DNA of 64,000 nucleotides from Zhaonella formicivorans (GTDB lineage Bacteria > Bacillota > DUOV01 > Zhaonellaceae), in contig NZ_CP085524.1 of assembly GCF_004353525.1 (NCBI RefSeq), positions 2,018,142 through 2,082,141 of the forward strand. The letters are read 5' to 3'. Each line of letters opens with the position of its first letter. Position 1 is the first letter of the stretch. Under the pieces are notes generated by a model. It searched no databases, was not told where the DNA came from, and saw only the letters and a list, made by a program, of their open reading frames with translations. Both the position numbers and the translations under genes were made by a program. This document shows positions 1 through 64,000 of this stretch, one piece after another.

Positions 1-686
1 TCAGTCAGCGCAGGGTTAAGGTCATACTTGTTGATACACACCAATGACTTAATTCCAAAGCTTTGAGTCAAGGTCAAGATACGCCCCAGGTCATGCAGGC
101 CGGAGAGAGTAGGCTCGGTAACTACCAAAACCAAATCCACCCCGGAAACCGCCGAAATGACCGGGCAGCCGATACCGGGAGGACCATCAATCAGAATAGT
201 GCCGCAACCTTGCTCCTTGGCAAGTTCCTTGGCAACAGAACGAATTTGGGCTACCAGCTTTCCTGAATTATCTTCCGCAATCCCCAATTCAGCATGAACC
301 ATTGGTCCCTGAGCAGTTTCAGATATAAACCATTTGCCTGCCAAGTTGCTGTGTAAAGCAATGGCTTCCTTAGGACAAACCAGGGTGCAGGCGCCGCAGC
401 CGGTACATGACAAATCATCAATAGAAAAATCAGCACTGATAGCCTCAAAACGGCATACCCTGCGGCAAGCCCCGCAGCGGCTGCAAAGTTCCGTGTTAAG
501 CACTGCTTTGTACCCGCTATAAAAATCGGTACTGCTCACTACCTTTGGTTTTAAGACCAGGTGCAAATTAGCTGCATCCACATCACAGTCCACCAAAATC
601 TTGTTTTTCCACAATTCGGCCAGGGCAGCAGTCACTGTGGTTTTGCCTGTGCCGCCTTTACCGCTGATAATCGCCACTTCTTTCAT
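1..686 (-). CDS. MinD-family ATPase with inserted ferredoxin domain (3' end cut by window)
   Basis: Cytoplasmic P-loop ATPase of the MinD/Mrp superfamily carrying two inserted 4Fe-4S ferredoxin motifs. The N-terminus has the deviant Walker A GKGGTGKTT; near residues 65-110 there are two CxxCxxCxxxC clusters (CSRCGACRRVC and CTGCGACTLVC). It begins at the ATG at 686, which overlaps the stop of the upstream paralogue as ATGA, implying translational coupling. The C-terminus lies beyond base 1. Such pairs co-occur with NifX-domain proteins, as in the orp operon of Desulfovibrio; the biochemical role is not settled. An Fe-S or Mo cluster carrier role is inference from context. Confidence 0.9.
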   Translation of the reverse strand, partial: MKEVAIISGKGGTGKTTVTAALAELWKNKILVDCDVDAANLHLVLKPKVVSSTDFYSGYKAVLNTELCSRCGACRRVCRFEAISADFSIDDLSCTGCGACTLVCPKEAIALHSNLAGKWFISETAQGPMVHAELGIAEDNSGKLVAQIRSVAKELAKEQGCGTILIDGPPGIGCPVISAVSGVDLVLVVTEPTLSGLHDLGRILTLTQSFGIKSLVCINKYDLNPALT

Positions 687-1573
687 TGCTCAAGCCCCTT
701 ACTGCTTTGCCCGGCTAAAATTGTTTGAATGGCATCATAGCATGCCAAAAATTCCGACTTTAGCTCCGGAAACTCGGGCACTAAAAGTTTCCCCTGGGAA
801 CAGAGAGAAGCAATCTGAGGGTCAAAAGGTATCTGCATCAAAACCGGTAGGCCTTCCTTAGCACAGTATCTCTCTACTTCTTTATCTCCCAAGTCTGCCC
901 GGTTCAGCACTACCCCGTGAGGCAAACCAAGTCTTTTTACCATCCCTACAGCTAACACCAAGTCGTGCAGCCCAAATGGTGTCGGTTCCGTAACCAGCAC
1001 TACAAAGTCGCTGAGCCGTACCCCCTCGATCACCGGGCAGGAACTGCCGGGGGCGACATCAATAATAGTAACCCTATCTCTGCTAACGAATCGGCGCAGA
1101 GCTTTAATCACAGGCGGCGACTTAGCCTCGCCTTCGTTTAGTCTGCCTTCGACAAAACTTATGTCTCCTGCTTCTCCCATGCTGATTTTTCCTACAGCCC
1201 GGCTTCCCTCCAGCAATGCTTTTTGCGGGCATACCAGGAGGCAAGCTCCACAACTGTGGCAAAGTTCGGGAAACAGCATCACATTTTTTTTGAGTACGAT
1301 CAAAGCGTTGAAATTACAAACTTTGCGGCACTCACCACAGCCGTTGCAAAGCTTGGGGTCTACCTCCGGCACCATCACCCGTACGGTGTGTTCTTGAGTG
1401 ATCTCAGGTTTAAGGAAAATATGTCCGTTTGGTTCTTCAACATCGGCATCGATATATTTGACTTGCCCGTCCAGTGCAGAGGCTAAATTAACGGCAAAAG
1501 TGGTTTTGCCGGTACCACCCTTGCCGCTGGCCACAGCAATTACCGGGTGCTTTTTAGTGGCCGCCGCACACAT
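683..1573 (-). CDS. MinD-family ATPase with inserted ferredoxin domain
   Basis: A 296-residue paralogue of the next gene. Walker A GKGGTGKTT is at about residues 18-26, followed by two 4Fe-4S motifs (CNGCGECRKVC and CHSCGACLLVC) at roughly 75-120, then the ATPase remainder (DVAPGSSCPV, VTEPTPFG). Its start overlaps the upstream NifX gene by 20 bp and its stop overlaps the downstream paralogue, so the three are one translationally coupled unit. Two paralogous ferredoxin-MinD proteins in tandem is the usual arrangement for this family, possibly acting as a heterodimer (inference). Substrate and partner are unknown. Confidence 0.92.
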   Translation of the reverse strand: MCAAATKKHPVIAVASGKGGTGKTTFAVNLASALDGQVKYIDADVEEPNGHIFLKPEITQEHTVRVMVPEVDPKLCNGCGECRKVCNFNALIVLKKNVMLFPELCHSCGACLLVCPQKALLEGSRAVGKISMGEAGDISFVEGRLNEGEAKSPPVIKALRRFVSRDRVTIIDVAPGSSCPVIEGVRLSDFVVLVTEPTPFGLHDLVLAVGMVKRLGLPHGVVLNRADLGDKEVERYCAKEGLPVLMQIPFDPQIASLCSQGKLLVPEFPELKSEFLACYDAIQTILAGQSSKGLEQ

Positions 1574-1925
1574 AGTCTTCCGTCATAGGTTGAAGCGTTC
1601 CGGCAGTGTAACCATTGACCGCCTCCCTCACAGTCACCCCTTGGCCAATCAAAACGTCGATGCCTGCCGCCCTGAAACCCATCAAAGGCCTCATGCCCAT
1701 GCCGCTCACCACAATTGCGTCTACTTTATGACCCGCCAATAAGTTTACAGGAACCAGACAGCCCCCTTCAGTATGTTCTACGTTGTTAATAACATCTACG
1801 TTGACAACCTTACCGTTTTCAATATCTATTAACGTAAAAACATCACATCTGCCAAAATGGCCTGACCGATGAGCATCAAGGCCGCCCGGAACCATTGAAG
1901 GTACTGCTATTCTGCGTTTGGACAT
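1554..1925 (-). CDS. NifX/NifB-domain (dinitrogenase Fe-Mo cofactor type) protein
   Basis: A 123-residue single-domain protein of the family that includes NifX, NafY and the orange protein ORP, which bind Fe-S or Mo-containing clusters. The conserved start (IAVPSMVPGG), the HFGRCDVFTLID motif and a C-terminal DYVCGGH are visible. It closely resembles the separate gene at 7864-8262, sharing PGG, RSGHFG.CDVFTLI and a Y-V-C tail. It overlaps the ferredoxin-MinD gene downstream by 20 bp. No nitrogenase genes are in view, so a general metal-cluster handling role is more likely than nitrogen fixation. Confidence 0.85.
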   Translation of the reverse strand: MSKRRIAVPSMVPGGLDAHRSGHFGRCDVFTLIDIENGKVVNVDVINNVEHTEGGCLVPVNLLAGHKVDAIVVSGMGMRPLMGFRAAGIDVLIGQGVTVREAVNGYTAGTLQPMTEDYVCGGH

Positions 1926-1966
1926 TTTTTCTTCCCCTTTCTGAACTTGCTATTTAACAAAATATC

Positions 1967-2326
1967 TTACCAATGACCTTCCACATCAGCTTCCATCACT
2001 TCTTGCAGCTTGCCGTTTTGAAAAGCGGCTACTGCTTCTTTTACTTTTCCGGCAGCATTGTTATAACCCTTAATTCCCGCCTTTTTTAATACATCAAACG
2101 CTTTAGGACCCAGATGACCTGTTAGGACAACCGCGCACCCCCTATCCGCCACCAGCTCTGCCGCTTTAATTCCGGCTCCCTGCGCAGCATTGAAGTTTTG
2201 CGAATTATTAATACTTTCTACCTCGCCCGTTTCAGAATCATAAATTACCAACCAGCGGGCCCGACCGAACCTTGGGTCAACTTCCGCTTCCAAACCAGGT
2301 CCCTGGGCGGAAACAGCTATTTTCAT
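1967..2326 (-). CDS. NifX/ORP-type Fe-Mo cluster-binding domain protein
   Basis: A 119-residue NifX-family protein of the MTH1175/ORP type (MKIAVSAQGPG, then DPRFGRARWLVIYD, then a glycine-rich GHLGPKAF). The ATG at 2326 is chosen because a perfect GGAGGTGA lies 5 nt upstream; a longer frame to 2365 has no ribosome site. It is only modestly similar to its neighbour at 1554-1925 and lacks that protein's cysteine tail. It sits between an IscU-like scaffold gene and the MinD/NifX trio, which suggests joint work in cluster assembly or delivery (inference). Confidence 0.85.
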   Translation of the reverse strand: MKIAVSAQGPGLEAEVDPRFGRARWLVIYDSETGEVESINNSQNFNAAQGAGIKAAELVADRGCAVVLTGHLGPKAFDVLKKAGIKGYNNAAGKVKEAVAAFQNGKLQEVMEADVEGHW

Positions 2327-2345
2327 CTTCTCACCTCCTCTAGAG

Positions 2346-2771
2346 CTAACTGGTTTTTTGCACAAACTTCATTTTTTGTTGATATGCTTTAATAGCTGAA
2401 TGCAGAGCCTTCACTCCAAGAAGTGAACAATGCTTTTTGCGTTCGGGAATCCCCCCCAAGTAGTCAATAACATCGTCATCTGTGATTTCCAAAGCCTCTG
2501 CAACGCTCTTCCCTTTAGCCAGTTCCGTAAGAGCTGAACTGGTGGAAATAGCCCCGGCGCAACCAAAGACCAGGTATTTGATTTCAGCGATTTTATTTCC
2601 TTCCATGCGAAGAAAGAGCTCAATATAGTCGCCGCAGCCAGGATCGCCTACTTTGGCTGCTGCATCAGGAGCTTCTATCCTGCCCACATTCCTGGGGTTT
2701 AAAAAATGTTCAAGCACATTTTGGCTGTATTCCATTAAAACTTGTTCATAATCCTGTTCTTCAACCATCAT
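2346..2771 (-). CDS. IscU/NifU-type iron-sulfur cluster scaffold protein
   Basis: NifU N-terminal domain protein of 141 residues. The three ligand cysteines of IscU scaffolds are present in their usual contexts: GDPGCGD (with the conserved Asp), VFGCAGAIS and KKHCSLLG. This supports assembly and transfer of 2Fe-2S/4Fe-4S clusters in the cytoplasm. Two ATGs at 2771 and 2768 follow a GAGGTGA at 2773-2779; the exact start is uncertain by one codon. It is the first gene of the minus-strand operon running to base 1, and a terminator separates it from the upstream MerR gene. No cysteine desulfurase is adjacent. Confidence 0.9.
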   Translation of the reverse strand: MMVEEQDYEQVLMEYSQNVLEHFLNPRNVGRIEAPDAAAKVGDPGCGDYIELFLRMEGNKIAEIKYLVFGCAGAISTSSALTELAKGKSVAEALEITDDDVIDYLGGIPERKKHCSLLGVKALHSAIKAYQQKMKFVQKTS

Positions 2772-2928
2772 GTCACCTCGCAACAAAATATATTTGTAAA
2801 AGCTTACCTAAAACTTAGATTAGTATATATAACTGTATTTATATTATATAACCTACTAATGTTATTATCAAGTTATTCCGGTATTATATTTTGAAGCGAA
2901 ATAAATATGTAGTCATATTACAAAAGAC

Positions 2929-2956
2929 AAAAAAAACAGCCTCCTTTTGGGAGGCT
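2929..2956 (-). terminator. rho-independent terminator of the MerR gene
   Basis: Read on the minus strand, the stem AGCCTCC/GGAGGCT (2938-2956) is followed by eight Ts (2936-2929). The stem overlaps the TAG stop of the MerR gene, so it separates that gene from the Fe-S operon downstream. Confidence 0.85.
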
Positions 2957-3380
2957 ACTCTTTTTTCCTGAACTTGCAGTCTTCAGGGCACTGGGCGCAA
3001 AAGCTGCAGCCCTGGCAAAAATCAGCTTTATCCAGCGGTGTGAAACAATAAGTCCCTTCTTCTTTCCAGCAAGGTTTAGCAGGGTTTACATAAGCATCGG
3101 AATCTTTTGCCCTGCCCCCTTTACAGTTCTCCTTCCACCAACAGGGATAAAACTCGATCATCTGCCTGACTCCTGCCAGGTTGAGTCCTTTGTCATCCAA
3201 CAAAGTTTTAATAAACTGCAATCTTTTTAAATCATTTTGCGAATAAAGGCGCTGGTTGTTCTTACGGGAAGGAGTCACCAGCCCGTTTCTTTCCCAAATC
3301 CGCAGGGTTTCCTGATGAACTCCCAAAAGTTGGGAGACCACGCCTATTGTATACATAGGGTAATTAGCATCCGCCTGCAT
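2955..3380 (-). CDS. MerR-family regulator with a nine-cysteine C-terminal domain
   Basis: The N-terminal 75 residues form a MerR winged helix of the HspR/GlnR type (YTIGVVSQLLGVHQETLRIWE, then RLYSQNDLKRLQFI). The C-terminal half holds nine cysteines, including PC-x4-NC and a dense tail CxxCxxCxxCxxxC. Such a tail could bind an Fe-S cluster or metal and act as the sensor; this is inference. The gene lies just upstream of the IscU/NifX/MinD operon on the same strand, which it may control. The track TACTAATAGTA upstream of it (3465-3475) recurs in part upstream of the Fe-S operon (2855-2862). Confidence 0.85.
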   Translation of the reverse strand: MQADANYPMYTIGVVSQLLGVHQETLRIWERNGLVTPSRKNNQRLYSQNDLKRLQFIKTLLDDKGLNLAGVRQMIEFYPCWWKENCKGGRAKDSDAYVNPAKPCWKEEGTYCFTPLDKADFCQGCSFCAQCPEDCKFRKKE

Positions 3381-3533
3381 ATAACCACCACTCTTTCATA
3401 GTTGCTGCAGCAATTGATTTTCATGCAATATATCATTGACGTTTCATTGTTATTTTAACATATCTACTAATAGTAATTGAATATATTCTGCAAATTTAAA
3501 AATAAAACAGAGTGAGCAGTTTGGTGACAGGTA

Positions 3534-4616
3534 TTAAAAAAGCCGTCTCCAGCTTACTAAAACCAGCATCAGCAACGGCAAGCCGACTTCAAAGGGGAAT
3601 GCATAGACAGGCCAGATATTTATGGCAAAATCAAGCATCTCATAGGTATTTTCATAGACCAGGATGGACAAAACAGCCATTAGGGCCGCAGCAGGTTTAG
3701 TCAGCGGCTTATAGTCTTTCATGCCCAAAATCTGGGCTAAGCCCAGCACAAAAGCATACAAGCAAACCCCAACCTTTACCAAAGCTGTCGTGATCCATAC
3801 GGCAATCACCACAGGGTCGATTCTGTCCAGAAAATTGCCCACAGAGATCAATCTGATCACAGCATACCGGGGGAAACTAAAAGTGGCCAGGTTTTCCCCA
3901 AAGACCGAGATATCCTGGAGCAATAAAGCAAGCAAAACAGCCCCGGCACTGAAAACCGCCCAGAGAGCAGCTTTTTTGCTGTTCTTGACAGTGTTTACAA
4001 AAGGAAAAAGCATCGTAAAAAGGACTGTTTCCAGATAGGGAAAAGAGGCCCTGGCAAAGGCCCCTTTTAGGATGTTTGCCGTCCCGTGTTCCAGAAACGG
4101 CAAAAAATTTTTCATGTCCATTACCTGTGAAAGGGCAACCAAAATTATTGTCAGAAATATTAACAGCATATTCACCGGGAAAATCAGTTCGCTTGTCCTG
4201 CCCATAATTTCCAGGCCGCAGCAGATAAACCAGGCACAAACCAGCACAAGGGTCACATGGAAAAACCAGATAGGTGTTTCCGGCATAACAAGGTTGGTTA
4301 AAAATTCGCCGAAATTGCGCAGCACCAGCACCCCTAAATGCAGAAAAAACCAGAGGTAGATAATTGCTATAAGTTTTCCGACATATTTTCCAAAGATTAC
4401 CTGACTGTATTGGATTAACGTCATATTTGGGAATATGCAAGCCAGTCTTTTGTACACCAGGACCATGACAGCACCGGCCAGGACTGCCAATATTTCTGAG
4501 ATCCATGTATCTCTGCCTGCAGCCGTCAACGACTGCATAATTATCGTACTGCCTATAAGAAAATTGAACATCAGGCAATATAGCTGAAAACTGCTGATCT
4601 TTCCCTTTTCCTGCAT
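3534..4616 (-). CDS. Spore germination permease, GerAB/GerKB family
   Basis: A 360-residue integral membrane protein of the amino acid permease-like Spore_permease family, the B subunit of germinant receptors in the spore inner membrane. About ten hydrophobic helices are visible, starting with FQLYCLMFNFLIGSTIIM. It is the last gene of the A-C-D-B operon, 21 bp after the small D-type gene. The likely start is the ATG at 4616; an AGGAG lies rather far upstream (about 14 nt), so translation may be weak or coupled. The germinant is not deducible from sequence. Confidence 0.92.
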   Translation of the reverse strand: MQEKGKISSFQLYCLMFNFLIGSTIIMQSLTAAGRDTWISEILAVLAGAVMVLVYKRLACIFPNMTLIQYSQVIFGKYVGKLIAIIYLWFFLHLGVLVLRNFGEFLTNLVMPETPIWFFHVTLVLVCAWFICCGLEIMGRTSELIFPVNMLLIFLTIILVALSQVMDMKNFLPFLEHGTANILKGAFARASFPYLETVLFTMLFPFVNTVKNSKKAALWAVFSAGAVLLALLLQDISVFGENLATFSFPRYAVIRLISVGNFLDRIDPVVIAVWITTALVKVGVCLYAFVLGLAQILGMKDYKPLTKPAAALMAVLSILVYENTYEMLDFAINIWPVYAFPFEVGLPLLMLVLVSWRRLF

Positions 4617-4637
4617 TCTGTTCCACTGTCTCCTGTC

Positions 4638-4868
4638 TCATCGAATATAACCGAATTTGATCTCCGTAACTCGCCTTACTAAAAACTCAATCCCTTTGGA
4701 AGGGTTGGGCAGCCTGATTCCCAGCACCTCCAGCAACGCCAGGGTAAAACTGAAACACCAAAAAACTGCAAAGACCGTCAGTTCCTTATAACTCTTATTT
4801 TTCAAGAGACGTGGCACCTCCAACAGTGCCATGGCTATAAAAGCAAGTACCAGCCAGACTATGTTCAT
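4638..4868 (-). CDS. Small two-helix membrane protein of germinant receptor operon (GerKD-like)
   Basis: A 76-residue protein with two predicted transmembrane helices (about 3-20 and 30-50) and a basic C-terminal tail. Small two-helix D subunits encoded with gerA-type operons occur in spore formers and modulate germination. Position between the C and B subunit genes, with gaps of 19 and 21 bp, supports this role. Sequence alone would not identify it. Confidence 0.75.
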   Translation of the reverse strand: MNIVWLVLAFIAMALLEVPRLLKNKSYKELTVFAVFWCFSFTLALLEVLGIRLPNPSKGIEFLVRRVTEIKFGYIR

Positions 4869-4887
4869 ACGTCTTCTCCTATGCTTT

Positions 4888-6057
4888 TTACTTCGGGGAG
4901 GTCGATATGGTTTTGTCGCCGATCCTGCGGATTTTGGTTGTAATTTTTAGCTTCACCGGCAGTTCCGGAATCTCTTCCTCCCATCTGTCCTTCATTTCCG
5001 CCCACGCTTTGGGAAATTTGCGGTGAAATTCTTCCCCAAAACCAAAAATATCCGCTTTGTGGATCCGGGCAAATTTCAGAGCTGCCTTTATTTCCCCGGC
5101 GATTGCTTCTGCCTGTTTTTTCTCAATAGCTGCAATCATATCAGGCTTGCTTAAATCCACCGGGACTGTTTCCTCTCCTATGTTCCCCTCCTCCTCAATC
5201 TCTACAGTAACGATAGGCCGCCCTTCCACAAACTCCGGCTTGATTTTGCTCTTGGCCTTGATTATTTCGAGGCTTAACTCTCCTTTTTCCGAACCGGGGA
5301 TCTTGACCACCAGAATACCGCTTTCAACCCTGCCCCGGACCCAGAGCAGACCACGGGCAGCCGTTCCATCAAGCCAGCCTGTCAGTTTATCCTTTTTAAA
5401 GACTGCCATGCCAGAAATCCTGAATTTAGGTCCGCCCTCAGCGGCAAAGAGCTCAATCCTCGGCATCGCGGCGCTGGTTGCCATGCTGCTGTATTGTGAG
5501 AGAAAATCATGCAAATTCACCTGGTCAGACTTGCTTAAAGCAACTGCAGCCCTGACTGCATCGCTGATGCCCAGGGCAGACACAGGTTCTATCAAACCTG
5601 GTATCTTAAGAATATCTTTAGCTTCGCCCCTGGCGGCCAGCACCCAGACCCGCGCCCTGGGCTCATGGTCCCGTTCAAACCAGTCCAGCATCTGGCCTAT
5701 CCCCTGCCTGGCTGCCTCTTCTCCAAAAATAAGGACCTGGTTATGGCTCCAAAACAGCTTCCTGCTGGTTATGGACACAAAATTACGCACCGCATCAAAA
5801 ACTGTTTTCCCTTGACTGGACAAGACCTGGGCACCCTCACCTCTACCCGTACTTCCTCCGCTCTTACCACCGGCAGCTGCAATAGACATTTGGGACGGTT
5901 TGGCTATTTGGACCGTTATTTCCACCTGCCCGTCACTGCCCTTGTCCACTGCCGCCCCCAGCACAATGGCTATCTCATTCAGTTCCTTCCTGCTCCAACA
6001 GCCAGACGTAAAAAGCAACATTGTCACCAGACAAATACACAACGCTTTTTTATACAA
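4888..6057 (-). CDS. Germinant receptor lipoprotein, GerAC/GerKC family
   Basis: Ger(x)C-family lipoprotein, the C subunit of germinant receptors. A signal peptide ends in the lipobox LLFTSGC, and the next residues WSRKELNEIAIVLG are typical of the family. The TTG at 6057 is chosen because AGAGGTG lies six bases upstream and gives a compact signal peptide starting YKKALCIC; a longer frame (6078, also TTG) would put the ribosome site inside the gene. Length of about 389 residues is normal. It follows gerKA by about 30 bp. Confidence 0.9.
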   Translation of the reverse strand: MYKKALCICLVTMLLFTSGCWSRKELNEIAIVLGAAVDKGSDGQVEITVQIAKPSQMSIAAAGGKSGGSTGRGEGAQVLSSQGKTVFDAVRNFVSITSRKLFWSHNQVLIFGEEAARQGIGQMLDWFERDHEPRARVWVLAARGEAKDILKIPGLIEPVSALGISDAVRAAVALSKSDQVNLHDFLSQYSSMATSAAMPRIELFAAEGGPKFRISGMAVFKKDKLTGWLDGTAARGLLWVRGRVESGILVVKIPGSEKGELSLEIIKAKSKIKPEFVEGRPIVTVEIEEEGNIGEETVPVDLSKPDMIAAIEKKQAEAIAGEIKAALKFARIHKADIFGFGEEFHRKFPKAWAEMKDRWEEEIPELPVKLKITTKIRRIGDKTISTSPK

Positions 6058-6088
6058 CCCAAGCACCTCTGAAAACAAAGATAAAAAA

Positions 6089-7687
6089 CTACTGTTTTTC
6101 TTCGGCAGGGGGAGGGAGAGGTTTAAGGGGGTAACCCTGCCGCCGCCGGTTTTGGGACCAGATTGTCCTGGGCCTGGTCAGCATGGACCATAACGGGGCC
6201 CTGACCACTACGTCTTTCAAATCGCTGATGGTAAGGGGCGCCAGAGGAGATAAATAGGGTACTCCGAAGGAGCGCAGGGAGACAAGATGTATCCCCACGG
6301 CCAGCGTCCCCAGCATCAAGCCGTAAAAACCCGCAATCCCTGCAAATATAGTAAATGACAAGCGGAGCACTGCTGCCGCATCAATCCTGGGAGGCACAAC
6401 AAAGGACGCAATGGCCGTCAAGGCCACTATTATGACCATGGGAGCTCCAATGAGCCCGGCAGAAACGGCAGCTTCGCCGATCACCAATGCCCCCACAATG
6501 CTGACAGCTTGGCCGATGGACCTGGGCATCCGGACCCCTGCTTCTCTAAGCAGCTCAAAAATAATGCCCATAATTAAGGCCTCCACTAGGGCAGGAAAAG
6601 GGGTGCCTTCCCTGGCCGCAGCCATGGTAATCAGCAGGGGTGTGGGCAGCATTTCCTGATGGAAGGTTGTTACCGCTATATACAGTGACGGCAAATAAAC
6701 GGTGAGAAAAAAGGCCAGATACCTGAACCACCGTACCAAAGTCACATAGTAGGGCCGGGAATAGTAGTCTTCACTGCTCTGAAACGCCTCTATAAACAAG
6801 TGGGGCACAGTCAGCACAACAGGCGTGCCGTCCACAATAACGGCCACTCTTCCCTCCAACATTTTGGCTGCTGCAATATCCGGCTTTTCCGTATTGCCTA
6901 CGGTAGAAAAGGGAGAAAACGGCGCATCTTCTATAAATGCTTCAATGTAACCTGACTCAAGGATGGCATCGGTATCAATTTGTGCCAGCCTCCTTCTCAC
7001 CTCTTCCACAATTTTTTCATTGCAGATCCCTTTAACATAAGCTATGCAAATCTCAGTCTTGGTCTGTTTCCCGACGGTTAATTGTTCAAACCGCAAATCC
7101 GGGCTTTTTATTTTTCTTCTTAACAGGGATGTATTAATCCTCAAAACTTCGGTAAAACCTTCTCTGGGTCCCCTGACAACCGATTCAGTATCCGGCTCAT
7201 TTATCCCCCTGGTTTCAAAACCTCTGGTGCTGATAACGTACGCTTTATCCATACCTGCGACAAACAGGGCCGTATCACCGGAAAGCACCCGCTGCAAAAC
7301 CAAATCCAAATCAGAATAATCCTTTACTTCCCCGGCTGTCAGGATTGATTCCCTGATTATTTGCAGCATCCTGTCCGCCAGGAAAACAGAAAGTTCCTGA
7401 CCGGAAATATGTTTGCCGTATATCAGCGGCTTGATTATATTTTCAGCCACAAAAGAATTGTCTACCATACCGTCAATATATAACAGAAAAGCCTCTGCCT
7501 TATCAATTCCTGTTTTCACATGACGGATAACAACATCATTGCTGTTTCCCAGCGTTTCCCTCACCATAGCCAGGTTTGCATGCAGATTGGAAGACAACTT
7601 TTGTTTTTCTTTACTTTCCCCGCGGGCCTGTTGTTTTTTCCCAGGCCTTAAATAACGATAGTAAAAACTTCTGAAAATCTTTTTCAT
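6089..7687 (-). CDS. Germinant receptor subunit A, GerKA family
   Basis: A 532-residue GerA-family protein: a soluble N-terminal half (about 1-310), a membrane domain (about 315-480) and a cytoplasmic proline-rich tail. Family sequences such as SVVRGPREGFTE, EGRVAVIVDGTP and PRSIGQAVSIVGALVIGEAAV are present. It forms a nutrient receptor with the B and C subunits in the spore inner membrane and is the first gene of the ger operon. No strong ribosome site precedes the ATG at 7687. Presence of this operon is the clearest sign that the organism makes endospores. Confidence 0.95.
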   Translation of the reverse strand: MKKIFRSFYYRYLRPGKKQQARGESKEKQKLSSNLHANLAMVRETLGNSNDVVIRHVKTGIDKAEAFLLYIDGMVDNSFVAENIIKPLIYGKHISGQELSVFLADRMLQIIRESILTAGEVKDYSDLDLVLQRVLSGDTALFVAGMDKAYVISTRGFETRGINEPDTESVVRGPREGFTEVLRINTSLLRRKIKSPDLRFEQLTVGKQTKTEICIAYVKGICNEKIVEEVRRRLAQIDTDAILESGYIEAFIEDAPFSPFSTVGNTEKPDIAAAKMLEGRVAVIVDGTPVVLTVPHLFIEAFQSSEDYYSRPYYVTLVRWFRYLAFFLTVYLPSLYIAVTTFHQEMLPTPLLITMAAAREGTPFPALVEALIMGIIFELLREAGVRMPRSIGQAVSIVGALVIGEAAVSAGLIGAPMVIIVALTAIASFVVPPRIDAAAVLRLSFTIFAGIAGFYGLMLGTLAVGIHLVSLRSFGVPYLSPLAPLTISDLKDVVVRAPLWSMLTRPRTIWSQNRRRQGYPLKPLPPPAEEKQ

Positions 7688-7763
7688 GGCAGAACATACA
7701 CCCGGTGGTATTTTTTAAGTAGTATTCCAAAGACAGGCAAAAATTTATACAGTTTAAAGCTAT

Positions 7764-7794
7764 AAAAAAACCGCCGGGATAGTCAAAATCCCGG
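7764..7794 (-). terminator. rho-independent terminator downstream of NifX-like gene
   Basis: Minus-strand hairpin CCGGGAT/ATCCCGG (7774-7794) with a seven-base loop, followed by CGG and seven Ts (7770-7764). It lies 70 bp past the NifX-like stop and just upstream of gerKA. Confidence 0.75.
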
Positions 7795-7863
7795 ACGGGC
7801 ATTTGAAAAACAGTTAAAAGTTGTCAAGTTGATGTTCCGAGTGCCTGGTGATATACGCTTAAG

Positions 7864-8262
7864 TTATGCTTGACAATAGCCATAGGGGTGTTCCTGGCCT
7901 TCACATACGTACTCCTCCGTCAAAGGCTCTAACCTGCCGGCCAAATAATTATCCACGACAGCCTTGACGGTCAGCCCCCGGCCCAGCAGCACTTCCACAC
8001 CCGCTGCTTTAAGTAGGCTGAAAGGCTTTTGTCCAAGGTTATTGACAATTAAAGTATCTACTCCTTTGGTTAACAGCATTTCCACCGGCGCTTGGCACTG
8101 CAAATCCCCCGTTTCCGTGTTCTCAACGATCTGAACGCCTGCTACCTGCCCATCTTGTATACTTATAAGAGTAAATACATCACACATCCCAAAATGTCCC
8201 GACCTTTTTGAGTTCATCCCCCCCGGTAGGACGGAAGGTATGGCTATTAATTTTGTTGTCAT
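7864..8262 (-). CDS. NifX/NifB-domain protein, second copy of the 1554-1925 type
   Basis: A 132-residue protein clearly paralogous to the one at 1554-1925: PSVLPGG, RSGHFGMCDVFTLI, GRGLTVKAVVDNYLAGRLEP and EYVCEG align directly. The C-terminus adds EHPYGYCQA with another cysteine. The ATG at 8262 is used because the family begins here and AGGAAG precedes it; the longer frame to 8301 has no support. It is monocistronic, with its own terminator. It may bind an Fe-S or Mo-type cluster; no partner gene is adjacent. Confidence 0.82.
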   Translation of the reverse strand: MTTKLIAIPSVLPGGMNSKRSGHFGMCDVFTLISIQDGQVAGVQIVENTETGDLQCQAPVEMLLTKGVDTLIVNNLGQKPFSLLKAAGVEVLLGRGLTVKAVVDNYLAGRLEPLTEEYVCEGQEHPYGYCQA

Positions 8263-8473
8263 GTCTAAAAATCTTCCTTTCTCCCTGTATGTTATATACA
8301 TACCATATTCCCGGGTGCTTTGGAAATACTTTTTAGCATAACTATCAAACTTTCTCAGAGTAAAGATAAGAAATGTATTCTCCTTACAGTATATTTTATT
8401 TGCTATTTACTTTAATAGGAAAATTTTACATGATATACTTAAATCAAAAATACTGCTGTAGGGGTGGTAAGAC

Positions 8474-8800
8474 ATGAAGGTAAAATATCACATTAATTTC
8501 TTATGCAGCAATAATTTAAACTCTAAAGACAATATTGATTACGTATTTGAAGTGGAAAGCCCTTACTTGCCCGAACAAGGCTTTTACTTGGCAGGTATAT
8601 TTGTAAAAGTTGAATCAAGTGCTTTTGACGTGGCGTTGAATGAGGCAATAGTTTACGGCACCTGTTTTGTTACAAGAGACAGGGCAATGGACGAAGAAGG
8701 CATTATAGACGTGGAAAAAGCACAGCGCGAAGCGCTGAGGATATGTGCAAAACTCTCTGAAAAATATGGCCTGCATGGTACATATACCAGAAGAAAGTAA
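8474..8800 (+). CDS. Conserved-looking hypothetical protein, 108 residues
   Basis: Not recognised. A soluble, mixed alpha/beta-looking protein without signal or membrane segment; the C-terminal part (DVEKAQREALRICAKLSEKYG) looks like an amphipathic helix. It is expressed alone on the plus strand, with GGGGTGG upstream of the ATG, a TGATATACT-like -10 about 45 bp upstream, and a very strong hairpin terminator directly after the stop. The proper gene dress argues that it is real. Confidence 0.6.
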   Translation: MKVKYHINFLCSNNLNSKDNIDYVFEVESPYLPEQGFYLAGIFVKVESSAFDVALNEAIVYGTCFVTRDRAMDEEGIIDVEKAQREALRICAKLSEKYGLHGTYTRRK

Positions 8801-8842
8801 CAAGAAAAATGGCTGGTTATTCAGCCATTTTTTCTTGTTACT
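8797..8842. terminator. Long hairpin terminator
   Basis: Inverted repeat of about 20 bp (AGTAACAAGAAAAATGGCTG and its near-perfect complement with one extra T), loop GTTATT, starting at the stop codon of the 108-residue gene. The T-rich right arm fits termination of plus-strand transcription; symmetry would allow both directions. Confidence 0.75.
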
Positions 8843-8908
8843 TTCTCTTTGGAGGCAACATGATGTTTTCGTAATACCCGAAAATATTGAAAAAAACATT
8901 TTTTCTAA

Positions 8909-10262
<1,354 letters not shown>

Positions 10263-10338
10263 GAACCAAAAAAACATTTTTCTTTTTGGTTCCTGACAGT
10301 TTTTTCCTTTTACCCAAATTTACACTTTCTGGATAGCC

Positions 10339-10362
10339 AAAAAAGCCCGCGAGAAGCGGGCT
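10339..10362 (-). terminator. rho-independent terminator of the sugar-acid operon
   Basis: Minus-strand stem AGCCCGC/GCGGGCT (10344-10362), loop TTCTC, then a run of Ts (10344-10339). It lies 17 bp after the pdxA2 stop. Confidence 0.9.
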
Positions 10363-10379
10363 GTATAGTTTTCAATTAT

Positions 10380-11381
10380 TTATTTTCCCGTTAACTGTCC
10401 TGCCAGCTTAAGAGCTTCCAGTAAACTGCGGGGATCAGCCTGTCCTGTGCCCGCAATATCGAAAGCTGTACCGTGATCCACAGAAGTGCGAATAAACGGC
10501 AAGCCTACGGTTACATTGACTCCTGTTTCAAAGCCTAACAGTTTTACAGGAATATGTCCCTGATCATGGTACATTGCTACCACAATGTCGTACTGGCCCT
10601 GAACAGCTTTCCAGAACACTGTATCCGGCGGTACCGGTCCAGTAACCTCATAGCCCATGGCCTGCGCCTCCAGAACTGCCGGGATGATTGCTTCGATTTC
10701 TTCCCTGCCAAACAAGCCGCCTTCTCCCGCATGGGGGTTCAGTCCCGCTACTGCAATCCGGGGAGTCTGGGGGAGAACTTTAACCAGCACCTGGTGGGCC
10801 AGTTTGATTACCGTCAATACCCGGGAAGTTGTAATCCTGTTACAAGCCTCCTGCAAACCCACATGGGTAGTAACGTGAATCACCCTTAACGGCCCGCCCG
10901 CCAGGAGCATAGCATAGTCGCTGGTCCCAGAAAGGTGAGCCAGGATTTCCGTATGTCCGGGGAAGCTATATCCGGCTAAATGCAATGCTTCTTTATTTAA
11001 AGGAGCGGTACAAACAGCATCTACTTGCCCTGCAAGAGCCAGTTCCACTGCCTTGGCAATATATTCATAAGCCGCTTTTCCCGCCCGGGCCTGCACTTGC
11101 CCTGGAATCAGGTCTGCTGTCAGGTTATCCAGGTCTATAACATCGATAGTTCCCGGCAGGTAGTGAGCTTCTCCCGGATTCCGGCAGCTGCGCAAGTCAG
11201 GTGTTACCCCGGAAACAAAACTTCTGGCCCGTGCCAAAACTTTTAAGTCACCAATGACCAGGGGGCGCACCTGCCGGTACACTTCCCTATCAGCTAATGC
11301 TTTTACAATTATTTCCGGGCCTACTCCTGCCCCGTCACCCATGGTAAGGGCCACTAAAGGTCTAGTCTCTATGGTACTCAC
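10380..11381 (-). CDS. pdxA2: PdxA-family 4-phospho-tetronate dehydrogenase
   Basis: A 333-residue PdxA-family NAD-dependent, metal-dependent dehydrogenase. Metal-ligand histidine regions are visible (FPGHTEIL, YHDQGHIPVK, VDHGTAFDIAG). Next to a DUF1537 kinase gene, with a 20-bp overlap, the PdxA2 assignment (oxidative decarboxylation of D-threonate or D-erythronate 4-phosphate to dihydroxyacetone phosphate) is much likelier than PLP synthesis. Last gene of the operon. Which four-carbon epimer is used cannot be read from sequence. Confidence 0.88.
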   Translation of the reverse strand: MSTIETRPLVALTMGDGAGVGPEIIVKALADREVYRQVRPLVIGDLKVLARARSFVSGVTPDLRSCRNPGEAHYLPGTIDVIDLDNLTADLIPGQVQARAGKAAYEYIAKAVELALAGQVDAVCTAPLNKEALHLAGYSFPGHTEILAHLSGTSDYAMLLAGGPLRVIHVTTHVGLQEACNRITTSRVLTVIKLAHQVLVKVLPQTPRIAVAGLNPHAGEGGLFGREEIEAIIPAVLEAQAMGYEVTGPVPPDTVFWKAVQGQYDIVVAMYHDQGHIPVKLLGFETGVNVTVGLPFIRTSVDHGTAFDIAGTGQADPRSLLEALKLAGQLTGK

Positions 11382-12684
11382 CCTTCCTGAGATAATCCAT
11401 GGCTATTTTTAAAGCTTGTTCTGAACCAAAGGCACCTGCCTTGGTCACCACTTGTAAAGGTAGCGCTGTTCCTAGGAGGCTACCCCCGGGTATCCCTGGC
11501 TCCAGCTCCCTGACCAGCTTGACCCCTGTGGCTCCTAATGCCCGGCAAACAGCTATAGCTGTGTCGCCCCCCGTCAATACCAATCCTTTAATCGCTCCGC
11601 TTGCAACAAACTGCCGCCCTATTTCTGCCAATGTCCCGGCAATCATTTGGCTTAACTGGGATATAGTCATACCCCGGGCAAGGGCCAGCTGCTGGCTTTC
11701 TTCGACTTTATTAGAATCGGTACGGGCATATAGCGCCACATCGCAATCTGACGCCAGGGCCAACTTCCCCAAACGCAAACAACGCTCAATTTCCTGTTTA
11801 CTTGATTCCTCCCCCAAAGCCAGTGCCGCGGGTTCCAGGCCGATGGAGAAAGTGCGTTCATTTTGGCCTGCCAGTTGCACCTGGCGGCGGGTTACTTCGC
11901 TCATGCTTCCCGCAATGAGCAAAACCCTGCGGTCATCACCGTTAGCTTGGGGTATAGCCGGTCCTGCGACACAGGACTGATGTAGACCTACCTGGGCTGG
12001 CAAAAAATCAGCCAGACCCGCCGAGCCAACCCAGAGGATCCTGCCAGGCCAGGTTGCCATTGCCTCTGCGACAACCGACAAATCTTCATCCTTCTGTGCA
12101 TCGCACACCAGAAGCTGATACCCCTTTTCGTAAAGCTTTTGCGCCTGCCGAATAACGGCTTCCGCTCCACTGCGGATATGCTCCAGGGAGATCAATCCAG
12201 CTGAACGGCGGGACTGCTCTTGCAAAATCTCCCCGATGGAGGATTTAGTGACAGGAAATTTAGCATCCCGGCTGATTTCCGTCAGGTGCAGCAGCACATG
12301 GTGCAGGTAGTGATGCCCGTTTAGAGTTTCCCTCCCGTTTTTCGGATAAGCGGGGGCAATTACCGCCAGGGGGAAAGCAAACTCATCCAGCACAGCATCG
12401 ATTTCTGCCCCCAGGTTACCCCTTAAAGTAGAGTCTACCTTTTTATAGATAATATTGTATCCCTGTTCCCGCATTACCCTGGCAGCTTCACGAACGACCC
12501 GGTACGCCTCATCTGCCGGGAGCGAACGGCTGTCAGTATCCACCACCGCCAGATCGGCCAGTTCCTGGTTGGCCAGTCCTTTGGGGGAGAAATAAACTGC
12601 AGTTGTCAGCCCGTATTTAGTAAACTGTACTCCTGTATCGTTGGCTCCTGTCAAGTCATCGGCGATAATGCCAATCCTAACCAT
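11362..12684 (-). CDS. dtnK: Four-carbon acid sugar kinase (DUF1537 family, DtnK-like)
   Basis: A 440-residue kinase of the DUF1537 family. The N-terminal domain opens with IGIIADDLTGANDTGVQF and contains DTDSR and KKVDSTLRGNLG; the C-terminal nucleotide-binding domain has GLVLTGGDTAIAVCRALGA and PGIPGGSLLG. It phosphorylates tetronates such as D-threonate at the 4-hydroxyl, feeding the PdxA2 encoded downstream. Its start follows a GAGGTGAC. A 12-bp hairpin (12703-12727) separates it from kdgT and may tune relative expression. Confidence 0.9.
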   Translation of the reverse strand: MVRIGIIADDLTGANDTGVQFTKYGLTTAVYFSPKGLANQELADLAVVDTDSRSLPADEAYRVVREAARVMREQGYNIIYKKVDSTLRGNLGAEIDAVLDEFAFPLAVIAPAYPKNGRETLNGHHYLHHVLLHLTEISRDAKFPVTKSSIGEILQEQSRRSAGLISLEHIRSGAEAVIRQAQKLYEKGYQLLVCDAQKDEDLSVVAEAMATWPGRILWVGSAGLADFLPAQVGLHQSCVAGPAIPQANGDDRRVLLIAGSMSEVTRRQVQLAGQNERTFSIGLEPAALALGEESSKQEIERCLRLGKLALASDCDVALYARTDSNKVEESQQLALARGMTISQLSQMIAGTLAEIGRQFVASGAIKGLVLTGGDTAIAVCRALGATGVKLVRELEPGIPGGSLLGTALPLQVVTKAGAFGSEQALKIAMDYLRKGEYHRD

Positions 12685-12735
12685 GTTGTCACCTCAAATT
12701 TTGAAGACCAGTCCAGGACTGGCCTTCTTTTTGTC

Positions 12736-13713
12736 TTATAGAGCAGAGGCTTCTGATTCAAGCTGCTTGGGCAAGATGCCCCGGCTCTTTTGCCAGCGGT
12801 CCACCATTACCACCAAAAGAGGACAAAGGATTGCCGTGGTGATAGTGGAAGCAGCTACCTGGGCCGTAGCAATACCGGCAATCGCGGCATAGGATGGGTC
12901 TACCGCAGCAATGGCGGCAGGAGTAGCTACAGCATTTCCGGCAGTAGAAGCCTCAGCAGCTCCGGCAATTACATTCTTTTCCCCGGTCAAACGGAGGAAA
13001 AACATACCGCCAAAGCCGGTAAGAACTGCGGTCATCACACCCAGCAGTATTCCTGGGAAACCAGCTTGAAAGACGGTTGCAAAATCTAAACCAGCTCCTA
13101 AAGCAAAGGCAAAAAAAGGAATGAGTAAACGTTCCCCTTGCGCCAAAAATTTACGCATTTCTTCGTCCAGGTTACCCAGAATCATACCTATAGCAATTGG
13201 CACCAATACCGCTACAAAAGCCATAAAGGGGATATTGGCCAAGCCGGAAGCGCCTAATGCCATCATGGTGAAGAAGGGACCGTCATTCAAAGATAAAATA
13301 GACACGGCTCCTACGTCAGTACTGTCGCCATATTCCCCAGTCAAAGCTACATACATGCCTCCGTTGGAGTTGGTCATACCGGCAATAATTGCTAATGGCA
13401 CTAACCCGAACAGTCCGTTTGGACCCATAAATTTGGCAACACCCAACCCGATAGCTACCCCAATTGCATATTTGGATAAAGTGATGACCACACCTTTTTT
13501 CAGGGCTTTAGGAGCTGCCGAAAAGCGCAGCTGGGCGCCCATACAAAAGAGGAACAATCCGATTAGGGGTAATGCGCCTTTCTTGAAGAGGGCAGTGGTA
13601 AATCCCCCGATTTCCAGAGAGGCTGGCGCCACAGTGTTAATTAACGCCCCCAACAAGAGCGGCACAACCATCATTCCGCCTGGAACCCGTTCAATGGCTT
13701 GCTTTATCTTCAT
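12736..13713 (-). CDS. kdgT: 2-keto-3-deoxygluconate permease family transporter
   Basis: A 325-residue inner-membrane transporter of the KDGT family, with about ten hydrophobic segments and the family start [25 protein letters not shown]. KdgT homologues carry sugar acids by cation symport. Located among tetronate genes, its substrate here is more likely the four-carbon acid, or a precursor handled by the UxaA-like proteins, than KDG itself: no KDG kinase or aldolase is adjacent. Confidence 0.9.
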
Positions 13714-13765
13714 AATTCTCCTCCTAGCTTAATAAGATTGCAAAGTGTTCCTTTGTCCAACTTAA

Positions 13766-14923
13766 TTAAAATGTAGGAGCAATTTTGTAGATGCCGAATT
13801 CGTGATGTCCCAAAATCTCCGCTTTGGTAGGCTTGCCGCCTGCTACGGCCAGTAGCTCTGCAAAAATCTTCTCGCCTACCTCCTGAATTGTTGCTGTACC
13901 GGCAACAATCCCGGCAGCGCTTAAATCTATGTTATCCTCCAGAATCTCAAAAGTATTAGCATTCCCCGTTACTTTGATAACAGGAGCAATCGGCGAACCC
14001 GTGGGGGTACCCCTGCCGGTTGTAAACAAAATGATCTGTGCTCCACCGGCCAGCATTCCGGTGATACTTTCTATATCTTGTCCGGGAGTGTCCATCACAT
14101 AGAAACCCTTGCCTTGCGGGATTTCCCCGTATTCCAGCACGCCCTGGATGGGGGCAGTCCCGGCCTTATAAATACACCCCAGGGATTTCTCTTCGATAGT
14201 GATCACCCCGCCCTGAATGTTACCCGGTGTGGGCTGGCCGCCGCGAATATCAACACCCAGGCTCTTTGCCCGTTCCTCGCATCTCCGGACAATCTCCAGG
14301 AGCTTCTCGCCCACTTCCGGGGTAACTGCCCTGCGAGCCAAGACATGTTCTGCCCCGATTAGCTCAGTAGTCTCCGACAGCATAGCTGTGCCTCCTGCTG
14401 CCAGGAGCAGGTCAGAGGCATGTCCCACTGCCGGGTTGGCAGCAATGCCACTGGTGGCATCAGAACCTCCACATTCAATCCCTAAGACCAGTTCTGATAC
14501 ATCAATTTCTTCACGCTGGTACGTGGCTACTTCCTGGACCATTTTACGGGCGATGCGCACCCCTTGTTCAATGGTACGTAGGGTACCCCGGCACTCCTGA
14601 ATGGTGATTACCTCTGTGGGCTTTCCGGTAGAAGCAATAGCTTCAGCCACCTCCTTGGCAGGCACCCCTTCACACCCTAGGCCTACTACCAAGCAGGCAG
14701 CCACATTGGGGTTTTTCCCCAAACCAATAAGGGTTCGAACTGTCTGCTCATGGTCTGCGCCGATTTGACAGCACCCGTGCTGGTGTGGCAATGCTACAGT
14801 CCCTCCTACCTGGGCGGCTATCTTGACAGCCGTTTCACTGGCGCATACTGTCGAAGGTAAAATAATTACATGATTGCGAATTCCTACCTGACCATTGCCA
14901 CGTCTATAACCTAAGAATTTCAT
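13766..14923 (-). CDS. UxaA-family hydrolyase, large (C-terminal) subunit
   Basis: About 385 residues matching the catalytic part of altronate/galactarate dehydratases. LGYRRGNGQVGIRN at the start, the HQHGCCQ and GLGCEG motifs and LGIECGGSDATSG are typical, with cysteines that bind the catalytic iron in this family. The ATG at 14923 is preferred because GGAGGAG lies upstream and the SAF gene stops at 14925. Split SAF plus large subunits are common in Firmicutes. The substrate is a sugar acid; altronate is not certain in this operon. Confidence 0.87.
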   Translation of the reverse strand: MKFLGYRRGNGQVGIRNHVIILPSTVCASETAVKIAAQVGGTVALPHQHGCCQIGADHEQTVRTLIGLGKNPNVAACLVVGLGCEGVPAKEVAEAIASTGKPTEVITIQECRGTLRTIEQGVRIARKMVQEVATYQREEIDVSELVLGIECGGSDATSGIAANPAVGHASDLLLAAGGTAMLSETTELIGAEHVLARRAVTPEVGEKLLEIVRRCEERAKSLGVDIRGGQPTPGNIQGGVITIEEKSLGCIYKAGTAPIQGVLEYGEIPQGKGFYVMDTPGQDIESITGMLAGGAQIILFTTGRGTPTGSPIAPVIKVTGNANTFEILEDNIDLSAAGIVAGTATIQEVGEKIFAELLAVAGGKPTKAEILGHHEFGIYKIAPTF

Positions 14924-14924
14924 A

Positions 14925-15239
14925 CTAATTTTTCTCCTCCTTGTCCCAGTCCCCACGGCCTCTTTTGCTTTCTACGTTATGAATGTGCACGTATTGCCCT
15001 GGAGCAATATTTACCGTAGCCTGGCCGATACTTTCGCCATATTTGATGACGTCGGTCCCTGCCTCAATAGCTGTCAAGGCAAACTTGTGAGCGAAAGGCA
15101 CTGCATCGCTGACAACTAGCTCAACTGTTTTACCGGCCACGTCCAGCGTAACCTTTGTTCCAGCTGCGATGTCAGCCACGGCTGTCGCCACATTGTCCTT
15201 GGCATTGGCCACAACTGCTTGTCTACTCAAATTTTCCAC
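14925..15239 (-). CDS. SAF-domain protein, small subunit of UxaA-family dehydratase
   Basis: A 104-residue SAF-domain protein corresponding to the N-terminal part of UxaA/GarD enzymes. NVATAVADIAAGT, IAPGQYVHIHNVES and the HKFALTAIEAG segment are characteristic. It is the first gene of the operon, directly downstream of a sigma-54 promoter and with a good ribosome site (GGAGGT). It probably forms the enzyme with the next gene's product. Confidence 0.87.
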   Translation of the reverse strand: MENLSRQAVVANAKDNVATAVADIAAGTKVTLDVAGKTVELVVSDAVPFAHKFALTAIEAGTDVIKYGESIGQATVNIAPGQYVHIHNVESKRGRGDWDKEEKN

Positions 15240-15256
15240 CTCCCGCCGTTCTGCAT

Positions 15257-15272
15257 AGCAAAAATCATGCCA
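15257..15272 (-). promoter_or_regulatory. Sigma-54 (-24/-12) promoter of sugar-acid operon
   Basis: On the minus strand TGGCATGATTTTTGCT matches the consensus TGGCACG-N4-TTGCW with the invariant GG-N10-GC spacing. It lies 18 bp upstream of the SAF gene start and just after the gene for a sigma-54 activator, as expected. Confidence 0.85.
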
Positions 15273-15364
15273 TAACAGAACTAAAAATAAAAATTATTTG
15301 GAGGCTTTATTTACGCGGCTCAAATCTCCTGATTAGCTAAAGTATTCAGAAAGTAAAAATAAAT

Positions 15365-15417
15365 CAGGTGTTGCAATATGCAACACCTGTTTGATTATGC
15401 AACACCTAATTGTTGCA
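15365..15417 (-). promoter_or_regulatory. Double palindrome, probable activator (UAS) sites
   Basis: Two inverted repeats share the half-site TGTTGCA: 15365-15389 has 11-bp perfect arms (CAGGTGTTGCA, three-base spacer), and 15398-15417 has 7-bp arms (TGCAACA, six-base spacer). Centres are about 30 bp apart, near three helical turns. They lie about 105-160 bp upstream of the sigma-54 promoter, the normal distance for enhancer sites. The second overlaps the last codons of the activator gene. Confidence 0.7.
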
Positions 15418-17287
15418 GCTTGCGCCACAGGGTAGAGCGATCAATGCCCAGACGCCTGGCCGCTGCGCTTTGATTATGGTGTTCCTCTTCCCACACTTGG
15501 AGAATTATGCGGGATTCTATCTCCTGCAATGTCCCTTCCAGCATGATCTGCCCTGATATCCTGCTCGAACGCCAGGGGATTTCTGCCAGCACATTCTCAA
15601 CAGCAGCAGCGCTGATTATTTCTTCAGCACTCAGGATAACCAACTTCTCCACCATGTTTTCCAGTTCCCGGACATTGCCCGGGTACGCATAGTTGCTCAA
15701 AACCTCCAAAGCCTCGGGAGCAAAACCTGTAACCAGCGGATTCAGGTGCTGAAATTTGTTCAGGAAATACTTAGCCAGTACCGGTATGTCCCCTTTTCGC
15801 TCCCGCAAACTGGGTAACTGCAAATTCAAAATGTTTAAACGGTAAAAAAGGTCCTGGCGGAAATTTCCTTCGGCTACTGATTCATAGAGATCGCGATTGG
15901 TAGCTGCAACAACGCGTACATCCACAGGGATGAGATAATCGGCTCCAAGGCGCATCACTTCCTTTTCCTGCAGCACACGCAGCAAGCGGGACTGTAAAGC
16001 CAACGGCATTTCACCAATTTCATCCAGGAATAAGGTCCCTTTGTGGGCCAGTTCAAACAATCCCTGTTTGCCCCCTTTGCGGGCTCCCGTAAAAGCGCCC
16101 TCCTCATAACCAAAAAGTTCGCTCTCAAGTAAATTCTCGGGCATGGCAGCGCAATTGACAGCTACAAAAGGCCCGTTCTTACGCTGGCTGGCATTGTGGA
16201 TACCCTGGGCGATGAGTTCTTTACCCGTTCCAGACTCACCCGTAATCAGCACAGTAGATTCTACTGCTGCGAATTTCCGGGCTTTAGCCAGGGTATCTTG
16301 CATCAAGGGGCTGGCAGTTATAATTTGTTCAAGCTTAGTCCTGGCCACCAACCCTTTTTTGTGCAGTTTGCTCCTGATAATTTGTTCATAGTGCTGCAAC
16401 TCCGTAATATCTTGAAAGGTGGCAATAGCCCCTACAACCTCATTTTTTACCATAATCGGGATGCGGCTGGTGGCGATCCTGGTACTGCCGATATCTTGGA
16501 TTTCACCCACTTCCGCTTCGCCCGATTTCAGGATCTCCGGTAATTTGGTATTAGGAATCACATCCTTAACCTGCTTACCGATAACCTGGTCAGTCCGCAA
16601 GCCGAAAATCCGCTCCGCTGCAGGATTGATCATCGTAATCCTTTCCTGTTCGTCGATAGCTATCAAACCATCATTGATGCTGTCCAGGATAATTTTGATG
16701 CGCTCAGCTTTTTCCCGCTCCTGGCGGCGCACCAGCGCCACCCGCTGTGCTTCAAAAACAGCTTTGGCAATCGCTTCTTTTCCCGATTCCACCAAATAAC
16801 CGTTTAAGCCCAATTCCCGCGCCTTATTAACCGCAATAGTATCGCCGATAATATGCCTAATGCCGGCTTGAGCTGCTTCGGCCACTTTAGCCTCTGCTTC
16901 GTCTATACAACCTATGGTCAGCTGTTTTAGCTTCAACCCGAAAATGCGGCCGATATTTTCACACCCGTAAACCACGTTGCCAAACCCCACCAATCCTATT
17001 GTACCGGTAAGGTTTTGTAGTTGGGAGAAGCAGTTGAGAATATCAAAGCTGGTGACATGCACTTCCACTACGGGGACATCTACTGCCTGCATAATCAGGG
17101 AAGCTGTGCCACCCCTGCTGATAATCACCTCGGCCCCTTCCCCTACCACTTGCCGGGCTACCCGGACTCCTTCCTCCAGATTGCCTACCAACACCCGAAC
17201 TGGCAGTTTGATTTCCAAGCAAACTTCTTCCACCAGACCAGCCAACTTATCATAGGGTGCGATAAAGACTATTTCCTGCTTTTTCAC
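15395..17287 (-). CDS. Sigma-54-dependent transcriptional activator (PrpR_N, PAS, AAA+, Fis-HTH)
   Basis: A 630-residue enhancer-binding protein. The N-terminal ~190 residues resemble the PrpR sensor domain, followed by a PAS domain (about 200-310), the AAA+ domain (about 325-560) with GESGTGKE, the sigma-54 contact GAFTGA and [10 protein letters not shown], and a C-terminal Fis-type HTH ([17 protein letters not shown]). It very likely senses a metabolite of the sugar-acid pathway and activates the promoter at 15257-15272. The gene ends inside its own putative binding sites. Confidence 0.93.
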
Positions 17288-17611
17288 GATTTACCACCCC
17301 CGGTGCTTTACCGCTTTACCTGTAATTGTTGTCTCCATTTCTAGGACAAAAAACCAGGCAGAGATTGGGACAAATGTTTTGTGGCGTTTGGAAAGGTTGA
17401 AGGGGTACCACTTATCTTAATATTCTTTCTTTATATGATATTATTTTTTCAGGGGTCAGTCTATAGCTAACCTTGGTGAAGACTATCTCCGTTGCATCAG
17501 CAAAGTTAGAAAAAAGGAAAAATACTAAGCACTTGATTTTACTAGAATAATAAAAATTTTTTCTATACAAAAATTCTTTTTTATCATATACTACAGATAC
17601 AGTCAAAATAA
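17288..17611. other. Gene-free stretch upstream of THF riboswitch
   Basis: No convincing gene. The minus-strand frame 17412-17675 overlaps the riboswitch and has no homology or ribosome site. The AT-rich right part probably holds the folT promoter: CATATACT at about 17585-17591 is a reasonable -10, without a clear -35. Confidence 0.4.
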
Positions 17612-17710
17612 GACAGAGTAGGTATGCCGCGTTAAGTGCCAAAGGGATGGGAAGTTGCCCTTGGACGAAAAACAATTATTTGTTTGCGGTGGTATACTGC
17701 GTCCGCTGTC
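17612..17710 (+). promoter_or_regulatory. Tetrahydrofolate (THF) riboswitch
   Basis: The segment follows the THF aptamer plan. P1 is GACAG/CTGTC. GAGTAGGTATGCCGCGTTAAG resembles the conserved 5' block. P3 is CCAAAGGG/CCCTTGG around ATGGGAAGTTG. The 3' block is GCGGTGGTATACTGCGTCCGCT. It lies about 120 bp upstream of a FolT-type transporter, the commonest THF riboswitch target. The expression platform is probably translational; no clear terminator is seen before the gene. Confidence 0.85.
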
Positions 17711-17830
17711 GCATTGGAGAGGAAACCTGCTTTCTCTCTTATGTGGCGCTGGCCGAATAAGGGGGAAAGGAGGTTTGTTTGTTTTTTTTGACTGTGCTTT
17801 TGGAAACTAGATTAAAGGAGATAGATTGAC

Positions 17831-18379
17831 ATGCTTAAAAAGGCTCACGTTTTAACCCATTTAGCACTGCTGTTGGCAATTGCAGTGCTCCTCAGCATGC
17901 TGGGGGTTATGATTCCCATTGCAGGCATCAACGGCTTGAAGATTACGTTTGCCTATTTACCTATTATGCTTGCCGGTTTTGTATTTGGTCCGGCAGCAGG
18001 GGCAATCGTTGGGGCTTTGACAGATATCCTGGGCTATCTGGTAAAGTTTCACGCCTACGGCCCATGGTTTCCCGGCTTTACAGTGACTACCGCTTTAAGC
18101 GGCGCACTGCCTGTAATCATTTACCGGCTGTTTAAGGCAAATGAAAACCACAAAATCATTAAGCTCAGCATAGCAGTGGCTGTGACTTCGCTGTTAGTCA
18201 CGGTAATCAACACCTACTGGCTGCAAATTTTATACGGCAAAGCATTTTTAGTCATTTTGCCAATGCGCATTTTAAAAGAACTCATTCTCATCCCCATCCA
18301 AATTATTTCTTTGAACATCGTGATGGGCATCTACCGGGTGTTGATCAACCAGTTTTCTTCATACTCCATAAAGTTTTAA
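17831..18379 (+). CDS. folT: Folate ECF transporter substrate-binding (S) component FolT
   Basis: A 182-residue membrane protein with about six helices of the ECF S-component type (NGLKITFAYLPIMLAGFVFGPAAGAIVGALTDILGYL). Together with a shared ECF module (genes not in this window) it imports folate. The THF riboswitch upstream supports folate as the substrate. AAAGGAGA precedes the ATG. The terminator after the gene has been split by repeat element A. Confidence 0.9.
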   Translation: MLKKAHVLTHLALLLAIAVLLSMLGVMIPIAGINGLKITFAYLPIMLAGFVFGPAAGAIVGALTDILGYLVKFHAYGPWFPGFTVTTALSGALPVIIYRLFKANENHKIIKLSIAVAVTSLLVTVINTYWLQILYGKAFLVILPMRILKELILIPIQIISLNIVMGIYRVLINQFSSYSIKF

Positions 18380-18385
18380 CATCAA

Positions 18386-18627
18386 AGGCTTCCACCAGGA
18401 AGCCTCAGCTTGTAGACAAAGCCCACATGTATTATTTCGAGCAGCGGTCAGGGGACACACCTCTTATGCATGTTGTTCGCTTTAGCTGAGGGATGTCCCC
18501 AATTAATAAGCTCCTACGCGTTGACCTTTGGCAAAGCCGCCAGCCTAGAGGAAACCAGTCCCGCTCCATAATACATGCGGGCTGATAAGAGTTTGTCGAC
18601 GGTCTGAGGCTTACCACCAGGAAGCCT
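18386..18627 (+). repeat. Terminator-inserted structured repeat element, copy A
   Basis: The core 18406-18606 (201 bp) is flanked by two near-identical copies of the folT terminator hairpin (18386-18405 and 18607-18627, one-base difference); only the right copy has the T-tract. The core starts CAGCTTGTAGACAAAGCCC, ends GTTTGTCGACGGTCTG and contains the inverted pair GCCCACATGTATTAT / ATAATACATGCGGGC. The same core, same orientation relative to the host terminator, occurs at 24905-25046. A REP-like hairpin (18451-18500, GGGGACACACCTC / GAGGGATGTCCCC) is nested inside this copy only. Confidence 0.75.
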
Positions 18628-18665
18628 TTTCAGGTATCATCGGCGTATTTGGCCAGAGTTTGTTT

Positions 18666-20012
18666 TTACATCCTCCGGTCTCCTTCACCATCTTTTAGTT
18701 TTTGAGCGATAGACAGGAGCGCATCCCGCTCATTCAGCTGCGGCCTGTCCAGCACCATATCCAACAGTCGATTTAAAATCCGTCCTACTTCGGGGCCTGG
18801 ACCGATGCCCAGCGTTTTAATAATATCACTGCCTCTAATTTGCAGTTCCTGAACTGTAAGGGCATCCCCGCTCGCCATCACTTGCTCTACTCTTTTGACC
18901 AGCAGCTCCCAATCCTCTAATCCCCTGCCCCCTGCCGCAAGAAGCTTTGCCTTTTCCAACTCCAGGAGAGCGGAGATGTGCTCTTGGCCAACTTTCCTTA
19001 CCAACCTGCGCACCTCAGGCATACGAGCGGGGAAAGCGGACAGCTGATTGGCTATCAGATGGGTTACTGTGGCGATAGTATGATTCGAGTATTTCAGCCT
19101 GGCCAGAATGTCTCTAGCTAGTGCAGCGCTCTCCGCAGCACAGCATACCCCCTGGAAGTCGGATGTTGGCGAACACCGGAAATGAGCAGCCCTATGCAGC
19201 AGGGCGGCCAGTCGCAGTTCGAGCTTTGGGCTGGTATAACTCATTACGCTTAAACTGTAATTAAAAGCATCTTCCCCCAAGCCTTGCTGCCCAATGCCTC
19301 TGCTGTTATATAGTTCCGGTAAAATCTGCTGCAAAAGTCCGACTGTTGCCATCCGTTCCAAACATATATGAGGTATGGCAGAAGTAATAATTTTATTCAG
19401 TTCCATTTGAATTCTTTCGGCAGAAATCCTCCTGATGCTTTCTGCTTCCTGCCGAATGGCGCTTATAGTATCTTCGGCAATATCAATTTCTGCAACGTGA
19501 TAATGCAATTTGGCAAATAGGCTGAATGCCCTGAGGAGGCGCAAGGCATCATCCCGAAAAACCCGGTGAGGTTCACCCACGGTTTTAATTTTCACCCGTC
19601 CGTTGGCTAAATCCTCCATCCCGCGGAAAGGATCGACATATTGCCCGGTGACGGGATCGAAGGCAATAGCGTTGACAGTGAAATCCCGCCGGGAGAGATC
19701 TTCCAGCAGCGTCACCCCCAACCGGACCTCAGAGGGCTTTCGTCCGTCAAGATAGCGGCCTTCCCGGCGGAAAGCGGTCACTTCAATCGGCATCTCCGCT
19801 ATGACTGTGACAGTGCCAAACTTGAGGCCGGTGGGCACTGTTTTGGGAAAGAGGCGCATTACATCCTGAGGCAGGGCGGAAGTAGCCACATCCCAGTCCT
19901 GGGGGGTAAGCCCCAAGAGAACGTCCCGCACGGCCCCGCCCACGAGATATGCCTCGTAGCCCGCTTCCTGCAGTTTTTTAACTGTCTCAAATACCCCTTG
20001 TGGGATCTCCAT
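18666..20012 (-). CDS. cca: CCA-adding tRNA nucleotidyltransferase
   Basis: Class II tRNA nucleotidyltransferase of about 448 residues, which adds or repairs the CCA end of tRNAs. Family motifs are visible: LVGGAVRDVLLG, the catalytic DWDVATSA, RRDFTVNA and the EPHRVFRDDALRLLRAFSLFAKL block. The start at 20012 (MEIPQGVFE) has GAGGG eight bases upstream. The enzyme may be a full CCA-adding or only a CC- or A-adding type; the motifs alone do not decide. It is not linked to its neighbours. Confidence 0.93.
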   Translation of the reverse strand: MEIPQGVFETVKKLQEAGYEAYLVGGAVRDVLLGLTPQDWDVATSALPQDVMRLFPKTVPTGLKFGTVTVIAEMPIEVTAFRREGRYLDGRKPSEVRLGVTLLEDLSRRDFTVNAIAFDPVTGQYVDPFRGMEDLANGRVKIKTVGEPHRVFRDDALRLLRAFSLFAKLHYHVAEIDIAEDTISAIRQEAESIRRISAERIQMELNKIITSAIPHICLERMATVGLLQQILPELYNSRGIGQQGLGEDAFNYSLSVMSYTSPKLELRLAALLHRAAHFRCSPTSDFQGVCCAAESAALARDILARLKYSNHTIATVTHLIANQLSAFPARMPEVRRLVRKVGQEHISALLELEKAKLLAAGGRGLEDWELLVKRVEQVMASGDALTVQELQIRGSDIIKTLGIGPGPEVGRILNRLLDMVLDRPQLNERDALLSIAQKLKDGEGDRRM

Positions 20013-20144
20013 TGTCTTTTCCCTCATAATTTTATTTTTAAATACAATAAGTCCTGCTAACCATTAAGATTGCAGGACTGAACTTGAAAGGAACTATATT
20101 CATTGTAGCTCATAATAATGAGAAGAAGCAACTGGCAAATAACC

Positions 20145-20182
20145 CAAAACTGACTACTAACGACCATGGACTTAAGACTAAC
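20145..20182. repeat. Short 7-nt periodic array
   Basis: After the cca start region the sequence runs ACTGACT, ACTAACG, ACCATGG, ACTTAAG, ACTAACT with strict 7-base spacing. It ends at the sbcC stop. The same heptad type appears at 37780-38000 and 60089-60245. Confidence 0.5.
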
Positions 20183-20183
20183 T

Positions 20184-23100
20184 TCATGCCAGCTTAGTAC
20201 CTTCCCCCTGGTCCTTCTGCAGCTGGATGATGTTATCGGTCATTGCGTCAAAGGAATCATCGTGGCTGATGACGAACAGCTGATCAAAGTCACCGGTGAT
20301 CCGGGGAATGATTTGGGCCAGGTTGCCGCGGCGATCCACGTCCAAATTGGTGGTAGGCTCATCGAAGAAACCAAGTTTAACCCTTGCCAGCTGTCCCAAC
20401 AGGGCCAGGCGTACAGCCAAAGCGGCCGTCATCTGCTCCCCTCCGGAGAGCTGCCTGAAGCTTCGCTCCCGTTTCCGGCCCTGGTGACTGTCGGCTAATA
20501 CCAGTTCGTAATCTTCCCTCCATTCCAGGGTTACATTCTCTTTGGCAACTTCACGGTATAAGCGGTTGGCTTCGTGGGCCAGGTATTCCCGGTAAACGGC
20601 AGCCACCCGTTCCCCGGCACGGTTGAACACGCTGCGGATATATTCCAGCAGTTCTTTGACTGCCTGGTATTTTCCAATCCTGGCTGTAATTGCAGCCATT
20701 TCTTCTTTCGCCATTTCCATGGCCAGAAGCTTTTGCTGCAGCTCTTGCAGCGCTTTTCCTCTTTCCAGTAAAAGCTGTTCGGCTTTAGCCAGCTCGATTT
20801 GCAGCTCTTCTAACGTCTTTTCCAGTTCAACCAGCGTCTCTTCCCTAAAATTAGCGGAGAGCACCTGGATTTTAGAATTCAAACCCTCATATAACTCCTG
20901 CTTTTCCTGTAACAGCCGACTTTCCGCCTCCAGCTGGGCCTTTATACCAGCCACTCTTTCGGCTTCTTCCCGGTGCTGCATATAGGTTTCATAAGCCGCC
21001 TGGTTAGAGGCAAGTACAGCTTGTCTGGCTTTAATCTCGGCGTCAACTTCCTGGTAATTTAAAAGCACCTGCTCAGTGGTATGCTGTTCCAGTTTTAGTT
21101 TTTCGATTCCCCGCGCTGCTTCCTGTAAAATTTGGCGCTGCTTTTCCAACTCCGCCAATTTATTGTCTAAATCAGCCAGCTGTTTTTGCAGTGCCTGCTG
21201 TTCCCCTAACAGTTGCCCTAAAGCTGCTGAACGCACCTTACCTTCCTCAACTGTTGCCCCGTTTATTTCCTGGTAAAAACTTACAACTGTCTGGTAAAAC
21301 ATTTCAGTTTTTTCCAGAACCAGGTCAAGTAGTTGCACCAGCCTGTTGAGGCTGTCCTCTTCGACTTGGCCTAATGAGCTGACAGAGCTGACATAATCTG
21401 CCCAGGCCCTTTCCACTTCCCCCTCTGCTCCATCTAACCTTGCTTCCGGCAAAGGAGAAATATCTTTGCTAACCTTAGCCGCAACTTTTTCCAGCACGAT
21501 CCGGCTCTGCTCCAGCAGGTGTCTGGAAGTTTCCGCCAAGTCTTCTTTAATTGACCTCTGAAAATAAATGCGAAAAGCCTCCAGGTATTTTACCTGCTCA
21601 TCCTTCAGGTGCTGCAAAGCGGCTTGCTCTTTTTGCAGGTTCTCCAGCGCCTGGATTATGTACTGTCCCCTGGCAATAGCATCCGCCAGCTCGCCCGCCT
21701 GCCTGTTTTCTGCCTCTATTTGCCGCTTTACGTCCTTGATTTGCTCCGCAAAATATTTGCTTAAATCGCCGCCTACGTTCTGGCAGGGTGAATGCAAAAA
21801 TGGGCACTGACCGCCAGCCGTATTCCTCTGGTTTTCCTCCAGAGTATGCAGCTTTTGCTCCAGCGAAGCCAATGCAATGCGCCTGGCCTCCAGTTCTTTT
21901 TCCAGAACTTTAATGCCCTCGGCTTCTTTTCGGACCTCTGCTTCATGGGCTAATTTCTGCAAAGTTTCAGCGATCCTGGCTTTAAGCTCAGTCCATTTTG
22001 CCAGGCCATCATTGATTCTGCGCCTGGTCTCGGCAAGCTCAGCTGATTTCTTGTCTCCTGACTTGAGCTGCTGCTGGAAACTTTCCAGGCAAGAGCTGAG
22101 CGCAATAAGTTCCTCGTTTTTAGCCCGGGCCTCCTCTACCTGGGCTTCCTTTTCCTGCAGCTGTTTTAATTTATCCGCTGCAGCTTTAGCAGTCTCCTGC
22201 AACTGCCCTTGCAATGCTTTTTCCTCTGCTTCCAGGGCAGCTTCTCTGGCTTTAAGTTCGGCAGTCAGATCGGCCAGTCTTTTGGTCAACTGGTCCCTTG
22301 CCTCCCGTTTTTGCTCCAGCTCTGCCAGTTCCTTTTGCGCAACCAAATATGCCCGGTAGCCGGCTTGCGCCGCAGCTGTTTTTTGGGCTGCTTCCATCGC
22401 TTTTACCAAATTCCCCTGCAACTCACCAAGCCTTTTCTCTATGTTTTCCAGTTCAATTTTGGTAATGTCGGCCTTTTTTAAAATATGCTCCAGTTCAATT
22501 TTAGTTTTTCGCAGGGCATCCCTTTCCTTTATTTTCACCGCCAGGTTGTCCTTTTTCACCTTTACCTGCTGCTGCAATTCCTCAATCAAAGGAGTGAGTA
22601 CCTCCGCTTCCGCTTTGACTCGCTCATAATCCGCCACCCGTTCTTCCAACCGCACCTTGATCTTTTCCTGTTCCCCAATCATACGGTTAATGGCAGCCAC
22701 CACTTCCCTGGTTTTGCTATAGGCTTCATTGAAGGCTTCCACTTTGAGCATTTTATTGAATTTCTGCTTGCGGTTGGCCGGCGTTTCCAGGAAAGGTGCA
22801 GTGAAGGTCCCCTGGCTTACGCCTACTACATCATTGAAAAGCTGGGCCAAGTCCTGCTCCTGCTCGATACCAAGGGAGTCTTTCAGCCAGGGTTTAATGT
22901 CCGAGGCACCATGTAAATCGATCTCCGCCCCTGATTCCCCGTCGTACACTATCCAGGATGAAACGCTGCCCAGCTTCCGCACCACTTTGTACAGACAGCC
23001 ATCGCCGGCTTCAAACTCCACGGTTATAATCCCTGTTTTGGCGCCATAACGGACAAATTCAGCCAGCGTGCCCGGCTTACAGTCAAAAAGGGCATATCCA

Positions 23101-23228
23101 ATGCTCTCGATAATGGTTGATTTGCCGGCCCCGTTAACCCCGGAAATGAAGTTCACGCCGTCGTAAAAAGTGATGGTCTGGTCCTGATAGCTCTTGATAT
23201 TCTGTAAGCGCAGCCGTTTAATCTTCAT
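20184..23228 (-). CDS. sbcC: SbcC-type exonuclease ATPase subunit
   Basis: A 1014-residue Rad50/SbcC ATPase. The N-terminal Walker A is GVNGAGKST (about 29-37); two long coiled-coil arms (about 170-460 and 510-850) flank the hook; the C-terminal lobe has the signature QLSGGEQMTAALAVRLALL and Walker B GFFDEPTTNLDVD. At the apex it has CPFLHSPC (about 476-483) rather than the CxxC zinc hook. With SbcD it cleaves DNA hairpins and processed ends. Its start overlaps sbcD by 11 bp. Confidence 0.93.
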   Translation of the reverse strand: MKIKRLRLQNIKSYQDQTITFYDGVNFISGVNGAGKSTIIESIGYALFDCKPGTLAEFVRYGAKTGIITVEFEAGDGCLYKVVRKLGSVSSWIVYDGESGAEIDLHGASDIKPWLKDSLGIEQEQDLAQLFNDVVGVSQGTFTAPFLETPANRKQKFNKMLKVEAFNEAYSKTREVVAAINRMIGEQEKIKVRLEERVADYERVKAEAEVLTPLIEELQQQVKVKKDNLAVKIKERDALRKTKIELEHILKKADITKIELENIEKRLGELQGNLVKAMEAAQKTAAAQAGYRAYLVAQKELAELEQKREARDQLTKRLADLTAELKAREAALEAEEKALQGQLQETAKAAADKLKQLQEKEAQVEEARAKNEELIALSSCLESFQQQLKSGDKKSAELAETRRRINDGLAKWTELKARIAETLQKLAHEAEVRKEAEGIKVLEKELEARRIALASLEQKLHTLEENQRNTAGGQCPFLHSPCQNVGGDLSKYFAEQIKDVKRQIEAENRQAGELADAIARGQYIIQALENLQKEQAALQHLKDEQVKYLEAFRIYFQRSIKEDLAETSRHLLEQSRIVLEKVAAKVSKDISPLPEARLDGAEGEVERAWADYVSSVSSLGQVEEDSLNRLVQLLDLVLEKTEMFYQTVVSFYQEINGATVEEGKVRSAALGQLLGEQQALQKQLADLDNKLAELEKQRQILQEAARGIEKLKLEQHTTEQVLLNYQEVDAEIKARQAVLASNQAAYETYMQHREEAERVAGIKAQLEAESRLLQEKQELYEGLNSKIQVLSANFREETLVELEKTLEELQIELAKAEQLLLERGKALQELQQKLLAMEMAKEEMAAITARIGKYQAVKELLEYIRSVFNRAGERVAAVYREYLAHEANRLYREVAKENVTLEWREDYELVLADSHQGRKRERSFRQLSGGEQMTAALAVRLALLGQLARVKLGFFDEPTTNLDVDRRGNLAQIIPRITGDFDQLFVISHDDSFDAMTDNIIQLQKDQGEGTKLA

Positions 23229-24504
23229 GGCCTTTACTCCTGTCTTTCCCTGCTGCCGCCTCAGGAAGAGGCAGCTTCTCCAGCAGCTTTTCTACGGCGG
23301 AAATAATTTCTGTTTCATCCACCCCTGCCAGGGCATCGTTTTTCACCCGCAGCATGAGCTCAACCACCTGATCAGCCACTTCTTTCAGTTCCGGCTTGTC
23401 TTCCGCCAGCATTGCGGTGAGCACATGCCGCTCAATCAAGTTCCGGTCAAAACCGGTGAATTCCGCCCCCGTATCCAATTGGGGCAGATTGGCATTGTTC
23501 AGCACTTCCACCAGGAGGCAACCAAACCGTTCTTTTACTTTTTCCGCCAGGTCATTAGTATCAATGGCAAAGGAATTAAAAGCTATAGCGCCGTAGAGGT
23601 TAATCTGGGCAATAGGTCTGTCCAAATCCCGCAGGTCTGAATCCTCTAACAGCTGCAATACTTTAGCAGTAACCTGTCCCGGTTCAGTCAGACCGGTCAA
23701 ATCCAACGGGTAGCGGCGCACATCGCGGCGTTTGCTGGGTATAAAGTTAACCCTTTTTTCCTTTCCGACCACAGTAACATGATAAAAGCCTTTTTCATTG
23801 CCCTCTTTTGCTTCATCCAGGTGCACGCATTCCGGTGCGCCGGGGTTAAACACCAATTCCCCCAGTTCCTGGCGGCTGTGAATATGACCCAGGGCAAAGT
23901 AGTCCACTTTTCCCCGGAATTTTTCAAAGACTTCCCCCTTAACTCCGGCTAAATCCTGCCCCAGGAGCTTATCCACCGCCGCATGGAGCATAACTATTGT
24001 AAAATTTTCCGAGGCTTTAATTTTTTCCGCAATTTCCTCCAGCCGCTGCCGGGTAGTGGCTCCCAGGTAGCCAAGCCCGATAATCCGCAGGCCTTTTTCC
24101 TCCAGCACAGAGCCAATTCCACCGTCATAAGGGGCCAGCTCCAGCCCGCTTTCCCGGAAAACCGGCCTGAGCAGGCGGAGATACCCCTGGTTGTTAAGAA
24201 AACTCATCCAGGAATCTCTTTCAAGGTAAAATGCTTTATCGTGGTTTCCTTCAATAGCGATAGCCTCAATTCCGGCTGACTTCAGACGTGCTAAGCCCGA
24301 GATGGCCTGGGCCAGGGTAGGGGCATTCACGCTGCGGTGGTGAAACAAGTCGCCACCAATGAGCATAAAATCAACTTTGGCCGCGACGGCATAATCTATC
24401 ACCTGGGCAAAGGCAGCGCCAAAATCGTGCCAACGCTGGATTTCATTAAACTGCTGGCAACCCAGGTGCAGGTCGCTGCAGTGCACAAAACTTACCTGTT
24501 TCAT
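23218..24504 (-). CDS. sbcD: SbcD/Mre11-type nuclease subunit
   Basis: A 428-residue metallophosphoesterase. The five phosphoesterase motifs are present: CSDLHLG, GGDLFHH, GNHDK, the AAVD region and ALGHIHS. It provides the nuclease active site (two metals) of the SbcCD complex, which opens hairpins in long palindromes; this is notable in a genome region rich in palindromic repeats. First gene of a two-gene operon with sbcC. Confidence 0.93.
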   Translation of the reverse strand: MKQVSFVHCSDLHLGCQQFNEIQRWHDFGAAFAQVIDYAVAAKVDFMLIGGDLFHHRSVNAPTLAQAISGLARLKSAGIEAIAIEGNHDKAFYLERDSWMSFLNNQGYLRLLRPVFRESGLELAPYDGGIGSVLEEKGLRIIGLGYLGATTRQRLEEIAEKIKASENFTIVMLHAAVDKLLGQDLAGVKGEVFEKFRGKVDYFALGHIHSRQELGELVFNPGAPECVHLDEAKEGNEKGFYHVTVVGKEKRVNFIPSKRRDVRRYPLDLTGLTEPGQVTAKVLQLLEDSDLRDLDRPIAQINLYGAIAFNSFAIDTNDLAEKVKERFGCLLVEVLNNANLPQLDTGAEFTGFDRNLIERHVLTAMLAEDKPELKEVADQVVELMLRVKNDALAGVDETEIISAVEKLLEKLPLPEAAAGKDRSKGHED

Positions 24505-24638
24505 GCTTGATTACACCCACTTCTGGATATTTATTGCATTTAACTGTTTGTACAATTTTTCCATCAAGGTATACCGCACTTTTAGCGTGCATATGAGTAA
24601 GTTATAGTTATATTAATAACCAATAGAGGGGTCTCTTT

Positions 24639-24791
24639 ATGGGCATTATTTATCTGCTCGCCGGCGTAGTTTTTATATTCTGTGCCATCCAAAGTATAAT
24701 CTTCAAGGTTACAGGCGCAGCCATTTTCTTTGCTTTTTTAACTGTGCTAACTTTCGTTTCCTATAAAGGGGTCCGGTCACAGGACCCATAA
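24639..24791 (+). CDS. Small hydrophobic membrane protein, 50 residues
   Basis: Short frame starting MGIIYLLAGVVFIFCAIQSI and ending GVRSQDP. It has two hydrophobic stretches of about 15-18 residues. GAGGGG lies eight bases upstream of the ATG, and a hairpin GGGTCC/GGACCC (24769-24787) followed by ATAATTTTT overlaps the stop codon as a terminator. The gene layout is convincing; the function is unknown. Confidence 0.55.
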   Translation: MGIIYLLAGVVFIFCAIQSIIFKVTGAAIFFAFLTVLTFVSYKGVRSQDP

Positions 24792-24796
24792 TTTTT
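24769..24796 (+). terminator. Hairpin terminator of small membrane protein gene
   Basis: Stem GGGTCC/GGACCC with loop GGTCACA, followed by ATAATTTTT. It overlaps the last codons. Confidence 0.55.
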
Positions 24797-24886
24797 CCGG
24801 GTCGCCATACGCGTCTTTACATTTTCGCGAACATACGTTGCATATCCTGCTTTGGCAAAAAGAAATAAGTAAGTTAATAAAAAAAC

Positions 24887-25064
24887 TCCCGCCAGGCGGC
24901 GGGACAGACCGTCGACAAACTATTATCAGCCCGCATGTATTATGGAGCGGGACTGGTTTCCCCAGCCGTCGGCAGCTATGCTGCCGGTAACGGCGTAGGA
25001 GCTTGTCCAGAGCGAAATAATACATGCGGGCTTTGTTTACAAGCTGTCCCGCCAGGCGGCGGGA
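24887..25064 (-). repeat. Terminator-inserted structured repeat element, copy B
   Basis: The core 24905-25046 (142 bp) is flanked by two identical 18-bp hairpins (TCCCGCCGCCTGGCGGGA in minus-strand sense, 25064-25047 and 24904-24887). Only the downstream copy is followed by a T-tract (GTTTTTTT), and it is the expected terminator of the livHMGF operon. The core has the same ends as copy A (CAGCTTGTAAACAAAG and GTCGACGGTCTG) and a perfect 15-bp inverted pair GCCCGCATGTATTAT / ATAATACATGCGGGC enclosing an inner hairpin (CGGCAGC/GCTGCCG). Confidence 0.78.
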
Positions 25065-25109
25065 TGTTGTATATTGGTATGTCACTAACTGAGGACTGGT
25101 GGCTGCACA

Positions 25110-25820
25110 CTAGTCCACCATCCCCAGGTAAACTTGCTGGATCAGGTCATTTTTCATCAGCTCATCCGAGCTTCCCTCCAAAACGATATTGCCGGTCTCC
25201 AGCACATAGGCCCGGTCAGCCACCGACAGCGACAAGGGGACATTTTGCTCCACCATCAGGATCGAAATGCCTTGCCGGTTGATTTGCTTGATAATTTTAA
25301 AAATATTCTCCACGATCACCGGAGCCAGCCCCAAAGAAGGCTCATCCAAAAAGAGCAGCCGGGGATTTGACATCAGTCCCCTGCCAATGGCCAACATCTG
25401 CTGTTCGCCGCCCGATAAAGTCCCCGCCTGCTGGCGGCGGCGCTCCTTCAGAATGGGAAACATCTCAAAGACCATTTCCAGATCTCTTTTGATCCCATCC
25501 TTGTCCCGCCGCATAAAAGCTCCCATGTCCAGGTTTTCCTGTACGCTCATCCCGGCGAACACCCTTCTGCCCTCCGGCACCATGGCTATGCCTTTGGATG
25601 CTATCTTATCCGAAGAGAGCCCGGAAATAGTTTCTCCCTCGAAAACAATAGTCCCCTCTCGGGGCCGTACCACCCCGCAAATTGCATTCAAGGTAGTGGT
25701 CTTGCCGGCGCCGTTGTTGCCGACGAGAGCCACAAATTCCCCTTTGCTTACCTGCAGTGAAATCCCGTGCAGCGCTTTTACGCCACCGTAGGACACTTTC
25801 AGTTTTTGCACATCTAGCAT
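25110..25820 (-). CDS. livF: Branched-chain amino acid ABC transporter ATP-binding protein LivF
   Basis: A 236-residue ABC ATPase: Walker A GNNGAGKTT, signature LSGGEQQMLAIGRGLM, Walker B LLFLDEPSLGLAP. The SLGLAPVIVENIF sequence after Walker B is typical of LivF. Last gene of the five-gene liv operon, 12 bp after livG. Its terminator is interrupted by repeat element B. Confidence 0.93.
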   Translation of the reverse strand: MLDVQKLKVSYGGVKALHGISLQVSKGEFVALVGNNGAGKTTTLNAICGVVRPREGTIVFEGETISGLSSDKIASKGIAMVPEGRRVFAGMSVQENLDMGAFMRRDKDGIKRDLEMVFEMFPILKERRRQQAGTLSGGEQQMLAIGRGLMSNPRLLFLDEPSLGLAPVIVENIFKIIKQINRQGISILMVEQNVPLSLSVADRAYVLETGNIVLEGSSDELMKNDLIQQVYLGMVD

Positions 25821-25832
25821 AGTTCCACCACC

Positions 25833-26627
25833 TTAACTGATTTGAGCATAGCTGGTTAACTCATTTTTGCCCAAATAAGCTTCCACCACTTCAGGATTCT
25901 GCAGCACTTCCAACGGTCGCCCTTCCGCCAGCTTTTTCCCGTGATCAAGCACGATAATCTTATCTGATATGGAACGGACCACTCGCATGTTATGTTCAAT
26001 GATAATCACCGTTTTCTGAAACTCCTCTTTCAGTCTGGCGATAAAGTTCATCAATTCCTTTGATTCACCAACATTCATGCCAGCCGCCGGTTCATCCAAA
26101 AGCATTATCTCCGGCTCGCTGACCAAAGCCCTGGCAATTTCAACTTTACGCTGCTCCCCGTACGGGAGAGCCGAAGGCTTACTATCAGCTTTTTCCTCCA
26201 GTGAGAGCAGGTGCAAAATTTCCATCGCTTTGGAGTACATGTACCTTTCATTTTTGTAATAGCGGCCCGGCATGAACACATCAACTATCCGGGGCTGTAC
26301 CTGGGAATGCATACCAATCATCACGTTTTCCAAAACAGTCATGGTAGTAAAAAGGCGGATATTTTGAAATGTCCGGGAGATGCCCCTGGCATGAATCTGA
26401 TGGGGCTTCAGTCCCGATATTTTGTTTCCTTTGAAGGTAATTTCACCGCCGGTCAATTCATAGGCAGCGGTAATCAAGTTAAACAGCGTGGTTTTTCCGG
26501 CCCCGTTAGGTCCGATGATGCTGGTGATTTTCTTTTCCTCAATCTCAGCGGAAACATCGTCAACTGCCCGCACACCGCCAAAATGTTTGGATACGCTTTT
26601 TAATGTCAGGATTGCCACTTTTGTCAC
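25833..26627 (-). CDS. livG: Branched-chain amino acid ABC transporter ATP-binding protein LivG
   Basis: A 264-residue ABC ATPase with Walker A GPNGAGKTT, LPYGEQRKVEIARAL as signature and MLLDEPAAGMN as Walker B; the RTFQNIRLF and AAGMN motifs are characteristic of LivG. It pairs with LivF to power uptake. Its first codons overlap the livM stop by 4 bp. Confidence 0.94.
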   Translation of the reverse strand: MTKVAILTLKSVSKHFGGVRAVDDVSAEIEEKKITSIIGPNGAGKTTLFNLITAAYELTGGEITFKGNKISGLKPHQIHARGISRTFQNIRLFTTMTVLENVMIGMHSQVQPRIVDVFMPGRYYKNERYMYSKAMEILHLLSLEEKADSKPSALPYGEQRKVEIARALVSEPEIMLLDEPAAGMNVGESKELMNFIARLKEEFQKTVIIIEHNMRVVRSISDKIIVLDHGKKLAEGRPLEVLQNPEVVEAYLGKNELTSYAQIS

Positions 26628-27607
26628 TCCCCTGCCACAAATTTGCCTTGCCCGCCGGAGCCCGTGGGTTTAACAATTCTATGCCAAGGCAGCCGGGTAT
26701 TGTCTTCGCCCAGGATTCCCTGGGGCCGGAAGATCATCATTAACACCATCAGAAGACCGACCAACAGCATCCGCCATTCCACGGCAAAGCGCATTATTTC
26801 CGGAAAAACTGTGAGCAGCACTCCCCCCAGCACCGGGCCCACTATGGTACCTGCGCCCCCCAGAAAGACCATAGCCAGCATGTTGGCTGAATCCAGGTAA
26901 AGGAAAGTGTCGGGGCTGATAAAAGTTATATAGTGGGCATAAAAACTTCCCGCTGCGCCCGCATAGATGCCGCCGATGGCAAAAGCAAGAATTTTGTATT
27001 TAGTGATGTCAATGCCCATGAACTCCGCAGCATCCTCATCGTCTTTAATGGCGCGGAAGGCCCTGCCCAAATAAGAGTTAAAAATGCGTAAGGCGCACCA
27101 CAGGCCGATGATAAATAATACCACTATCAAATAATAATACATTTCCCGGGTGAAGTTCTGGCCAAACAAGCTAGGCCTGGGAATGCCCGGTAAACCCATA
27201 GGCCCCCTGGTTATCTTATCCCAATTGACCATAGCCAGGCGAAATATTTCCCCGAAGCCCAGGGTGGCCACTGCCAAGTAATCTCCTCTGAGGCGCAGCA
27301 CGGGAAAACCTAATAAGGCGCCAAAAACGCCGCTCACGAGCATAGCTAGCGGCAACGAAAGCCAAAAAGGCATCCCCAGCCGCGCCACCATTAGGGCTGA
27401 GGCGTAGGCACCCATACCGTAAAAGGCGGCATGCCCCAGGGAAAACAAACCTGTTTGGCCCAAAATTATTTCCAGGCCCAAAACCAATAGTCCATAGATA
27501 CCAATAGTGATCACAATATGCAAAATGTATTTGCTGTGAATTAACAGTGGAATGATAACCAGGACTGCGCCAATAATTAAATACTGCAGCAGACGGTTTC
27601 GACTCAA
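26624..27607 (-). CDS. livM: Branched-chain amino acid ABC transporter permease LivM
   Basis: A 327-residue membrane permease with about eight helices. GQTGLFSLGHAAFYGMGAYASAL and LRLRGDYLAVATLGFGEIFRL are LivM hallmarks, and the EAA-like loop (SYLGRAFRAIKDDEDAAEFMG) contacts the ATPases. A hydrophilic tail of about 30 residues ends the protein. Confidence 0.94.
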   Translation of the reverse strand: MSRNRLLQYLIIGAVLVIIPLLIHSKYILHIVITIGIYGLLVLGLEIILGQTGLFSLGHAAFYGMGAYASALMVARLGMPFWLSLPLAMLVSGVFGALLGFPVLRLRGDYLAVATLGFGEIFRLAMVNWDKITRGPMGLPGIPRPSLFGQNFTREMYYYLIVVLFIIGLWCALRIFNSYLGRAFRAIKDDEDAAEFMGIDITKYKILAFAIGGIYAGAAGSFYAHYITFISPDTFLYLDSANMLAMVFLGGAGTIVGPVLGGVLLTVFPEIMRFAVEWRMLLVGLLMVLMMIFRPQGILGEDNTRLPWHRIVKPTGSGGQGKFVAGE

Positions 27608-27619
27608 AATTTCTCCCCC

Positions 27620-28495
27620 CTAAGCCCGTTTCCGGTAAATATCAGCATTAAAAAGCCCGGAAGGTTTAATCAAAAGCACCAAGATCATAACGGCAAATGC
27701 TATGCCATCCCTCCACTCGGAAAGGTAAGCAGCGCCAAAATTTTCAATTACCCCCAGCACCATGCCGCCGGCCATGGCTCCGGGAATGCTGCCGATTCCT
27801 CCGAGAATAGCAGCAGTGAATGCTTTTAACCCCGCCGCGTAGCCCATAGTGGAATAAACCGCATCGTAGTACATCCCTACCAATAGCCCTGCCGCACCGG
27901 CCAGAGCTGAACCTACGAAAAATGTCACCATGGCCACTTGGTCCATGTTCACTCCCATTAGGCCGACGATTTGCTTATCCTCGGAAGCTGCGCGAATCGC
28001 TTTGCCATAACGGGTATGGCGGAAAAAACCGGCGAGCAAAAGCATCAGAATTAATCCTGTAAGAAAAACAAAAATCTGCAGCGAGTTGACAACTGCATAA
28101 TTGCCTAGTGCAAACTCTTTGACCTGCAGTATTTTTTTCATGGGAAATGTCTGCGAACCGATGAGCAGCCTCGCCAAGTTGGAAAGCACGATGGACATGC
28201 CAATAGCGCTTGTGGTAACTACCAGCCTGGGGGCGTTGCGCAGCGGTTTGTAAGCCACTTTTTCCACCGCTACACCCAGGATACCGGTTAAAAACATTGT
28301 CAGAAGCAGCACCAATATAAAATTGCCACCGATGATTCCGGCCAGAAACATGCCTAAAAAGGCACCCCACATAAAAATATCTCCATGGGCAAAATTTATA
28401 AATTTCATGATACCGTAGACCAGTGTATAGCCCAGGGCAATCAGAGCATAAACACTGCCTAGCATGAGACCGTTAATTAACTGCTGTACAAACAT
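27620..28495 (-). CDS. livH: Branched-chain amino acid ABC transporter permease LivH
   Basis: A 291-residue permease. GLMLGSVYALIALGYTLVYGIM and FINFAHGDIFMWGAF at the N-terminus, and TRYGKAIRAASEDKQIVGLMG as the cytoplasmic coupling loop, identify LivH. It forms the channel with LivM. Confidence 0.94.
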   Translation of the reverse strand: MFVQQLINGLMLGSVYALIALGYTLVYGIMKFINFAHGDIFMWGAFLGMFLAGIIGGNFILVLLLTMFLTGILGVAVEKVAYKPLRNAPRLVVTTSAIGMSIVLSNLARLLIGSQTFPMKKILQVKEFALGNYAVVNSLQIFVFLTGLILMLLLAGFFRHTRYGKAIRAASEDKQIVGLMGVNMDQVAMVTFFVGSALAGAAGLLVGMYYDAVYSTMGYAAGLKAFTAAILGGIGSIPGAMAGGMVLGVIENFGAAYLSEWRDGIAFAVMILVLLIKPSGLFNADIYRKRA

Positions 28496-28588
28496 CTATC
28501 CACCCTCCCGTTGATAGCAAAAGAGAGTCTAAAGACGGTTTGGCCGGAAAACTCCTGTCCCGGCCAAACCGGTTTTGCCAGGGTTAGC

Positions 28589-29770
28589 TTATTTGTCCAG
28601 GGTCCATTGACCCTTTTCCACCACCATTCTCTTCATGCCTGTTCTCATGGCATCGTGGGTTTCATTAAAAGTAATGGCGCCCGTAACCCCTGGGAAAGGC
28701 TCCTTCAGTCCTTCCAAATATTCTTTGATTTTAACCCGGTCTTTGCCCACTGCCTGGATAGCCTGGGCCAGCAGTTTAGTGGCATCATAGTGGTACGCGG
28801 CGTAGGTTCCAGGAATAAAACCGTAAGCTTTTTCAAACTTCTGTACAAATTCCTGAACTTTGGGGTCCGGATCGCTGGGCACCAGAAGTCCCGAAACATG
28901 GAAACCTTCTACAGCTTCCCCGCCCAGCTCAATAAATATGTTTTCATAAATACCGTCAGTGCCATAGACAGGAATATCCAGGTTAACCTGCTTCATTTGC
29001 TTGGCAATCAGGGCAGCTTCAGTGTACAAACCGCCGATAAAGAGCACATCTGCACCGGCACTCTTCACCTTGGTAAGCAGAGCTGTGTAGTCCTTTGTCT
29101 CTCCCAGCATATAGCTCTCGCTGGCAACGATTTCCCCGCCCAGCTCCTTAAACTTCTTGGTAACAACATCATTCAGCCCCCGGCCGTAATCGTCATTTTC
29201 GTAAAGAATTGCCGCCTTACGGTAACCGTCCTCATACATCCATTCGCTGACGAACACTCCCTGGAAAGCATCGGTTACCGAAATTCTAAACAGGTATGGA
29301 TAATTCTGTTCGGTAAAGGCCGGCGAAGTGCCTACGTGAATCATGGGCAATTCTGCTTCCGTATAAATCGGAGCCCCCGACAGGGCGCAAGAACTATTGT
29401 AGTTACCTACTACAGCCAGGATTCCTGAGTCGTTAACAAACTTGTTGGCAATACTGGCCGCTTCCTTAGGGTCCGATTTGTCGTCTTGCGGTACTATCTC
29501 AATTTTCTCGCCGTTAATACCTCCGGCAGCGTTTATTTCCTCGGCAGCCAGTTTGGCGCCGTTTAACATTTGCTCACCGTAAGCAGCGCCGGTGCCGGTG
29601 AGCGGTGCTACCCAGCCCAGTTTAATTGTGCCTTGACCGGAAGAACCGCCTTCTTGCAAAGCATTTTCGCTTTTGCCGTCGGTCTTGCCCCCGCAGCCCG
29701 CCAGGGCCAGTAAACCAAGCATAAGGATTACCAACAACCCACACAGTAATACTTTCCGCTTATTTTTCAT
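28589..29770 (-). CDS. livJ: Branched-chain amino acid-binding lipoprotein, LivJ/LivK type
   Basis: About 393 residues. A signal peptide ends in the lipobox LALAGC; the mature protein is a periplasmic-binding-fold type I receptor (IKLGWVAPLTGTGAAYGEQMLNGAKLAAEEINAAGGINGEKIE). The ATG at 29770 follows GGGAGG by about ten bases and gives a normal signal peptide; the longer frame does not. It delivers leucine, isoleucine, valine or related compounds to LivHMGF. First gene of the operon. Confidence 0.93.
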   Translation of the reverse strand: MKNKRKVLLCGLLVILMLGLLALAGCGGKTDGKSENALQEGGSSGQGTIKLGWVAPLTGTGAAYGEQMLNGAKLAAEEINAAGGINGEKIEIVPQDDKSDPKEAASIANKFVNDSGILAVVGNYNSSCALSGAPIYTEAELPMIHVGTSPAFTEQNYPYLFRISVTDAFQGVFVSEWMYEDGYRKAAILYENDDYGRGLNDVVTKKFKELGGEIVASESYMLGETKDYTALLTKVKSAGADVLFIGGLYTEAALIAKQMKQVNLDIPVYGTDGIYENIFIELGGEAVEGFHVSGLLVPSDPDPKVQEFVQKFEKAYGFIPGTYAAYHYDATKLLAQAIQAVGKDRVKIKEYLEGLKEPFPGVTGAITFNETHDAMRTGMKRMVVEKGQWTLDK

Positions 29771-30171
29771 GCTTCCGCTACCTCCCTTTTTGATAACTAG
29801 GTGATTTACCAAAGAGCTCTGGTTCCTGATCCGCCGCCCTCACCCCTTTCCTGTAAAAAACCTCCAGCCGAAGTAAAGTTTTGCACTGGTACTTTAACCC
29901 AACTGTACAGGGATACGAAATGTATAAATATATTATTCAAAACTTCTTGAATAACCTTGGTAAAATAATCGCATAAATTTTTTAAAAAATTACAATAAAA
30001 AGATTATTCTGATGTTGCCCTGCAAAATATACCCAGTCTTATTTTCATGTAGTACAAAAGTTGCATCCGATTTTTTAATCCCTGTAAAAATTTGCAAAAA
30101 AAAGGAGGAAAAAAGGTAGTATTGTAGAATAAAATAATAATTTCAAATACATAAACTATAAAACTCCAAGG
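29771..30171. other. AT-rich gene-free spacer between divergent units
   Basis: No gene seen. It must contain the liv promoter (minus strand) and the promoter of the riboswitch-controlled chemoreceptor (plus strand); a small hairpin (ATTCAA/TTGAAT, about 29935-29954) lies in it. No box is clear enough to assign. Confidence 0.4.
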
Positions 30172-30252
30172 ATAAAGGCAAACTACTCCGAAAGGGTAGG
30201 GCGCAAAGCCATGGGTCTAAAGCCATAAGCTATGATTGCCAGGTTGCCCGGT
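30172..30252 (+). promoter_or_regulatory. Cyclic di-GMP-I (GEMM) riboswitch
   Basis: The aptamer shows the class I pattern: GGCAAAC and GGTTGCC form P1; one arm carries the GAAA tetraloop (CTACTCC GAAA GGGTAG), followed by GGCGCAAAGCC; the second arm contains GGGTCTAAAGCC. It is followed at once by a terminator hairpin and then a chemoreceptor gene. Chemotaxis and motility genes are standard c-di-GMP-I targets. Confidence 0.92.
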
Positions 30253-30258
30253 TGCTGC

Positions 30259-30284
30259 AGCAGCTGCGTTAGGGCTGCTTTTTT
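30259..30284 (+). terminator. Riboswitch expression-platform terminator
   Basis: Stem AGCAGC/GCTGCT with loop TGCGTTAGG and a run of six Ts, directly after the aptamer. The left arm lies close to the 3' strand of P1, so ligand binding can alter its formation. Confidence 0.8.
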
Positions 30285-30317
30285 CATGCCGGTCAAACCA
30301 AAGTTAGGAGGTAAAAG

Positions 30318-32141
30318 ATGTTGTTGCGCAAGAAGAAATTACCCAAAGCTGAGCCTCAAAAACAAAAAGGTAAAAGTTCCGGGACATTAAAACCTAACTT
30401 TCAAATATTACAGTTTAAACAATTAAAGGGTTTTCGTTCCAAAATAGGAGACCTTAAAGTTTCTAAAAAATTAGCCGTTTCCATGCTGGTAGGGCTTTCC
30501 GCATTGTTCATAGTAGGTCTCCTGGGTATTGTCAGCCTTGGGAAAATGAACGGCGAGGTCAAAAAGATGTACAACCGTAATCTGGCAGGCGTAATAGCAG
30601 CTGCCGATGCAGAAAGAGCCATCAGAGGCATTTCCGAGGCAGGGATAAGGTATACCACAGAAAACGAAATAAGCGCTCAGCAGTCCATCCGGCAGGAAAT
30701 TAATAAATACAATGGGGACTTTGAACGGGCGCTGAAACGCTATGAAGCCATTGCCACAAACAAGCAGGAAAAAGCAGTCTTAGCCAATTTGCAACAAGCT
30801 TATCGCAATTATCAACAGGCAATTGATGAATTAATTACGGCATTCAGCCATGAAAGGGCCTTACAAGTTTATAATTTGGAAGTATTACCAAAAAGGGCGG
30901 AAATTTTTAAAGCGGTAAATGAATTAGCGGACTTTAACAGCAAAGCAGCTGCAGCAATGCTTAAACAAACTCAAATGCTGTACGCTTCCATTATCTTAGT
31001 ATTTGTGGTAATTGTTGCTGTCGCTGTGCTGCTATCCCTGTTTTTAAATCTCTTCATCTCCAGACTGATTACCGGTTCCTTAAACCGGCTCAACCAGGCT
31101 GCGGGCAAAGTAGCTTCCGGCGATTTAAGCGAGGAAAATATAGAAGTATATACTAAGGATGAGTTTGGACAATTGACCCAAGCTTTTAATGAAATGACTA
31201 AAAACCTCAAAGCACTGATAGCTCAAACGGCCGACGGGGCTGAAAGTCTTGCGGCTTCTTCAGAAGAAATAAATGCTACCATGGAGCAACAGGCTAAAAC
31301 AGTAGAACATATTGCCAATTCAGCCAGGGAACTGGTAACCGGCGCAGAACAGCAAAGCAGTAAAATTAAAGACTCTATGGCATATATCGAGGAAACTTCG
31401 GCAGTAATTCAGCAAATCGCGGCGACTGCTCAACAAGTGGTCTCATCCACCCAGGAAGTCAGCACCAACGCCCGTGCCGGAAACAATGCCATGCATTTGG
31501 CCAAAAAGGAAATTGAAAAAATTAACGCTGCTACCGCAGAGGTAGCCACAATTATCAATAAATTAGGTGAACACTCCAAAACTATCGGCAATATCGTCAA
31601 CCTCATCAGCAACATTGCCGAGCAAACAAATCTTTTGGCCCTGAACGCAGCCATTGAGGCTGCGAGAGCAGGGGAGCAAGGCAGAGGGTTTGCAGTGGTT
31701 GCTGACGAGGTAAGGAAACTCGCAGTGCAATCGCAAGATGCTGTGAAAGAAATTAACGGTATTATCAAACGGATTCAGGATAACTCTGTAAAAGCGGTCC
31801 AGGCAATGAAAAACAATGAGCAGCTTGTACAAAGCGGAAATCAGGTTATATTGGACGGGGCTGAAACATTCAACCATATTGCTTTGGCTGTGGAAGGCGT
31901 ATTGCGGCAGATCCAGGAAGTATCAAAATCAACTGATGAGTTGGCCAAAAACAGCGAGCACATAGTCACCGCCATTAAAGATATAGACCAAATTGCTGTC
32001 CAAGTAGCTGAGGCCAGCCAAGCCATGGCGGCAACAACCGAGGAGCAGGCGGCAGCAGTTGAAGAGATTGGGGCCTCTACAGAATCCCTGGCTTCCCTGG
32101 GCCAGGAACTGCAGCAAATTGTATCCCGTTTTAAGCTGTAA
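30318..32141 (+). CDS. Methyl-accepting chemotaxis protein
   Basis: A 607-residue transmembrane chemoreceptor. After a 45-residue basic N-terminal extension come TM1 (about 50-72), a four-helix-bundle sensory domain (about 73-215), TM2 (about 220-245), HAMP (about 245-300) and the cytoplasmic signalling coiled coil. The hairpin tip [37 protein letters not shown]-type sequence is complete. AGGAGGT lies eight bases upstream. Its expression should depend on c-di-GMP through the upstream riboswitch. The ligand is unknown. Confidence 0.95.
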
Positions 32142-32217
32142 ATTAGACATTAAAAAACACCACCCGCAAGCAATCTATAATGAATCTCTGTATTAAAACG
32201 GATATTTCTTCTTAAAG

Positions 32218-32248
32218 AGCCTTTTTATTCCCAAAAAAGGCTTTTTTT
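32218..32248 (+). terminator. Terminator of chemoreceptor gene
   Basis: Stem AGCCTTTTT/AAAAAGGCT followed by TTTTTTT, 77 bp after the stop. Confidence 0.8.
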
Positions 32249-32319
32249 ATTTCCTCGCGCTTAATCAGCCTTTTGGCCGGTGGTAATTTCCTGAAGATTA
32301 TAATGTTTTTAATAGGGAT

Positions 32320-32347
32320 TAAAAAACAGGCATTAACTGCCTGTTTG
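32320..32347 (-). terminator. Terminator of phosphate transport operon
   Basis: Minus-strand stem AAACAGGCA/TGCCTGTTT, loop GTTAA, running into TTTTTT; just after the pit stop at 32354. Confidence 0.8.
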
Positions 32348-32353
32348 CTTCAC

Positions 32354-33355
32354 TCAGAAAACATTGTTAAGCACCAAAATTGCAATGCCTGCCAGCAAGG
32401 CGCTCATAGGAATGGTCAGGATCCAGGCCCAAACAATATTTTTGGCAACAATCCATCTGACGGAAGAAAGTCTTTTGGAGGCCCCTACCCCCATAATTGA
32501 AGAAGAAATGATATGGGTGGTGCTAACCGGTGCATGGAGCATGGTGGCCGTAAAGATCACCGCCGCTGCCCCGGTTTCAGCCGCAAAGCCGTTCACCGGC
32601 GCCAGCCGCGCCATATTCACTCCCATGGTTTTGATGATTTTCCAGCCGCCCACCGATGTTCCCAAGGCCATGGCTAAAGCACTGGCTATTTTCACCCACG
32701 TGGGCACGCTGAATTCGGCAATTAATCCGCCGCTTAAGAGGGCCATGGTAATCACACCCATCGTTTTTTGGGCATCATTGCTGCCGTGGTTTAAGGCCAT
32801 TAGCGCTGCTGAAACGATTTGGGCTTTGGAAAATATTTTAGTAACGGTCGAGGGCCTGAATGGTTTTAGGATCCAGTAAAGAATGACCATCAAGGTATAA
32901 CCTACAATAAAACCAATAACTGGCGATAAAAAGAGCCACAACAGAATTTTAAAAAAGAAATTAGTCCAATGTACGATCAGGAAAGAACCCTTGTAGACAA
33001 TAGCCGAACCTAACAGCCCGCCAATCAGCGCATGGGACGAGCTGCTTGGCAAGCCAAAATACCAGGTAATGAGATTCCAGATTATGGCACCGAACAGAGC
33101 GGCAATTACGACTGTTTGGGGGATCAGGTTGGGATCTATGATATCCGCGCCTACCGTCTTGGCAACTTTGACACTGATAAATGCGCCGAAAAAGTTTAGC
33201 AGAGCAGCCATGGCAATTGCAGCCCGGGGCGATAAAACCCTGGTAGAAACAGAGGTAGCTATGGCATTGGCTGTATCGTGAAACCCGTTGATAAAATCAA
33301 AGATAAGCGCCAATACAACCACCAGCACTGTCACAACTATGGTTGCACTAAGCAT
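32354..33355 (-). CDS. pit: PiT-family inorganic phosphate transporter
   Basis: A 333-residue membrane protein with the two PiT signature repeats: FINGFHDTANAIATSVSTRVLSP near the N-terminus and ALNHGSNDAQKTMG in the middle. It imports metal-phosphate with a cation. The gene overlaps the upstream DUF47 gene by 8 bp, a conserved pairing in many bacteria. Confidence 0.93.
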   Translation of the reverse strand: MLSATIVVTVLVVVLALIFDFINGFHDTANAIATSVSTRVLSPRAAIAMAALLNFFGAFISVKVAKTVGADIIDPNLIPQTVVIAALFGAIIWNLITWYFGLPSSSSHALIGGLLGSAIVYKGSFLIVHWTNFFFKILLWLFLSPVIGFIVGYTLMVILYWILKPFRPSTVTKIFSKAQIVSAALMALNHGSNDAQKTMGVITMALLSGGLIAEFSVPTWVKIASALAMALGTSVGGWKIIKTMGVNMARLAPVNGFAAETGAAAVIFTATMLHAPVSTTHIISSSIMGVGASKRLSSVRWIVAKNIVWAWILTIPMSALLAGIAILVLNNVF

Positions 33356-33971
33356 GCTTCATTACAACCCCTTCAACAATATTGGCCACATCTTCGCAGG
33401 CATCGAGGGTTTGTTCCAGGCGCTCGTAAATTTCTTTCCACTTGATCACATCAATAACGGGGGTGTTTCCGCTGAACAGACCTGTTACCGCTTGGCGGAA
33501 AAGGGCATCTCCTTCCTCTTCTATTCTGTTTATTTCAATGATTTTTTCCGTTAACTTTTTGCTTTTCTTCATCACTTTGAGTTCTTCCATCAGGTCAATC
33601 AGTTCCTTGGTACAATTTAAAATCAGGTTGCTCATTGTTTTTGCTTCTTCGGTAGCGGCAGTTACCTTAAACATGATAAACCTGCTGGCTGTGGACTCGA
33701 TGAAGTCAGCAATATCATCCATCTGCTTGCCTATGCCGTAAATGTCCTCCCGGTCGATAGGAGTAATAAATGATTTATTAAGCTCTTTAAAAATTTCATG
33801 AAGCTGCTGATCCCCCTTCCGCTCCATCTCTTTGATTTCTTTGAATTTAGATTCGCCGTTTTTTAGATCTTCTACTAACTCTTTTAAAAGCTGGGCCGCT
33901 TTATACATGGTATGGGCGGAAGAGATAAACAGATCAAAAAATTTGTCTTCTTTGGGCGTTAATTTAAACAT
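33348..33971 (-). CDS. DUF47 (PhoU-like) regulator of phosphate transporter
   Basis: A 207-residue all-helical DUF47 protein, a PhoU-like partner of PiT. EMERKGDQQLHEIFKELNKSFITPIDREDIYGIGKQMDDIADFIE matches the family's metal-binding helix motif (E/DxxxD). It probably controls the activity of the transporter encoded by the overlapping gene. The ATG at 33971 has GGAGG upstream. Confidence 0.92.
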   Translation of the reverse strand: MFKLTPKEDKFFDLFISSAHTMYKAAQLLKELVEDLKNGESKFKEIKEMERKGDQQLHEIFKELNKSFITPIDREDIYGIGKQMDDIADFIESTASRFIMFKVTAATEEAKTMSNLILNCTKELIDLMEELKVMKKSKKLTEKIIEINRIEEEGDALFRQAVTGLFSGNTPVIDVIKWKEIYERLEQTLDACEDVANIVEGVVMKHA

Positions 33972-34196
33972 CGCAAACCTCCATAGCTCAATTACTCCTG
34001 TGGTCTTGTTAACATTTTCACTTAAACACTACACCGCTGCTAATGTTAGCCGGTTTGTAGCACAAGTATAGAATACTACAAAATCTGCTAAACTCCAACA
34101 GAGAAATTTTGCGAAAAATTACTTTATCAGCGCCCAAAAACAAAGAACCTAATAAAAAACCTTTCTCCGGCTATACTAAGATACAAGAGGTGTTGA

Positions 34197-34322
34197 CTAT
34201 TGCTGTGTCATCGCCTGCTTCTCATCAACCTTAACAAATTGTCCTTCCTTCAAGATCGTTCCTCCATTGATCACCACCTTTTCCACCCCCGCATTTCCCG
34301 AGGAGTAAACCAGGTATTGCAT
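34197..34322 (-). pseudogene. C-terminal remnant of an amidohydrolase (MTA/SAH deaminase type)
   Basis: The 41-residue frame begins QYLVYSSGNAGVEKVVINGG and ends in a short EKQAMTQQ tail, matching the C-terminus of metal-dependent hydrolases such as the methylthioadenosine/S-adenosylhomocysteine deaminase family (LVYSA...VDTVIVNGK...). No catalytic domain is present; the upstream gene is the unrelated yjbQ. Most likely a leftover from a deletion. Confidence 0.6.
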
Positions 34323-34328
34323 TACTTT

Positions 34329-34745
34329 TCACTCTCCTATAATTTTTACTAAAACCCGCTTTCTGCGCTTGCCGTCAAATTCCCCGTAAAAAATTTGTTC
34401 CCAGGGACCGAAGTCCAATTTGCCATTGGTAACGGCTACTACAACTTCCCTGCCCATGATAGTCCTCTTTAAATGGGCGTCGGCATTATCTTCGTAGACG
34501 TTGTGACGATACTGCTGATACGGCTTCTCCGGAGCAAGTTTTTCTAAGAATACTTCAAAATCATGATGCAGTCCGCTCTCATCATCATTGATGAAGACAC
34601 TGGATGTGATATGCATAGCGTTGCAAAGTAAAAGCCCCTCCTTAATGCCGCTTTCTGCCAAGCAATCCTCAACCAGAGAGGTAATGTTAATAAACTCCCT
34701 TCTGTGTTTAGTTTCAAACCAAAGCTCTTTTCTGTAGCTTTTCAT
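34329..34745 (-). CDS. yjbQ: YjbQ/UPF0047 family protein
   Basis: A 138-residue UPF0047 protein. Conserved blocks include [47 protein letters not shown] and [14 protein letters not shown]-like [16 protein letters not shown]; His and Asp residues form a metal site. Some members have weak thiamine phosphate synthase activity, but the physiological role is open. Start at 34745 because GGAGGG lies six bases upstream; the longer frame reads through a REP-like repeat and is not coding. Confidence 0.9.
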
Positions 34746-34805
34746 GCTTTCCCTCCAAAAAACATGTATTTTTTGCAGATTAAATTCTACACCTTTAACT
34801 TCATA

Positions 34806-34876
34806 CCTGCAATCCTGAGGGAACCAGGAAACCAGGGGGGGAACCAGGGGGACGGTCCCCTTGGTTTCATGCCGGG
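34806..34876. repeat. GGGGACGGTCCCC-type repeat
   Basis: The sequence AACCAGGGGGACGGTCCCC followed by TTGGTTTC, preceded by repeated GGAACCAGG / GAAACCAGG units, matches a common palindromic repeat style in Clostridia. No transposase is near. It lies between yjbQ and the terminator of the glycine riboswitch unit. Confidence 0.5.
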
Positions 34877-34881
34877 CGCAC

Positions 34882-34918
34882 AAAAAAAAGCGGCAAGGAC
34901 CGGTAGGCCCTTTGCCGC
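34882..34918 (-). terminator. Terminator of the glycine riboswitch unit
   Basis: Minus-strand hairpin with arms GCGGCAA/TTGCCGC (34918-34890), extended by GG/CC inside, followed by eight Ts (34889-34882). Confidence 0.85.
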
Positions 34919-34977
34919 CTATATAAAGGATACTAGCGGATAACAAATTAGTTTTACCGTTTAGTTTCCAGCTTAGT

Positions 34978-35103
34978 TCATTCAGCACATTCAGGATGGA
35001 GGATGCACTGGTAGTTCAAGCAGAATTCGCAGATGACCCGTTCTCGCTCAGCTGTATAGCATTGACCAAACTGGATCGTTTCAGGCATATGGCCATTCAC
35101 CAT
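34978..35103 (-). CDS. 41-residue cysteine-rich peptide under glycine riboswitch
   Basis: Not recognised. The frame starts [15 protein letters not shown] and ends CILHPECAE, with Cys at 15, 25, 28, 33 and 39, including a CEFC pair, so it could bind zinc or a cluster. GGAGGGG lies eight bases upstream of the ATG. It is the only frame between the riboswitch terminator (35130-35162) and the next terminator (34882-34918). The longer frame up to 35229 would read through the terminator hairpin and is rejected. Confidence 0.6.
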
Positions 35104-35129
35104 TTTTCGTCCCCTCCCTTTTATTTTAG

Positions 35130-35162
35130 TAAAAAATAAAAAATCAAGGCTGCTTACCTTGA
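35130..35162 (-). terminator. Expression-platform terminator of glycine riboswitch
   Basis: Minus-strand stem TCAAGG/CCTTGA (35162-35144) followed by TTTTTTATTTTTT. It lies between the aptamers and the 41-residue ORF, as in transcriptionally controlled glycine riboswitches. A second hairpin (GAAACAAAAAG/CTTTTTGTTTC, 35220-35243) lies before it and may be the alternative fold. Confidence 0.8.
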
Positions 35163-35249
35163 CCTCCGGGAGAGCTAATGAAATTTGCGCCTGAAAATTC
35201 ATTGGGCTCCTGGTGAAACAAAAAGTCAAACCTTTTTGTTTCTGTCACA

Positions 35250-35418
35250 CTCTGTCCTTTTGCCTGAGAGAATTAATCCTTCGGCGCCCGCCAGCTGCAG
35301 GTCTCTCCAGAGGTTCGTCCCGGATTGGTAATTCATCACCCGGAGGTGAAACCTGAGAGATTCAGGCTGACGCCTTTGCCCCTTCGGTTGGCATCCCGTA
35401 TACCATCTTCCAATCCGT
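35250..35418 (-). promoter_or_regulatory. Tandem glycine riboswitch
   Basis: Two aptamers in series on the minus strand. Aptamer 1: GGATTGG...CCAATCC as P1 with ACCGAAGGGGCAAAGG and CTCTCAGG. Aptamer 2: GGACGAACCTCTGGAGAG, GCGCCGAAGG and CTCTCAGGCAAAAGGACAGAG. These are the diagnostic blocks of the glycine riboswitch. Usual targets are gcv genes or glycine/alanine symporters; none follows here. Confidence 0.93.
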
Positions 35419-35575
35419 TCATCCGCAGTATTAAGTTATGTTAGTTACATTATATGTAAGCTGACCTAAACAGGCAATGCAATTTCTGAGCATATTCTGT
35501 CAAATCCCATTTAACTATTTAATAGGTTTAATTATCTGAGCTTATTCTTTTACTAATGCTGATTTAGGGCTCGAT

Positions 35576-35604
35576 AAAAAACCCTTGACATTTTTGTCAA
35601 GGGT
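35576..35604 (-). terminator. Terminator of DUF2680-like gene
   Basis: Minus-strand stem ACCCTTGACA/TGTCAAGGGT with a short A loop, followed by TTTTTT. Confidence 0.85.
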
Positions 35605-35626
35605 TCGTTAGCATTACTGTTATTTT

Positions 35627-35986
35627 CTAGTAGAGGCTTGCTCCGGTAGCACCTGCACCCCAGCAGCCGCCAAAACCGCCGCCAAAGCCGCATCCTCCTC
35701 TGCCCCAGCCGCCTCTGAAACCACGGCCAAAGCCAGGTGTGAAGGTACCATCTTCTAAAGCCTTGATGCGCAGGTCAATATTCTCTTTCATCAGCTTGCC
35801 TTGCTCTGCGGTGATATCGCCGTTAGCCACCCACTCGTCGATAACTTGCTTCCTCAGTTCCAGCATTTGCTTTTGCAACTCAACATATTTATCCGCAGTG
35901 TTTGAAGTGGTGGCGGCAAAAGCGTAGGAAACGAAGGTGGCCATTAACAGCACTACCAGGGTAAGTACGGCAACTTTTTTCAACAC
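35627..35986 (-). CDS. Secreted DUF2680-like protein with Gly-rich tail
   Basis: About 119 residues: signal peptide (LKKVAVLTLVVLLMATFVSYAFAA), a helical segment typical of DUF2680 (DEWVANGDITAEQGKLMKENIDLRI) and a Gly/Phe/Cys-rich tail (GFGRGFRGGWGRGGCGFGGG). The GTG at 35986 is used because AGGAGGTGAA lies five bases upstream. Function unknown; similar proteins are exported by spore-forming Clostridia. Single gene with own terminator. Confidence 0.8.
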   Translation of the reverse strand: MLKKVAVLTLVVLLMATFVSYAFAATTSNTADKYVELQKQMLELRKQVIDEWVANGDITAEQGKLMKENIDLRIKALEDGTFTPGFGRGFRGGWGRGGCGFGGGFGGCWGAGATGASLY

Positions 35987-36108
35987 AGTGTTCACCTCCT
36001 CGTCTTTTATTTTACCTTTCGCATTTAAGTTCGTAAGCAAAAGCAAAATTTAGGGGGGTACTATGATATTTTTTTACAAAAACTTTTTAAAGCATAACAG
36101 AATTCTTA

Positions 36109-37011
36109 CTACCAGCCGCACCCTCTGTTTCGGGGCCCCATAGGCCCGCATTCCGAGTTTCCTTGTCCGGCCTGCGGTATAAGCTGCGGCTGTTGGTTCA
36201 CCGGCCCCTTACCCTTCGGCCCTCTTTCACCGACCCGGCACCACATGCCGGGAAACATCCTTTCCATCTTGTCCTCGCTGCCCCTCATTACCTGTTCCAA
36301 AGGCTGGCTTTTTAATTCCTCGATGCTGAGCTCGGCACCGCCTGCTTTGGAACGTTCCCACAGCAAGTACTGATTGACTGTTAACCCTGCCTTGGCAGCT
36401 TCTTGCCTTATGCTCAGTTCAGCATTATCCACAACCAGATAGCCCTGAAACTCGCGTTTAGCCAATTCATCATGCAAAATCTGCTGCAGCTTCTCCCTGT
36501 CTATGGCATTTCTTGCCTGTTCCTTTAAAGGAACCACTGCCACAATTACCGTATTACCCTGTTCCTTTTGCAAATACCCCAGCTCGACCGCTTTTACCGC
36601 TACCAGGTTGACCGCCTGGTAAACATCCTCCCCCTTAAGGTTAAGTCTCTCCAGTACAGCCTGGCCTTCCGCATCCATGGCTTTGGCCCCGATAATCCTG
36701 TTTTCCCGGTCCACATTGAGCTCGATGCTGGAAGCCAAATCCATAGAAACTGCAGCTACTGCCTGGGGCATAAATACGGGTTTGAGCATTCCCAACGCCA
36801 GCGTAATGATCAGGAGGGCAGCAGCTATTCCTCTGAGGTAATATTTAGGAAAGGACCTAGGCTTTGGCAGCGGCAGTTGAATTGTCTCCCCCGGGCGGGG
36901 CCGGGGCACTGGGACTGAAACCCGAAGAAAATCGCCTTGCTCGGTGACAACTACCATTGTTTTTTTATCCAAACTAATGACTATGCCTTTCGTAAATTCC
37001 ACGGATTTCAC
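36109..37011 (-). CDS. RsgI-like anti-sigma factor
   Basis: A 300-residue membrane protein. The N-terminal ~50 residues (EFTKGIVISLDKKTMVVVTEQGDFLRV) are an RsgI anti-sigma domain that binds SigI; one TM helix (about 58-80) follows, then an extracytoplasmic domain (about 90-240) and a Pro/Gly-rich tail ending NRGCGW. In B. subtilis and Clostridium such proteins hold SigI inactive until proteolysis. Start overlaps the sigI stop by 4 bp. The sensor domain has no carbohydrate-binding module that I recognise. Confidence 0.85.
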   Translation of the reverse strand: MKSVEFTKGIVISLDKKTMVVVTEQGDFLRVSVPVPRPRPGETIQLPLPKPRSFPKYYLRGIAAALLIITLALGMLKPVFMPQAVAAVSMDLASSIELNVDRENRIIGAKAMDAEGQAVLERLNLKGEDVYQAVNLVAVKAVELGYLQKEQGNTVIVAVVPLKEQARNAIDREKLQQILHDELAKREFQGYLVVDNAELSIRQEAAKAGLTVNQYLLWERSKAGGAELSIEELKSQPLEQVMRGSEDKMERMFPGMWCRVGERGPKGKGPVNQQPQLIPQAGQGNSECGPMGPRNRGCGW

Positions 37012-37721
37012 CTACCTTTGTCGGGAAATTGGATCAAAGCACGCATGGGCAGGAACTCCTCCCTAGTCAGAATTAAAACCAAAGCAATGATATATCTCCT
37101 GCCGCTCTCCAGCACTTTTCTGCTTTGTCCCGTAATATACATCAGCTCTTTGATAGGCAGCTGTTTTGTTGCCAAAAGTCTCTCCAGCAGAGCTGCATTT
37201 TCCGTGACAGCCGCTGCCACTTGCATCAAATTCCTTTTCGTGTCCTGGTGTTTGGGCGAATCCTTAACCAGGGCATTTAGGGGTATGTTAAATTCCAACA
37301 GCGCCTGTTGGAAGTTGGCTACCATCTCGGCCTGTTCCCTTGCTTCTTCTTCCTGTCTAAACTGCTCCCAAGCTTCTTCTGCCTCCTGCTTAGTCTGTTC
37401 TGTCTCGTCAACCATTGGCATTGTGACATTTTTAAAGCGCGCTTCTTTCCGGAAGTAATCTACCAGCCGGTTATGAATTACCAATTGGGCGTAATTTAAA
37501 AAGCTTTTCCCCTTAGCTGCATCATAACTGTCAATTGCCTCGTTAAAAGCAATCAGCCCGATGCTCAATTCATCATCATTCGCCCAGTTTAAAGTTTTAC
37601 CACAGATGCTGTTAACTATGGATGCAATCCGGCCCTTGTAGGATAGGAGCAGCTGTTCCCTGGCCAACTCACTTCCAGCCTTAGCCTCAGCCAAGAGTTG
37701 CATCAAGGCGGCCTCTTCCAA
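37008..37721 (-). CDS. sigI: RNA polymerase sigma factor SigI
   Basis: A 237-residue sigma-70 family member of the SigI group. Region 2 contains DELSIGLIAFNEAIDSYDAAKGKSFLNYAQLVIHNRLVDYFRKE; the C-terminal region lacks a normal sigma4 and resembles the SigI C-terminus. It directs a stress- or surface-related regulon and is coupled to its anti-sigma factor by gene overlap. Confidence 0.9.
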   Translation of the reverse strand: MEEAALMQLLAEAKAGSELAREQLLLSYKGRIASIVNSICGKTLNWANDDELSIGLIAFNEAIDSYDAAKGKSFLNYAQLVIHNRLVDYFRKEARFKNVTMPMVDETEQTKQEAEEAWEQFRQEEEAREQAEMVANFQQALLEFNIPLNALVKDSPKHQDTKRNLMQVAAAVTENAALLERLLATKQLPIKELMYITGQSRKVLESGRRYIIALVLILTREEFLPMRALIQFPDKGR

Positions 37722-37779
37722 AGGTACTCACCCCTTTGTATTAACTTCGTAAAAAGTTTAAATTTTAGGGAGGTATATT

Positions 37780-38000
37780 TTAGTGGCCAGCGTCTAGTCC
37801 CTAGTCGCCAGTGGCGCTCTCCGACCGCGTCCTTAGTCCTTAGTCGTTAGTCCTTAGTGTCGGCCTTTGGCCGAGTCCCAAGTATTAATCCCTAGTCCCC
37901 AGTTACATCTTTAATACTGATGACTGGCGACTGGTGACTAACTTTGACTGGCGACCGGTAAATAAAACTGCCTGCGGCTGGGCGCTGGCGACTCGACGCG
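37780..38000. repeat. Inverted 7-nt periodic arrays
   Basis: Left part: repeated heptads AGTCCCT, AGTCGCC, then AGTCCTT, AGTCCTT, AGTCGTT, AGTCCTT (about 37793-37856) and AGTCCCA, AGTATTA. Right part, opposite sense: ACTGATG, ACTGGCG, ACTGGTG, ACTAACT and later ACTGGCG (about 37917-37955). No reading frame crosses it. The two halves can pair as a large imperfect hairpin. It fills the gap between sigI and cadA. Confidence 0.65.
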
Positions 38001-38008
38001 GTTCGCTA

Positions 38009-40174
38009 CTAGGGTCGCGTTTTCAAGGCTCGCATGGCGTTTAGGACCGCAATAACGGTAACGCCTACATCGGCAAACACTGCCTCCCATAAAGTGGCAA
38101 TACCGCCCGCACCCAAAAGCAAAAAGACCCCTTTAACACCCAGAGCGAAAATAATATTCTGCCAGACTATGCTTCTGGTCCTTCTGGCGATTTTGATGGC
38201 GCTGACCAGTTTAGAAGGTTCATCAGTCATCAAAACTACATCGGCAGCCTCAATGGCGGCATCAGAGCCAAGTCCCCCCATAGCCACACCCACATCGGCC
38301 CTAGCCAGCACCGGTGCATCATTAATCCCGTCACCGACGAATACCACTTTGCCTCGAGTCCCCTTGCCAGCTACCAAATTCTCAAGTTTTCCGACCTTTT
38401 GGTCCGGCAAGAGTTCGGCATATACTTCATCCAGGCCCAGTTCTTGGGCCACTTTTACTGCTACTGCTTGAGCATCGCCGGTAAGCATGACCAACTTCCT
38501 GATTCCCGCAGCTTTCAAAGATTGCATAGCTTGCCTGGAATCCTCTTTCAGCTCATCGGAAATAACAATATACCCAGCGTATTTGCCAGCTATTGCCAGG
38601 TGCACTACCGTACCTGCAGTTTCAATTTCCTCATATACTATATTTTCTTTCTGCATCAGTTTAGCATTTCCCGCCAGGACCTGTTTACCCTTTACAACAG
38701 CTTTAATCCCATAACCGCAAATTTCATCGTAACTTTCTATTTCCTCTTTATTGATTTCCTTGCCATAGGCCTTGAAAATCGAAACTGCAATGGGGTGATT
38801 GGAGTAGGCTTCCGCAAAAGCGGCATATTCCAGCAACTCTTCCGGACTCATATTATCCCGTGTTTTAATTTCCGTAACATTAAATACACCTTTAGTCAGT
38901 GTTCCTGTCTTATCAAATACTATTGTGTCCACTTCATTTAAGGCTTCCAAGAAGTTGCCGCCTTTAATCAAAATGCCGTTTTTCGAGGCTCCGCCTATGC
39001 CGCCGAAGAAACCCAGCGGAATGGAGACTACCAGTGCGCACGGGCAGGAGATTACTAGGAAAACCAGGGCCCTATAGAGCCACTGGGCAAAAGTTGCCCC
39101 GCTGACAAAGATCGGAGGAAGCACTGCTATACCCAATGCTCCGAACACAACTACCGGAGTATACAGCCTGGCAAATTTGGTGATAAAGTTCTCCGTGGGC
39201 GCCTTCCTGCTGCCGGCATTTTGCACCAAATCCAAAATCCTGGAGATTGTAGATTCCCCGAAACCTTTAGTGACCTCCACCGTCAAAAGACCGTTTGTGT
39301 TAATAAACCCGCTCAAAATTTCGCTTCCAACCTCAACTTCCCTGGGCACCGATTCACCGGTGAGGGCTGAAGTATCCACCATTGATTTTCCCTCAACAAC
39401 CCTGCCGTCCAGGGGTACTTTTTCTCCAGGTTTTACTACGATAATATCTCCCACATTCACTTCTTCGGGAGAAACCTTTTTGGTATCGTTACCGATTTTA
39501 AGGTTGGCAAAATCGGGCCTGATGTCTAAGAGTGCCTTGATGGATTTTCTGGAACGGTTGACGGCTATGTCCTGGAAAAATTCGCCGATCTGGTAAAACA
39601 GCATTACGGCCACGCCTTCGGGAAACTCTTTAATGGCAAAAGCCCCAATGGTGGCAATGGTCATCAGGAAGTTCTCATCAAATACCTGACCTCTGGAAAT
39701 GTTTTTGACAGCTTTCATGACCACTTCTCCGCCCACCAAAGCATAACTTGCCAAATACAGCCCAAACTCAGGCCAAAACGGCAATTTAAAAGCAAAGGCG
39801 ATTACAAACAGTACCGCGCCCATGGCAATTCTGAGCAGTTCCTTTTTATTGCCCGCTTCTTGGGGAACATTTCCAGCGTTCGTTTCTTCCTCCAACAGAT
39901 TAACGCCTGGTTCGATCTTTTTAATTAGCTCACCGGCTTCCCTTATAATCCTGTCCAGGTCTTGACTAAAGTCTGCCTCCACCACTAATTTACCCGACAC
40001 AAAGTCAACGGCAGCGCTTTTTATGCCCTTAATATTCTGCACCGCTTTTTCTATTTTTTGGGCACAAGCAGCGCAGTCCAGGCCCATCAGGACCATAACT
40101 TTTTTGGGAGTTACGGCACAGTGGGCACAATCCAGGCCCTCCAGCAGCAACTCTTTTGTAACGCTCTTTTTCAT
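38009..40174 (-). CDS. cadA: Heavy-metal P1B-type ATPase (Cd/Zn/Pb export)
   Basis: A 721-residue P1B ATPase: N-terminal metal-binding region (about 8-85), eight membrane helices, the SCPCALV metal-site helix, phosphorylation motif DKTGTLTKG, GDGINDAPVLA hinge and TGES actuator loop. CPC plus the upstream ArsR/CadC regulator point to Zn/Cd/Pb export. The N-terminus has two closely spaced motifs, GLDCAHCA and GLDCAACA, 21 residues apart, which looks like a partial duplication of one HMA domain. Confidence 0.93.
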   Translation of the reverse strand: MKKSVTKELLLEGLDCAHCAVTPKKVMVLMGLDCAACAQKIEKAVQNIKGIKSAAVDFVSGKLVVEADFSQDLDRIIREAGELIKKIEPGVNLLEEETNAGNVPQEAGNKKELLRIAMGAVLFVIAFAFKLPFWPEFGLYLASYALVGGEVVMKAVKNISRGQVFDENFLMTIATIGAFAIKEFPEGVAVMLFYQIGEFFQDIAVNRSRKSIKALLDIRPDFANLKIGNDTKKVSPEEVNVGDIIVVKPGEKVPLDGRVVEGKSMVDTSALTGESVPREVEVGSEILSGFINTNGLLTVEVTKGFGESTISRILDLVQNAGSRKAPTENFITKFARLYTPVVVFGALGIAVLPPIFVSGATFAQWLYRALVFLVISCPCALVVSIPLGFFGGIGGASKNGILIKGGNFLEALNEVDTIVFDKTGTLTKGVFNVTEIKTRDNMSPEELLEYAAFAEAYSNHPIAVSIFKAYGKEINKEEIESYDEICGYGIKAVVKGKQVLAGNAKLMQKENIVYEEIETAGTVVHLAIAGKYAGYIVISDELKEDSRQAMQSLKAAGIRKLVMLTGDAQAVAVKVAQELGLDEVYAELLPDQKVGKLENLVAGKGTRGKVVFVGDGINDAPVLARADVGVAMGGLGSDAAIEAADVVLMTDEPSKLVSAIKIARRTRSIVWQNIIFALGVKGVFLLLGAGGIATLWEAVFADVGVTVIAVLNAMRALKTRP

Positions 40175-40195
40175 GTGGTTTCTCCTCTTCCAACA

Positions 40196-40561
40196 TTATC
40201 TGTGCTTGATATGCTCCAGACCTTGATCAAATATCTGCTTGACGTGATCGTCATCCAGGGAATAGTAGACAACCTTACCTTCCTTTCTGTATTTAACCAG
40301 CCTGGCCTGCTTCAGTACCCTTAGCTGATGGGAAATGGCCGACTGGTTCATACCCAGGAGAGCAGCCAAATCGCAGACACACATTTCCGAAGCGAACAGC
40401 GCGTGCAAAATTTTAATCCTGGTAGAATCTCCGAACACCTTAAAAAGCTCAGCCAGGTCATAGAGATCGATTTCGTCAGGCATAACCGCTTTAACTCGGT
40501 CAATGATATCCTGGTGGATTATAGTGCAGTTGCAGTTTTCAATGTGGGCTGCTTTATCCAT
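40196..40561 (-). CDS. cadC: ArsR/SmtB-family metal-responsive repressor, CadC-like
   Basis: A 121-residue winged-helix repressor. The N-terminal CNC and the helix-3 motif EMCVCDLAALLGMNQSAISHQLRVL contain the CadC-type metal-binding cysteines (alpha3N site); HxxxxxxH near the C-terminus (DDDHVKQIFDQGLEHIKH) could form an alpha5 zinc site. It should repress itself and cadA, dissociating on metal binding. ATG at 40561 with AAAGGTGA upstream. Confidence 0.92.
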   Translation of the reverse strand: MDKAAHIENCNCTIIHQDIIDRVKAVMPDEIDLYDLAELFKVFGDSTRIKILHALFASEMCVCDLAALLGMNQSAISHQLRVLKQARLVKYRKEGKVVYYSLDDDHVKQIFDQGLEHIKHR

Positions 40562-40578
40562 GATTTTCACCTTTCTTT

Positions 40579-40604
40579 AATATTTGAACAGTTGTTCATG
40601 TGTT
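40579..40604. promoter_or_regulatory. SmtB/CadC-type 12-2-12 operator
   Basis: AATATTTGAACA-GT-TGTTCATGTGTT matches the ArsR/SmtB consensus (ATATGAACA..TGTTCATAT): perfect TGAACA/TGTTCA core arms. It lies 18 bp upstream of the cadC start, over the likely promoter. Confidence 0.75.
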
Positions 40605-40653
40605 TATTAACAGTATATTCCTTGGAACAGAAATGGTCAATACTTCCTGGACG

Positions 40654-40692
40654 AAAAAAATGGCCATCTTTGAATTTTTTCAAAGATGGCCA
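40654..40692 (-). terminator. Terminator of the sugar (tagatose-type) operon
   Basis: Minus-strand 14-bp stem TGGCCATCTTTGAA/TTCAAAGATGGCCA (40692-40661) followed by TTTTTTT (40660-40654). Confidence 0.88.
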
Positions 40693-40727
40693 CTCAATGT
40701 TACTTACGTACTGACAAGTATTTTACA

Positions 40728-40871
40728 CTAAGCCACAAAATGTTCCTCTGTAATTGTCACACTTTCGGCGCTTCCTATGCTGTCTTTATCCCCATGGTTT
40801 AAGAAAGCATTTAACAACACGGCCACAAAACTTCCCGAAACAATCACGCCGGCGCAAGAAGGAACGGGGCT
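40728..40871 (-). pseudogene. C-terminal fragment resembling a nucleobase (xanthine/uracil) permease
   Basis: The frame reads VIVSGSFVAVLLNAFLNHG then ITEEHFVA; a last hydrophobic helix SG..VGSFVAVLLN and short polar tail are typical of NCS2 permeases. Nothing else of the gene is present; the frame runs into the gntR 3' end. Identification rests on a short stretch, so it could also be chance. Confidence 0.35.
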
Positions 40872-40893
40872 TTTTAGCAGGCTACTATCCCTC

Positions 40894-41646
40894 TTATGCA
40901 GGCTTTTGAGCCACGCCATCCACTTCTCTGTTTAACCTGATAGTAAATTTATATTTATCTCCTCGAAAATAATTTTTTGTATAATCTAGTTGCTTGCCGT
41001 TATCCAGGAATAATTTTGTCCTTACCAATAAAAGCGGGGAATTCGCAGGTATATTAAGCTTATTAGCTGTCTTTTCTGTAGCCAGCACAGATTCAAATGT
41101 CTCAACCGCATGACTTATCTTTAAATTTAGGTCGTTTTCGTAATACTTAATAAGTGAACCAGCCGCAACGCTTTCGTCGATGTCACCGGCGACGCTCTTT
41201 GCTATAAATATCATTTCGTAGGATACAGGAATATCATCCACAATTCTAATTCTTTTTATTTTAAAAATAGGATCATTTTCCTGGATGGAAAGTCTATTGG
41301 CTATACTTGTAGAAGCATGATCGGATTCTACACTAAGTACTTTGTTTTCAAGTTTTTTTCCCAAGTACGCCATATCTTCCGAAAAACTCGTGTAGCGATT
41401 TTCCTTAAATACCAAATTTCTGTCTTTGACAAAAGTACCTTTTCCTGCTACACGATACAAATATCCTTGGTTTACAAGATTCCCAATTGCCTGCCTCACC
41501 GTATGTCTACTCACATTTAGCAATTCAATTAATTCCCGCTCCGAGGGGATCACTTTATCAATTTTAAAGTGCTTGTTTTCTATTTGCGACTTTATCCATT
41601 CTTCTATTTGATAATAGATGGGCAATTTGGAGTTCCTATCTAACAT
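40894..41646 (-). CDS. GntR-family regulator with UTRA domain
   Basis: A 250-residue HutC-subfamily regulator: N-terminal winged helix (IPSERELIELLNVSRHTVRQAIGNLVNQGYLYRVAGKGTFV) and C-terminal UTRA ligand domain (about 90-240). Last gene of the sugar operon, which it very likely represses through a palindrome at the rbsB promoter (48086-48099). The effector is probably a phosphorylated sugar of the pathway. Confidence 0.9.
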   Translation of the reverse strand: MLDRNSKLPIYYQIEEWIKSQIENKHFKIDKVIPSERELIELLNVSRHTVRQAIGNLVNQGYLYRVAGKGTFVKDRNLVFKENRYTSFSEDMAYLGKKLENKVLSVESDHASTSIANRLSIQENDPIFKIKRIRIVDDIPVSYEMIFIAKSVAGDIDESVAAGSLIKYYENDLNLKISHAVETFESVLATEKTANKLNIPANSPLLLVRTKLFLDNGKQLDYTKNYFRGDKYKFTIRLNREVDGVAQKPA

Positions 41647-41696
41647 ACCTTCACCTGCCCCTTATTAAATTCGTGCAAAAAACAACAATTACCCCA

Positions 41697-42629
41697 TTAT
41701 TTTATCGGATCTATTTTAATTTTGCTATAAATCTCCACAAATTTGTCGAGAGCAATAGCACCTGTTTTTTCATTCATAGCATTTAGTATGCCGCAGGTGT
41801 TACCAACCTTTAATATTTCCTCGAAGGAACCGTTATTTGCAATTTCCTTCAACATACCTGCCAGCATGGCATCTCCTGAGCCAACGGGGTTTATTACAGC
41901 TACCTCGGGTATGGTAACTTTATATATTTCATTCCCGCAGAGGGCAATACATCCTTCTTTGCCTAAAGATACAACTACCATCTCAAGCTGGTATTTTTCA
42001 AGTTCATGCAAGGCACAAATCAGTTCTTTTTCCGATTTAATTTTTCTGTCTAAAAGGTTCTCCAGTTCGGAAATGTTTGGCTTGATGAGATAGGGTGAAG
42101 CTTTTACTGCTTCCTTGAGAGATCCGCCGCTGGTGTCTAATGCAAATTTAATCCCCTTGCTTTTTGTTATTTCTATAATTTTATTATAGTAATCCCTGGC
42201 CAAGCCGCTTGGAAGGCTTCCCGATGCTGCTACAACTTTAATGTTATTATAATCAAGAATATCCGCCAGCTGTTGTATAAACGCCTGCGCTTCCTCTTCA
42301 GCTATATTGGGCCCCGATTCAAGGATTTCTGTCTGCTTTCCGCTATGGATAATGGCAATACAATTTCGGGTATCCTCTGCTATATGAACAAATTGGGGAA
42401 TGACGGACATTTTACGGAGTTCTGTTTCAATAAATTGTCCGGTGCCACCACCTAAAAATCCTGTAGCTACGACTTGACACCCCAACTGCTTTAAAACTCT
42501 AGATACATTGATCCCTTTTCCGCCAGCCGTTTTAATGTAACTATCCGTCCTGTTCACATCGTCAATTTTTAAATCATCCAGATAGTAACATATATCAACG
42601 GAAGGATTTAACGTAATTGTGGCAATCAT
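41697..42629 (-). CDS. LacC/FruK-type hexose-phosphate kinase
   Basis: A 310-residue PfkB kinase of the 1-phosphofructokinase/tagatose-6-phosphate kinase type (TLNPSVDICYYLDDL, GGKGINVSRVLKQLG, ASGSLPSG, anion hole NPVGSGDAMLAG). Next to a tagatose-bisphosphate-type aldolase it most likely makes D-tagatose 1,6-bisphosphate, though fructose 1-phosphate cannot be excluded. Nine bp after the aldolase gene. Confidence 0.85.
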   Translation of the reverse strand: MIATITLNPSVDICYYLDDLKIDDVNRTDSYIKTAGGKGINVSRVLKQLGCQVVATGFLGGGTGQFIETELRKMSVIPQFVHIAEDTRNCIAIIHSGKQTEILESGPNIAEEEAQAFIQQLADILDYNNIKVVAASGSLPSGLARDYYNKIIEITKSKGIKFALDTSGGSLKEAVKASPYLIKPNISELENLLDRKIKSEKELICALHELEKYQLEMVVVSLGKEGCIALCGNEIYKVTIPEVAVINPVGSGDAMLAGMLKEIANNGSFEEILKVGNTCGILNAMNEKTGAIALDKFVEIYSKIKIDPIK

Positions 42630-42637
42630 ATATCCCC

Positions 42638-44444
<1,807 letters not shown>

Positions 44445-44472
44445 TTTATCACTCCTGCTTTCCGTTTTGCAG

Positions 44473-45441
44473 CTATTGACTTAAGATGCGCTCTTTGTTT
44501 CTGACATCGATAAATACAGCGATGATGATGATCAGCCCTTTTACAATTTGTTGATAAAAATAGGGCATACCGATCAAGTTCATTCCATTATTAATGACGC
44601 CCATAATCAAAGCTCCTAAAAAGGTTCCCAGTACTGTGCCATATCCACCTGACAAGCTGGTTCCGCCTAATACCGCCGAGGCAATTGCATCAAGTTCGTA
44701 GCCGCTTGCCGCATTAGGCTGCGCGGAATATAACCGGGACGCCAGCAGGATACCGCTTACAGCGGCAGCCACACCCGAAATGACAAAAATCTTTATCTGC
44801 AATCTTCTGATATTAACGCCTACATATTCGGCTGCTATTTTATTTCCACCGACAATTTTAGCCTGCCGGCCAAATTTGGTCTTAGCAAGCAACACATGGG
44901 AAACAACCAGCAGTATTATTACAATGATTACAGGTACAGGAATCAGGTCAAATAATTTCTTATTTCCTAAAGCTAAAATAAAGGCATGGTCTATCTGAAT
45001 CGGCCTGGCATCGGTTATGGCGTAGCCGATACCTCTAAATATTCCCATAGTGGCAACCGTTACAATAAATGTTGGGATCTTGAATTTGGCGCTTACAAAG
45101 CCGTTGAATAATCCCGCCAAAGCGCCAACTATTAAGGCTGCCGCGATAGCGATAACTGTATTGAAGCCGCTGGACAACATAACTCCCAACACAATACCGC
45201 AGAGCGCTAAAATGGAGCCAACTGACAAGTCTATTTCCCCGATCATTAATACAAAAGTCATCCCAAAAGCTAATATAGCAATGATTGAAACCTGGGCAAA
45301 AATTGTTAAGATATTATTTGGGTTTAGAAAATGGGGACTTAAGAATGAAAATAACATCATCAGCCCAATCAGGGCCAGTAAAACGCCGCCATAGCTTTTG
45401 AATAACTTCTTATTAGTTAATGCTTTGACTTCCCCACTCAT
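44473..45441 (-). CDS. Sugar ABC transporter permease, RbsC family
   Basis: A 322-residue BPD_transp_2 permease with about nine helices (FGMTFVLMIGEIDLSVGSILALCG, GGYGTVLGTFLGALIMGVINNGMNL). The ATG at 45441 follows GAGGTGA; it overlaps the ATPase gene by 29 bp. It builds the channel of a ribose-type importer. Confidence 0.92.
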   Translation of the reverse strand: MSGEVKALTNKKLFKSYGGVLLALIGLMMLFSFLSPHFLNPNNILTIFAQVSIIAILAFGMTFVLMIGEIDLSVGSILALCGIVLGVMLSSGFNTVIAIAAALIVGALAGLFNGFVSAKFKIPTFIVTVATMGIFRGIGYAITDARPIQIDHAFILALGNKKLFDLIPVPVIIVIILLVVSHVLLAKTKFGRQAKIVGGNKIAAEYVGVNIRRLQIKIFVISGVAAAVSGILLASRLYSAQPNAASGYELDAIASAVLGGTSLSGGYGTVLGTFLGALIMGVINNGMNLIGMPYFYQQIVKGLIIIIAVFIDVRNKERILSQ

Positions 45442-46942
45442 TTGTATCACCTCGTCCCGTAATGTACGTCATAATTTCCTCTTGGGTGGTCTGCTTAGGA
45501 TCCAATTCAGCAATAATTCTTTTATTGTTCACTACTAGTAATCTGTCGGATACATTTAGAATTTCAGGCAATTCAGAGGAGATCATGATAATGCCTACGC
45601 CTTTTTGGGCTAGCTCGATCATCAATTTATAAATCTCAAACTTTGCCCCCACATCTATACCCCTGGTAGGTTCGTCCAGGATCAAAATCTCCGGCTCTAT
45701 TTCAAACCATTTGGCCAGCACAACCTTTTGTTGATTACCCCCGCTTAAATTAATTACGGTTTGATAGATGCTTGGCGTTTTAATCCGCAAATTCTCCACA
45801 TGTTTTTGCGTAATTACGGCTTCTTTATTTTCATCTATAAGCTTAAACTTATTTAAGATCCGATTGATATTTGCCATAGTCGTATTTTCGTAGACACTGG
45901 CTGTTAGCACTAACCCCTCATTTTTTCTGTCTTCCGTAACAAAGGCAATTCTGTGCTCAATGGCCGAGAAGGGATCATTGATATTAACTTTTTTACCTTT
46001 TATCCACATTTCACCGCTGTCTTTTTTTAAGATCCCAAAAATCCCCTTAACAATTTCCGTTCTTCCTGAGCCCATGAGCCCATATAAGCCCAGGATCTCA
46101 CCCGGCCTTACAAACAGATTGATATCATGATAATAGTTCTTTTTGTTATAATCTTTGACTTCAAGCAATTTTTCATCTCTCAAGTTTTTAAAATCCTTAT
46201 GTGGGTATACCTTATCCATCTCTCTTCCTACCATCATTTTGATCAGTTGTTCAGAGGAAGTATTTTTTGTCTCTACCGTCCCCACATAATGTCCGTCTCT
46301 TAATACACTTACCTGATCTGTTATTTCAAATATTTCGTCCATGCGATGAGAAATATATATAATTGAAGAACCTACACCCACAAGTTTTCTAATGATTTTG
46401 AAGAGTTTTTCCGTCTCTTTGCTGCTTAAGGCAGAAGTAGGTTCGTCCATAATAATAATCTTAGGGTTTACGGATAATGCTTTAGCGATCTCTACCATTT
46501 GCTGATTTGAAATTGGCAATTCATTTATCAAAGCTGTTGGAGATATCTCTATTTCAAGCTCTGCAAACAATTCTTCGGTCCTTTTAATCATTTCCTTATC
46601 ATCTATAATTCCAAAGTGCGTTGGTTCATTTAAGGCAAATATATTTTCAGCCACAGTCAAATTAGGTGCTAGGCTAAGTTCTTGATAGATTATGCTAATA
46701 CCTGATTTCCTGGCATGAACTACATTCTCGAACGCCACTTTTTCACCATAAAGGTAAATTTCCCCACCGTCAGGTTTATAGGAGCCTGATAATATTTTCA
46801 TTAGAGTGGATTTTCCCGCGCCATTTTCTCCCAAAAGCCCTAATACTTTTCCTTCATCAAGCTTTAAATTTACACCGTCAAGTGCAATAACCCCCGGGAA
46901 AACTTTCCTGATGTCTTTCATCTCTAGGATTGTTGCCATCAT
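45413..46942 (-). CDS. Sugar ABC transporter ATP-binding protein, RbsA family
   Basis: A 509-residue tandem ABC ATPase. First half: GENGAGKST, PISNQQMVEIAKAL, IIMDEPTSAL. Second half: GLMGSGRTE (degenerate Walker A), LSGGNQQKVVLAKW, LILDEPTRGIDVG. This two-domain layout with one degenerate site is typical of RbsA/MglA. It powers the RbsC-like permease. Confidence 0.94.
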   Translation of the reverse strand: MMATILEMKDIRKVFPGVIALDGVNLKLDEGKVLGLLGENGAGKSTLMKILSGSYKPDGGEIYLYGEKVAFENVVHARKSGISIIYQELSLAPNLTVAENIFALNEPTHFGIIDDKEMIKRTEELFAELEIEISPTALINELPISNQQMVEIAKALSVNPKIIIMDEPTSALSSKETEKLFKIIRKLVGVGSSIIYISHRMDEIFEITDQVSVLRDGHYVGTVETKNTSSEQLIKMMVGREMDKVYPHKDFKNLRDEKLLEVKDYNKKNYYHDINLFVRPGEILGLYGLMGSGRTEIVKGIFGILKKDSGEMWIKGKKVNINDPFSAIEHRIAFVTEDRKNEGLVLTASVYENTTMANINRILNKFKLIDENKEAVITQKHVENLRIKTPSIYQTVINLSGGNQQKVVLAKWFEIEPEILILDEPTRGIDVGAKFEIYKLMIELAQKGVGIIMISSELPEILNVSDRLLVVNNKRIIAELDPKQTTQEEIMTYITGRGDTNEWGSQSIN

Positions 46943-46974
46943 ATCACGCTCACTTTATTGCCAATTTAATATAT

Positions 46975-47021
46975 TAAAAACAACTGAAGAAATACCGTTA
47001 AGCGATATTTCTTCAGTTGTT
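46975..47021 (-). terminator. Strong intercistronic hairpin between binding protein and ATPase genes
   Basis: Perfect 16-bp stem (46979-46994 with 47006-47021) followed on the minus strand by TTTTT. It lies 29 bp after the rbsB-like stop and 30 bp before the ATPase gene, so it probably ends most transcripts and protects the binding-protein mRNA, giving excess binding protein. Confidence 0.8.
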
Positions 47022-47049
47022 CTTAGGACAGAGCAAAATTAATTTACTC

Positions 47050-48030
47050 TTACTTCACGCTGGTAATAACTTTATCATTTTCAACTTTCACATCTACGAA
47101 CCCTTTACCATTAACATAGAGACCTGGAGTAACCGGGACTTCTTTTTCAACAGTTTCTCCCTTAGCTAATTTAACAGCATTGATTACACCAAGAGATCCC
47201 ATTTTATCCGGGTACTGCACAACAACGGCCTTGAATGCGTTATCTTGGTCTACAGACTTTCTGGCTTCTTCAAGTCCATCAAACCCGACCACAATTGCTT
47301 TCGAGCCTCTTTCGGCTATAGCTGTAGTTGCTGCAATAGCCATATCATCACCAAACCCAAAAATACCGTTAAGGTTGGGGTTACTTGTTAACATATCCTC
47401 TGAAGCCTTTTTCGCTTCTTCTCTTGTACGCCCAGGCAATTCAGTAACTATTTTTAAATCCGGATAAGTAGCAGCAATTTTTTTGAATCCGTCAATGCGG
47501 TCTCTTACTGATTGTACTTCCGGATATGTGATTAAGCCTATTTCACCTTTTTTGTCAAGGTATTGAGCCATTGCTTCAGCTGCGATCATACCACCCGTAA
47601 AGTTGTCGGTAGCAATATGGGAATCCACTTCTACGCCATTGGCCTTAATATCCACTGTAACCACAGGAATTTTAGCGTCTTTGGCTTTCATAATGGCACC
47701 CTTAACTCCATCTGAATCTACCGGAGTAATGATGATTACATCGACGCCTTTATTAATAAAATCCTCGATCTGTGAAATTTGCCTGTTTAAATCCTGATCA
47801 GCAACAGCGATATCAATTTCTGCATTTTGCTTTTTAGCTTCTTCTTCTAAAGCGTTTTTAATAGAAACATAAAATGGGTGGGACTGGGTTAAAATTGAAG
47901 CACCGATTTTAATTGTTTTTTCCTGGGCAGCACCACCATCGCCTGCCTGTTCCTTTTCCGCCTTTGCGCATCCCGCCAGTATTCCTACCAGCAGCAATGC
48001 AATCAGGGCTAAAGATAGAGCTTTTTTCAT
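47050..48030 (-). CDS. Sugar-binding lipoprotein, RbsB family
   Basis: A 326-residue type I periplasmic-binding-fold lipoprotein. Signal peptide with lipobox LVGILAGC; mature part TIKIGASILTQSHPFYVSIKNALEEEAKKQ and IITPVDSDGVKGAI are RbsB-like. It captures the sugar for the ABC importer. First gene of the seven-gene operon, under the palindrome-bearing promoter at 48069-48099. Confidence 0.93.
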   Translation of the reverse strand: MKKALSLALIALLLVGILAGCAKAEKEQAGDGGAAQEKTIKIGASILTQSHPFYVSIKNALEEEAKKQNAEIDIAVADQDLNRQISQIEDFINKGVDVIIITPVDSDGVKGAIMKAKDAKIPVVTVDIKANGVEVDSHIATDNFTGGMIAAEAMAQYLDKKGEIGLITYPEVQSVRDRIDGFKKIAATYPDLKIVTELPGRTREEAKKASEDMLTSNPNLNGIFGFGDDMAIAATTAIAERGSKAIVVGFDGLEEARKSVDQDNAFKAVVVQYPDKMGSLGVINAVKLAKGETVEKEVPVTPGLYVNGKGFVDVKVENDKVITSVK

Positions 48031-48068
48031 GGAAATCCTCCCTTTTAAATAATATGGAACGTGATCTT

Positions 48069-48099
48069 ATTATACAACTAACTGGTACGGACGTCCATA
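48069..48099 (-). promoter_or_regulatory. Promoter and probable GntR operator of sugar operon
   Basis: Minus strand: TGGACG (48097-48092), 17 bp, TATAAT (48074-48069) form a sigma-A promoter. The palindrome TACGGACGTCCATA (48086-48099, one mismatched pair) covers the -35 box, so a bound GntR-type repressor would block polymerase. Confidence 0.7.
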
Positions 48100-48117
48100 T
48101 ATTTTATTGCAAAAAGC

Positions 48118-48147
48118 ATAAAAATACGCCAGATGGATCATCCGGCG
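48118..48147 (-). terminator. Terminator of the MNT/HEPN pair
   Basis: Minus-strand stem CGCCGGATG/CATCTGGCG (one G-U pair), loop ATC, then TATTTTTATG. Confidence 0.65.
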
Positions 48148-48238
48148 ATGTCAATCCTTTGTAATGCAACAATATTGCAGCGCTGGGCACCTATTTGATC
48201 AATTACAGTCACATATTTTTCCATTACTTGCATAGTAA

Positions 48239-48544
48239 TTATCTTTCAAAAATAATTTTGCCTACCCGTTCTATATGCTCTTTTAGCTCTGTATGGGTTA
48301 AATGGGAGTAATCCACAATGTCGAAAAAATATGGCATAGGGCTTTCCTCCTCAAGTATTGCATGTAGCCTTGATAACGTATCAAAGGTAATGCCATCACC
48401 AAAAATTGCTATATCAACATCGGAGCCAGGCTTGTAATTCCCTTTAGCTCTAGAACCAAAGATCACCGCTTTTTTTATTTCGTTAAACTGTCCAATGGCA
48501 GAAACAATAAAAACCATATCCTCTTTTGTTAGTCCAAAACTCAT
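48239..48544 (-). CDS. MNT-type minimal nucleotidyltransferase (antitoxin-like)
   Basis: A 101-residue nucleotidyltransferase: IFGSRAKGNYKPGSDVDIAIFG holds the GS and DxD motifs for metal and NTP binding. It overlaps the HEPN gene by 4 bp. In characterised HEPN/MNT pairs the MNT protein AMPylates and silences the HEPN toxin. Confidence 0.88.
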   Translation of the reverse strand: MSFGLTKEDMVFIVSAIGQFNEIKKAVIFGSRAKGNYKPGSDVDIAIFGDGITFDTLSRLHAILEEESPMPYFFDIVDYSHLTHTELKEHIERVGKIIFER

Positions 48545-48936
48545 TTTAGACCCTCCAAAGTGGCACTCAGTTCTTTCAGCATCGGATAGTATTTTTTGCG
48601 AATAAGTTTTTCAGCCTCTTTCGCCAAATTTTCATTATAGGTATGGGCCATTAGATTTCTTTTTTGCAGTGCATCAATCCATACATGCCCGTCTTTAATT
48701 AATTGGATCTGAAAAGCAGTTTGTATGGCAGATCGTGGACTTTTCACATCAAAGCCCTGTTCGTTAAGATAATCTTTCAGCGTTTTCCAGGCGAGCTCAA
48801 AAGTATACTCAAAGCACTTGATTAATCCCTGAAGTTCAAATTTGTTCAACTCAGGTTTTTCGATAAATTCGGTTAACTGCGTAATAGCTTTTTTGTAACT
48901 GGAAAACCTTTGTTTCCAACGTATATCAACACTCAT
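48541..48936 (-). CDS. HEPN-domain protein (HI0074/'nucleotidyltransferase substrate-binding' type)
   Basis: A 131-residue all-helical HEPN protein. SYKKAITQLTEFIEKPELNKFELQGLIKCFEYTFELAWKTLKDYL matches the HI0074 family, and RNLMAHTYNE is the Rx4-6H RNase motif (R-N-x3-H). It probably forms a toxin-antitoxin module with the downstream MNT gene. Confidence 0.88.
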   Translation of the reverse strand: MSVDIRWKQRFSSYKKAITQLTEFIEKPELNKFELQGLIKCFEYTFELAWKTLKDYLNEQGFDVKSPRSAIQTAFQIQLIKDGHVWIDALQKRNLMAHTYNENLAKEAEKLIRKKYYPMLKELSATLEGLK

Positions 48937-49094
48937 GGCTTTCTACCCGCTTTCTGCAGCTTTTAAGCTTATTATACACCAAAATAAATTTGTGAACACT
49001 TCAGTTAAATAAACTCTTCTTTTAGCAGCGCCGACAGGCATTTTTCCTTCGGCTCAACCCCGATTCATTCATTTGTTTGCGTAAATCATTTATT

Positions 49095-49180
49095 TTTCCC
49101 TGCAATAAAAACAAAAAAAAACACCCAATCCGGGTGTTATTAGTTAAGTATGGTGGAGGCAAGGAGAGTCGAACTCCTGG
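49095..49180 (-). repeat. Displaced copy of tmRNA 3' end and terminator (att-like)
   Basis: Minus strand 49180-49151 reads CCAGGAGTTCGACTCTCCT then TGCCTCCACCA: a tmRNA T-arm and acceptor 3' strand without the intron. Similarity to the real ssrA 3' flank continues through the terminator (AACACCC..TTGGGTGTTTTT) to TGCAGGG at about 49100. It abuts the TAA of the ABC permease gene. It probably marks the far end of DNA integrated at ssrA, and now terminates the ABC operon. Confidence 0.78.
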
Positions 49181-50098
49181 TTAATAATTTTCTTTTATGT
49201 AAGGAACCCCCAGTTTGGCAGGTACATTAAATGATTTTCTGGAAACTGTCAACACAATGGTCATGATATAAGGTATGGCAATAAATAATTCATTGGGGAA
49301 AAAGGAATTGCTTCCTATGGACTGCATATAGATAGCTATTGCTTCCGCAAATCCGAAAGCTAATGTGCCAATAACCGCACCTTTTGGATTCCAATTTCCC
49401 AAAAAGCAAATAGCAAAAGCAATCCAGCCGCGGCCACCGATAATATTAGTGGTAAACATGCCCAGGAAACCAATGGAATAAAAAGCGCCTGCTATTCCGC
49501 CCATAATTCCTGCTAAAAGCACCGTAAGAAAACGGATAGTAAGAACATTGATTCCCGCCACATCCACCGCTTCAGGATTCTCACCTGCCGACCGGATAGT
49601 TAAACCGATAGAAGTTTTATACAGCATAAAATATGATAACGGCGCCAGAAAATAAATAATGTATGTCAAAACATTTTGATTGAAGAATATTGGCCCGATG
49701 AACGGAATTTCTGAAAGCACCGGGATGGGAATAGTTGCTAACGGGCTGACAGTCAGCGGAGTTATTGGAACTCCAAAAATAACACGGTACAAAAAGGCGC
49801 AAAGGCCTACTGCCAAAATATTAATGGCCACCCCTGTAACCACCTGGTGTTGCTTTAAATAGACGCAAATCCATCCGTACAAAGCGGCAACCACTAATCC
49901 TGCAAGAATGGCAGCCAAAAACCCCGTTATCAAGCTGCCGCTTAAATACGTTCCAACAAAGCCGGCCCAGGCCCCAAGTAAAAAGATACCTTCAATTGCG
50001 GTTACCATCATACCGGTTCTTTCAGCAATTACTTCTGCTGTAGCGCCAAAAAGCAATGGCGTTCCCATCATGATTGTTCTGCTTAACAAGTTGACCAT
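49181..50098 (-). CDS. Nucleoside-type ABC transporter permease 2 (YufQ-like)
   Basis: A 305-residue BPD_transp_2 permease (GTPLLFGATAEVIAERTGMMVTAIEGIFLLGAW, SIGLTIRSAGENPEAVDVAGINV). With the next gene it forms the heterodimeric channel of a BMP-dependent nucleoside importer. Its stop codon touches the tmRNA fragment, yet the C-terminus (PAKLGVPYIKENY) is normal for the family. Overlaps the upstream permease by one base. Confidence 0.9.
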   Translation of the reverse strand: MVNLLSRTIMMGTPLLFGATAEVIAERTGMMVTAIEGIFLLGAWAGFVGTYLSGSLITGFLAAILAGLVVAALYGWICVYLKQHQVVTGVAINILAVGLCAFLYRVIFGVPITPLTVSPLATIPIPVLSEIPFIGPIFFNQNVLTYIIYFLAPLSYFMLYKTSIGLTIRSAGENPEAVDVAGINVLTIRFLTVLLAGIMGGIAGAFYSIGFLGMFTTNIIGGRGWIAFAICFLGNWNPKGAVIGTLAFGFAEAIAIYMQSIGSNSFFPNELFIAIPYIMTIVLTVSRKSFNVPAKLGVPYIKENY

Positions 50099-51159
50099 TA
50101 TACCACCGCCTTTTGCAATTTGCGTTTTTCCCGGTTATTTTCCAACCAGTTTCTCACAAAATAAGCCAGAATTACAAATACCATCACAAAACCTTGCATC
50201 AATTCAATGATACTCGACGGTATCCCTGACATCTGCCCCATGATGGTGCCGCCGACTTTAAGTGCACCAAATAAAATGGCTGCAAAAATAATACCAATAG
50301 GGTTGCCGTTGGCTAAAATTGCAATCCCGATACCGGCGGCCCCAATGTCGGGATTAAAGCCCTGCACCAGCATATGTTGCACACCGTTTACTTCGGTGAA
50401 GCCTGCAACGCCGGCTAGCGCACCGCTGATAAAAAATGCCAGGATATAAAGCTTTTTGGCATTAATGCCTGCCATTTGCGCGGCCCGCGCATTATAACCT
50501 ACAGCCCGGATGCGATATCCTAATGGGGTCTTGTAAAGCAAAATCCAAACACCGATGCAGGTAAGCACTGCCAAAAGGAAACCAATATGCAGCCTGGTAC
50601 CAGGGATCATCCGTGGCAGCCAGACAGAAGCCAGCAGGGCATCGGTTTGGGGGTATTCAGCTTTCGTTTCCATTAAAAATGTCCGCAGCAAATAATTCAT
50701 GATTGCCAGAGCCACATAGGTGGACATCATGCTGACCAAAAACTCATTGGAATTATACCTGGCCTTTACAAAACCGACAAAGGCGCCCCAGAGGCCACTA
50801 CCGGCAATCACAAGGAACAAAGTAATAATTAGTGCCAGCCAGCCAGGCAGGATGTTCTGCAAAAACAGGGAGGCTGCTGCTGCAATCACAGCGCCAATAT
50901 AAAACTGCCCTTGGGCACCGATATTATATAAATTGGCTTTATAAGTAAAAGCAAATGCCAAAGCAGTAAACATAAGCGGTGTAGCTTTTACAAATATGTC
51001 AGCAAAGGTATAACCGTCACGCACTACTGATGTAATTAATACGGTATATGCGCTGATGGGATTTTTATCAAGAAAAAGAAGCATTAACCCGCTGGCCACA
51101 ATCCCCAAAACAATAGCCAGCATATTGGTGATAAGTAAATCTCTTAGCTTAGCATGCAT
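50098..51159 (-). CDS. Nucleoside-type ABC transporter permease 1 (YufP-like)
   Basis: A 353-residue permease with about ten helices; FADIFVKATPLMFTALAFAFTYKANLYNIGAQGQFYIGA and GYRIRAVGYNARAAQMAGIN are typical. Start overlaps the ATPase gene by 11 bp. Confidence 0.9.
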   Translation of the reverse strand: MHAKLRDLLITNMLAIVLGIVASGLMLLFLDKNPISAYTVLITSVVRDGYTFADIFVKATPLMFTALAFAFTYKANLYNIGAQGQFYIGAVIAAAASLFLQNILPGWLALIITLFLVIAGSGLWGAFVGFVKARYNSNEFLVSMMSTYVALAIMNYLLRTFLMETKAEYPQTDALLASVWLPRMIPGTRLHIGFLLAVLTCIGVWILLYKTPLGYRIRAVGYNARAAQMAGINAKKLYILAFFISGALAGVAGFTEVNGVQHMLVQGFNPDIGAAGIGIAILANGNPIGIIFAAILFGALKVGGTIMGQMSGIPSSIIELMQGFVMVFVILAYFVRNWLENNREKRKLQKAVV

Positions 51160-52681
51160 CTTTGCTCACCTCTCCTGCTCGAAACCCGGCCATCAAAAGT
51201 CCGATTTTTTCAGTGGTAAGCTCGTCGCGGTAAAATACCCCTTGTATTTCGCCCTTGTACAAGACAGCTATTCTGTCGGAGAGGGCAAAAATCTCCGAAA
51301 GCTCAGTAGATACCAGCAAAATACTTTTTCCTTTGGCCCGTTCATGAAGAATCACTTGGTGGATATGGTTTACGGCCCCCAGGTCTAGCCCTCTGGTTGG
51401 TTGGTCAAAGATTATAACTTTCTTTCCATTATCCACTTCCCGGGCCAAAATCACTTTTTGTTGGTTTCCACCCGATAAACCGCGGACAATGGTCTCCGGA
51501 GACGGGGCCTTAATTGAATACTCCCGGATTTCTCCCAGAGTGTATTGATTAAGCCTTTTTTGGTCAATAAATCCGCCCTTTTGCCATTTCTTATCGTAAC
51601 TGGTTTTTAGCATCATATTCTCGGCAATGGACATCTCCATAATCATGCCGTCTTTGACCCTGTCGGCAGGAACATAGCCAATGCCCAGTTCTATCCTTGC
51701 CCTAATATCTTTTGCAGTAATATCCTCTCCATCCAGCAAAATTCTGCCGCTTGTAGGCAAAACAGCACCGCACACTACTTCGCAGAGTTCCTGCTGACCA
51801 TTGCCGCTGACGCCTGCAATCCCAAGAATCTCCCCTTTGTGCACCTTTAAAGAAATATTATTCAAGGCCGGAACCCCGCTTTTTCCTTTCAGGGTAACAT
51901 TTTGTATTTCTAACCGCGCTTCCGTACTTACAGTCTTCTGCTGCTCGTCTTTGGTTACCCAATGTAAATCCTTGCCTATCATCAATTTGGATAATTCTAT
52001 TTCATTTGTCTCATCCCGTTTGATGTCACCGCAGACCTTTCCAGCCCTCATGACAATAATCCGGTCAGCCACACTCATTACCTCTTTTAATTTGTGAGTA
52101 ATAAAGATTACGGAATTGCCTTGCGCCGCGAAGTCTCTTATGAATTTCATAAGATTTTCCGACTCTTGAGGAGTGAGGACTGCAGTTGGTTCATCCATAA
52201 TTAAAAGGTTTGCTTTTTGATACAATGCCTTTAAAATTTCAACTTTTTGTTGAACACCTACTGCCAGGTCCCGGATATAGGCATCAGGATTAACATCAAA
52301 GCCATAACGCCCGGCCAGCTTTTTGATTTCTTCCCGAAACAAGTTGTTATCGATTACTCCATGGACATTGCCTAAAATTATATTTTCCATTACAGTGTGC
52401 GCCGGCACCAGGGAGAAATGCTGTTGGATCATGGAAATTCCAAGTTTCATGGCATCCTTGGGGGAAAATATTTTTACTTCCTTGCCCTCCTTATAAATTT
52501 TCCCTTCGTCGGCATTATACAGTCCGTAAAGGATTTTCATTACCGTGCTTTTACCTGCTCCATTTTCTCCTAACAAAGCCAGTACTTCGCCCCGACGAAT
52601 GGAAAAGGAAACATCTTTATTCGCAATTACTTTAGCAAAATATTTGCTGATGCCTTTAAGTTCAAAAAAAGCTGTTTCCAT
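51149..52681 (-). CDS. Nucleoside-type ABC transporter ATP-binding protein (YufO-like)
   Basis: A 510-residue tandem ABC ATPase: GENGAGKST, VGVQQKVEILKALY, LIMDEPTAVLTPQE; second half GVSGNGQQE, LSGGNQQKVILAREV, IIFDQPTRGLDLGA. The PTAVLTPQE and PTRGLDLGA sequences are usual for the BMP-linked ATPases. Confidence 0.92.
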   Translation of the reverse strand: METAFFELKGISKYFAKVIANKDVSFSIRRGEVLALLGENGAGKSTVMKILYGLYNADEGKIYKEGKEVKIFSPKDAMKLGISMIQQHFSLVPAHTVMENIILGNVHGVIDNNLFREEIKKLAGRYGFDVNPDAYIRDLAVGVQQKVEILKALYQKANLLIMDEPTAVLTPQESENLMKFIRDFAAQGNSVIFITHKLKEVMSVADRIIVMRAGKVCGDIKRDETNEIELSKLMIGKDLHWVTKDEQQKTVSTEARLEIQNVTLKGKSGVPALNNISLKVHKGEILGIAGVSGNGQQELCEVVCGAVLPTSGRILLDGEDITAKDIRARIELGIGYVPADRVKDGMIMEMSIAENMMLKTSYDKKWQKGGFIDQKRLNQYTLGEIREYSIKAPSPETIVRGLSGGNQQKVILAREVDNGKKVIIFDQPTRGLDLGAVNHIHQVILHERAKGKSILLVSTELSEIFALSDRIAVLYKGEIQGVFYRDELTTEKIGLLMAGFRAGEVSKDAC

Positions 52682-52757
52682 AATTTCACCGCCTCTTCTT
52701 ATTAAATTAGCGGTGCCTCTCGGGACCGCTAATTTAATCGATTATTCTCAAGTATTT

Positions 52758-53777
52758 TTATTTATTAGCAAACATTGCCTTAAAGTCGATTTCTCCCTTC
52801 TTGGCTTTTTCCATACCTGCAGCAACCTTATCCTGGATCTCTTTGCTGATATTGGCTGTGAATACCGGCTTAAAGATATTTTCAGCAATTCCCGCTTCAT
52901 GTACTTTGTTTCCTTCCAGGCTTCCCTCTAGGTATTTTTGCACAGCCCAGACGTAGAATGTTTCAAAATCAAAGACTACAGAACCTACAACTGTATTGGG
53001 GTCAATGGTTGTCTGGTCTCCTGAGAAACCAATAAACTTGACACCTTTTTCCTTGGCAGCCTGAATTGCGCCTAAACCGACCTGATTGGCGTAAACAAAC
53101 AGTACATCGGCGCCGTTATCAATCATTGTTTCAGCCATTTGTTTTCCTAAAGCCACGTCATCCCAGCTATTGGCATAGGCGCGAACAGCTTTTGCATTAG
53201 CAATACCGCGTTCTTTGGCGATTTCAACAGCTACTTTTTCATATACATCGAGCAAATTTTCCATAGCCTTGTTGGGGAAACCGCCAATTGTGGCAAATTG
53301 GCCGTTTTTGGTGATTTCTCCCGCCATTAAAGCAGCAATGTAACTTGCCTCATATTCTTTGGGGAAGATAGGTGCTACGTTGGGACCGGTACTTACCATG
53401 CCGTTAACCACACAAAAAGTTGTATCAGGGTAACTGGCTGCTACTTTATTTGCTGCCTCATCAAATTGGGTACCTGCAGCCATAATTAAATCATAGCCGC
53501 GCTCTGCATAATTTCTAAAGGTGGACTCGAAATCAGCAGCCTGTACGTTTTCTACATATTCCATTTTTGTACCAAGAACTTCATTGGATTTAACCAACCC
53601 GGCATAGTTTGTTGCGTTCCAACTCTGGTCGTTAATGGGTCCCGGCAAAATAAGAACCATTTTGTAATCTCCAGCTTCTTTCTTGCCTGAATCTGCTGTT
53701 TGGCCGCATGCAGTCAGCGAAAGCAGCATTACTACGGCCAGTACAGCTGCTGTCAATTTGGAACTTTTCTTTAACAT
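52758..53777 (-). CDS. BMP-family substrate-binding lipoprotein
   Basis: A 339-residue lipoprotein of the BMP/PnrA family (lipobox LLSLTAC; KMVLILPGPINDQSWNATNYAGL; YAERGYDLIMAAGTQFDEAANKVA). These bind purine nucleosides in several bacteria. The ATG at 53777 follows GGGAGG; the longer frame would start inside the ribosome site. First gene of the transporter operon. Confidence 0.92.
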   Translation of the reverse strand: MLKKSSKLTAAVLAVVMLLSLTACGQTADSGKKEAGDYKMVLILPGPINDQSWNATNYAGLVKSNEVLGTKMEYVENVQAADFESTFRNYAERGYDLIMAAGTQFDEAANKVAASYPDTTFCVVNGMVSTGPNVAPIFPKEYEASYIAALMAGEITKNGQFATIGGFPNKAMENLLDVYEKVAVEIAKERGIANAKAVRAYANSWDDVALGKQMAETMIDNGADVLFVYANQVGLGAIQAAKEKGVKFIGFSGDQTTIDPNTVVGSVVFDFETFYVWAVQKYLEGSLEGNKVHEAGIAENIFKPVFTANISKEIQDKVAAGMEKAKKGEIDFKAMFANK

Positions 53778-53916
53778 GCCCTTACCTCCCAATAAATAAT
53801 TTATAAGTAAAATCTGTTAATTCTATTGTAGCAAAACCGGGGAGATAAGATAGTAACAGTCATGTCAGTTTATTATTACTATCTTAATATAAATGTAACT
53901 TATTTGACATTTTGCA

Positions 53917-54711
53917 CTATTTTGCTTTGGTGGCGCTCTTTCTACGCTCCTCTTCGGGAGTAATTCCAAGATATTTTTTGTATAACCTGGAAAAATAGCT
54001 GGGGTTCTGATAACCTACCCGATAAGCTATTTCCGTTATTTTTAAATCAGTATTGATTAAAAGTGACTTCGCTTGGATCAAGCGGTAATTAATCAGGTAA
54101 ACGCTGAAATTTTCTCCGGTTACTTCCTTAAACAACCGGCTGAAATACTCCGGCGAACGATAGACCTGGCCGGCAACATCAGCCAGCGAAATGGCTTCAT
54201 TAAAATGCTCATGGATATAATTCAATGCCTTTTCTATAAATTTATTGTTTTCAGGATGATCGCCGGCATATTCCGGCAGCGTTTTTTTTGCGGCACGTTC
54301 CAGCCGGTCATTGACCTTTTGCCTGTCATGCTGCGCGTAGCGGCCTTCCTCTATCTTTTCCAGAATCTGAATCAATTCTGAGCTTCTTAATTCGGACTTC
54401 AAGATATATTCCTTGGCACCGCAGGAAATTGCCTGTTTGGCATAGGAAAATTCAGCGTAATTTGTCAAAATAACAAATTCCGTCTGTGGCAGTACTTTTT
54501 TTATATTTTTCATGGCGGTAATTCCATCCATTTTGGGCATCCTGATATCCATAATTACTACATCAGGCTTCTCTTTTACAGCAAGCTCGTATGCCTGCCA
54601 ACCGTCAGAGGCAGTCCCTACAATCTCCAGGCAATCCTTTTTATCTTTCAGACAATAGTTCAGCCACTCCCGGATTGGGAGCTCATCGTCTGCAATAACT
54701 ATTCTTAACAT
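53917..54711 (-). CDS. Response regulator, REC plus AraC-type HTH (YesN-like)
   Basis: A 264-residue regulator. Receiver domain 1-120 with phospho-acceptor Asp in VVIMDIRMPKMDG; C-terminal AraC HTH pair (SLADVAGQVYRSPEYFSRLFKEVTGENF...TEIAYRVGYQNPSYFSRLYKKYLG). It probably activates the ABC operon downstream under control of the kinase encoded nine bp upstream. Confidence 0.93.
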   Translation of the reverse strand: MLRIVIADDELPIREWLNYCLKDKKDCLEIVGTASDGWQAYELAVKEKPDVVIMDIRMPKMDGITAMKNIKKVLPQTEFVILTNYAEFSYAKQAISCGAKEYILKSELRSSELIQILEKIEEGRYAQHDRQKVNDRLERAAKKTLPEYAGDHPENNKFIEKALNYIHEHFNEAISLADVAGQVYRSPEYFSRLFKEVTGENFSVYLINYRLIQAKSLLINTDLKITEIAYRVGYQNPSYFSRLYKKYLGITPEEERRKSATKAK

Positions 54712-54720
54712 AATTCCTCC

Positions 54721-56442
54721 CTACGCATAATACCGTAATTTAAGGATTATTTTGCTTCCTTGCGGCTCATTGCGTTTAATTGTCAGCCCGTAGGAGCTTC
54801 CGCATAGAATTCTAATCCTTTCATGTACATTTAAAATTCCTACTTTATTCATTTGGACCTCTTTATTAAAGATTTCAGCAATTTTTTCCCGGCTTATTCC
54901 GATTCCGTTGTCGGAAATAGTAATATATAAATCATTGTCTGCTAATTCAGCTTCTACCTTAATCACAATCAGTCTATTGGCCTGCAGACCGTGAAAAATA
55001 GCATTTTCGATAATCGGCTGCAGTATAAATGAAGGGATCTGGGCATTTAAGGTGTTTTCATCCAATAAAAATTCCACTGTAAAGGCGCCTGTATATCTCA
55101 TCTTCTGCAGTGCTATATAGTCCTCCAGGTGCTTAATTTCTTCTCTTAAAGGTACAAATTCATCTGCACGGGACAGCACCCTTCTTAACAGCTTGGAAAA
55201 ATGATAAAGCATCTCCTCTGCTTCTTTGTTTTTACCCATTTCTACATAAAAGCGTATGGAGCTTAACGTGTTATAAATAAAATGCGGGTTGATTTGGGCT
55301 TGCAGAAAGTCAAGCTCCAGCAGTCTTTTTTGGCGTTCATTGTTTATATTTTCTTCCAGCAGGTAATTCACGCGCTGGATCAGCTCATTAAAGGAAATCG
55401 AGATTTCGGAAAACTCCCTATAGTCGCTGTCGGGAATTTGAATTGAAAGGTCACCGTTGTTGAATTCAGTCATTTTGTCGGTCAGGAGAGCTAGGGGTTC
55501 GGCGATTTTTTTTGCTGCAACACCCAGCGCCAAACCGGTAAGCAAAATGCATAAAAGTCCGAATGCTATTAAAAAGAGTTCAATTTTTTGGAGAGGCAGC
55601 ATTGCGCTTTGCAAAGAAATGGACTCTACAATATACCAACCGTAGCCGTTAATCTGATGAAAAATATAGAGCTTCCCGCCTTTTAAATAATGGTTGTTCA
55701 TTTTGTTTTTGCCGTTGGCTTCAATAAAGCTGTCCAGTGTTTTGTTGATTTGGTCTTTATCCTTATGAGAAATGATCACGCCGTTCTTGTCTACGATATA
55801 GAAATCCTTTTCTTCATTGGTCAAACGGATGTAATTGTCACAGAGTAGCTTTTCATTGACATTTAAAAGTAACAGTCCATAATTTTGTTTTGAAATATAT
55901 GCTTTTACGTTTCTGACTACCTGAAAGAAATAATTGGTTCCTCCTGAAGCGTGCTTGGAAGACTTAACGGGAAAAATTACGCTGTCGGTACGGTTTTCCA
56001 ATACTTTGCTATATATGGCCAAGTCTGCCTCCTGGTTCGATGACATGGAATAGGAAGTGGAGTAAGTATTGCCGCGACTGTCAATCAAATGAGCATCAAT
56101 GAGCATGGCCGTACTGCGATAGGACCAGATGTAACCGGCCATAATACCTTCAATTTTCTGGACCTGCTCTTTACTAACGCTCTCCCCGTCTGCGCTTTTT
56201 TGCAGTGCTTCAAGAATACTGGTATCATAGGCAATGCGGCTGGCCAGGACCTCAACATCTTTTAACTCCTGGTCAATCCTGATTGCAACCTGCTGGAGCA
56301 TATTGGAGTTGAGCTGAATAACCTCTTTTTGGATAACTGTTTCCGCATATTTATAGGTGGAAAAGCCCAAAAAAATAATCAGGCATTGTAGGATAATAAA
56401 GAGGATAATAAATAACTGGAGGATTAAACTTCTTTTTTTCAT
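54721..56442 (-). CDS. Sensor histidine kinase, YesM-like
   Basis: A 573-residue membrane kinase: TM1 (about 8-28), extracytoplasmic Cache-like domain (about 35-265), TM2 (about 280-302), HAMP, His_kinase domain with the phospho-acceptor in INPHFIYNTLSSIRFY, and an HATPase with IENAIFHGLQ and ISDNGIGIS. It probably senses the ligand of the BMP transporter or a related extracellular compound. ATG at 56442 with AAAGGAA upstream. Confidence 0.93.
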   Translation of the reverse strand: MKKRSLILQLFIILFIILQCLIIFLGFSTYKYAETVIQKEVIQLNSNMLQQVAIRIDQELKDVEVLASRIAYDTSILEALQKSADGESVSKEQVQKIEGIMAGYIWSYRSTAMLIDAHLIDSRGNTYSTSYSMSSNQEADLAIYSKVLENRTDSVIFPVKSSKHASGGTNYFFQVVRNVKAYISKQNYGLLLLNVNEKLLCDNYIRLTNEEKDFYIVDKNGVIISHKDKDQINKTLDSFIEANGKNKMNNHYLKGGKLYIFHQINGYGWYIVESISLQSAMLPLQKIELFLIAFGLLCILLTGLALGVAAKKIAEPLALLTDKMTEFNNGDLSIQIPDSDYREFSEISISFNELIQRVNYLLEENINNERQKRLLELDFLQAQINPHFIYNTLSSIRFYVEMGKNKEAEEMLYHFSKLLRRVLSRADEFVPLREEIKHLEDYIALQKMRYTGAFTVEFLLDENTLNAQIPSFILQPIIENAIFHGLQANRLIVIKVEAELADNDLYITISDNGIGISREKIAEIFNKEVQMNKVGILNVHERIRILCGSSYGLTIKRNEPQGSKIILKLRYYA

Positions 56443-56657
56443 TGGCAAATTTCCTTTAACATGAAATTTTAAAGCGAAATACTATAAGGTACTATAAAGT
56501 TTCATGAGGAACTAAAAAAGTATTTTAGCTTTTTGCCTTTAAGATAAGGTTAAAGGTTAATTAGACTTATTTTCGTGTTATTACGCGAAAATCCCTGCAT
56601 ATAACAAAATCCTTTATTTTGAAACTTTCACAATACTGCTTTTTTGAGACACAAAAA

Positions 56658-56702
56658 AAACACCCATATTCAGGTGTTTCCAGCTTAAGTATGGTGGAGG
56701 CG
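56658..56702 (-). repeat. Second tmRNA 3'-end fragment with terminator
   Basis: Minus strand 56702-56692 is CGCCTCCACCA, followed by TACTTAAG as in the 49-kb fragment, then the hairpin ACACCTGAATATGGGTGT and TTTTTTTT. The T-arm is missing. Together with the copy at 49151 it suggests two successive integration or rearrangement events at ssrA. Confidence 0.65.
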
Positions 56703-56835
56703 AACCGAATTAATAATATATATGGGCTGACCCCCTAAAATTAGAGAATATCAACTTGATTCTTTCTCACTAATAGTGAAGCTATAATTTTCTACCTAAT
56801 GGTAAATAATACCATACAATAGTTTTAAAACGACT

Positions 56836-57690
56836 ACCTATCTTTTAAGAGATATTTATGGCGTTGATGTTTCAGCAGGCTTAATCAGCCGGGTTACCGA
56901 CAAAATTATGCCGCTTGTTGCAGATTGGCAAGCCCGGCCTTTAGAAAGAATCTATGCTATAGTCTACCTTGACGCCATTCATTTCAAGGTTCGCAAGGAT
57001 AACCGCATTGTCAATAAAGCAGCCTACAGTGTCCTGGGCATTAGCTTAAGCGGCCACAAAGATGTCCTTGGAATCTGGGTTGGCGAAACGGAAAGCGCCA
57101 GTTTCTGGCTTGGCGTCTGCAACGACCTGAAAGCCAGAGGGGTAGAGGACATTTTAATTGTCGCCAAAGACGGTTTAACAGGCTTTTCTGAAGCCATAAA
57201 CACCGTTTTCCCTCAAACAAACATTCAGTTGTGTGTAATCCACCAGATTCGCAACTCCTTAAAATACGTGTCATATAAGGATCAGAAGCTGCTAATGGCT
57301 GACCTGAAGAAAGTATACCAGGCCCTGACCCTGGAAGAAGCAGAGTATAACTTTGAAGAGTTTAGAGAAAAATGGGGCAAAAAATATCCCTTGGTAATTC
57401 GATCCTGGGAAACTCACTGGGATGAACTGACCACCTATTTCAGATATCCGGTAGAGATTCGCCGAATCATTTATACAACCAATCTCATTGAGGGGTATCA
57501 CAGGCAGCTTAGAAAAGTAACCAAGACAAAAACAGCTTATCCCACCGATGATGCCTTAAGAAAAATTGTTTATCTGTCCACTATGGATATCAGTAAGAAA
57601 TGGACCATGCCAATAAAAGACTGGAACAATGTTATGGCCCAATTTATCTTGTATTATGGTGACCGGTTAACTGAAAAAATGGCTATTTGA
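56836..57690 (+). pseudogene. IS256-family transposase, N-terminally truncated
   Basis: In-frame similarity starts at YLLRDIYGVDVSAGLISRVTDKI and runs to the natural end. The DDE region is largely present (YLDAIHFKVRKDNRIVNKAAY, VAKDGLTGF, CVIHQIRNSLKYVSYKD, the YTTNLIEGYHRQLRKVTK block). About 130 N-terminal residues (DNA-binding part) are absent and stops precede it, so it cannot be functional. No inverted repeats are found. Confidence 0.85.
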
Positions 57691-57699
57691 GTAAAATAA

Positions 57700-57900
57700 T
57701 AGGAATGATAAGATTAACGCGGGGGCGCTGTCCCCGAACCCCCGGGGTTTATCGCTTTGGTTCTCCCGGGGATATCAAAAGAGAAGCGAGAATAACCATT
57801 GGTTTCCCGCTATCCCTGGCAGAGTCTCGTCAGACGCTCGGGTTGCTCCCCGGCATTGCCCTATCCTTCTGACGAGCAAGAGCCAGTAATAGTCTTTCCA
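57700..57900. other. GC-rich structured non-coding segment after IS256 remnant
   Basis: Contains palindromes such as GGGGGCGCTGTCCCCGAACCCCC, interrupted as GGGG.TGTCCCC, and a 9-bp inverted pair CTCGTCAGA / TCTGACGAG (57827-57835 and 57868-57876). Clearly unlike its AT-rich surroundings. No frame or known family recognised; could be the end of a lost mobile element. Confidence 0.4.
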
Positions 57901-58057
57901 AAATTTAACCAGGAAAATCCATTTACACAAAATTTTTTACACTCCTTTGTTTTATTCTAGAATTAAATTTTCTTGCAGATTATTTAACTTTAGAATTTTG
58001 AGCCTTGAAAGATAAAACTAATTTAAGAATCTACACCTACGTTCCGCGTCCGTTGAA

Positions 58058-58222
58058 TTATTCTTTTTCTTTACGCAGAAGGCCTCCTACTTCGCAATCA
58101 AATAAAACACACAACTTATATATCGTCTCAAAATCAATCCTTGTCGCATTGTCATTATATAAATTGGAGATTGTATTTCTCGAAAGCCCCGTTTTCTCAT
58201 GTACGTCTTTAATTGAGTAGCG
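58058..58222 (-). pseudogene. Cro/CI-type HTH regulator fragment
   Basis: Open frame of 54 codons without a start: RYSIKDVHEKTGLSRNTISNL, then RIDFETIYKLCVLFDCEVGGLL. This is the C-terminal two thirds of a small XRE-family protein (HTH_26 type). A stop precedes it at 58223, and the LAGLIDADG gene ends 31 bp upstream. Probably truncated by the arrival of the endonuclease gene. Confidence 0.6.
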
Positions 58223-58253
58223 TCAACTTCCCATAAGCGTAGACAAATTACTG

Positions 58254-59351
58254 TTAATAGGCATTGATACCACGCTCCTCCATCTGAGCACGTAAAGCAA
58301 ATATCTTAGCAATTCCTTCCTCAGTCAAATGCCTTTTAACTCTAATAAGGTTAGCAATTTCCTTATAGATGGCAAAATCTTTCCGTTTTTTAGCCCTCAA
58401 AGGATAACGATCAAAGAACGGAATGATCCTATTAATATTATCTTTAAAGCTTTGCACTGAATAGACATAGGCCTTTTCAGCTTTGTTGTAATATATATTC
58501 CCACAGCCAAAATAATTTTTTAGAGTAGTTAACAGTTTCAAGTTAATTGCAGCTAATGTAACAGTGAAATGAAGTTTAACCCTAATTCCTGCCTTATAGT
58601 TAGAATCACGTGAAATTATTACCGAAAAGCAACCTTCACCATCTACAAGCCCTGAAACATAATGGCCACTATAAATATGTGGCTTGCCCTGAACTACCAC
58701 ATTTACTTGACTCATTCCCTCGCCAATATCCAGTTTCTTCCTTGATTTATTGCCGCCATTATTCATACTCGTTCTTTTTTGGTAAATCATTCTAGCGATA
58801 TCAGCAGAATCACTATTCAAATATAAAGCTAGACATTCCTTGAATATCTCATAATCCAGCAACTTAGATGACTTTAATTTAAACTTATCAAAGAATGGAA
58901 TAACAACTTCATTCAACTCCGCTAAACTCTGCACTATAAAACGGCAGGCATCCTGAGCATTGTCTTCCTTTCGCTTTACGTAATGGATCCTGCCACATAG
59001 TAGCGCATTTTGAATCAACTTTAAAATTTCGTCATCAGCCTTGGTTAATTCAAGTTTAAAAGTAAATCTTACTTGAGTTCTATAGCTTTGGTTTTCCTTA
59101 GAAGCAAATGAAATAATAAAAGAACCTTCTCCATCAACAAGACCTGAAATATAATGCCCAAAATCATCGCTGATTTCTAAAGTTTTTCCTTGAGAACTTA
59201 ATAAATTTTTCTTCCAAACTTTATTGCGGATCATGTTGCCAAAGGCAGCACTACATTTTCGGGAACAAAAACGCCCATTTCCTCGATTAAGTTCCTTTTT
59301 TATAACTAAGAATTCTTTACCACAATTTTGACAAGTCGTTAATACTTGCAA
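58254..59351 (-). CDS. LAGLIDADG homing endonuclease with N-terminal zinc-finger-like motif
   Basis: A 365-residue double-motif LAGLIDADG protein: ISGLVDGEGSFII at about 68-80 and VSGLVDGEGCFSVI at about 232-245, each starting a similar ~140-residue half, so it should act as a monomer. The N-terminus has CQNCG...FCSRKC (residues 7-33), a four-cysteine finger. TTG start at 59351, with GAGGTGA seven bases upstream. It lies 115 bp beyond the 3' end of the intron-bearing tmRNA gene, same strand, and is outside the intron. Confidence 0.9.
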   Translation of the reverse strand: MQVLTTCQNCGKEFLVIKKELNRGNGRFCSRKCSAAFGNMIRNKVWKKNLLSSQGKTLEISDDFGHYISGLVDGEGSFIISFASKENQSYRTQVRFTFKLELTKADDEILKLIQNALLCGRIHYVKRKEDNAQDACRFIVQSLAELNEVVIPFFDKFKLKSSKLLDYEIFKECLALYLNSDSADIARMIYQKRTSMNNGGNKSRKKLDIGEGMSQVNVVVQGKPHIYSGHYVSGLVDGEGCFSVIISRDSNYKAGIRVKLHFTVTLAAINLKLLTTLKNYFGCGNIYYNKAEKAYVYSVQSFKDNINRIIPFFDRYPLRAKKRKDFAIYKEIANLIRVKRHLTEEGIAKIFALRAQMEERGINAY

Positions 59352-59430
59352 CTAGAATCACCTCAACCCGTCCAAAACGATCATATGTTCTATTTCTACG
59401 CTTTTGAGTATTTCCCCTGCAACAAAACAT

Positions 59431-59454
59431 AAAAACACCCAATAATTGGGTGTT
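59431..59454 (-). terminator. tmRNA terminator
   Basis: Minus-strand stem AACACCCA/TGGGTGTT with six-base loop ATTATT's neighbours, then TTTTTATG; 12 nt after the tmRNA CCA end. Confidence 0.85.
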
Positions 59455-59465
59455 ATAAATAAATT

Positions 59466-60063
59466 TGGTGGAGGCGAGGAGACACGTGATCCGGCACTTT
59501 CGTACCGGCGCTGACTATATCTTGGACTTGCAGTGCAAGCCCCCTGGCGTGTTATGCGTATTTAACGCATCCTAGTACTGCCACTAGCGTGGCAGCCTAT
59601 GAGTCGATACGCGGCTGTTGGGTTACCCCACATACCACTCGGTATTAGCACCGCCATTACGCGCTGAGCCTTCACCGATAAAGCCAGGTTTTCACCTGCA
59701 CGTCACCGTGCAGGGCGACCTATATTCTTGATCGAACTCCTGTCCGAAGGAGCACCCACAAGAGCTTCTACCAGGATAGTTCCTGTTCTAGGATTCGCCG
59801 CCGGAGCTCCCAGGAACAGGATCTCGCTTAGGCTAGCCCGCTTAAGTTTCCCCTAAATCCAGCAGGCGGTCGATTCAGGGTATCCCGCTAGTCGTCCCCC
59901 TATCCTACACCGCGGGAGCAGTAGGTAGGAGGTTAACTGCAATTAAGCAGCTAAAGCGTAATTTTCGTTTGCGTTTAATTTAAGGTCCACCGTATTACGG
60001 GCTGATGGAACCCCGCCTGGCTACTCCTGCCAATACATCCCCCGTCGAAACCAGTACGCCCCC
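59466..60063 (-). ncRNA. ssrA: tmRNA (ssrA), interrupted by a group I intron
   Basis: Transfer-messenger RNA for trans-translation. The 5' end GGGGGCG (60063-60057) pairs with CGCCTCC (59478-59472 region) to form a 7-bp acceptor, ending CCACCA at 59466. TGGTTTCGACGGGGG follows the 5' end. The tag frame at 59972-59943 encodes ANENYALAA and stops. The mature length without the intron is 350 nt, normal. The CCA is encoded. A TATAAT at 60153-60148 is a likely -10, implying a 5' leader removed by RNase P. smpB is just upstream. Confidence 0.95.
59483..59730 (-). other. Group I intron in the tmRNA T-loop
   Basis: The T-arm AGGAGTTCGAT (exon) is interrupted; the partner TCTCCTCGCC resumes 248 nt later. 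Joining them gives the perfect stem-loop AGGAG-TTCGATT-CTCCT. The exon ends in T and the insertion ends in G, as group I splicing requires (U before the 5' site, terminal omega-G). Near its 3' end it contains CCAAGATATAGTC, the hallmark S/P7 sequence AAGAUAUAGUC, with a partner ATCGACTCATAG upstream. It encodes no protein. Confidence 0.88.
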
Positions 60064-60088
60064 ATAGCTTATAAGCATTACTTATGGG

Positions 60089-60245
60089 TCAGTTGTTGGT
60101 TTTTGGTTGATGGTTGTTGGTTAAAAAATAGTTTATTTTGTAGCTATATTATAGCATAAATAATAATAATTATCTATAAAGAAAGCAATATTCCTCTTTT
60201 ATACAGTTTTTCCACTAACAACTGACAACCAGCAACTAACAACAA
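60089..60245. repeat. Inverted 7-nt periodic arrays between ssrA and smpB
   Basis: Left array 60090-60125: GTTGTTG, GTTTTTG, GTTGATG, GTTGTTG, GTTAAAA in strict 7-base steps. Right array 60215-60245: ACTAACA, ACTGACA, ACCAGCA, ACTAACA, opposite sense. About 90 bp of AT-rich DNA, including the tmRNA promoter, lies between. Similar heptads occur at 37780-38000 and 20145-20182. Confidence 0.65.
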
Positions 60246-60256
60246 GATAAAAATTG

Positions 60257-60727
60257 TCACTCACGATTTTTATCTCTAATCGCTCTGGCAATTTCCCTGT
60301 TGGCATCCCGGGCGGCCATGTCTTCCCTTTTATCGTACAGCTTTTTACCTCTGGCAAGAGCCAGTTCCAGCTTTGCTTTGCCCCGCGGGTTAAAGTACAC
60401 TTTGAGCGGCACCAGGGTCAAACCTTTTTCTCTGGTTTTACCGATCAGCCTTCTGATTTCGCTTTTGTGCAGCAAAAGCTTTCTGCTCCTCTTGGGATCG
60501 TGATTGAAGCGATTACCCTGCTCATAAGGGCTGATGTGCATGTTATAGAGAAAAACTTCGTTGTTTTCTACCCGCGCAAAACTGTCCTGCAAGTTGGCTC
60601 TTCCTGCCCGGAGGGACTTTACTTCCGTCCCGGTTAAAGCTATTCCGGCTTCATAAGTTTCCTCTATGAAATAATCATGCCGGGCTTTGCGGTTTTCAGT
60701 TACCACCTTGATCTTTTTTTCCGCCAT
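60257..60727 (-). CDS. smpB: SsrA-binding protein SmpB
   Basis: A 156-residue Smp[75 protein letters not shown] and a basic C-terminal tail [13 protein letters not shown]. It binds tmRNA and replaces codon-anticodon contacts on stalled ribosomes. ATG at 60727 with GGAGGC upstream; the longer frame has no support. ssrA follows by about 190 bp. Confidence 0.95.
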
Positions 60728-60913
60728 CGAGACGCCTCCATTAAAAAACAAACCCTTTGATTTGGACTCTTCCAAAGCGCAGGGTGATGTGTCAATACTC
60801 GTATAGCTTTTTTATTATACCAGAGTCAAAGCAAAAGTCAAGAGCTAGTATCGCCCCTATACGATCTCCCGGATAACCATAATTTATTTGCACGGCAAAT
60901 GCAAGCGCGCTGC

Positions 60914-62311
60914 CTAACCCTGGGCAGTTGTCAGAGTGTCCATGTTCTGGACGTTGTTGATTTTCACAAACTCCTTCCACCTTCCTGACTTAAAGCGCCT
61001 GGCTGTGAGCCATCCCCGGGTCACAGAATCAACAAGCATAGCCACCCAGATGCCAACCAAGCCGTAACCTAGCCAGAGAGCCATGAAGGAAAGCAAGAGC
61101 CTGATGCCGCATTGGCTGATAATCGTGGTGTACATGACGTATTTGGCATCGCCTGCTCCTCTTAAACCGCCGCTTAAAATCATCACCGCGGCAAAGGGCA
61201 CTTGGGCAAAGGCAATCACCTTGATACACTTTGCAGCCAATTCCTGGACCTGAAGGCTGTTAGAATAGAGGGCGGCCAAAGGATGGGCCAGAAAATAAAA
61301 GCCTACGCCTAGGATTCCCATAAGAAGCGAACCGAGGAAATTGGAACCCCAGCCAAATTCTTCAGCTTTACGCTCATCTCCGGCCCCTAAAGACTGACCA
61401 ACCAGAGTGGTCGCCGCCAGGCTAAAACCAAAGCCTGGCATAAAGGATAAGGAAAAGACTGACATAGCAATTTGATTGGCCGCTATAGCCGCTGTCCCAA
61501 GACTGGCTACTAACATGGTATAAATAACCATACTCAGCTGTCGGACCAGGTTTTCCCCTGACGATGGTAAACCAATGCGTAAAATCTCCCGCATCAGCTC
61601 CGGCTGCCATTTGCCCAGATCAGTCATTTTCAGTTTCAAGCGCAGTTTCCCGCCAAAAACCGTCAGCAACGCTACAATGCCAGCAATTGAACGGGACAGT
61701 GCTTCGGCCAGGCCGGCTCCCTTTATTCCCAGCGCCGGCAGAAAACCGGGTCCAAAAATAAGCAGGTAACCGGCCAGTAAAGTGATGAAGTTCATCCCGA
61801 TTACAAAATACATAGGTGTTTTTGTATCCCCGGCACCTTGCAAAGCTCCGTTTATAACTAAAAGCGGCATTTCCACTACCAGCGCAAAGCCGACCAGGCG
61901 GAGATACTCCCCTCCCAGCCTGATGACTTCTGTATCAGGTTTGTTAACCATCATCAAGGCTATAATTTTTTCCGACCAAAGACCTGTAATCACAGCCAGT
62001 ACTGCCGCAGCAGCCACACCTACAGTAATGGACTGAGTTGCAATTTGCCTGGCCCGGACCGGATTGCCGGCACCGGTATACTGGGCAACCAGGGCAGTTG
62101 TCCCAACCGTTAAAGCCGAAAGCACTCCAATCATGAGTAGCAGCACCCTTTGGGCCAATCCAACTGCCGCCAGGCCTTCGGGGCTGATGTTCCCCACAAA
62201 GACCATGGTGATCATCCCTACCGTAGTTTGAAAAGACAGCTGGAGAATAGCCGGCCAGGCTAAAAACCATACTTTTTTATTTAATGTGCTGTTCATCAAC
62301 ATACAATTCAT
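60914..62311 (-). CDS. MATE-family multidrug efflux transporter
   Basis: A 465-residue membrane protein with 12 helices in two MatE halves (LAWPAILQLSFQTTVGMITMVFVG; RIGLPSSGENLVRQLSMVIYTMLV). Members export cationic drugs or other small molecules using Na+ or H+. Start uncertain: ATGs at 62311 and 62302 follow AAGGG by 0 and 9 bases, so 62302 may be the true one. Sits between rnr and smpB, which are normally neighbours, and so looks like an insertion into that conserved pair. Confidence 0.92.
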   Translation of the reverse strand: MNCMLMNSTLNKKVWFLAWPAILQLSFQTTVGMITMVFVGNISPEGLAAVGLAQRVLLLMIGVLSALTVGTTALVAQYTGAGNPVRARQIATQSITVGVAAAAVLAVITGLWSEKIIALMMVNKPDTEVIRLGGEYLRLVGFALVVEMPLLVINGALQGAGDTKTPMYFVIGMNFITLLAGYLLIFGPGFLPALGIKGAGLAEALSRSIAGIVALLTVFGGKLRLKLKMTDLGKWQPELMREILRIGLPSSGENLVRQLSMVIYTMLVASLGTAAIAANQIAMSVFSLSFMPGFGFSLAATTLVGQSLGAGDERKAEEFGWGSNFLGSLLMGILGVGFYFLAHPLAALYSNSLQVQELAAKCIKVIAFAQVPFAAVMILSGGLRGAGDAKYVMYTTIISQCGIRLLLSFMALWLGYGLVGIWVAMLVDSVTRGWLTARRFKSGRWKEFVKINNVQNMDTLTTAQG

Positions 62312-62578
62312 CCCTTACTCACATGCAACAAATTTTTGTTTTGAAAACTTGAAGCAGGAAATCAGATGCAAAAACTGAGAAGTTTTGCTTACTGCCTCCT
62401 GCTTCCTTGCTTGCCCCATGCCACATTTTTCACATATACTTAACTAAGATCAACAATAAAATCATACACCTGAATAATACTTTGAGCAACTTGCAGACAT
62501 GCCAGCAATCTCAACAAAACTTACTCTAAAAGAAAAAAACCGCTTAAAAGCAGCGAATACAGCAAAATCCGGTTGTAA

Positions 62579-64000
62579 TTACGATCCGGCCAACCCTATC
62601 AGTTCAAAATCAATTTGCCTGTCTGCTGTATTAACTTGACTCACCTGAACAACTACCCGGTCACCGATTTTATACATTTTCCTGGTGTGCTGCCCCAAAA
62701 GGGCCAGCTGTTTTTCCGTAAACTGATAATAGTCGTCAGTTAGTGTGGAGATATGAACCAGCCCTTCCACGGTGTTATCCAACTCCACGAACATTCCGAA
62801 AGAGGTTATGCTGCTGATGGTTCCCTCGAAAGTATCACCCAGATGTCGCTCCATATACTCTACTTTTTTCAGGTCAACCGATTCCCTTTCCGCTTCTTCG
62901 GCTGCCTTTTCCCTCACAGAGGATTGTTCAGCGTAAGCAGGCATCAGTTTTTCCAGTTTTGCTTTGCGTTGAGGCTTAAGCTTGCCTTTTTCCAGGTATT
63001 CCCTAATCACCCGATGGATGACCAGATCAGGATAACGCCTGATGGGCGAGGTAAAATGACAGTAATACTGAGCTGCCAAGCCAAAATGGCCCAGGCATTC
63101 CGGCGCATACCTGGCGTGCTTCATGGAACGCAGCAGCACTGTGTTGATCACTCTTTCCTCCGGCCTGCCCTGCACTTTGCTGACGATATTTTGAAAAGCC
63201 CGGGGATGAATCTCAGCATCGGTCATCTTGATATGGTAACCAAAACTGTGTAGAAAGTTATTCAACTCTACAATATCTTCGGGATCAGGCTCTTCATGTA
63301 CCCGGTAGACAAAAGGCGCTTCAAGCAAGTACATATGCTGGGCAACCGTCTCATTAGCGCAAAGCATAAACTCTTCAATAATAATCTCGGAAATGGTACG
63401 CGGTCTTTTCACTATTTCTACCGGCTTGCCATGTTCATCCAGGATAACTTTACTTTCGGGGAAGTCAAAATCGATGGCACCCCGAGCCAGGCGTTTATTC
63501 CGCAAAAGCCTGGCCAGCTTCTCCATCAGCTGGAAATCTTCCACCAGTTCAGCGTAGCGCTCCATCAGCTCCGGATCCTTGTCCATTAAAATTTTGCGGA
63601 CGTTTTCATAAGTCATTCTCTCATCAATATGAATTACAGAAGGAAAAATATCGTACTTGACCACTTCACCCCGTAGGTTTATTTCCATCAATGCACTCAT
63701 GGCCAGCCGATCCACCCCGGCATTTAAGCTGCATATGCCGTTTGAAAGTTTAGGGGGAAGCATGGGAATAACCCTGTCTACCAGATAGACGCTGGTGCCC
63801 CGTTTATATGCTTCTTTATCCAGAGCAGTCCCTTCCCTGACATAGTAACCCACGTCGGCGATATGTACACCCAGCTGGTAGTTGCCGTTTTCCAGGATTC
63901 TGAGCGATACAGCATCATCCAAGTCTTTGGCGTCGGCGCCGTCAATGGTCACCATCCTTACATCCCTTAAATCCCGGCGGCCTTCCAGGCTGTCGGCGGT
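62579..64000 (-). CDS. rnr: Ribonuclease R (5' part cut by window)
   Basis: The C-terminal 474 residues of RNase R. The RNB catalytic domain starts in the visible part (RRDLRDVRMVTIDGADAKDLDDAVSL with the metal-binding Asp cluster) and ends in an S1 domain (GTISSITSFGMFVELDNTVEGLVHISTL). The frame is open to base 64000, so the cold-shock domains lie outside. RNase R degrades structured RNA and non-stop mRNAs together with tmRNA/SmpB, which explains its place. Confidence 0.95.
   Translation of the reverse strand, partial: TADSLEGRRDLRDVRMVTIDGADAKDLDDAVSLRILENGNYQLGVHIADVGYYVREGTALDKEAYKRGTSVYLVDRVIPMLPPKLSNGICSLNAGVDRLAMSALMEINLRGEVVKYDIFPSVIHIDERMTYENVRKILMDKDPELMERYAELVEDFQLMEKLARLLRNKRLARGAIDFDFPESKVILDEHGKPVEIVKRPRTISEIIIEEFMLCANETVAQHMYLLEAPFVYRVHEEPDPEDIVELNNFLHSFGYHIKMTDAEIHPRAFQNIVSKVQGRPEERVINTVLLRSMKHARYAPECLGHFGLAAQYYCHFTSPIRRYPDLVIHRVIREYLEKGKLKPQRKAKLEKLMPAYAEQSSVREKAAEEAERESVDLKKVEYMERHLGDTFEGTISSITSFGMFVELDNTVEGLVHISTLTDDYYQFTEKQLALLGQHTRKMYKIGDRVVVQVSQVNTADRQIDFELIGLAGS

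Follow-up and report, generated by a model that had tools for sequence, protein, structure and literature searches.

Copies A and B in the window (the whole 64,000-nucleotide stretch of Zhaonella formicivorans DNA that we analyzed) are very probably MITEs of an IS1182-family insertion sequence (IS), which duplicate the whole target hairpin by means of a transposase supplied in trans. The family occupies more than 50 loci, with hairpin-sized duplications and with tips in common with IS that encode an IS1182 transposase. For one such IS, the empty sites checked base by base hold a single hairpin, and the transposase was not found in the window's genome.

The initial annotation had described two copies, each with a locus-specific hairpin on both sides, and this was confirmed: the flanks of copy A are 20 and 21 bp long and those of copy B are an identical 18 bp (Table 1). 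Copy A belongs to the long type and contains a nested GGGGACA..TGTCCCC repeat; its tips are CAGCTTGTAGACAAA and TTTGTCGACGGTCTG. The left tip of copy B, CAGCTTGTAAACAAA, is one base off that of copy A, and its right tip is the same TTTGTCGACGGTCTG. The end pair of copy B shows 0+0 mismatches when the variable base is read as R, and its distance to the consensus of 33 short copies is 0.007.

Table 1. Copies A and B, their target duplications, and neighboring genes (window positions)
Feature	Position	Strand	Description
folT-type ECF transporter S component	17831-18379	+	Upstream of copy A; TIGR04518, E 8e-36, above cut-off
Copy A left target duplication	18386-18405	+	Upstream copy of the folT-side terminator hairpin, AGGCTTCCACCAGGAAGCCT; aligns with 18607-18627
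Copy A	18406-18606	+	201-bp non-autonomous IS1182-type element (MITE); end pair 0+0 mismatches
Copy A right target duplication	18607-18627	+	Downstream hairpin copy, AGGCTTACCACCAGGAAGCCT, then TTT
Copy B right target duplication	24887-24904	-	Downstream copy of the liv-operon terminator hairpin, TCCCGCCGCCTGGCGGGA (minus-strand reading), then minus-strand T tract
Copy B	24905-25046	-	142-bp MITE, short type
Copy B left target duplication	25047-25064	-	liv terminator hairpin, upstream copy; the same 18 bases on the minus strand, TCCCGCCGCCTGGCGGGA
Gene	25110-25820	-	Best family NF008626 LivF, E 1.5e-84, below the NF008626 cut-off

We then collected the family in the window's genome. Searches with copy A returned at least 61 matching pieces and searches with copy B at least 46, and 40 candidates were scored for each. 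Scanning 73 fetched stretches and the window for end pairs yielded 53 rows, from which a spurious overlap (L035, minus strand) was dropped. The remaining 52 end-paired copies are 139-408 bp long and carry no transposase gene, as expected of MITEs. A local hairpin stands on both sides in 40 of the 52, and its sequence differs from locus to locus. Flank-to-flank alignment scores exceeded the 99% point (10) of 2652 mismatched flank pairings in these 40 of 52 copies and the maximum (12) in 38. The duplicated segments of the 40 copies span 16-31 bp (median 22), with a mean palindromicity of 0.64 compared with 0.35 for shuffles. Over this range the stagger varies with the hairpin, which speaks for structure being recognized. 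A T-rich tract lies on the right in 24 of the 40, an A-rich tract on the left in 19, and both in 8, which suggests that the elements were inserted in both orientations; the orientation of transcription noted for copies A and B is therefore not general.

The other 12 of the 52 copies showed no scored duplication. They are partly cases of decay or rearrangement and partly cases of a one-sided hairpin. In four (L055, L057, L059, and L062) a strong hairpin is confined to the right side, and three (L025, L031, and L035) have a right flank in common, which continues into the type-3 repeat. At L054, the duplication covers just the inner 19 bp within a longer palindrome, and the cut therefore does not always fall at the foot of the stem. 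The divergence between the two hairpins of a pair showed no significant correlation with that of the element (rho 0.25, p 0.20, n 27).

We considered whether the twin hairpins could be older than the element, as tandem terminators or as an RNA element (riboswitch-like or an attenuator) bordered by a functional pair of hairpins, and judge this highly improbable. Pairs such as that at L042, where the changes keep both stems paired, speak for it, since both stems may still be under selection. Against it, the hairpin is specific to the locus yet common to both sides, insertions apparently occur in both orientations, and no Rfam family reached the gathering score across 18300-25200. The IS copies and empty sites described below count against it as well.

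A full-length relative with a transposase, for which the initial annotation had suggested a search, was found in two genomes from other families of the phylum, G038 and G340. Their IS copies are 1,594-1,612 bp long and have the same left tip as the window elements and the right tip TTTGTCGACAGTCTG. Terminal inverted repeats (CAG..GACAAA / TTTGTC..CTG) enclose one frame of 491 or 492 aa, and the transposases of two copies matched the IS1182 model NF033551 above its cut-off (E 3e-139 in G038 and 1e-139 in G340), identifying them as IS1182-type DDE transposases. Like the MITEs, these IS target stem-loops: the hairpin is exactly duplicated at 8 of 10 tips fetched from the 34 located in G038 and at 7 of 8 in G340. 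Compared with the G038 IS, the tips of copy A match at 15/15 and 14/15 bases and those of copy B at 14/15 and 14/15, as in a MITE whose tips match those of a full-length element. Two IS copies (L421 and L425) have different hairpins on their two sides, which recombination between copies could explain. G380, of the same genus as the IS carrier G340, contains MITEs whose beginning resembles that of the window elements (CAGCTTGTAGACAAAGCCCGCATG), and one of the four tips fetched there had a scored hairpin duplication.

The IS protein had no match in the window's genome or its two family members (0 of 3) and matched 10 of 12 tip-bearing genomes, some of them weakly. A sequence search for a solved structure of a transposase relative found none, with three matches at E 0.49-0.65. 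The own DUF772 insertion sequences (L368-L371) were rejected as the driver: their ends are GAGCTAATTGCG..AAAAAGCTC in three end-defined copies, and in these three no hairpin duplication was visible by eye. The MITE had no match in phages and plasmids. The window tips occurred in 76 and 47 stretches of viral contigs, where a check revealed neither a second tip nor a repeated hairpin, and the two-end pattern in 0 stretches of the genome contigs database, from which the window's own genome is possibly excluded.

Within the family, elements of type 1 (with or without the nested repeat) and of type 3 differ in their interiors and have only the tips in common, as expected of ends that a transposase recognizes. 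This observation and the IS1182 transposase encoded by full-length elements whose tips and duplications are the same leave very little room for movement by another enzyme, such as a group IIC intron-like reverse transcriptase, a RAYT/Y1 transposase acting on REP-like cores, or a Cas1-like integrase. In favor of such enzymes are the palindromic, REP-like cores, which occur without these tips in G001, and the habits of two of the candidates. Group IIC introns, which move by a ribozyme and a reverse transcriptase, choose terminator hairpins, but are not known to duplicate them; Cas1-type integration does duplicate a repeat.

The empty-site comparison that had been suggested for these elements was carried out on the related IS of G038, for which we predicted the empty sites of 8 copies and searched 5 genomes. 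Three of the 8 sites align across the junction with one hairpin in the congener G249, as checked base by base. Two others (L405 and L426) also gave matches spanning the junction, at L407 and L427 the match is split there, and L406 had no match. The single-hairpin empty sites thus belong to the G038 IS only; none was obtained for the window copies. The IS copies show the same duplication pattern as the MITEs, and the checked G249 sites hold one hairpin, both of which speak against twin hairpins that predate insertion; for the IS, the single-hairpin sites contradict that reading. Insertion at a terminator stem-loop with a hairpin-sized target duplication, as originally proposed, is thus supported by 40 of 52 own copies, by the duplications of the autonomous IS, and by the IS empty sites.

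EFAR repeats of Enterococcus faecalis are small, palindromic, and stem-loop-targeted, and their insertion deletes most of the stem-loop. The closest described systems belong to the IS1182 family itself. According to passages of two reports, IS1272 and TnSha1 of staphylococci, which have an IS1182-family transposase, insert at stem-loops, several of them terminators, without a sequence consensus (PMC4923244, PMC5678879). They delete or replace the stem-loop and do not duplicate it, whereas the present family duplicates the stem-loop in full, and its members in the window carry no transposase gene. One could therefore imagine an IS1272-like replacement, with the second hairpin restored later by gene conversion or recombination, and the one-sided hairpin of some own copies would fit. 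We regard this course as very unlikely: 40 of 52 own copies, and IS copies too, have a duplicated stem-loop, near-alike IS copies in G038 and G340 each duplicate different hairpins exactly, and exact duplications at many loci make later repair hardly the source. The cruciform model for IS1272 itself includes a route, pathway b, by which the entire stem-loop may become duplicated through attack at its 5′ feet (PMC5678879), and in the part of the literature covered, whole-hairpin duplication by an IS1182 element appears only as this drawn possibility. For ISCbo5 / ISBma2 (IS1182), the published passages place all insertion sites but one at gene-end hairpins, described as likely transcription stop signals, and mention no duplication of the hairpin (PMC3098183); the hairpin targets are as here, and the likeness is one of insertion sites.

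The YPAL (RU-2) repeats of Yersinia are a further parallel. They are described, in parts of two reports, as gene-less repeats of ∼168 bp with target duplications of 3-26 bp that span or adjoin dyads (PMC2229807, PMC2759123). Their tips, CAGACTGCTGACAAA and TTTGTCAATAACCTC, have 11/15 and 9/15 bases as in the window tips, at the same spacing from the junction. The RU-2 interior, compared by eye, is unlike the window interiors. We found a palindromic adjacent duplication in 20 of the 55 YPAL copies kept; a number of the duplications are short and not hairpins, unlike those of the window family. The YPAL tip occurred in 19 stretches of viral contigs, including a 1,576-bp element (L366) with a frame-broken IS1182 transposase. 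L367, which looked autonomous, proved to be a YPAL element that carries an IS110-type gene. For a plasmid YPAL copy, an empty site was not seen among matches swamped by ISKpn26. The statement that no described element behaves in this way thus needs correction, because IS1272/TnSha1 and ISCbo5 target terminator hairpins and YPAL makes duplications at dyads. What is new is this repeat family, the finding that it usually duplicates the whole hairpin, and evidence placing YPAL with IS1182.

From these patterns we infer a cruciform intermediate, attack at the 5′ feet, and mobilization in trans. The MITEs would keep IS tips of ∼15 bp (CAGCTTGTARACAAA ... TTTGTCGACGGTCTG) around an unrelated interior without genes, and a full-length IS would supply the transposase. 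This enzyme would select inverted repeats, many of which are rho-independent terminators, and probably recognize them in extruded form, as a cruciform or hairpin. After attack at the 5′ feet of the stem-loop, gap filling would copy the whole stem-loop to both sides. The case for mobilization in trans is built on the tips because the matching full-length IS lie in other families of the phylum. With somewhat better than even confidence, we extend this reading to a structure-guided DDE mode common in bacteria, in which IS1182-group transposases attack both 5′ feet of an extruded terminator stem-loop, the target rather than the enzyme sets the length of the whole-hairpin duplication, IS1272 deletion is the other outcome, and YPAL belongs to the same superfamily.

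The family provides a natural data set, with dozens of loci in several bacterial families, for hairpin-set target duplication, and it points to a transposase family for the YPAL repeats. If the reading is true, stem-loop deletion by IS1272 and hairpin duplication would be two outcomes of one structure-guided reaction. Our results suggest that a functional terminator remains wherever an element has inserted, and this may account for the tolerance of more than 50 gene-adjacent insertions.

We examined the two gene-less elements of the window, copy A (201 bp) beside the folT terminator and copy B (142 bp) beside the liv-operon terminator, and confirmed that each has a terminator hairpin on both sides, as the initial annotation had described.

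Elements and nested repeat in the window
Feature	Position	Strand	Flanks
Copy A	18406-18606	plus	own terminator hairpin on both sides
Copy B	24905-25046	minus	own terminator hairpin on both sides
GGGGACA..TGTCCCC palindromic repeat nested in copy A	18451-18500

With copies A and B as queries, at least 61 and at least 46 matching pieces were found in the same genome. An end-pair scan of 73 stretches around copy matches and matches to the tip pattern (the conserved ends of ∼15 bp, CAG..CTG) gave 53 rows, from which one spurious row was removed to leave 52 copies. We aligned the 40 bases left of each copy with the 40 bases right of it, using all 2652 mismatched pairings as control. The expected flanking duplication was present in 40 of the 52 copies (above the 99% point of the control; 38 exceeded its maximum) and failed to score in 12. 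The matching segments lay at the junction or a few bases off, measured 16-31 bp (median 22), and had a mean palindromicity of 0.64 vs. 0.35 in shuffles; examples are 31/31 bp at L068, 22/22 at L046, and 23/23 in the second copy at L048. Among the nonscoring copies, L078 retains half a hairpin on its left side, L025, L031, and L035 have a right flank in common that continues into another repeat, and a strong hairpin is confined to the right side at L055, L057, L059, and L062; the others are L014, L021, L037, and L067. A T-rich tract lies to the right of 24 scoring copies, an A-rich tract to the left of 19, and both at 8, so both insertion orientations appear to be used.

The same tips enclose two unlike interiors in this genome: type 1 (∼142 bp, or ∼201 bp with the nested GGGGACA..TGTCCCC repeat) and type 3 (264-408 bp). 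The nested repeat, which resembles REP-type sequences, stands alone at L107 in the relative G002. Three copies (L040, L046, and L059) carry the core in reverse orientation between their tips; the inner inverted repeats may have recombined, or the core may have inserted as a separate unit. In the relative G001, the core occurs without CAG..CTG tips at no fewer than 35 matching places (e.g., L084, L087, and L093), with ends like GGGCGAATG..CATTCGCCC, and the tip pattern had no match in that genome when 398 genomes from the phylum were scanned. The core thus looks like an independent REP-like repeat. From the unlike interiors, the inverted cores, and the tipless core, we infer that mobility resides in the tips, with the interior carried as cargo.

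The pattern CAGNTTGTAGACAAA matched 36 of the 398 genomes, including the window's genome and G002; it occurred many times in G038, G249, G257, and G233. Its reversed control matched 12 of 398, at most twice each, so some single matches are chance. We collected 79 tips, some of them chance, from tip-bearing genomes and scan loci (excluding 11 superseded loci and one locus of the window's genome); a hairpin lay directly left of 54, and 38 had a duplicated hairpin. The full-length, transposase-bearing relative that the initial annotation proposed to look for exists in G038 and G340, which lie in other families of the phylum, as insertion sequences of 1,594-1,612 bp, with duplication at 8 of 10 tips examined in G038 (34 found there) and at 7 of 8 in G340. 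The duplications are exact, and the hairpins differ between copies. The transposases of two copies match the IS1182 family (NF033551: L408, E = 3e-139; L422, E = 1e-139; both above cut-off). Unlike hairpins on the two sides at L421 and L425 would be accounted for by recombination between copies. A scan of viral contigs for tips of YPAL, a gene-less Yersinia repeat, yielded a 1,576-bp element (L366) with a hairpin duplication and a frame-broken IS1182-family transposase in two pieces.

G233 carries further forms. In L420, a tip-bearing element of 2,157 bp, the same MITE ends (MITEs being gene-less derivatives of insertion sequences) enclose a further IS1182-family transposase (NF033551 E = 8e-95, above cut-off). 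Elements of ∼1.93 kb (L437, L439, L442, and L443) have a ∼500-aa transposase-like frame within a 273-bp MITE; at L442, this inner unit has ends CAGACTGTGTG../..CACACAGTCTG and what looks like a duplicated ACGT. The duplicated hairpin is a different one at each of the four copies, and the composite therefore appears to have moved as a single unit.

Empty sites were obtained for the G038 element. We joined the flanks of eight G038 copies and searched five genomes of the same family. Base-by-base alignment revealed one hairpin at three of the eight predicted sites in the congener G249 (L408, L409, and L410); at L408 and L410, a single hairpin is likewise present, at lower identity, in genomes from other genera of the family. 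G249 matches span the junction at L405 and L426 (at the level of search matches) and break there at L407 and L427; L406 had no match in G249.

The G340 IS1182 protein matched 10 of 12 tip-bearing genomes, some weakly, and gave no match in the window's genome or in its two relatives within the family (0 of 3). Four DUF772 places in the window's genome were rejected as a source; they belong to other insertion sequences, and the ends set in three differ from the window tips. Those at L368, L369, and L370 are near-identical copies with ends GAGCTAATTGCG..AAAAAGCTC, and their best family is IS1182, below its cut-off. Given the missing protein match and the differing ends, the window elements look like orphaned MITEs. 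In G380, of the same genus as G340, MITEs have a core that begins like theirs.

Duplication length varies with the hairpin, which indicates that the stagger is set by target structure. In the consulted parts of PMC5678879, the staphylococcal IS1182-family element IS1272 replaces its stem-loop, whereas the elements of the window's genome, G038, and G340 usually duplicate the whole stem-loop. The cruciform model presented there allows that joining at the 5′ feet may duplicate the entire stem-loop, and our data agree with this pathway, drawn but unobserved in those parts. The target would then be a cruciform attacked at the 5′ feet of its stem-loop, and the MITEs would be mobilized in trans.

The review PMC2229807 gives YPAL duplications of 3-26 bp at targets that span or adjoin dyads, and the RU-2 (YPAL) sequence presented in PMC2759123 has tips similar to those of the window elements. 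A YPAL core pattern scan of genome contigs found 79 loci in Yersinia and Pectobacterium, 78 of them readable; 55 passed a filter on tip quality and length, and 26 of these showed, next to the element, a duplication of 15-30 bp that exceeded the control (palindromic in 20). Window and YPAL tips match at 11/15 and 9/15 positions with identical spacing to the junction; none of 200,000 shuffles reached 20/30, a lenient test, since the two tips form an inverted repeat. A YPAL-like element (L143) on a K. pneumoniae plasmid (NZ_CP055058.1) has the hairpin CAGGGGC..GCCCCTG on both sides, with differing loops.

The initial annotation's view that no described element behaves this way stands only in part: terminator targeting by IS1182 members and YPAL duplications at dyads (PMC2229807) are already in print. 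As far as the literature was searched, novelty lies in the window element family, in the whole-hairpin duplication that usually results from its insertion, and in the link between YPAL and IS1182.

Follow-up and report, generated by a model that had tools for sequence, protein, structure and literature searches.

How does a group I intron that carries no reading frame of its own come to occupy a tmRNA gene, and what has an endonuclease gene lying just behind that gene to do with it? We addressed this at the ssrA locus of Zhaonella formicivorans, in a 64,000-nucleotide stretch (hereafter the window) that is part of a complete 3.31-Mb genome. The intron-form tmRNA is already known from Bacillota-type hosts, its group I intron being inserted in the T-loop, preceded by U at position -1 and ending in G; in 36 of 883 cases, endonuclease genes lie inside the intron (PMC11915505). 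Also known is collaborative homing in phages, in which an ORF-less or defunct intron is accompanied by a separate endonuclease gene nearby, as with the psbA endonuclease of cyanophages and T4 mobE with the nrdB intron (PMC3984707, PMC2988022). Judged from sequence, our data favor collaborative homing, in trans, as the likely explanation for an RNA gene on a bacterial chromosome. The features on which the argument turns are the following.

59731-60063, minus strand: ssrA (tmRNA) exon 1, ending in the T-loop with GTTCGAT (RF00023; boundary by comparison, 5' end by eye from the acceptor stem)
59483-59730, minus strand: ORF-less group I intron, 248 nt (17-sequence alignment; fold z-score -5.0)
59466-59482, minus strand: ssrA exon 2, with the remainder of the T-arm, acceptor strand and CCA (sequence comparison)
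59431-59454, minus strand: probable intrinsic terminator of ssrA, an inverted repeat followed by a T run (read from the sequence)
58254-59351, minus strand: two-motif LAGLIDADG homing endonuclease gene with an N-terminal Cys4 motif, 365 aa (ORF, Pfam, phmmer)
58058-58264, minus strand: broken HTH gene of the Cro/C1 type, interrupted by a single in-frame TGA, its start overlapping the endonuclease stop
about 56640-56704 (also given as 56692), minus strand: decayed displaced ssrA 3' end, with acceptor strand, CCA and terminator
49103-49180, minus strand: displaced intron-less ssrA 3' end, with a T-arm whose loop has C, acceptor strand, CCA and terminator

On the minus strand, smpB (60257-60775) is accompanied by ssrA, which Rfam matches to tmRNA (RF00023, minus strand, E 1.3e-53) up to 59729, inside the T-arm. 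ARAGORN, run on the window, reported no tmRNA; the intron is presumably the reason. Comparison placed the intron boundaries at GTTCGAT / CAAGAA...CACGTG / TCTCCTCGCCTCCACCA, with T at -1 and G as the last base, and in the ORF list no frame of at least 60 aa overlaps the intron. Alignment with 16 other ssrA introns yielded 64 consensus pairs, 41 of them with compensated changes; all 17 measure 240-346 nt, follow a T at -1 and end in G. T precedes the intron in 17/17 cases, whereas it occupies that place in 14/50 intron-less loops, a bias such as short co-conversion or a splicing need would give. The window thus matches the intron-form tmRNA, as described in PMC11915505, in its T-loop site (position 7, a number taken indirectly from that text), U at -1 and final G, and splicing would be predicted to restore the T-loop. 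In the cases of that report the endonuclease gene sits inside the intron, whereas here it stands outside, behind exon 2. Close relatives of the intron are those of G001 (93%) and G002 (86.5%). Discordant identities suggested horizontal transfer of the intron; we make no such claim because the exons are statistically compatible with the grouping of the introns (p-AU 0.278), and the trees give no sign of such transfer.

The reading frame at 58254-59351 is intact and opens with a TTG 114 nt beyond exon 2. Its product has GLVDGEG at residues 70 and 234, so that both LAGLIDADG motifs and their acidic residues are kept, and the Cys4 motif consists of CQNC at 7 and CSRKC at 29. Pfam LAGLIDADG_1 matches over two stretches (E 3.2e-49), phmmer finds I-PanMI (E 8.8e-50), and Foldseek points to the I-OnuI / I-SmaMI / I-PanMI type (E 3.5e-21), although the weak query model (pLDDT 66.9, pTM 0.42) supports the fold class only. 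Two motifs in one chain, together with the sequence match, make the protein a single-chain LAGLIDADG enzyme of the I-OnuI type; it shares two-motif fold and sequence with I-OnuI, I-SmaMI and I-PanMI but differs from them in its additional N-terminal Cys4 segment, which resembles in sequence the repeated Cys4 motifs of viral proteins L002-L004. Since the endonuclease ORF lies outside the intron, this is not a composite mobile group I intron. Phage and plasmid relatives of the protein are distant matches only, in two records each. LAGLIDADG matches are numerous in two Peribacillus 'plasmid' records, L038, which carries no annotation, and NZ_CP110134.1 (8 and 3 places).

Downstream of the endonuclease gene lie a 260-aa ORF for a Mutator-type transposase, without the N-terminal part of its family, a sensor kinase with a response regulator, and transporter-like ORFs, the last named by eye. 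The T-arm at 49151 is far above chance (the next unrelated match reaches only 14/21), has no ssrA bases to the left of its T-stem, and continues through the acceptor stem and CCA to a terminator resembling that of ssrA. A third ssrA 3' end, which the sequence-only reading had overlooked, lies at 56640-56704; its alignment with the 49-kb copy scores 40, whereas 200 shuffles reached no more than 19.5. Repeats resembling the ssrA terminator thus follow both displaced copies. The ORF-less intron, the two-motif gene with its Cys4 finger just past the exon and the intron-less T-arm of that reading are all real. The suggestion that the 49-kb T-arm might be an escaped target does not stand: what lies there is an ssrA end that was displaced, and its loop C cannot be taken for an escape mutation because C is the commonest natural base at that position (found in 34 of the 50 loops that could be read in the 57 intron-less controls). 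Just past this end, at 48239-48936, is a gene pair for a Polbeta nucleotidyltransferase and an NTase_sub_bind protein. Elsewhere in the window, riboswitch matches exceed their curated cut-offs at 17612-17710 (THF), 30168-30252 (c-di-GMP-I-GGC) and 35242-35320 (glycine).

Relatives of the window gene are rare. A single-sequence search of 101 related genomes returned the window genome itself and no other. A first scan of genome contigs gave no match to this family (family 1); a second found only a Thermincola ferriacetica MAG (BM5_bin.18; G210, L041) at full length, plus one Cys4-only match, and would have missed members with another N-terminus because its patterns came from the Cys4 region alone. 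With a profile built from the window gene and the Thermincola relative, family 1 was found in 2 of 398 genomes of the phylum, these same two, both times right behind an intron-bearing ssrA; within the order of the Thermincola MAG it occurs in 1 of 10 genomes. The two proteins are 35% identical over 363 aa, and the Thermincola protein keeps all four cysteines and both motifs. Its gene starts some 95-118 nt past exon 2, depending on the choice of start codon.

The Thermincola locus also shows what surrounds such a unit. The stop of its endonuclease gene is followed, six bases on, by CGACTCTTCTCACCTCTACCA and a repeat resembling a terminator; this sequence is the right-hand half of a T-arm that has no intron (17-18 of 21 positions; best unrelated match 15). 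Intron, exon 2 and gene therefore lie between exon 1 and the displaced old 3' end. This recalls the mitochondrial cob and atp6 genes of fungi, in which, according to PMC6279837, the gene is followed by endonuclease ORFs and then by a duplicated C-terminal gene end; those are protein genes, whereas the Thermincola case concerns an RNA gene and has the intron within the moved unit. Altogether, seven ssrA 3' ends are spread over the contig (L025) from 4.7 to 14.9 kb, in one orientation and with genes between them. Copy 1 is ssrA itself, and copy 2 is a decayed end that begins near the tag region. Their introns are identical over 241 nt, and the upstream flanks match at 63/79 aligned positions. 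The flank of copy 2 and its exon 2 (CACCTTCACCA) resemble the intron-less copy 3; the base before the intron is T in copy 2, and C stands at that place in copy 3. No LAGLIDADG gene adjoins copy 2. On this comparison, copy 2 seems to have received the intron by itself, plus a few flanking bases, in a recent copying event, although other conversion routes are conceivable; the pattern is what repair at a nearby break would give and fits movement in trans. Another of these 3' ends, at 13078, is followed by a remnant resembling the start of the endonuclease gene.

A second family points to the same place. Two intron loci (L030/G340 and L032/G222) have a short LAGLIDADG ORF behind exon 2, with a single motif and convergent to ssrA, and the profile built from these two ORFs (family 2) matched 8 of the 398 phylum genomes, as well as 3/20, 3/22, 2/21 and 4/46 genomes in smaller, partly overlapping groups, 13 genomes in total. 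Apart from G406, whose match lies at a contig end, all 12 placeable genomes have the gene or its remnant downstream of ssrA, convergent and within 3.2 kb, and in 10 of the 12 it lies within about 310 bp. The gene is intact in G340, G222, G008 and G414, all with an intron in ssrA; it is broken beside an intron-bearing ssrA in G193, G404, G433 and G434, and broken with an intron-less main ssrA in G172, G120, G246 and G358. G172 also holds, 6 kb downstream of its intron-less ssrA, an ssrA copy truncated at its 5' side but still with the intron (L101, G172:C22), as if an intron-bearing end had been displaced. In G008, a second family-2 remnant follows ssrA at a distance of about 6.5 kb. The family-2 gene of G414 is separated from its intron-bearing ssrA by two tRNA genes (L115 1282-1443). 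In G185 (L027 5500-6900), a 185-aa ORF without a Pfam match separates the intron-bearing ssrA from a decayed ssrA end that likewise has an intron.

Whether gene and intron go together was asked from both sides. Starting from ssrA, a LAGLIDADG ORF lies within about 4 kb downstream at 4/14 intron-bearing and 1/57 intron-less loci (p 0.0045; p 0.019 without the window; lineage ignored in both). The 57 intron-less controls (L043-L099) are full-length ssrA matches among those listed, on the minus strand and with room downstream. By the family-2 profile the controls rise to 2/57 (L072 and a short remnant in L052, G246) and the intron loci to 5/14 with L031 (G193). Starting from the gene in the 398-genome sample, the main ssrA has an intron in 3 of 7 genomes, the seeds G000, G340 and G222 being left out, against at least 15/398 overall (p 0.0017; p 0.006 against an assumed background of 6%; lineage ignored in both); the 15 are 14 genomes plus G008, and G172 has its intron only in the displaced copy. 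Over both families, intact genes adjoin an intron-bearing ssrA in 6/6 cases, four of them found by starting from intron loci, and broken ones in 4/8 (Fisher p 0.07, lineage ignored); this p had been 0.03 until two broken genes at intron-bearing ssrA were added, and the value of 0.07 holds. In this survey, of the kind that the sequence-only reading called for, intron and gene are not independent (family 1 in 2/398, family 2 in 12/12). That reading is thus supported in part: the linkage speaks for collaborative homing, whereas the supposed escape of the 49-kb T-arm does not hold. Most introns, conversely, have no intact gene nearby; the intron therefore persists without the gene.

These observations suggest that intron and endonuclease gene, two selfish elements, spread as a pair. 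We consider it probable that a LAGLIDADG homing endonuclease settled at the ssrA 3' flank targets the uninterrupted T-arm. The enzyme would cut intron-less ssrA at the T-arm, the very site that the ORF-less intron occupies, and the cell would repair the cut gene on the template of an allele that has the intron, exon 2 and the linked endonuclease gene, whereby both would spread; the intron would splice out of the tmRNA precursor and would shield its donor from the donor's own enzyme. Anatomy, intron structure, the intact enzyme, the recurrence in two families and the identical Thermincola introns form the computed basis of this explanation; cleavage, target site and direction of movement we infer. 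As in the phage systems, a group I intron without an endonuclease ORF has a separate, free-standing endonuclease gene close by, here linked to intron-bearing ssrA; unlike them, where phage protein genes are involved and cleavage was demonstrated, the present case is a bacterial chromosomal RNA gene with putative LAGLIDADG endonucleases. The two placements, same-strand and convergent, at one short RNA-gene end that harbors an ORF-less intron fit collaborative homing as those papers review it. One would expect an active gene to be self-destructive where the T-loop is open; none of the six intact genes stands beside an intron-less main ssrA. Uncut intron-less T-arm copies nevertheless coexist with intact genes, at 49151 in the window and four times in Thermincola, which speaks against a very active enzyme; it is therefore dormant, weak, or in need of more than the T-arm.

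The linkage could also arise if the gene were a plain free-standing homing element of ssrA that cuts the end or flank of the gene for its own spread, the intron being a tenant helped by nearness only. Family 2 does lie outside the RNA and convergent to it, and remnants stand beside intron-less ssrA in 4/12 genomes (G172, G120, G246, G358), yet all six intact genes adjoin introns and the Thermincola intron was apparently copied without the gene; we regard this account as unlikely. The displaced ends raise a different thought, that the gene is cargo of integrase-driven genomic islands and the ends are attachment-site scars. Such ends occur in the window (56692 and 49151, as direct repeats), G210, G185 and G172, and ssrA is a known island target (PMC11915505). 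Against it, two LAGLIDADG families are tied to the intron, and no tyrosine integrase is linked to ssrA in the genomes examined: a search for PF00589 found none on the ssrA contigs of G210, G185, G111 and G172 and none within 500 kb of ssrA in the window genome. A simple integrase island is rejected on that absence, and the cargo account in general seems to us very unlikely.

Nor need the protein cut DNA at all, since it could be a maturase that aids the splicing of the intron in trans and has lost its cleavage activity. Some intron-encoded LAGLIDADG proteins act as maturases (PMC6279837), and intact genes are found only beside intron-bearing ssrA; but both LAGLIDADG motifs are retained, and G001 and G002, with close relatives of the intron, have no family-1 gene anywhere in their genomes by profile search. 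Because their introns exist without the gene, splicing should not need the protein, and a maturase role is very improbable. Collaborative homing itself may be extended: breaks by ssrA-specific LAGLIDADG enzymes might not only spread the intron but also build cassette arrays without an integrase, a proposal that we hold to be quite unlikely. Each repair would copy intron, fresh exon 2 and terminator, endonuclease gene and sometimes neighbors, and would push the old ssrA 3' end downstream. If true, this would account for the cluster of seven 3' ends of ssrA that Thermincola has in about 10 kb, for both displaced ends of the window, and for the endonuclease gene that directly abuts half of an uninterrupted T-arm.

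Among the literature matches listed, no title or abstract opening mentioned free-standing endonuclease genes beside ssrA, subscription papers lying mostly outside that search. The question is directly testable, since sequenced genomes offer natural sites with and without the intron, filled and empty. It bears on the piling up of ssrA 3' ends in arrays without a linked tyrosine integrase. If true, collaborative homing could help to answer how tmRNA introns spread even though few hold an endonuclease gene (36/883 in PMC11915505). Confirmed cleavage would make this a case of collaborative homing in bacterial chromosomes, located at the tmRNA gene, and two LAGLIDADG families would have been recruited to one short target.

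Follow-up and report, generated by a model that had tools for sequence, protein, structure and literature searches.

The window, by which we mean the whole 64-kb stretch of DNA analysed, contains a tmRNA (ssrA) gene on the minus strand with smpB upstream of it, and the tmRNA gene is divided in its T-loop by a 248-nt insert (Table 1). The 5' end of the tmRNA was set from its 7-bp acceptor stem (GGGGGCG/CGCCTCC), and the encoded tag reads ANENYALAA. Exon 2 pairs with the T-stem and acceptor portions of exon 1 and agrees with intronless alleles; when the exons are joined, a T-stem (AGGAG/CTCCT) and the 7-bp acceptor stem are formed, bearing out the proposal of an earlier sequence-only reading that excision restores the T-arm. 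ARAGORN called no gene in the window, presumably because of the intron. The terminator 3' of the gene, a hairpin with a U-run, is seen also in the third match of the RNA model. Beyond this terminator, 115 bp past the tmRNA, starts a LAGLIDADG gene; it is what is new at this locus, and the sequence-only reading had overlooked it. A Mutator-type transposase (window 56908-57690, plus strand) lies 560 bp beyond this gene; it matches profile positions 147-377 of 379, and its N-terminal part is absent.

Table 1. Features of the interrupted tmRNA locus, in window coordinates
Feature	Position	Strand	Basis
smpB (tmRNA cofactor), host context upstream of the tmRNA	60257..60775	-	PF01668 8e-66
tmRNA exon 1, acceptor stem to T-loop GTTCGAT	59731..60063	-	RF00023 137 bits, E 7e-55
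Group I intron, 248 nt, IA-like, T-loop position 7	59483..59730	-	RF00028 E 1.2e-5 and covariation
Intron P1	59731-59734/59716-59719	-	hand-drawn structure
Intron P3	59683-59688/59543-59548	-	hand-drawn structure
Intron P7	59602-59607/59512-59516	-	hand-drawn structure
tmRNA exon 2 TCTCCTCGCCTCCACCA: T-loop end, T-stem, acceptor, CCA	59466..59482	-	sequence
Intrinsic terminator 3' of tmRNA (AACACCC..GGGTGTTTTTA)	59430..59454	-	sequence
Free-standing LAGLIDADG homing endonuclease gene (predicted), 365 aa	58254..59351	-	PF00961 3e-49, two domains; intact ORF
LAGLIDADG motif 1, catalytic Glu, residues 67-78	59118..59153	-	sequence
LAGLIDADG motif 2, catalytic Glu, residues 231-242	58626..58661	-	sequence

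A group I intron in the tmRNA T-loop

The insert follows the U (-1) of GTTCGAT and lies between T-loop bases 59731 and 59482, its last base being the omega-G at 59483, with the core AAGATATAGTC at about 59522-59512. The sequence-only reading had given the same extent to the nucleotide and had pointed to the U before the 5' site, the terminal G and the core, all of which we found. Natural intronless alleles (G097, G501) read GGGGTTCGATTCCCC at the insertion point, so the intron boundary is exact and the restored T-arm coincides with the empty site; GTTCGAT precedes the intron in nearly all relatives in our junction table. The intron contains no coding ORF (longest open frame, 52 codons).

We drew the intron structure by hand, and all of its elements are present in the window intron: P1, P2, P3, P4, P5, P5a, P6, P6a, a bulged P7, P7.1, P7.2, P8, P9.0 and P9. 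The P7.1 and P7.2 helices, which sit between P7 and P3, are marks of group I subgroup IA, and by these the window intron is IA-like. To the structure we applied a covariation test on an alignment of 12 relatives (78 base pairs, 500 shuffles). Among these relatives 94.7% of cells are paired, compared with 79.6% when shuffled, 46 of the 78 base pairs show compensatory changes on both sides, and 151 cells are changed on both sides against 50.5 in the shuffles; none of these measures was equalled by any shuffle (0/500). Sliding the structure along the alignment reduces pairing to 32-39%. Individual helices are 76-100% paired, with P3, P6 and P7 at 100%, and covariation is present in P3, P5, P6, P7 and P8. 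P1 (CGAU/GUCG, with a U.G at the splice site) is identical in 12/12 relatives. The core helices P3-P8 and the P3/P7 pseudoknot, conserved in group I introns, are present.

The sequence-only reading had named a covariance-model search as a check, and its outcome is divided: RF00028 spans the insert end to end (28.6 bits, E = 1.2e-5 with permissive filters; 30.6 bits in the genome search), at a score below the curated gathering cut-off of 50 bits. No tmRNA intron in the scanned loci, which include about 60 clear relatives, reaches 50 bits. Because its relatives also fall under it, the gathering score is no useful divide for this lineage; it is a detection threshold, not a defining trait of a group I intron. 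Two other readings of the insert were dropped, namely a permuted tmRNA (its model gives 24.8 bits, and the parts stand in the usual order) and another Rfam RNA. The insert is a group I intron of the tmRNA T-loop, and the original observation is confirmed. From the anatomy of the split gene, mature tmRNA would need splicing of the window intron, which we take to occur. The further idea of the sequence-only reading, that ribosome rescue may be coupled to self-splicing, gains no support from our results.

As an intron, the insert belongs to a known class. A recent survey reports 883 tmRNA introns in 21 phyla, mostly at T-loop position 7 (Nawrocki, Petrov and Williams 2025, PMC11915505), and we find a full tmRNA intron in 17/399 genomes of the phylum and in 47/196 sampled Clostridiaceae genomes; the earlier statement that such introns are rare, with reports from a few Clostridia, therefore no longer holds. 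The window intron resembles the published tmRNA group I introns, which occur mostly in Bacillota (Williams 2002; PMC11915505), in its T-loop position 7, -1 U and omega-G, and in being a short ORF-less ribozyme with P7.1. That survey sought endonuclease genes inside tmRNA introns only, where 36/883 carry one (4%, versus 54% of archaeal rRNA introns), and describes none outside, whereas the endonuclease gene here lies outside, past the tmRNA terminator (PMC11915505).

The adjacent LAGLIDADG gene and its relatives

The window gene has a TTG start codon preceded by its own Shine-Dalgarno sequence (AGGTGA). Its product, a predicted LAGLIDADG homing endonuclease (the gene hereafter HEG), carries an N-terminal Cys4-type, zinc-finger-like finger and the motifs GLVDGEGSF and GLVDGEGCF, DGEG being kept in both. 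The closest solved structure in the PDB is I-PanMI (E = 9e-50). With the I-OnuI-like single-chain enzymes (I-PanMI, I-OnuI, I-SmaMI) the protein shares two LAGLIDADG_1 domains with DGEG, and it differs from them in the extra N-terminal region and in being encoded outside any intron.

A search of 399 genomes of the phylum with PF00961 (LAGLIDADG_1) gave matches in six, of which five are true LAGLIDADG_1 loci. Each of the five has an intron-bearing tmRNA no more than about 250 bp away, and none lies elsewhere, so that the domain is present in 5/17 intron-bearing versus 0/382 intronless genomes (p = 7.5e-8; this and the p-value for Clostridiaceae below overstate the association, as species share ancestry and are not independent). 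The sixth match, in G090, lacks a LAGLIDADG motif and appears spurious, and LAGLIDADG_3 matches in intron genomes were set aside, being mostly elsewhere, in long frames or proteins of ~320 aa. The five loci comprise two versions of the gene: a less common two-motif version on the tmRNA strand, found only in the window genome and G211 (37% identical), and a one-motif version of about 135 aa that faces the tmRNA (G008, G223 and G341; 59% identical).

As a single-protein query of genome contigs the window HEG retrieved zero relatives, and only the one-motif alignment reached further. Scanning GTDB representatives with the one-motif family as query, we obtained 73 relatives, 52 of which adjoin an intron-bearing tmRNA, in hosts that include Clostridium, Tissierella, Lutispora, Neobacillus, Cytobacillus, Virgibacillus and MAGs labelled Proteobacteria. 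An ORF-less intron with a free-standing nuclease gene beside the interrupted gene is thus the arrangement in the window and in 52/73 relatives. Most of the 52 (45) are tail-to-tail with the tmRNA, with a median of 46 nt from stop codon to CCA end, and in six more genomes the HEG, oriented alike, shares a contig with the tmRNA at a distance of 8-55 kb. In Clostridium, inserts of 8-55 kb lie between the intron-bearing tmRNA and a displaced HEG (L264-L269; L118, L124, L131, L134, L140, L177), and several of them hold defence-like genes (type I restriction-modification, LmuA, PtuB-like HNH, SspE/GmrSD-like).

Among the 196 Clostridiaceae genomes an intact HEG is present in 22/47 that carry the intron and in 3/149 that lack it (p = 3e-13), and every HEG trace on a tmRNA contig is convergent and downstream (31/31). 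No trace was found in 15/47 intron-bearing Clostridiaceae, and the gene is also missing in the intron-bearing G001, G002 and G381; with so many such genomes, the HEG is not required to keep the intron. Two MAGs, one of Omnitrophota (L171) and one of Deltaproteobacteria (L172), appear to have the same HEG family inside the tmRNA intron, which suggests that internal and external positions interchange.

The insertion site and possible traces of mobility

The HEG is under purifying selection, with dN/dS of 0.03-0.19 in close pairs and a median of 0.26 over 65 pairs, and DGEG is present in 56/56 intact copies. We compared the state of the gene with that of the T-loop beside it. The intronless genomes with an intact, catalytically complete HEG have an altered T-loop (4 cases): TTCGACA in Clostridium manihotivorum and C. 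folliculivorans (L125, L132, where the retained gene has a dN/dS of 0.05), TGCAACT in L161 and TTCAATC in L176. At a canonical empty site the HEG is truncated in L178, and in G501 the ORF is open with DGEG changed to DSKG, the catalytic acid being lost. A simple rule, by which an intact HEG with an intronless tmRNA means an altered site, first failed at G501, whose HEG is without the catalytic Glu. Among the surveyed loci, where such cases are few, no intact and catalytically complete HEG lies beside a canonical empty T-loop; this pattern of site and catalysis would be the expected trace of a nuclease with the empty T-arm as its target.

Several loci bear on mobility. G211 carries the same intron twice, the second time in a degraded tmRNA copy 2 kb from the first; the two copies are identical over a run of 265 nt, which takes in the intron and, on either side, some 13-17 nt of exon. 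Farther out the exons have diverged, and the tract looks as though gene conversion had produced it. In two genomes of one genus (G341 and G381) the introns are nearly identical, and a clean HEG-bearing insertion/deletion lies just after the terminator. Distances of HEG, intron and exon all correlate tightly with one another (0.84-0.91), and between HEG and intron the partial correlation is low (r = 0.18, p = 0.02), so most of the history looks vertical; a tree-based proof of joint transfer of intron and HEG did not come out. A search for vectors gave no plasmid matches and phage matches of just 30-39% identity, and the viral contigs that carry distant HEG relatives contain no tmRNA intron.

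Other rearranged loci were noted. In G211, besides the complete intron-bearing tmRNA and its degraded copy, an intronless tmRNA 3'-end fragment, like a displaced attachment site, lies 8 kb beyond that copy (L037 4140-6950; L093 2850-2890). At L179 (700-1900, minus strand) an intact intronless tmRNA (TTCGACACC) has after it a displaced 3' fragment with the intron and a HEG with a frameshift; the locus looks as if an inserted island had taken the place of the tmRNA 3' end. G112 and G186 have degraded second copies of the tmRNA intron, situated 1-1.4 kb downstream of the gene (L038 6800-7100; L039 7540-7920).

Probable collaborative homing and its alternatives

Collaborative homing is, with good probability, the best explanation of the intron and its adjacent nuclease gene. 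The ORF-less IA-type ribozyme would be removed from the RNA by two transesterifications, restoring the T-arm, while its mobility at the DNA level would be supplied by the separate LAGLIDADG gene just past the tmRNA terminator. The enzyme would act on tmRNA genes that lack the intron, cutting them within the conserved T-arm sequence; the intron would break this target site and so protect its carrier, and its insertion would be harmless. Repair of the break from a carrier would then copy both intron and HEG, by co-conversion of roughly 50-150 bp of flank. The one-motif version would act as a homodimer, for which the T-arm, encoding a hairpin and hence an inverted repeat, would be a natural target, and the two-motif window enzyme as a monomer. 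The observed base of this explanation is the intron structure, the nuclease family, the recurrent adjacency, the fixed polarity, the purifying selection and the lack of a competent HEG at the canonical empty site among the surveyed loci; beyond these we infer cleavage specificity, co-conversion and splicing.

The nearest alternative, which we regard as unlikely, is that the HEG is an independent selfish gene homing to the tmRNA 3' flank and that the intron merely benefits. Such a gene could come and go beside an unchanged intron, as between G341 and G381, and could persist where the intron is missing, as in L125 and L132. The intron enrichment and the pattern of site and catalysis nevertheless imply that the intron protects its carrier, which is already the collaborative case, and the two explanations differ in degree. 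Less probable still, and very unlikely in our estimate, is a maturase, a LAGLIDADG protein that binds the intron RNA and aids splicing so that the genes stay together. LAGLIDADG proteins can turn into maturases, the window HEG weakly matches a bI3-type maturase structure (2ab5), and the gene beside the intron is under purifying selection; but it is missing in 12/17 intron-bearing genomes of the phylum besides the 15/47 Clostridiaceae, L125 and L132 keep it constrained without an intron, and the invariant catalytic DGEG is not needed by a maturase. The least credible explanation is coincidence at a hot spot for mobile DNA, with the nuclease gene a passenger unrelated to the intron, since, although islands often integrate at tmRNA genes (PMC11915505) and several Clostridium genomes carry defence genes and other inserts at the tmRNA 3' side, the polarity is fixed in 31/31, the gap is 40-50 nt at most loci, the intron enrichment is strong and no catalytically complete HEG occupies a canonical empty site.

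Collaborative homing was described for F-CphI and the psbA intron of cyanophage S-PM2, the type case (PMC6083498), and trans-acting homing endonucleases are known in T4-type phages, the known cases being phage systems (PMC6083498, PMC3984707). The tmRNA loci share with these an ORF-less group I intron and a free-standing HEG beside the interrupted gene. They differ in that the enzymes are LAGLIDADG proteins, F-CphI being a non-LAGLIDADG enzyme with an Endo VII motif, and in that the host is an RNA gene on bacterial chromosomes of many genera. Our literature coverage, which is incomplete, yielded no published report of collaborative homing for tmRNA.

The only other RF00028 match in the window genome (75 bits) splits a flagellin gene. 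This intron is about 320 nt long (L001 1501-1816), and a 370-aa free-standing LAGLIDADG_2 gene (PF03161, E = 2e-24; L001 285-1397, plus strand) is convergent just past the last flagellin exon. Group I introns in bacterial flagellin genes are known from Geobacillus, as cited in PMC3984707, and the present case is like them in its host gene, with the LAGLIDADG_2 gene right after it. Compared with the tmRNA locus, the intron, the LAGLIDADG subfamily and the protein-coding host are all different, and an intron with an external HEG may be a general arrangement for bacterial group I introns.

We lean towards the view that a large share of the 'HEG-less' tmRNA introns are mobile by means of outside LAGLIDADG genes, which would make this the first widespread cellular system of collaborative homing. 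At least two versions of the nuclease, the convergent one-motif and the co-directional two-motif form, would then have come to target the tRNA-like T-arm, and the flagellin intron would be a parallel case. This view offers an answer to a puzzle of the 2025 survey, the small number of tmRNA introns with a HEG despite their spread over 21 phyla, in that the nuclease may have been sought in the wrong place. If true, collaborative homing moves from phages to bacterial chromosomes, many natural pairs become available for studying the origin of composite mobile introns (as in L171 and L172, with a related gene inside the intron), and the LAGLIDADG family gains new enzymes whose target is highly conserved and can be predicted.

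In another genome (G248), four short matches on one contig (C1 175578, 237789, 267746 and 283473) cover model positions 240-279, the group I intron 3' core, and are perhaps copies of a repeated intron or an IStron.
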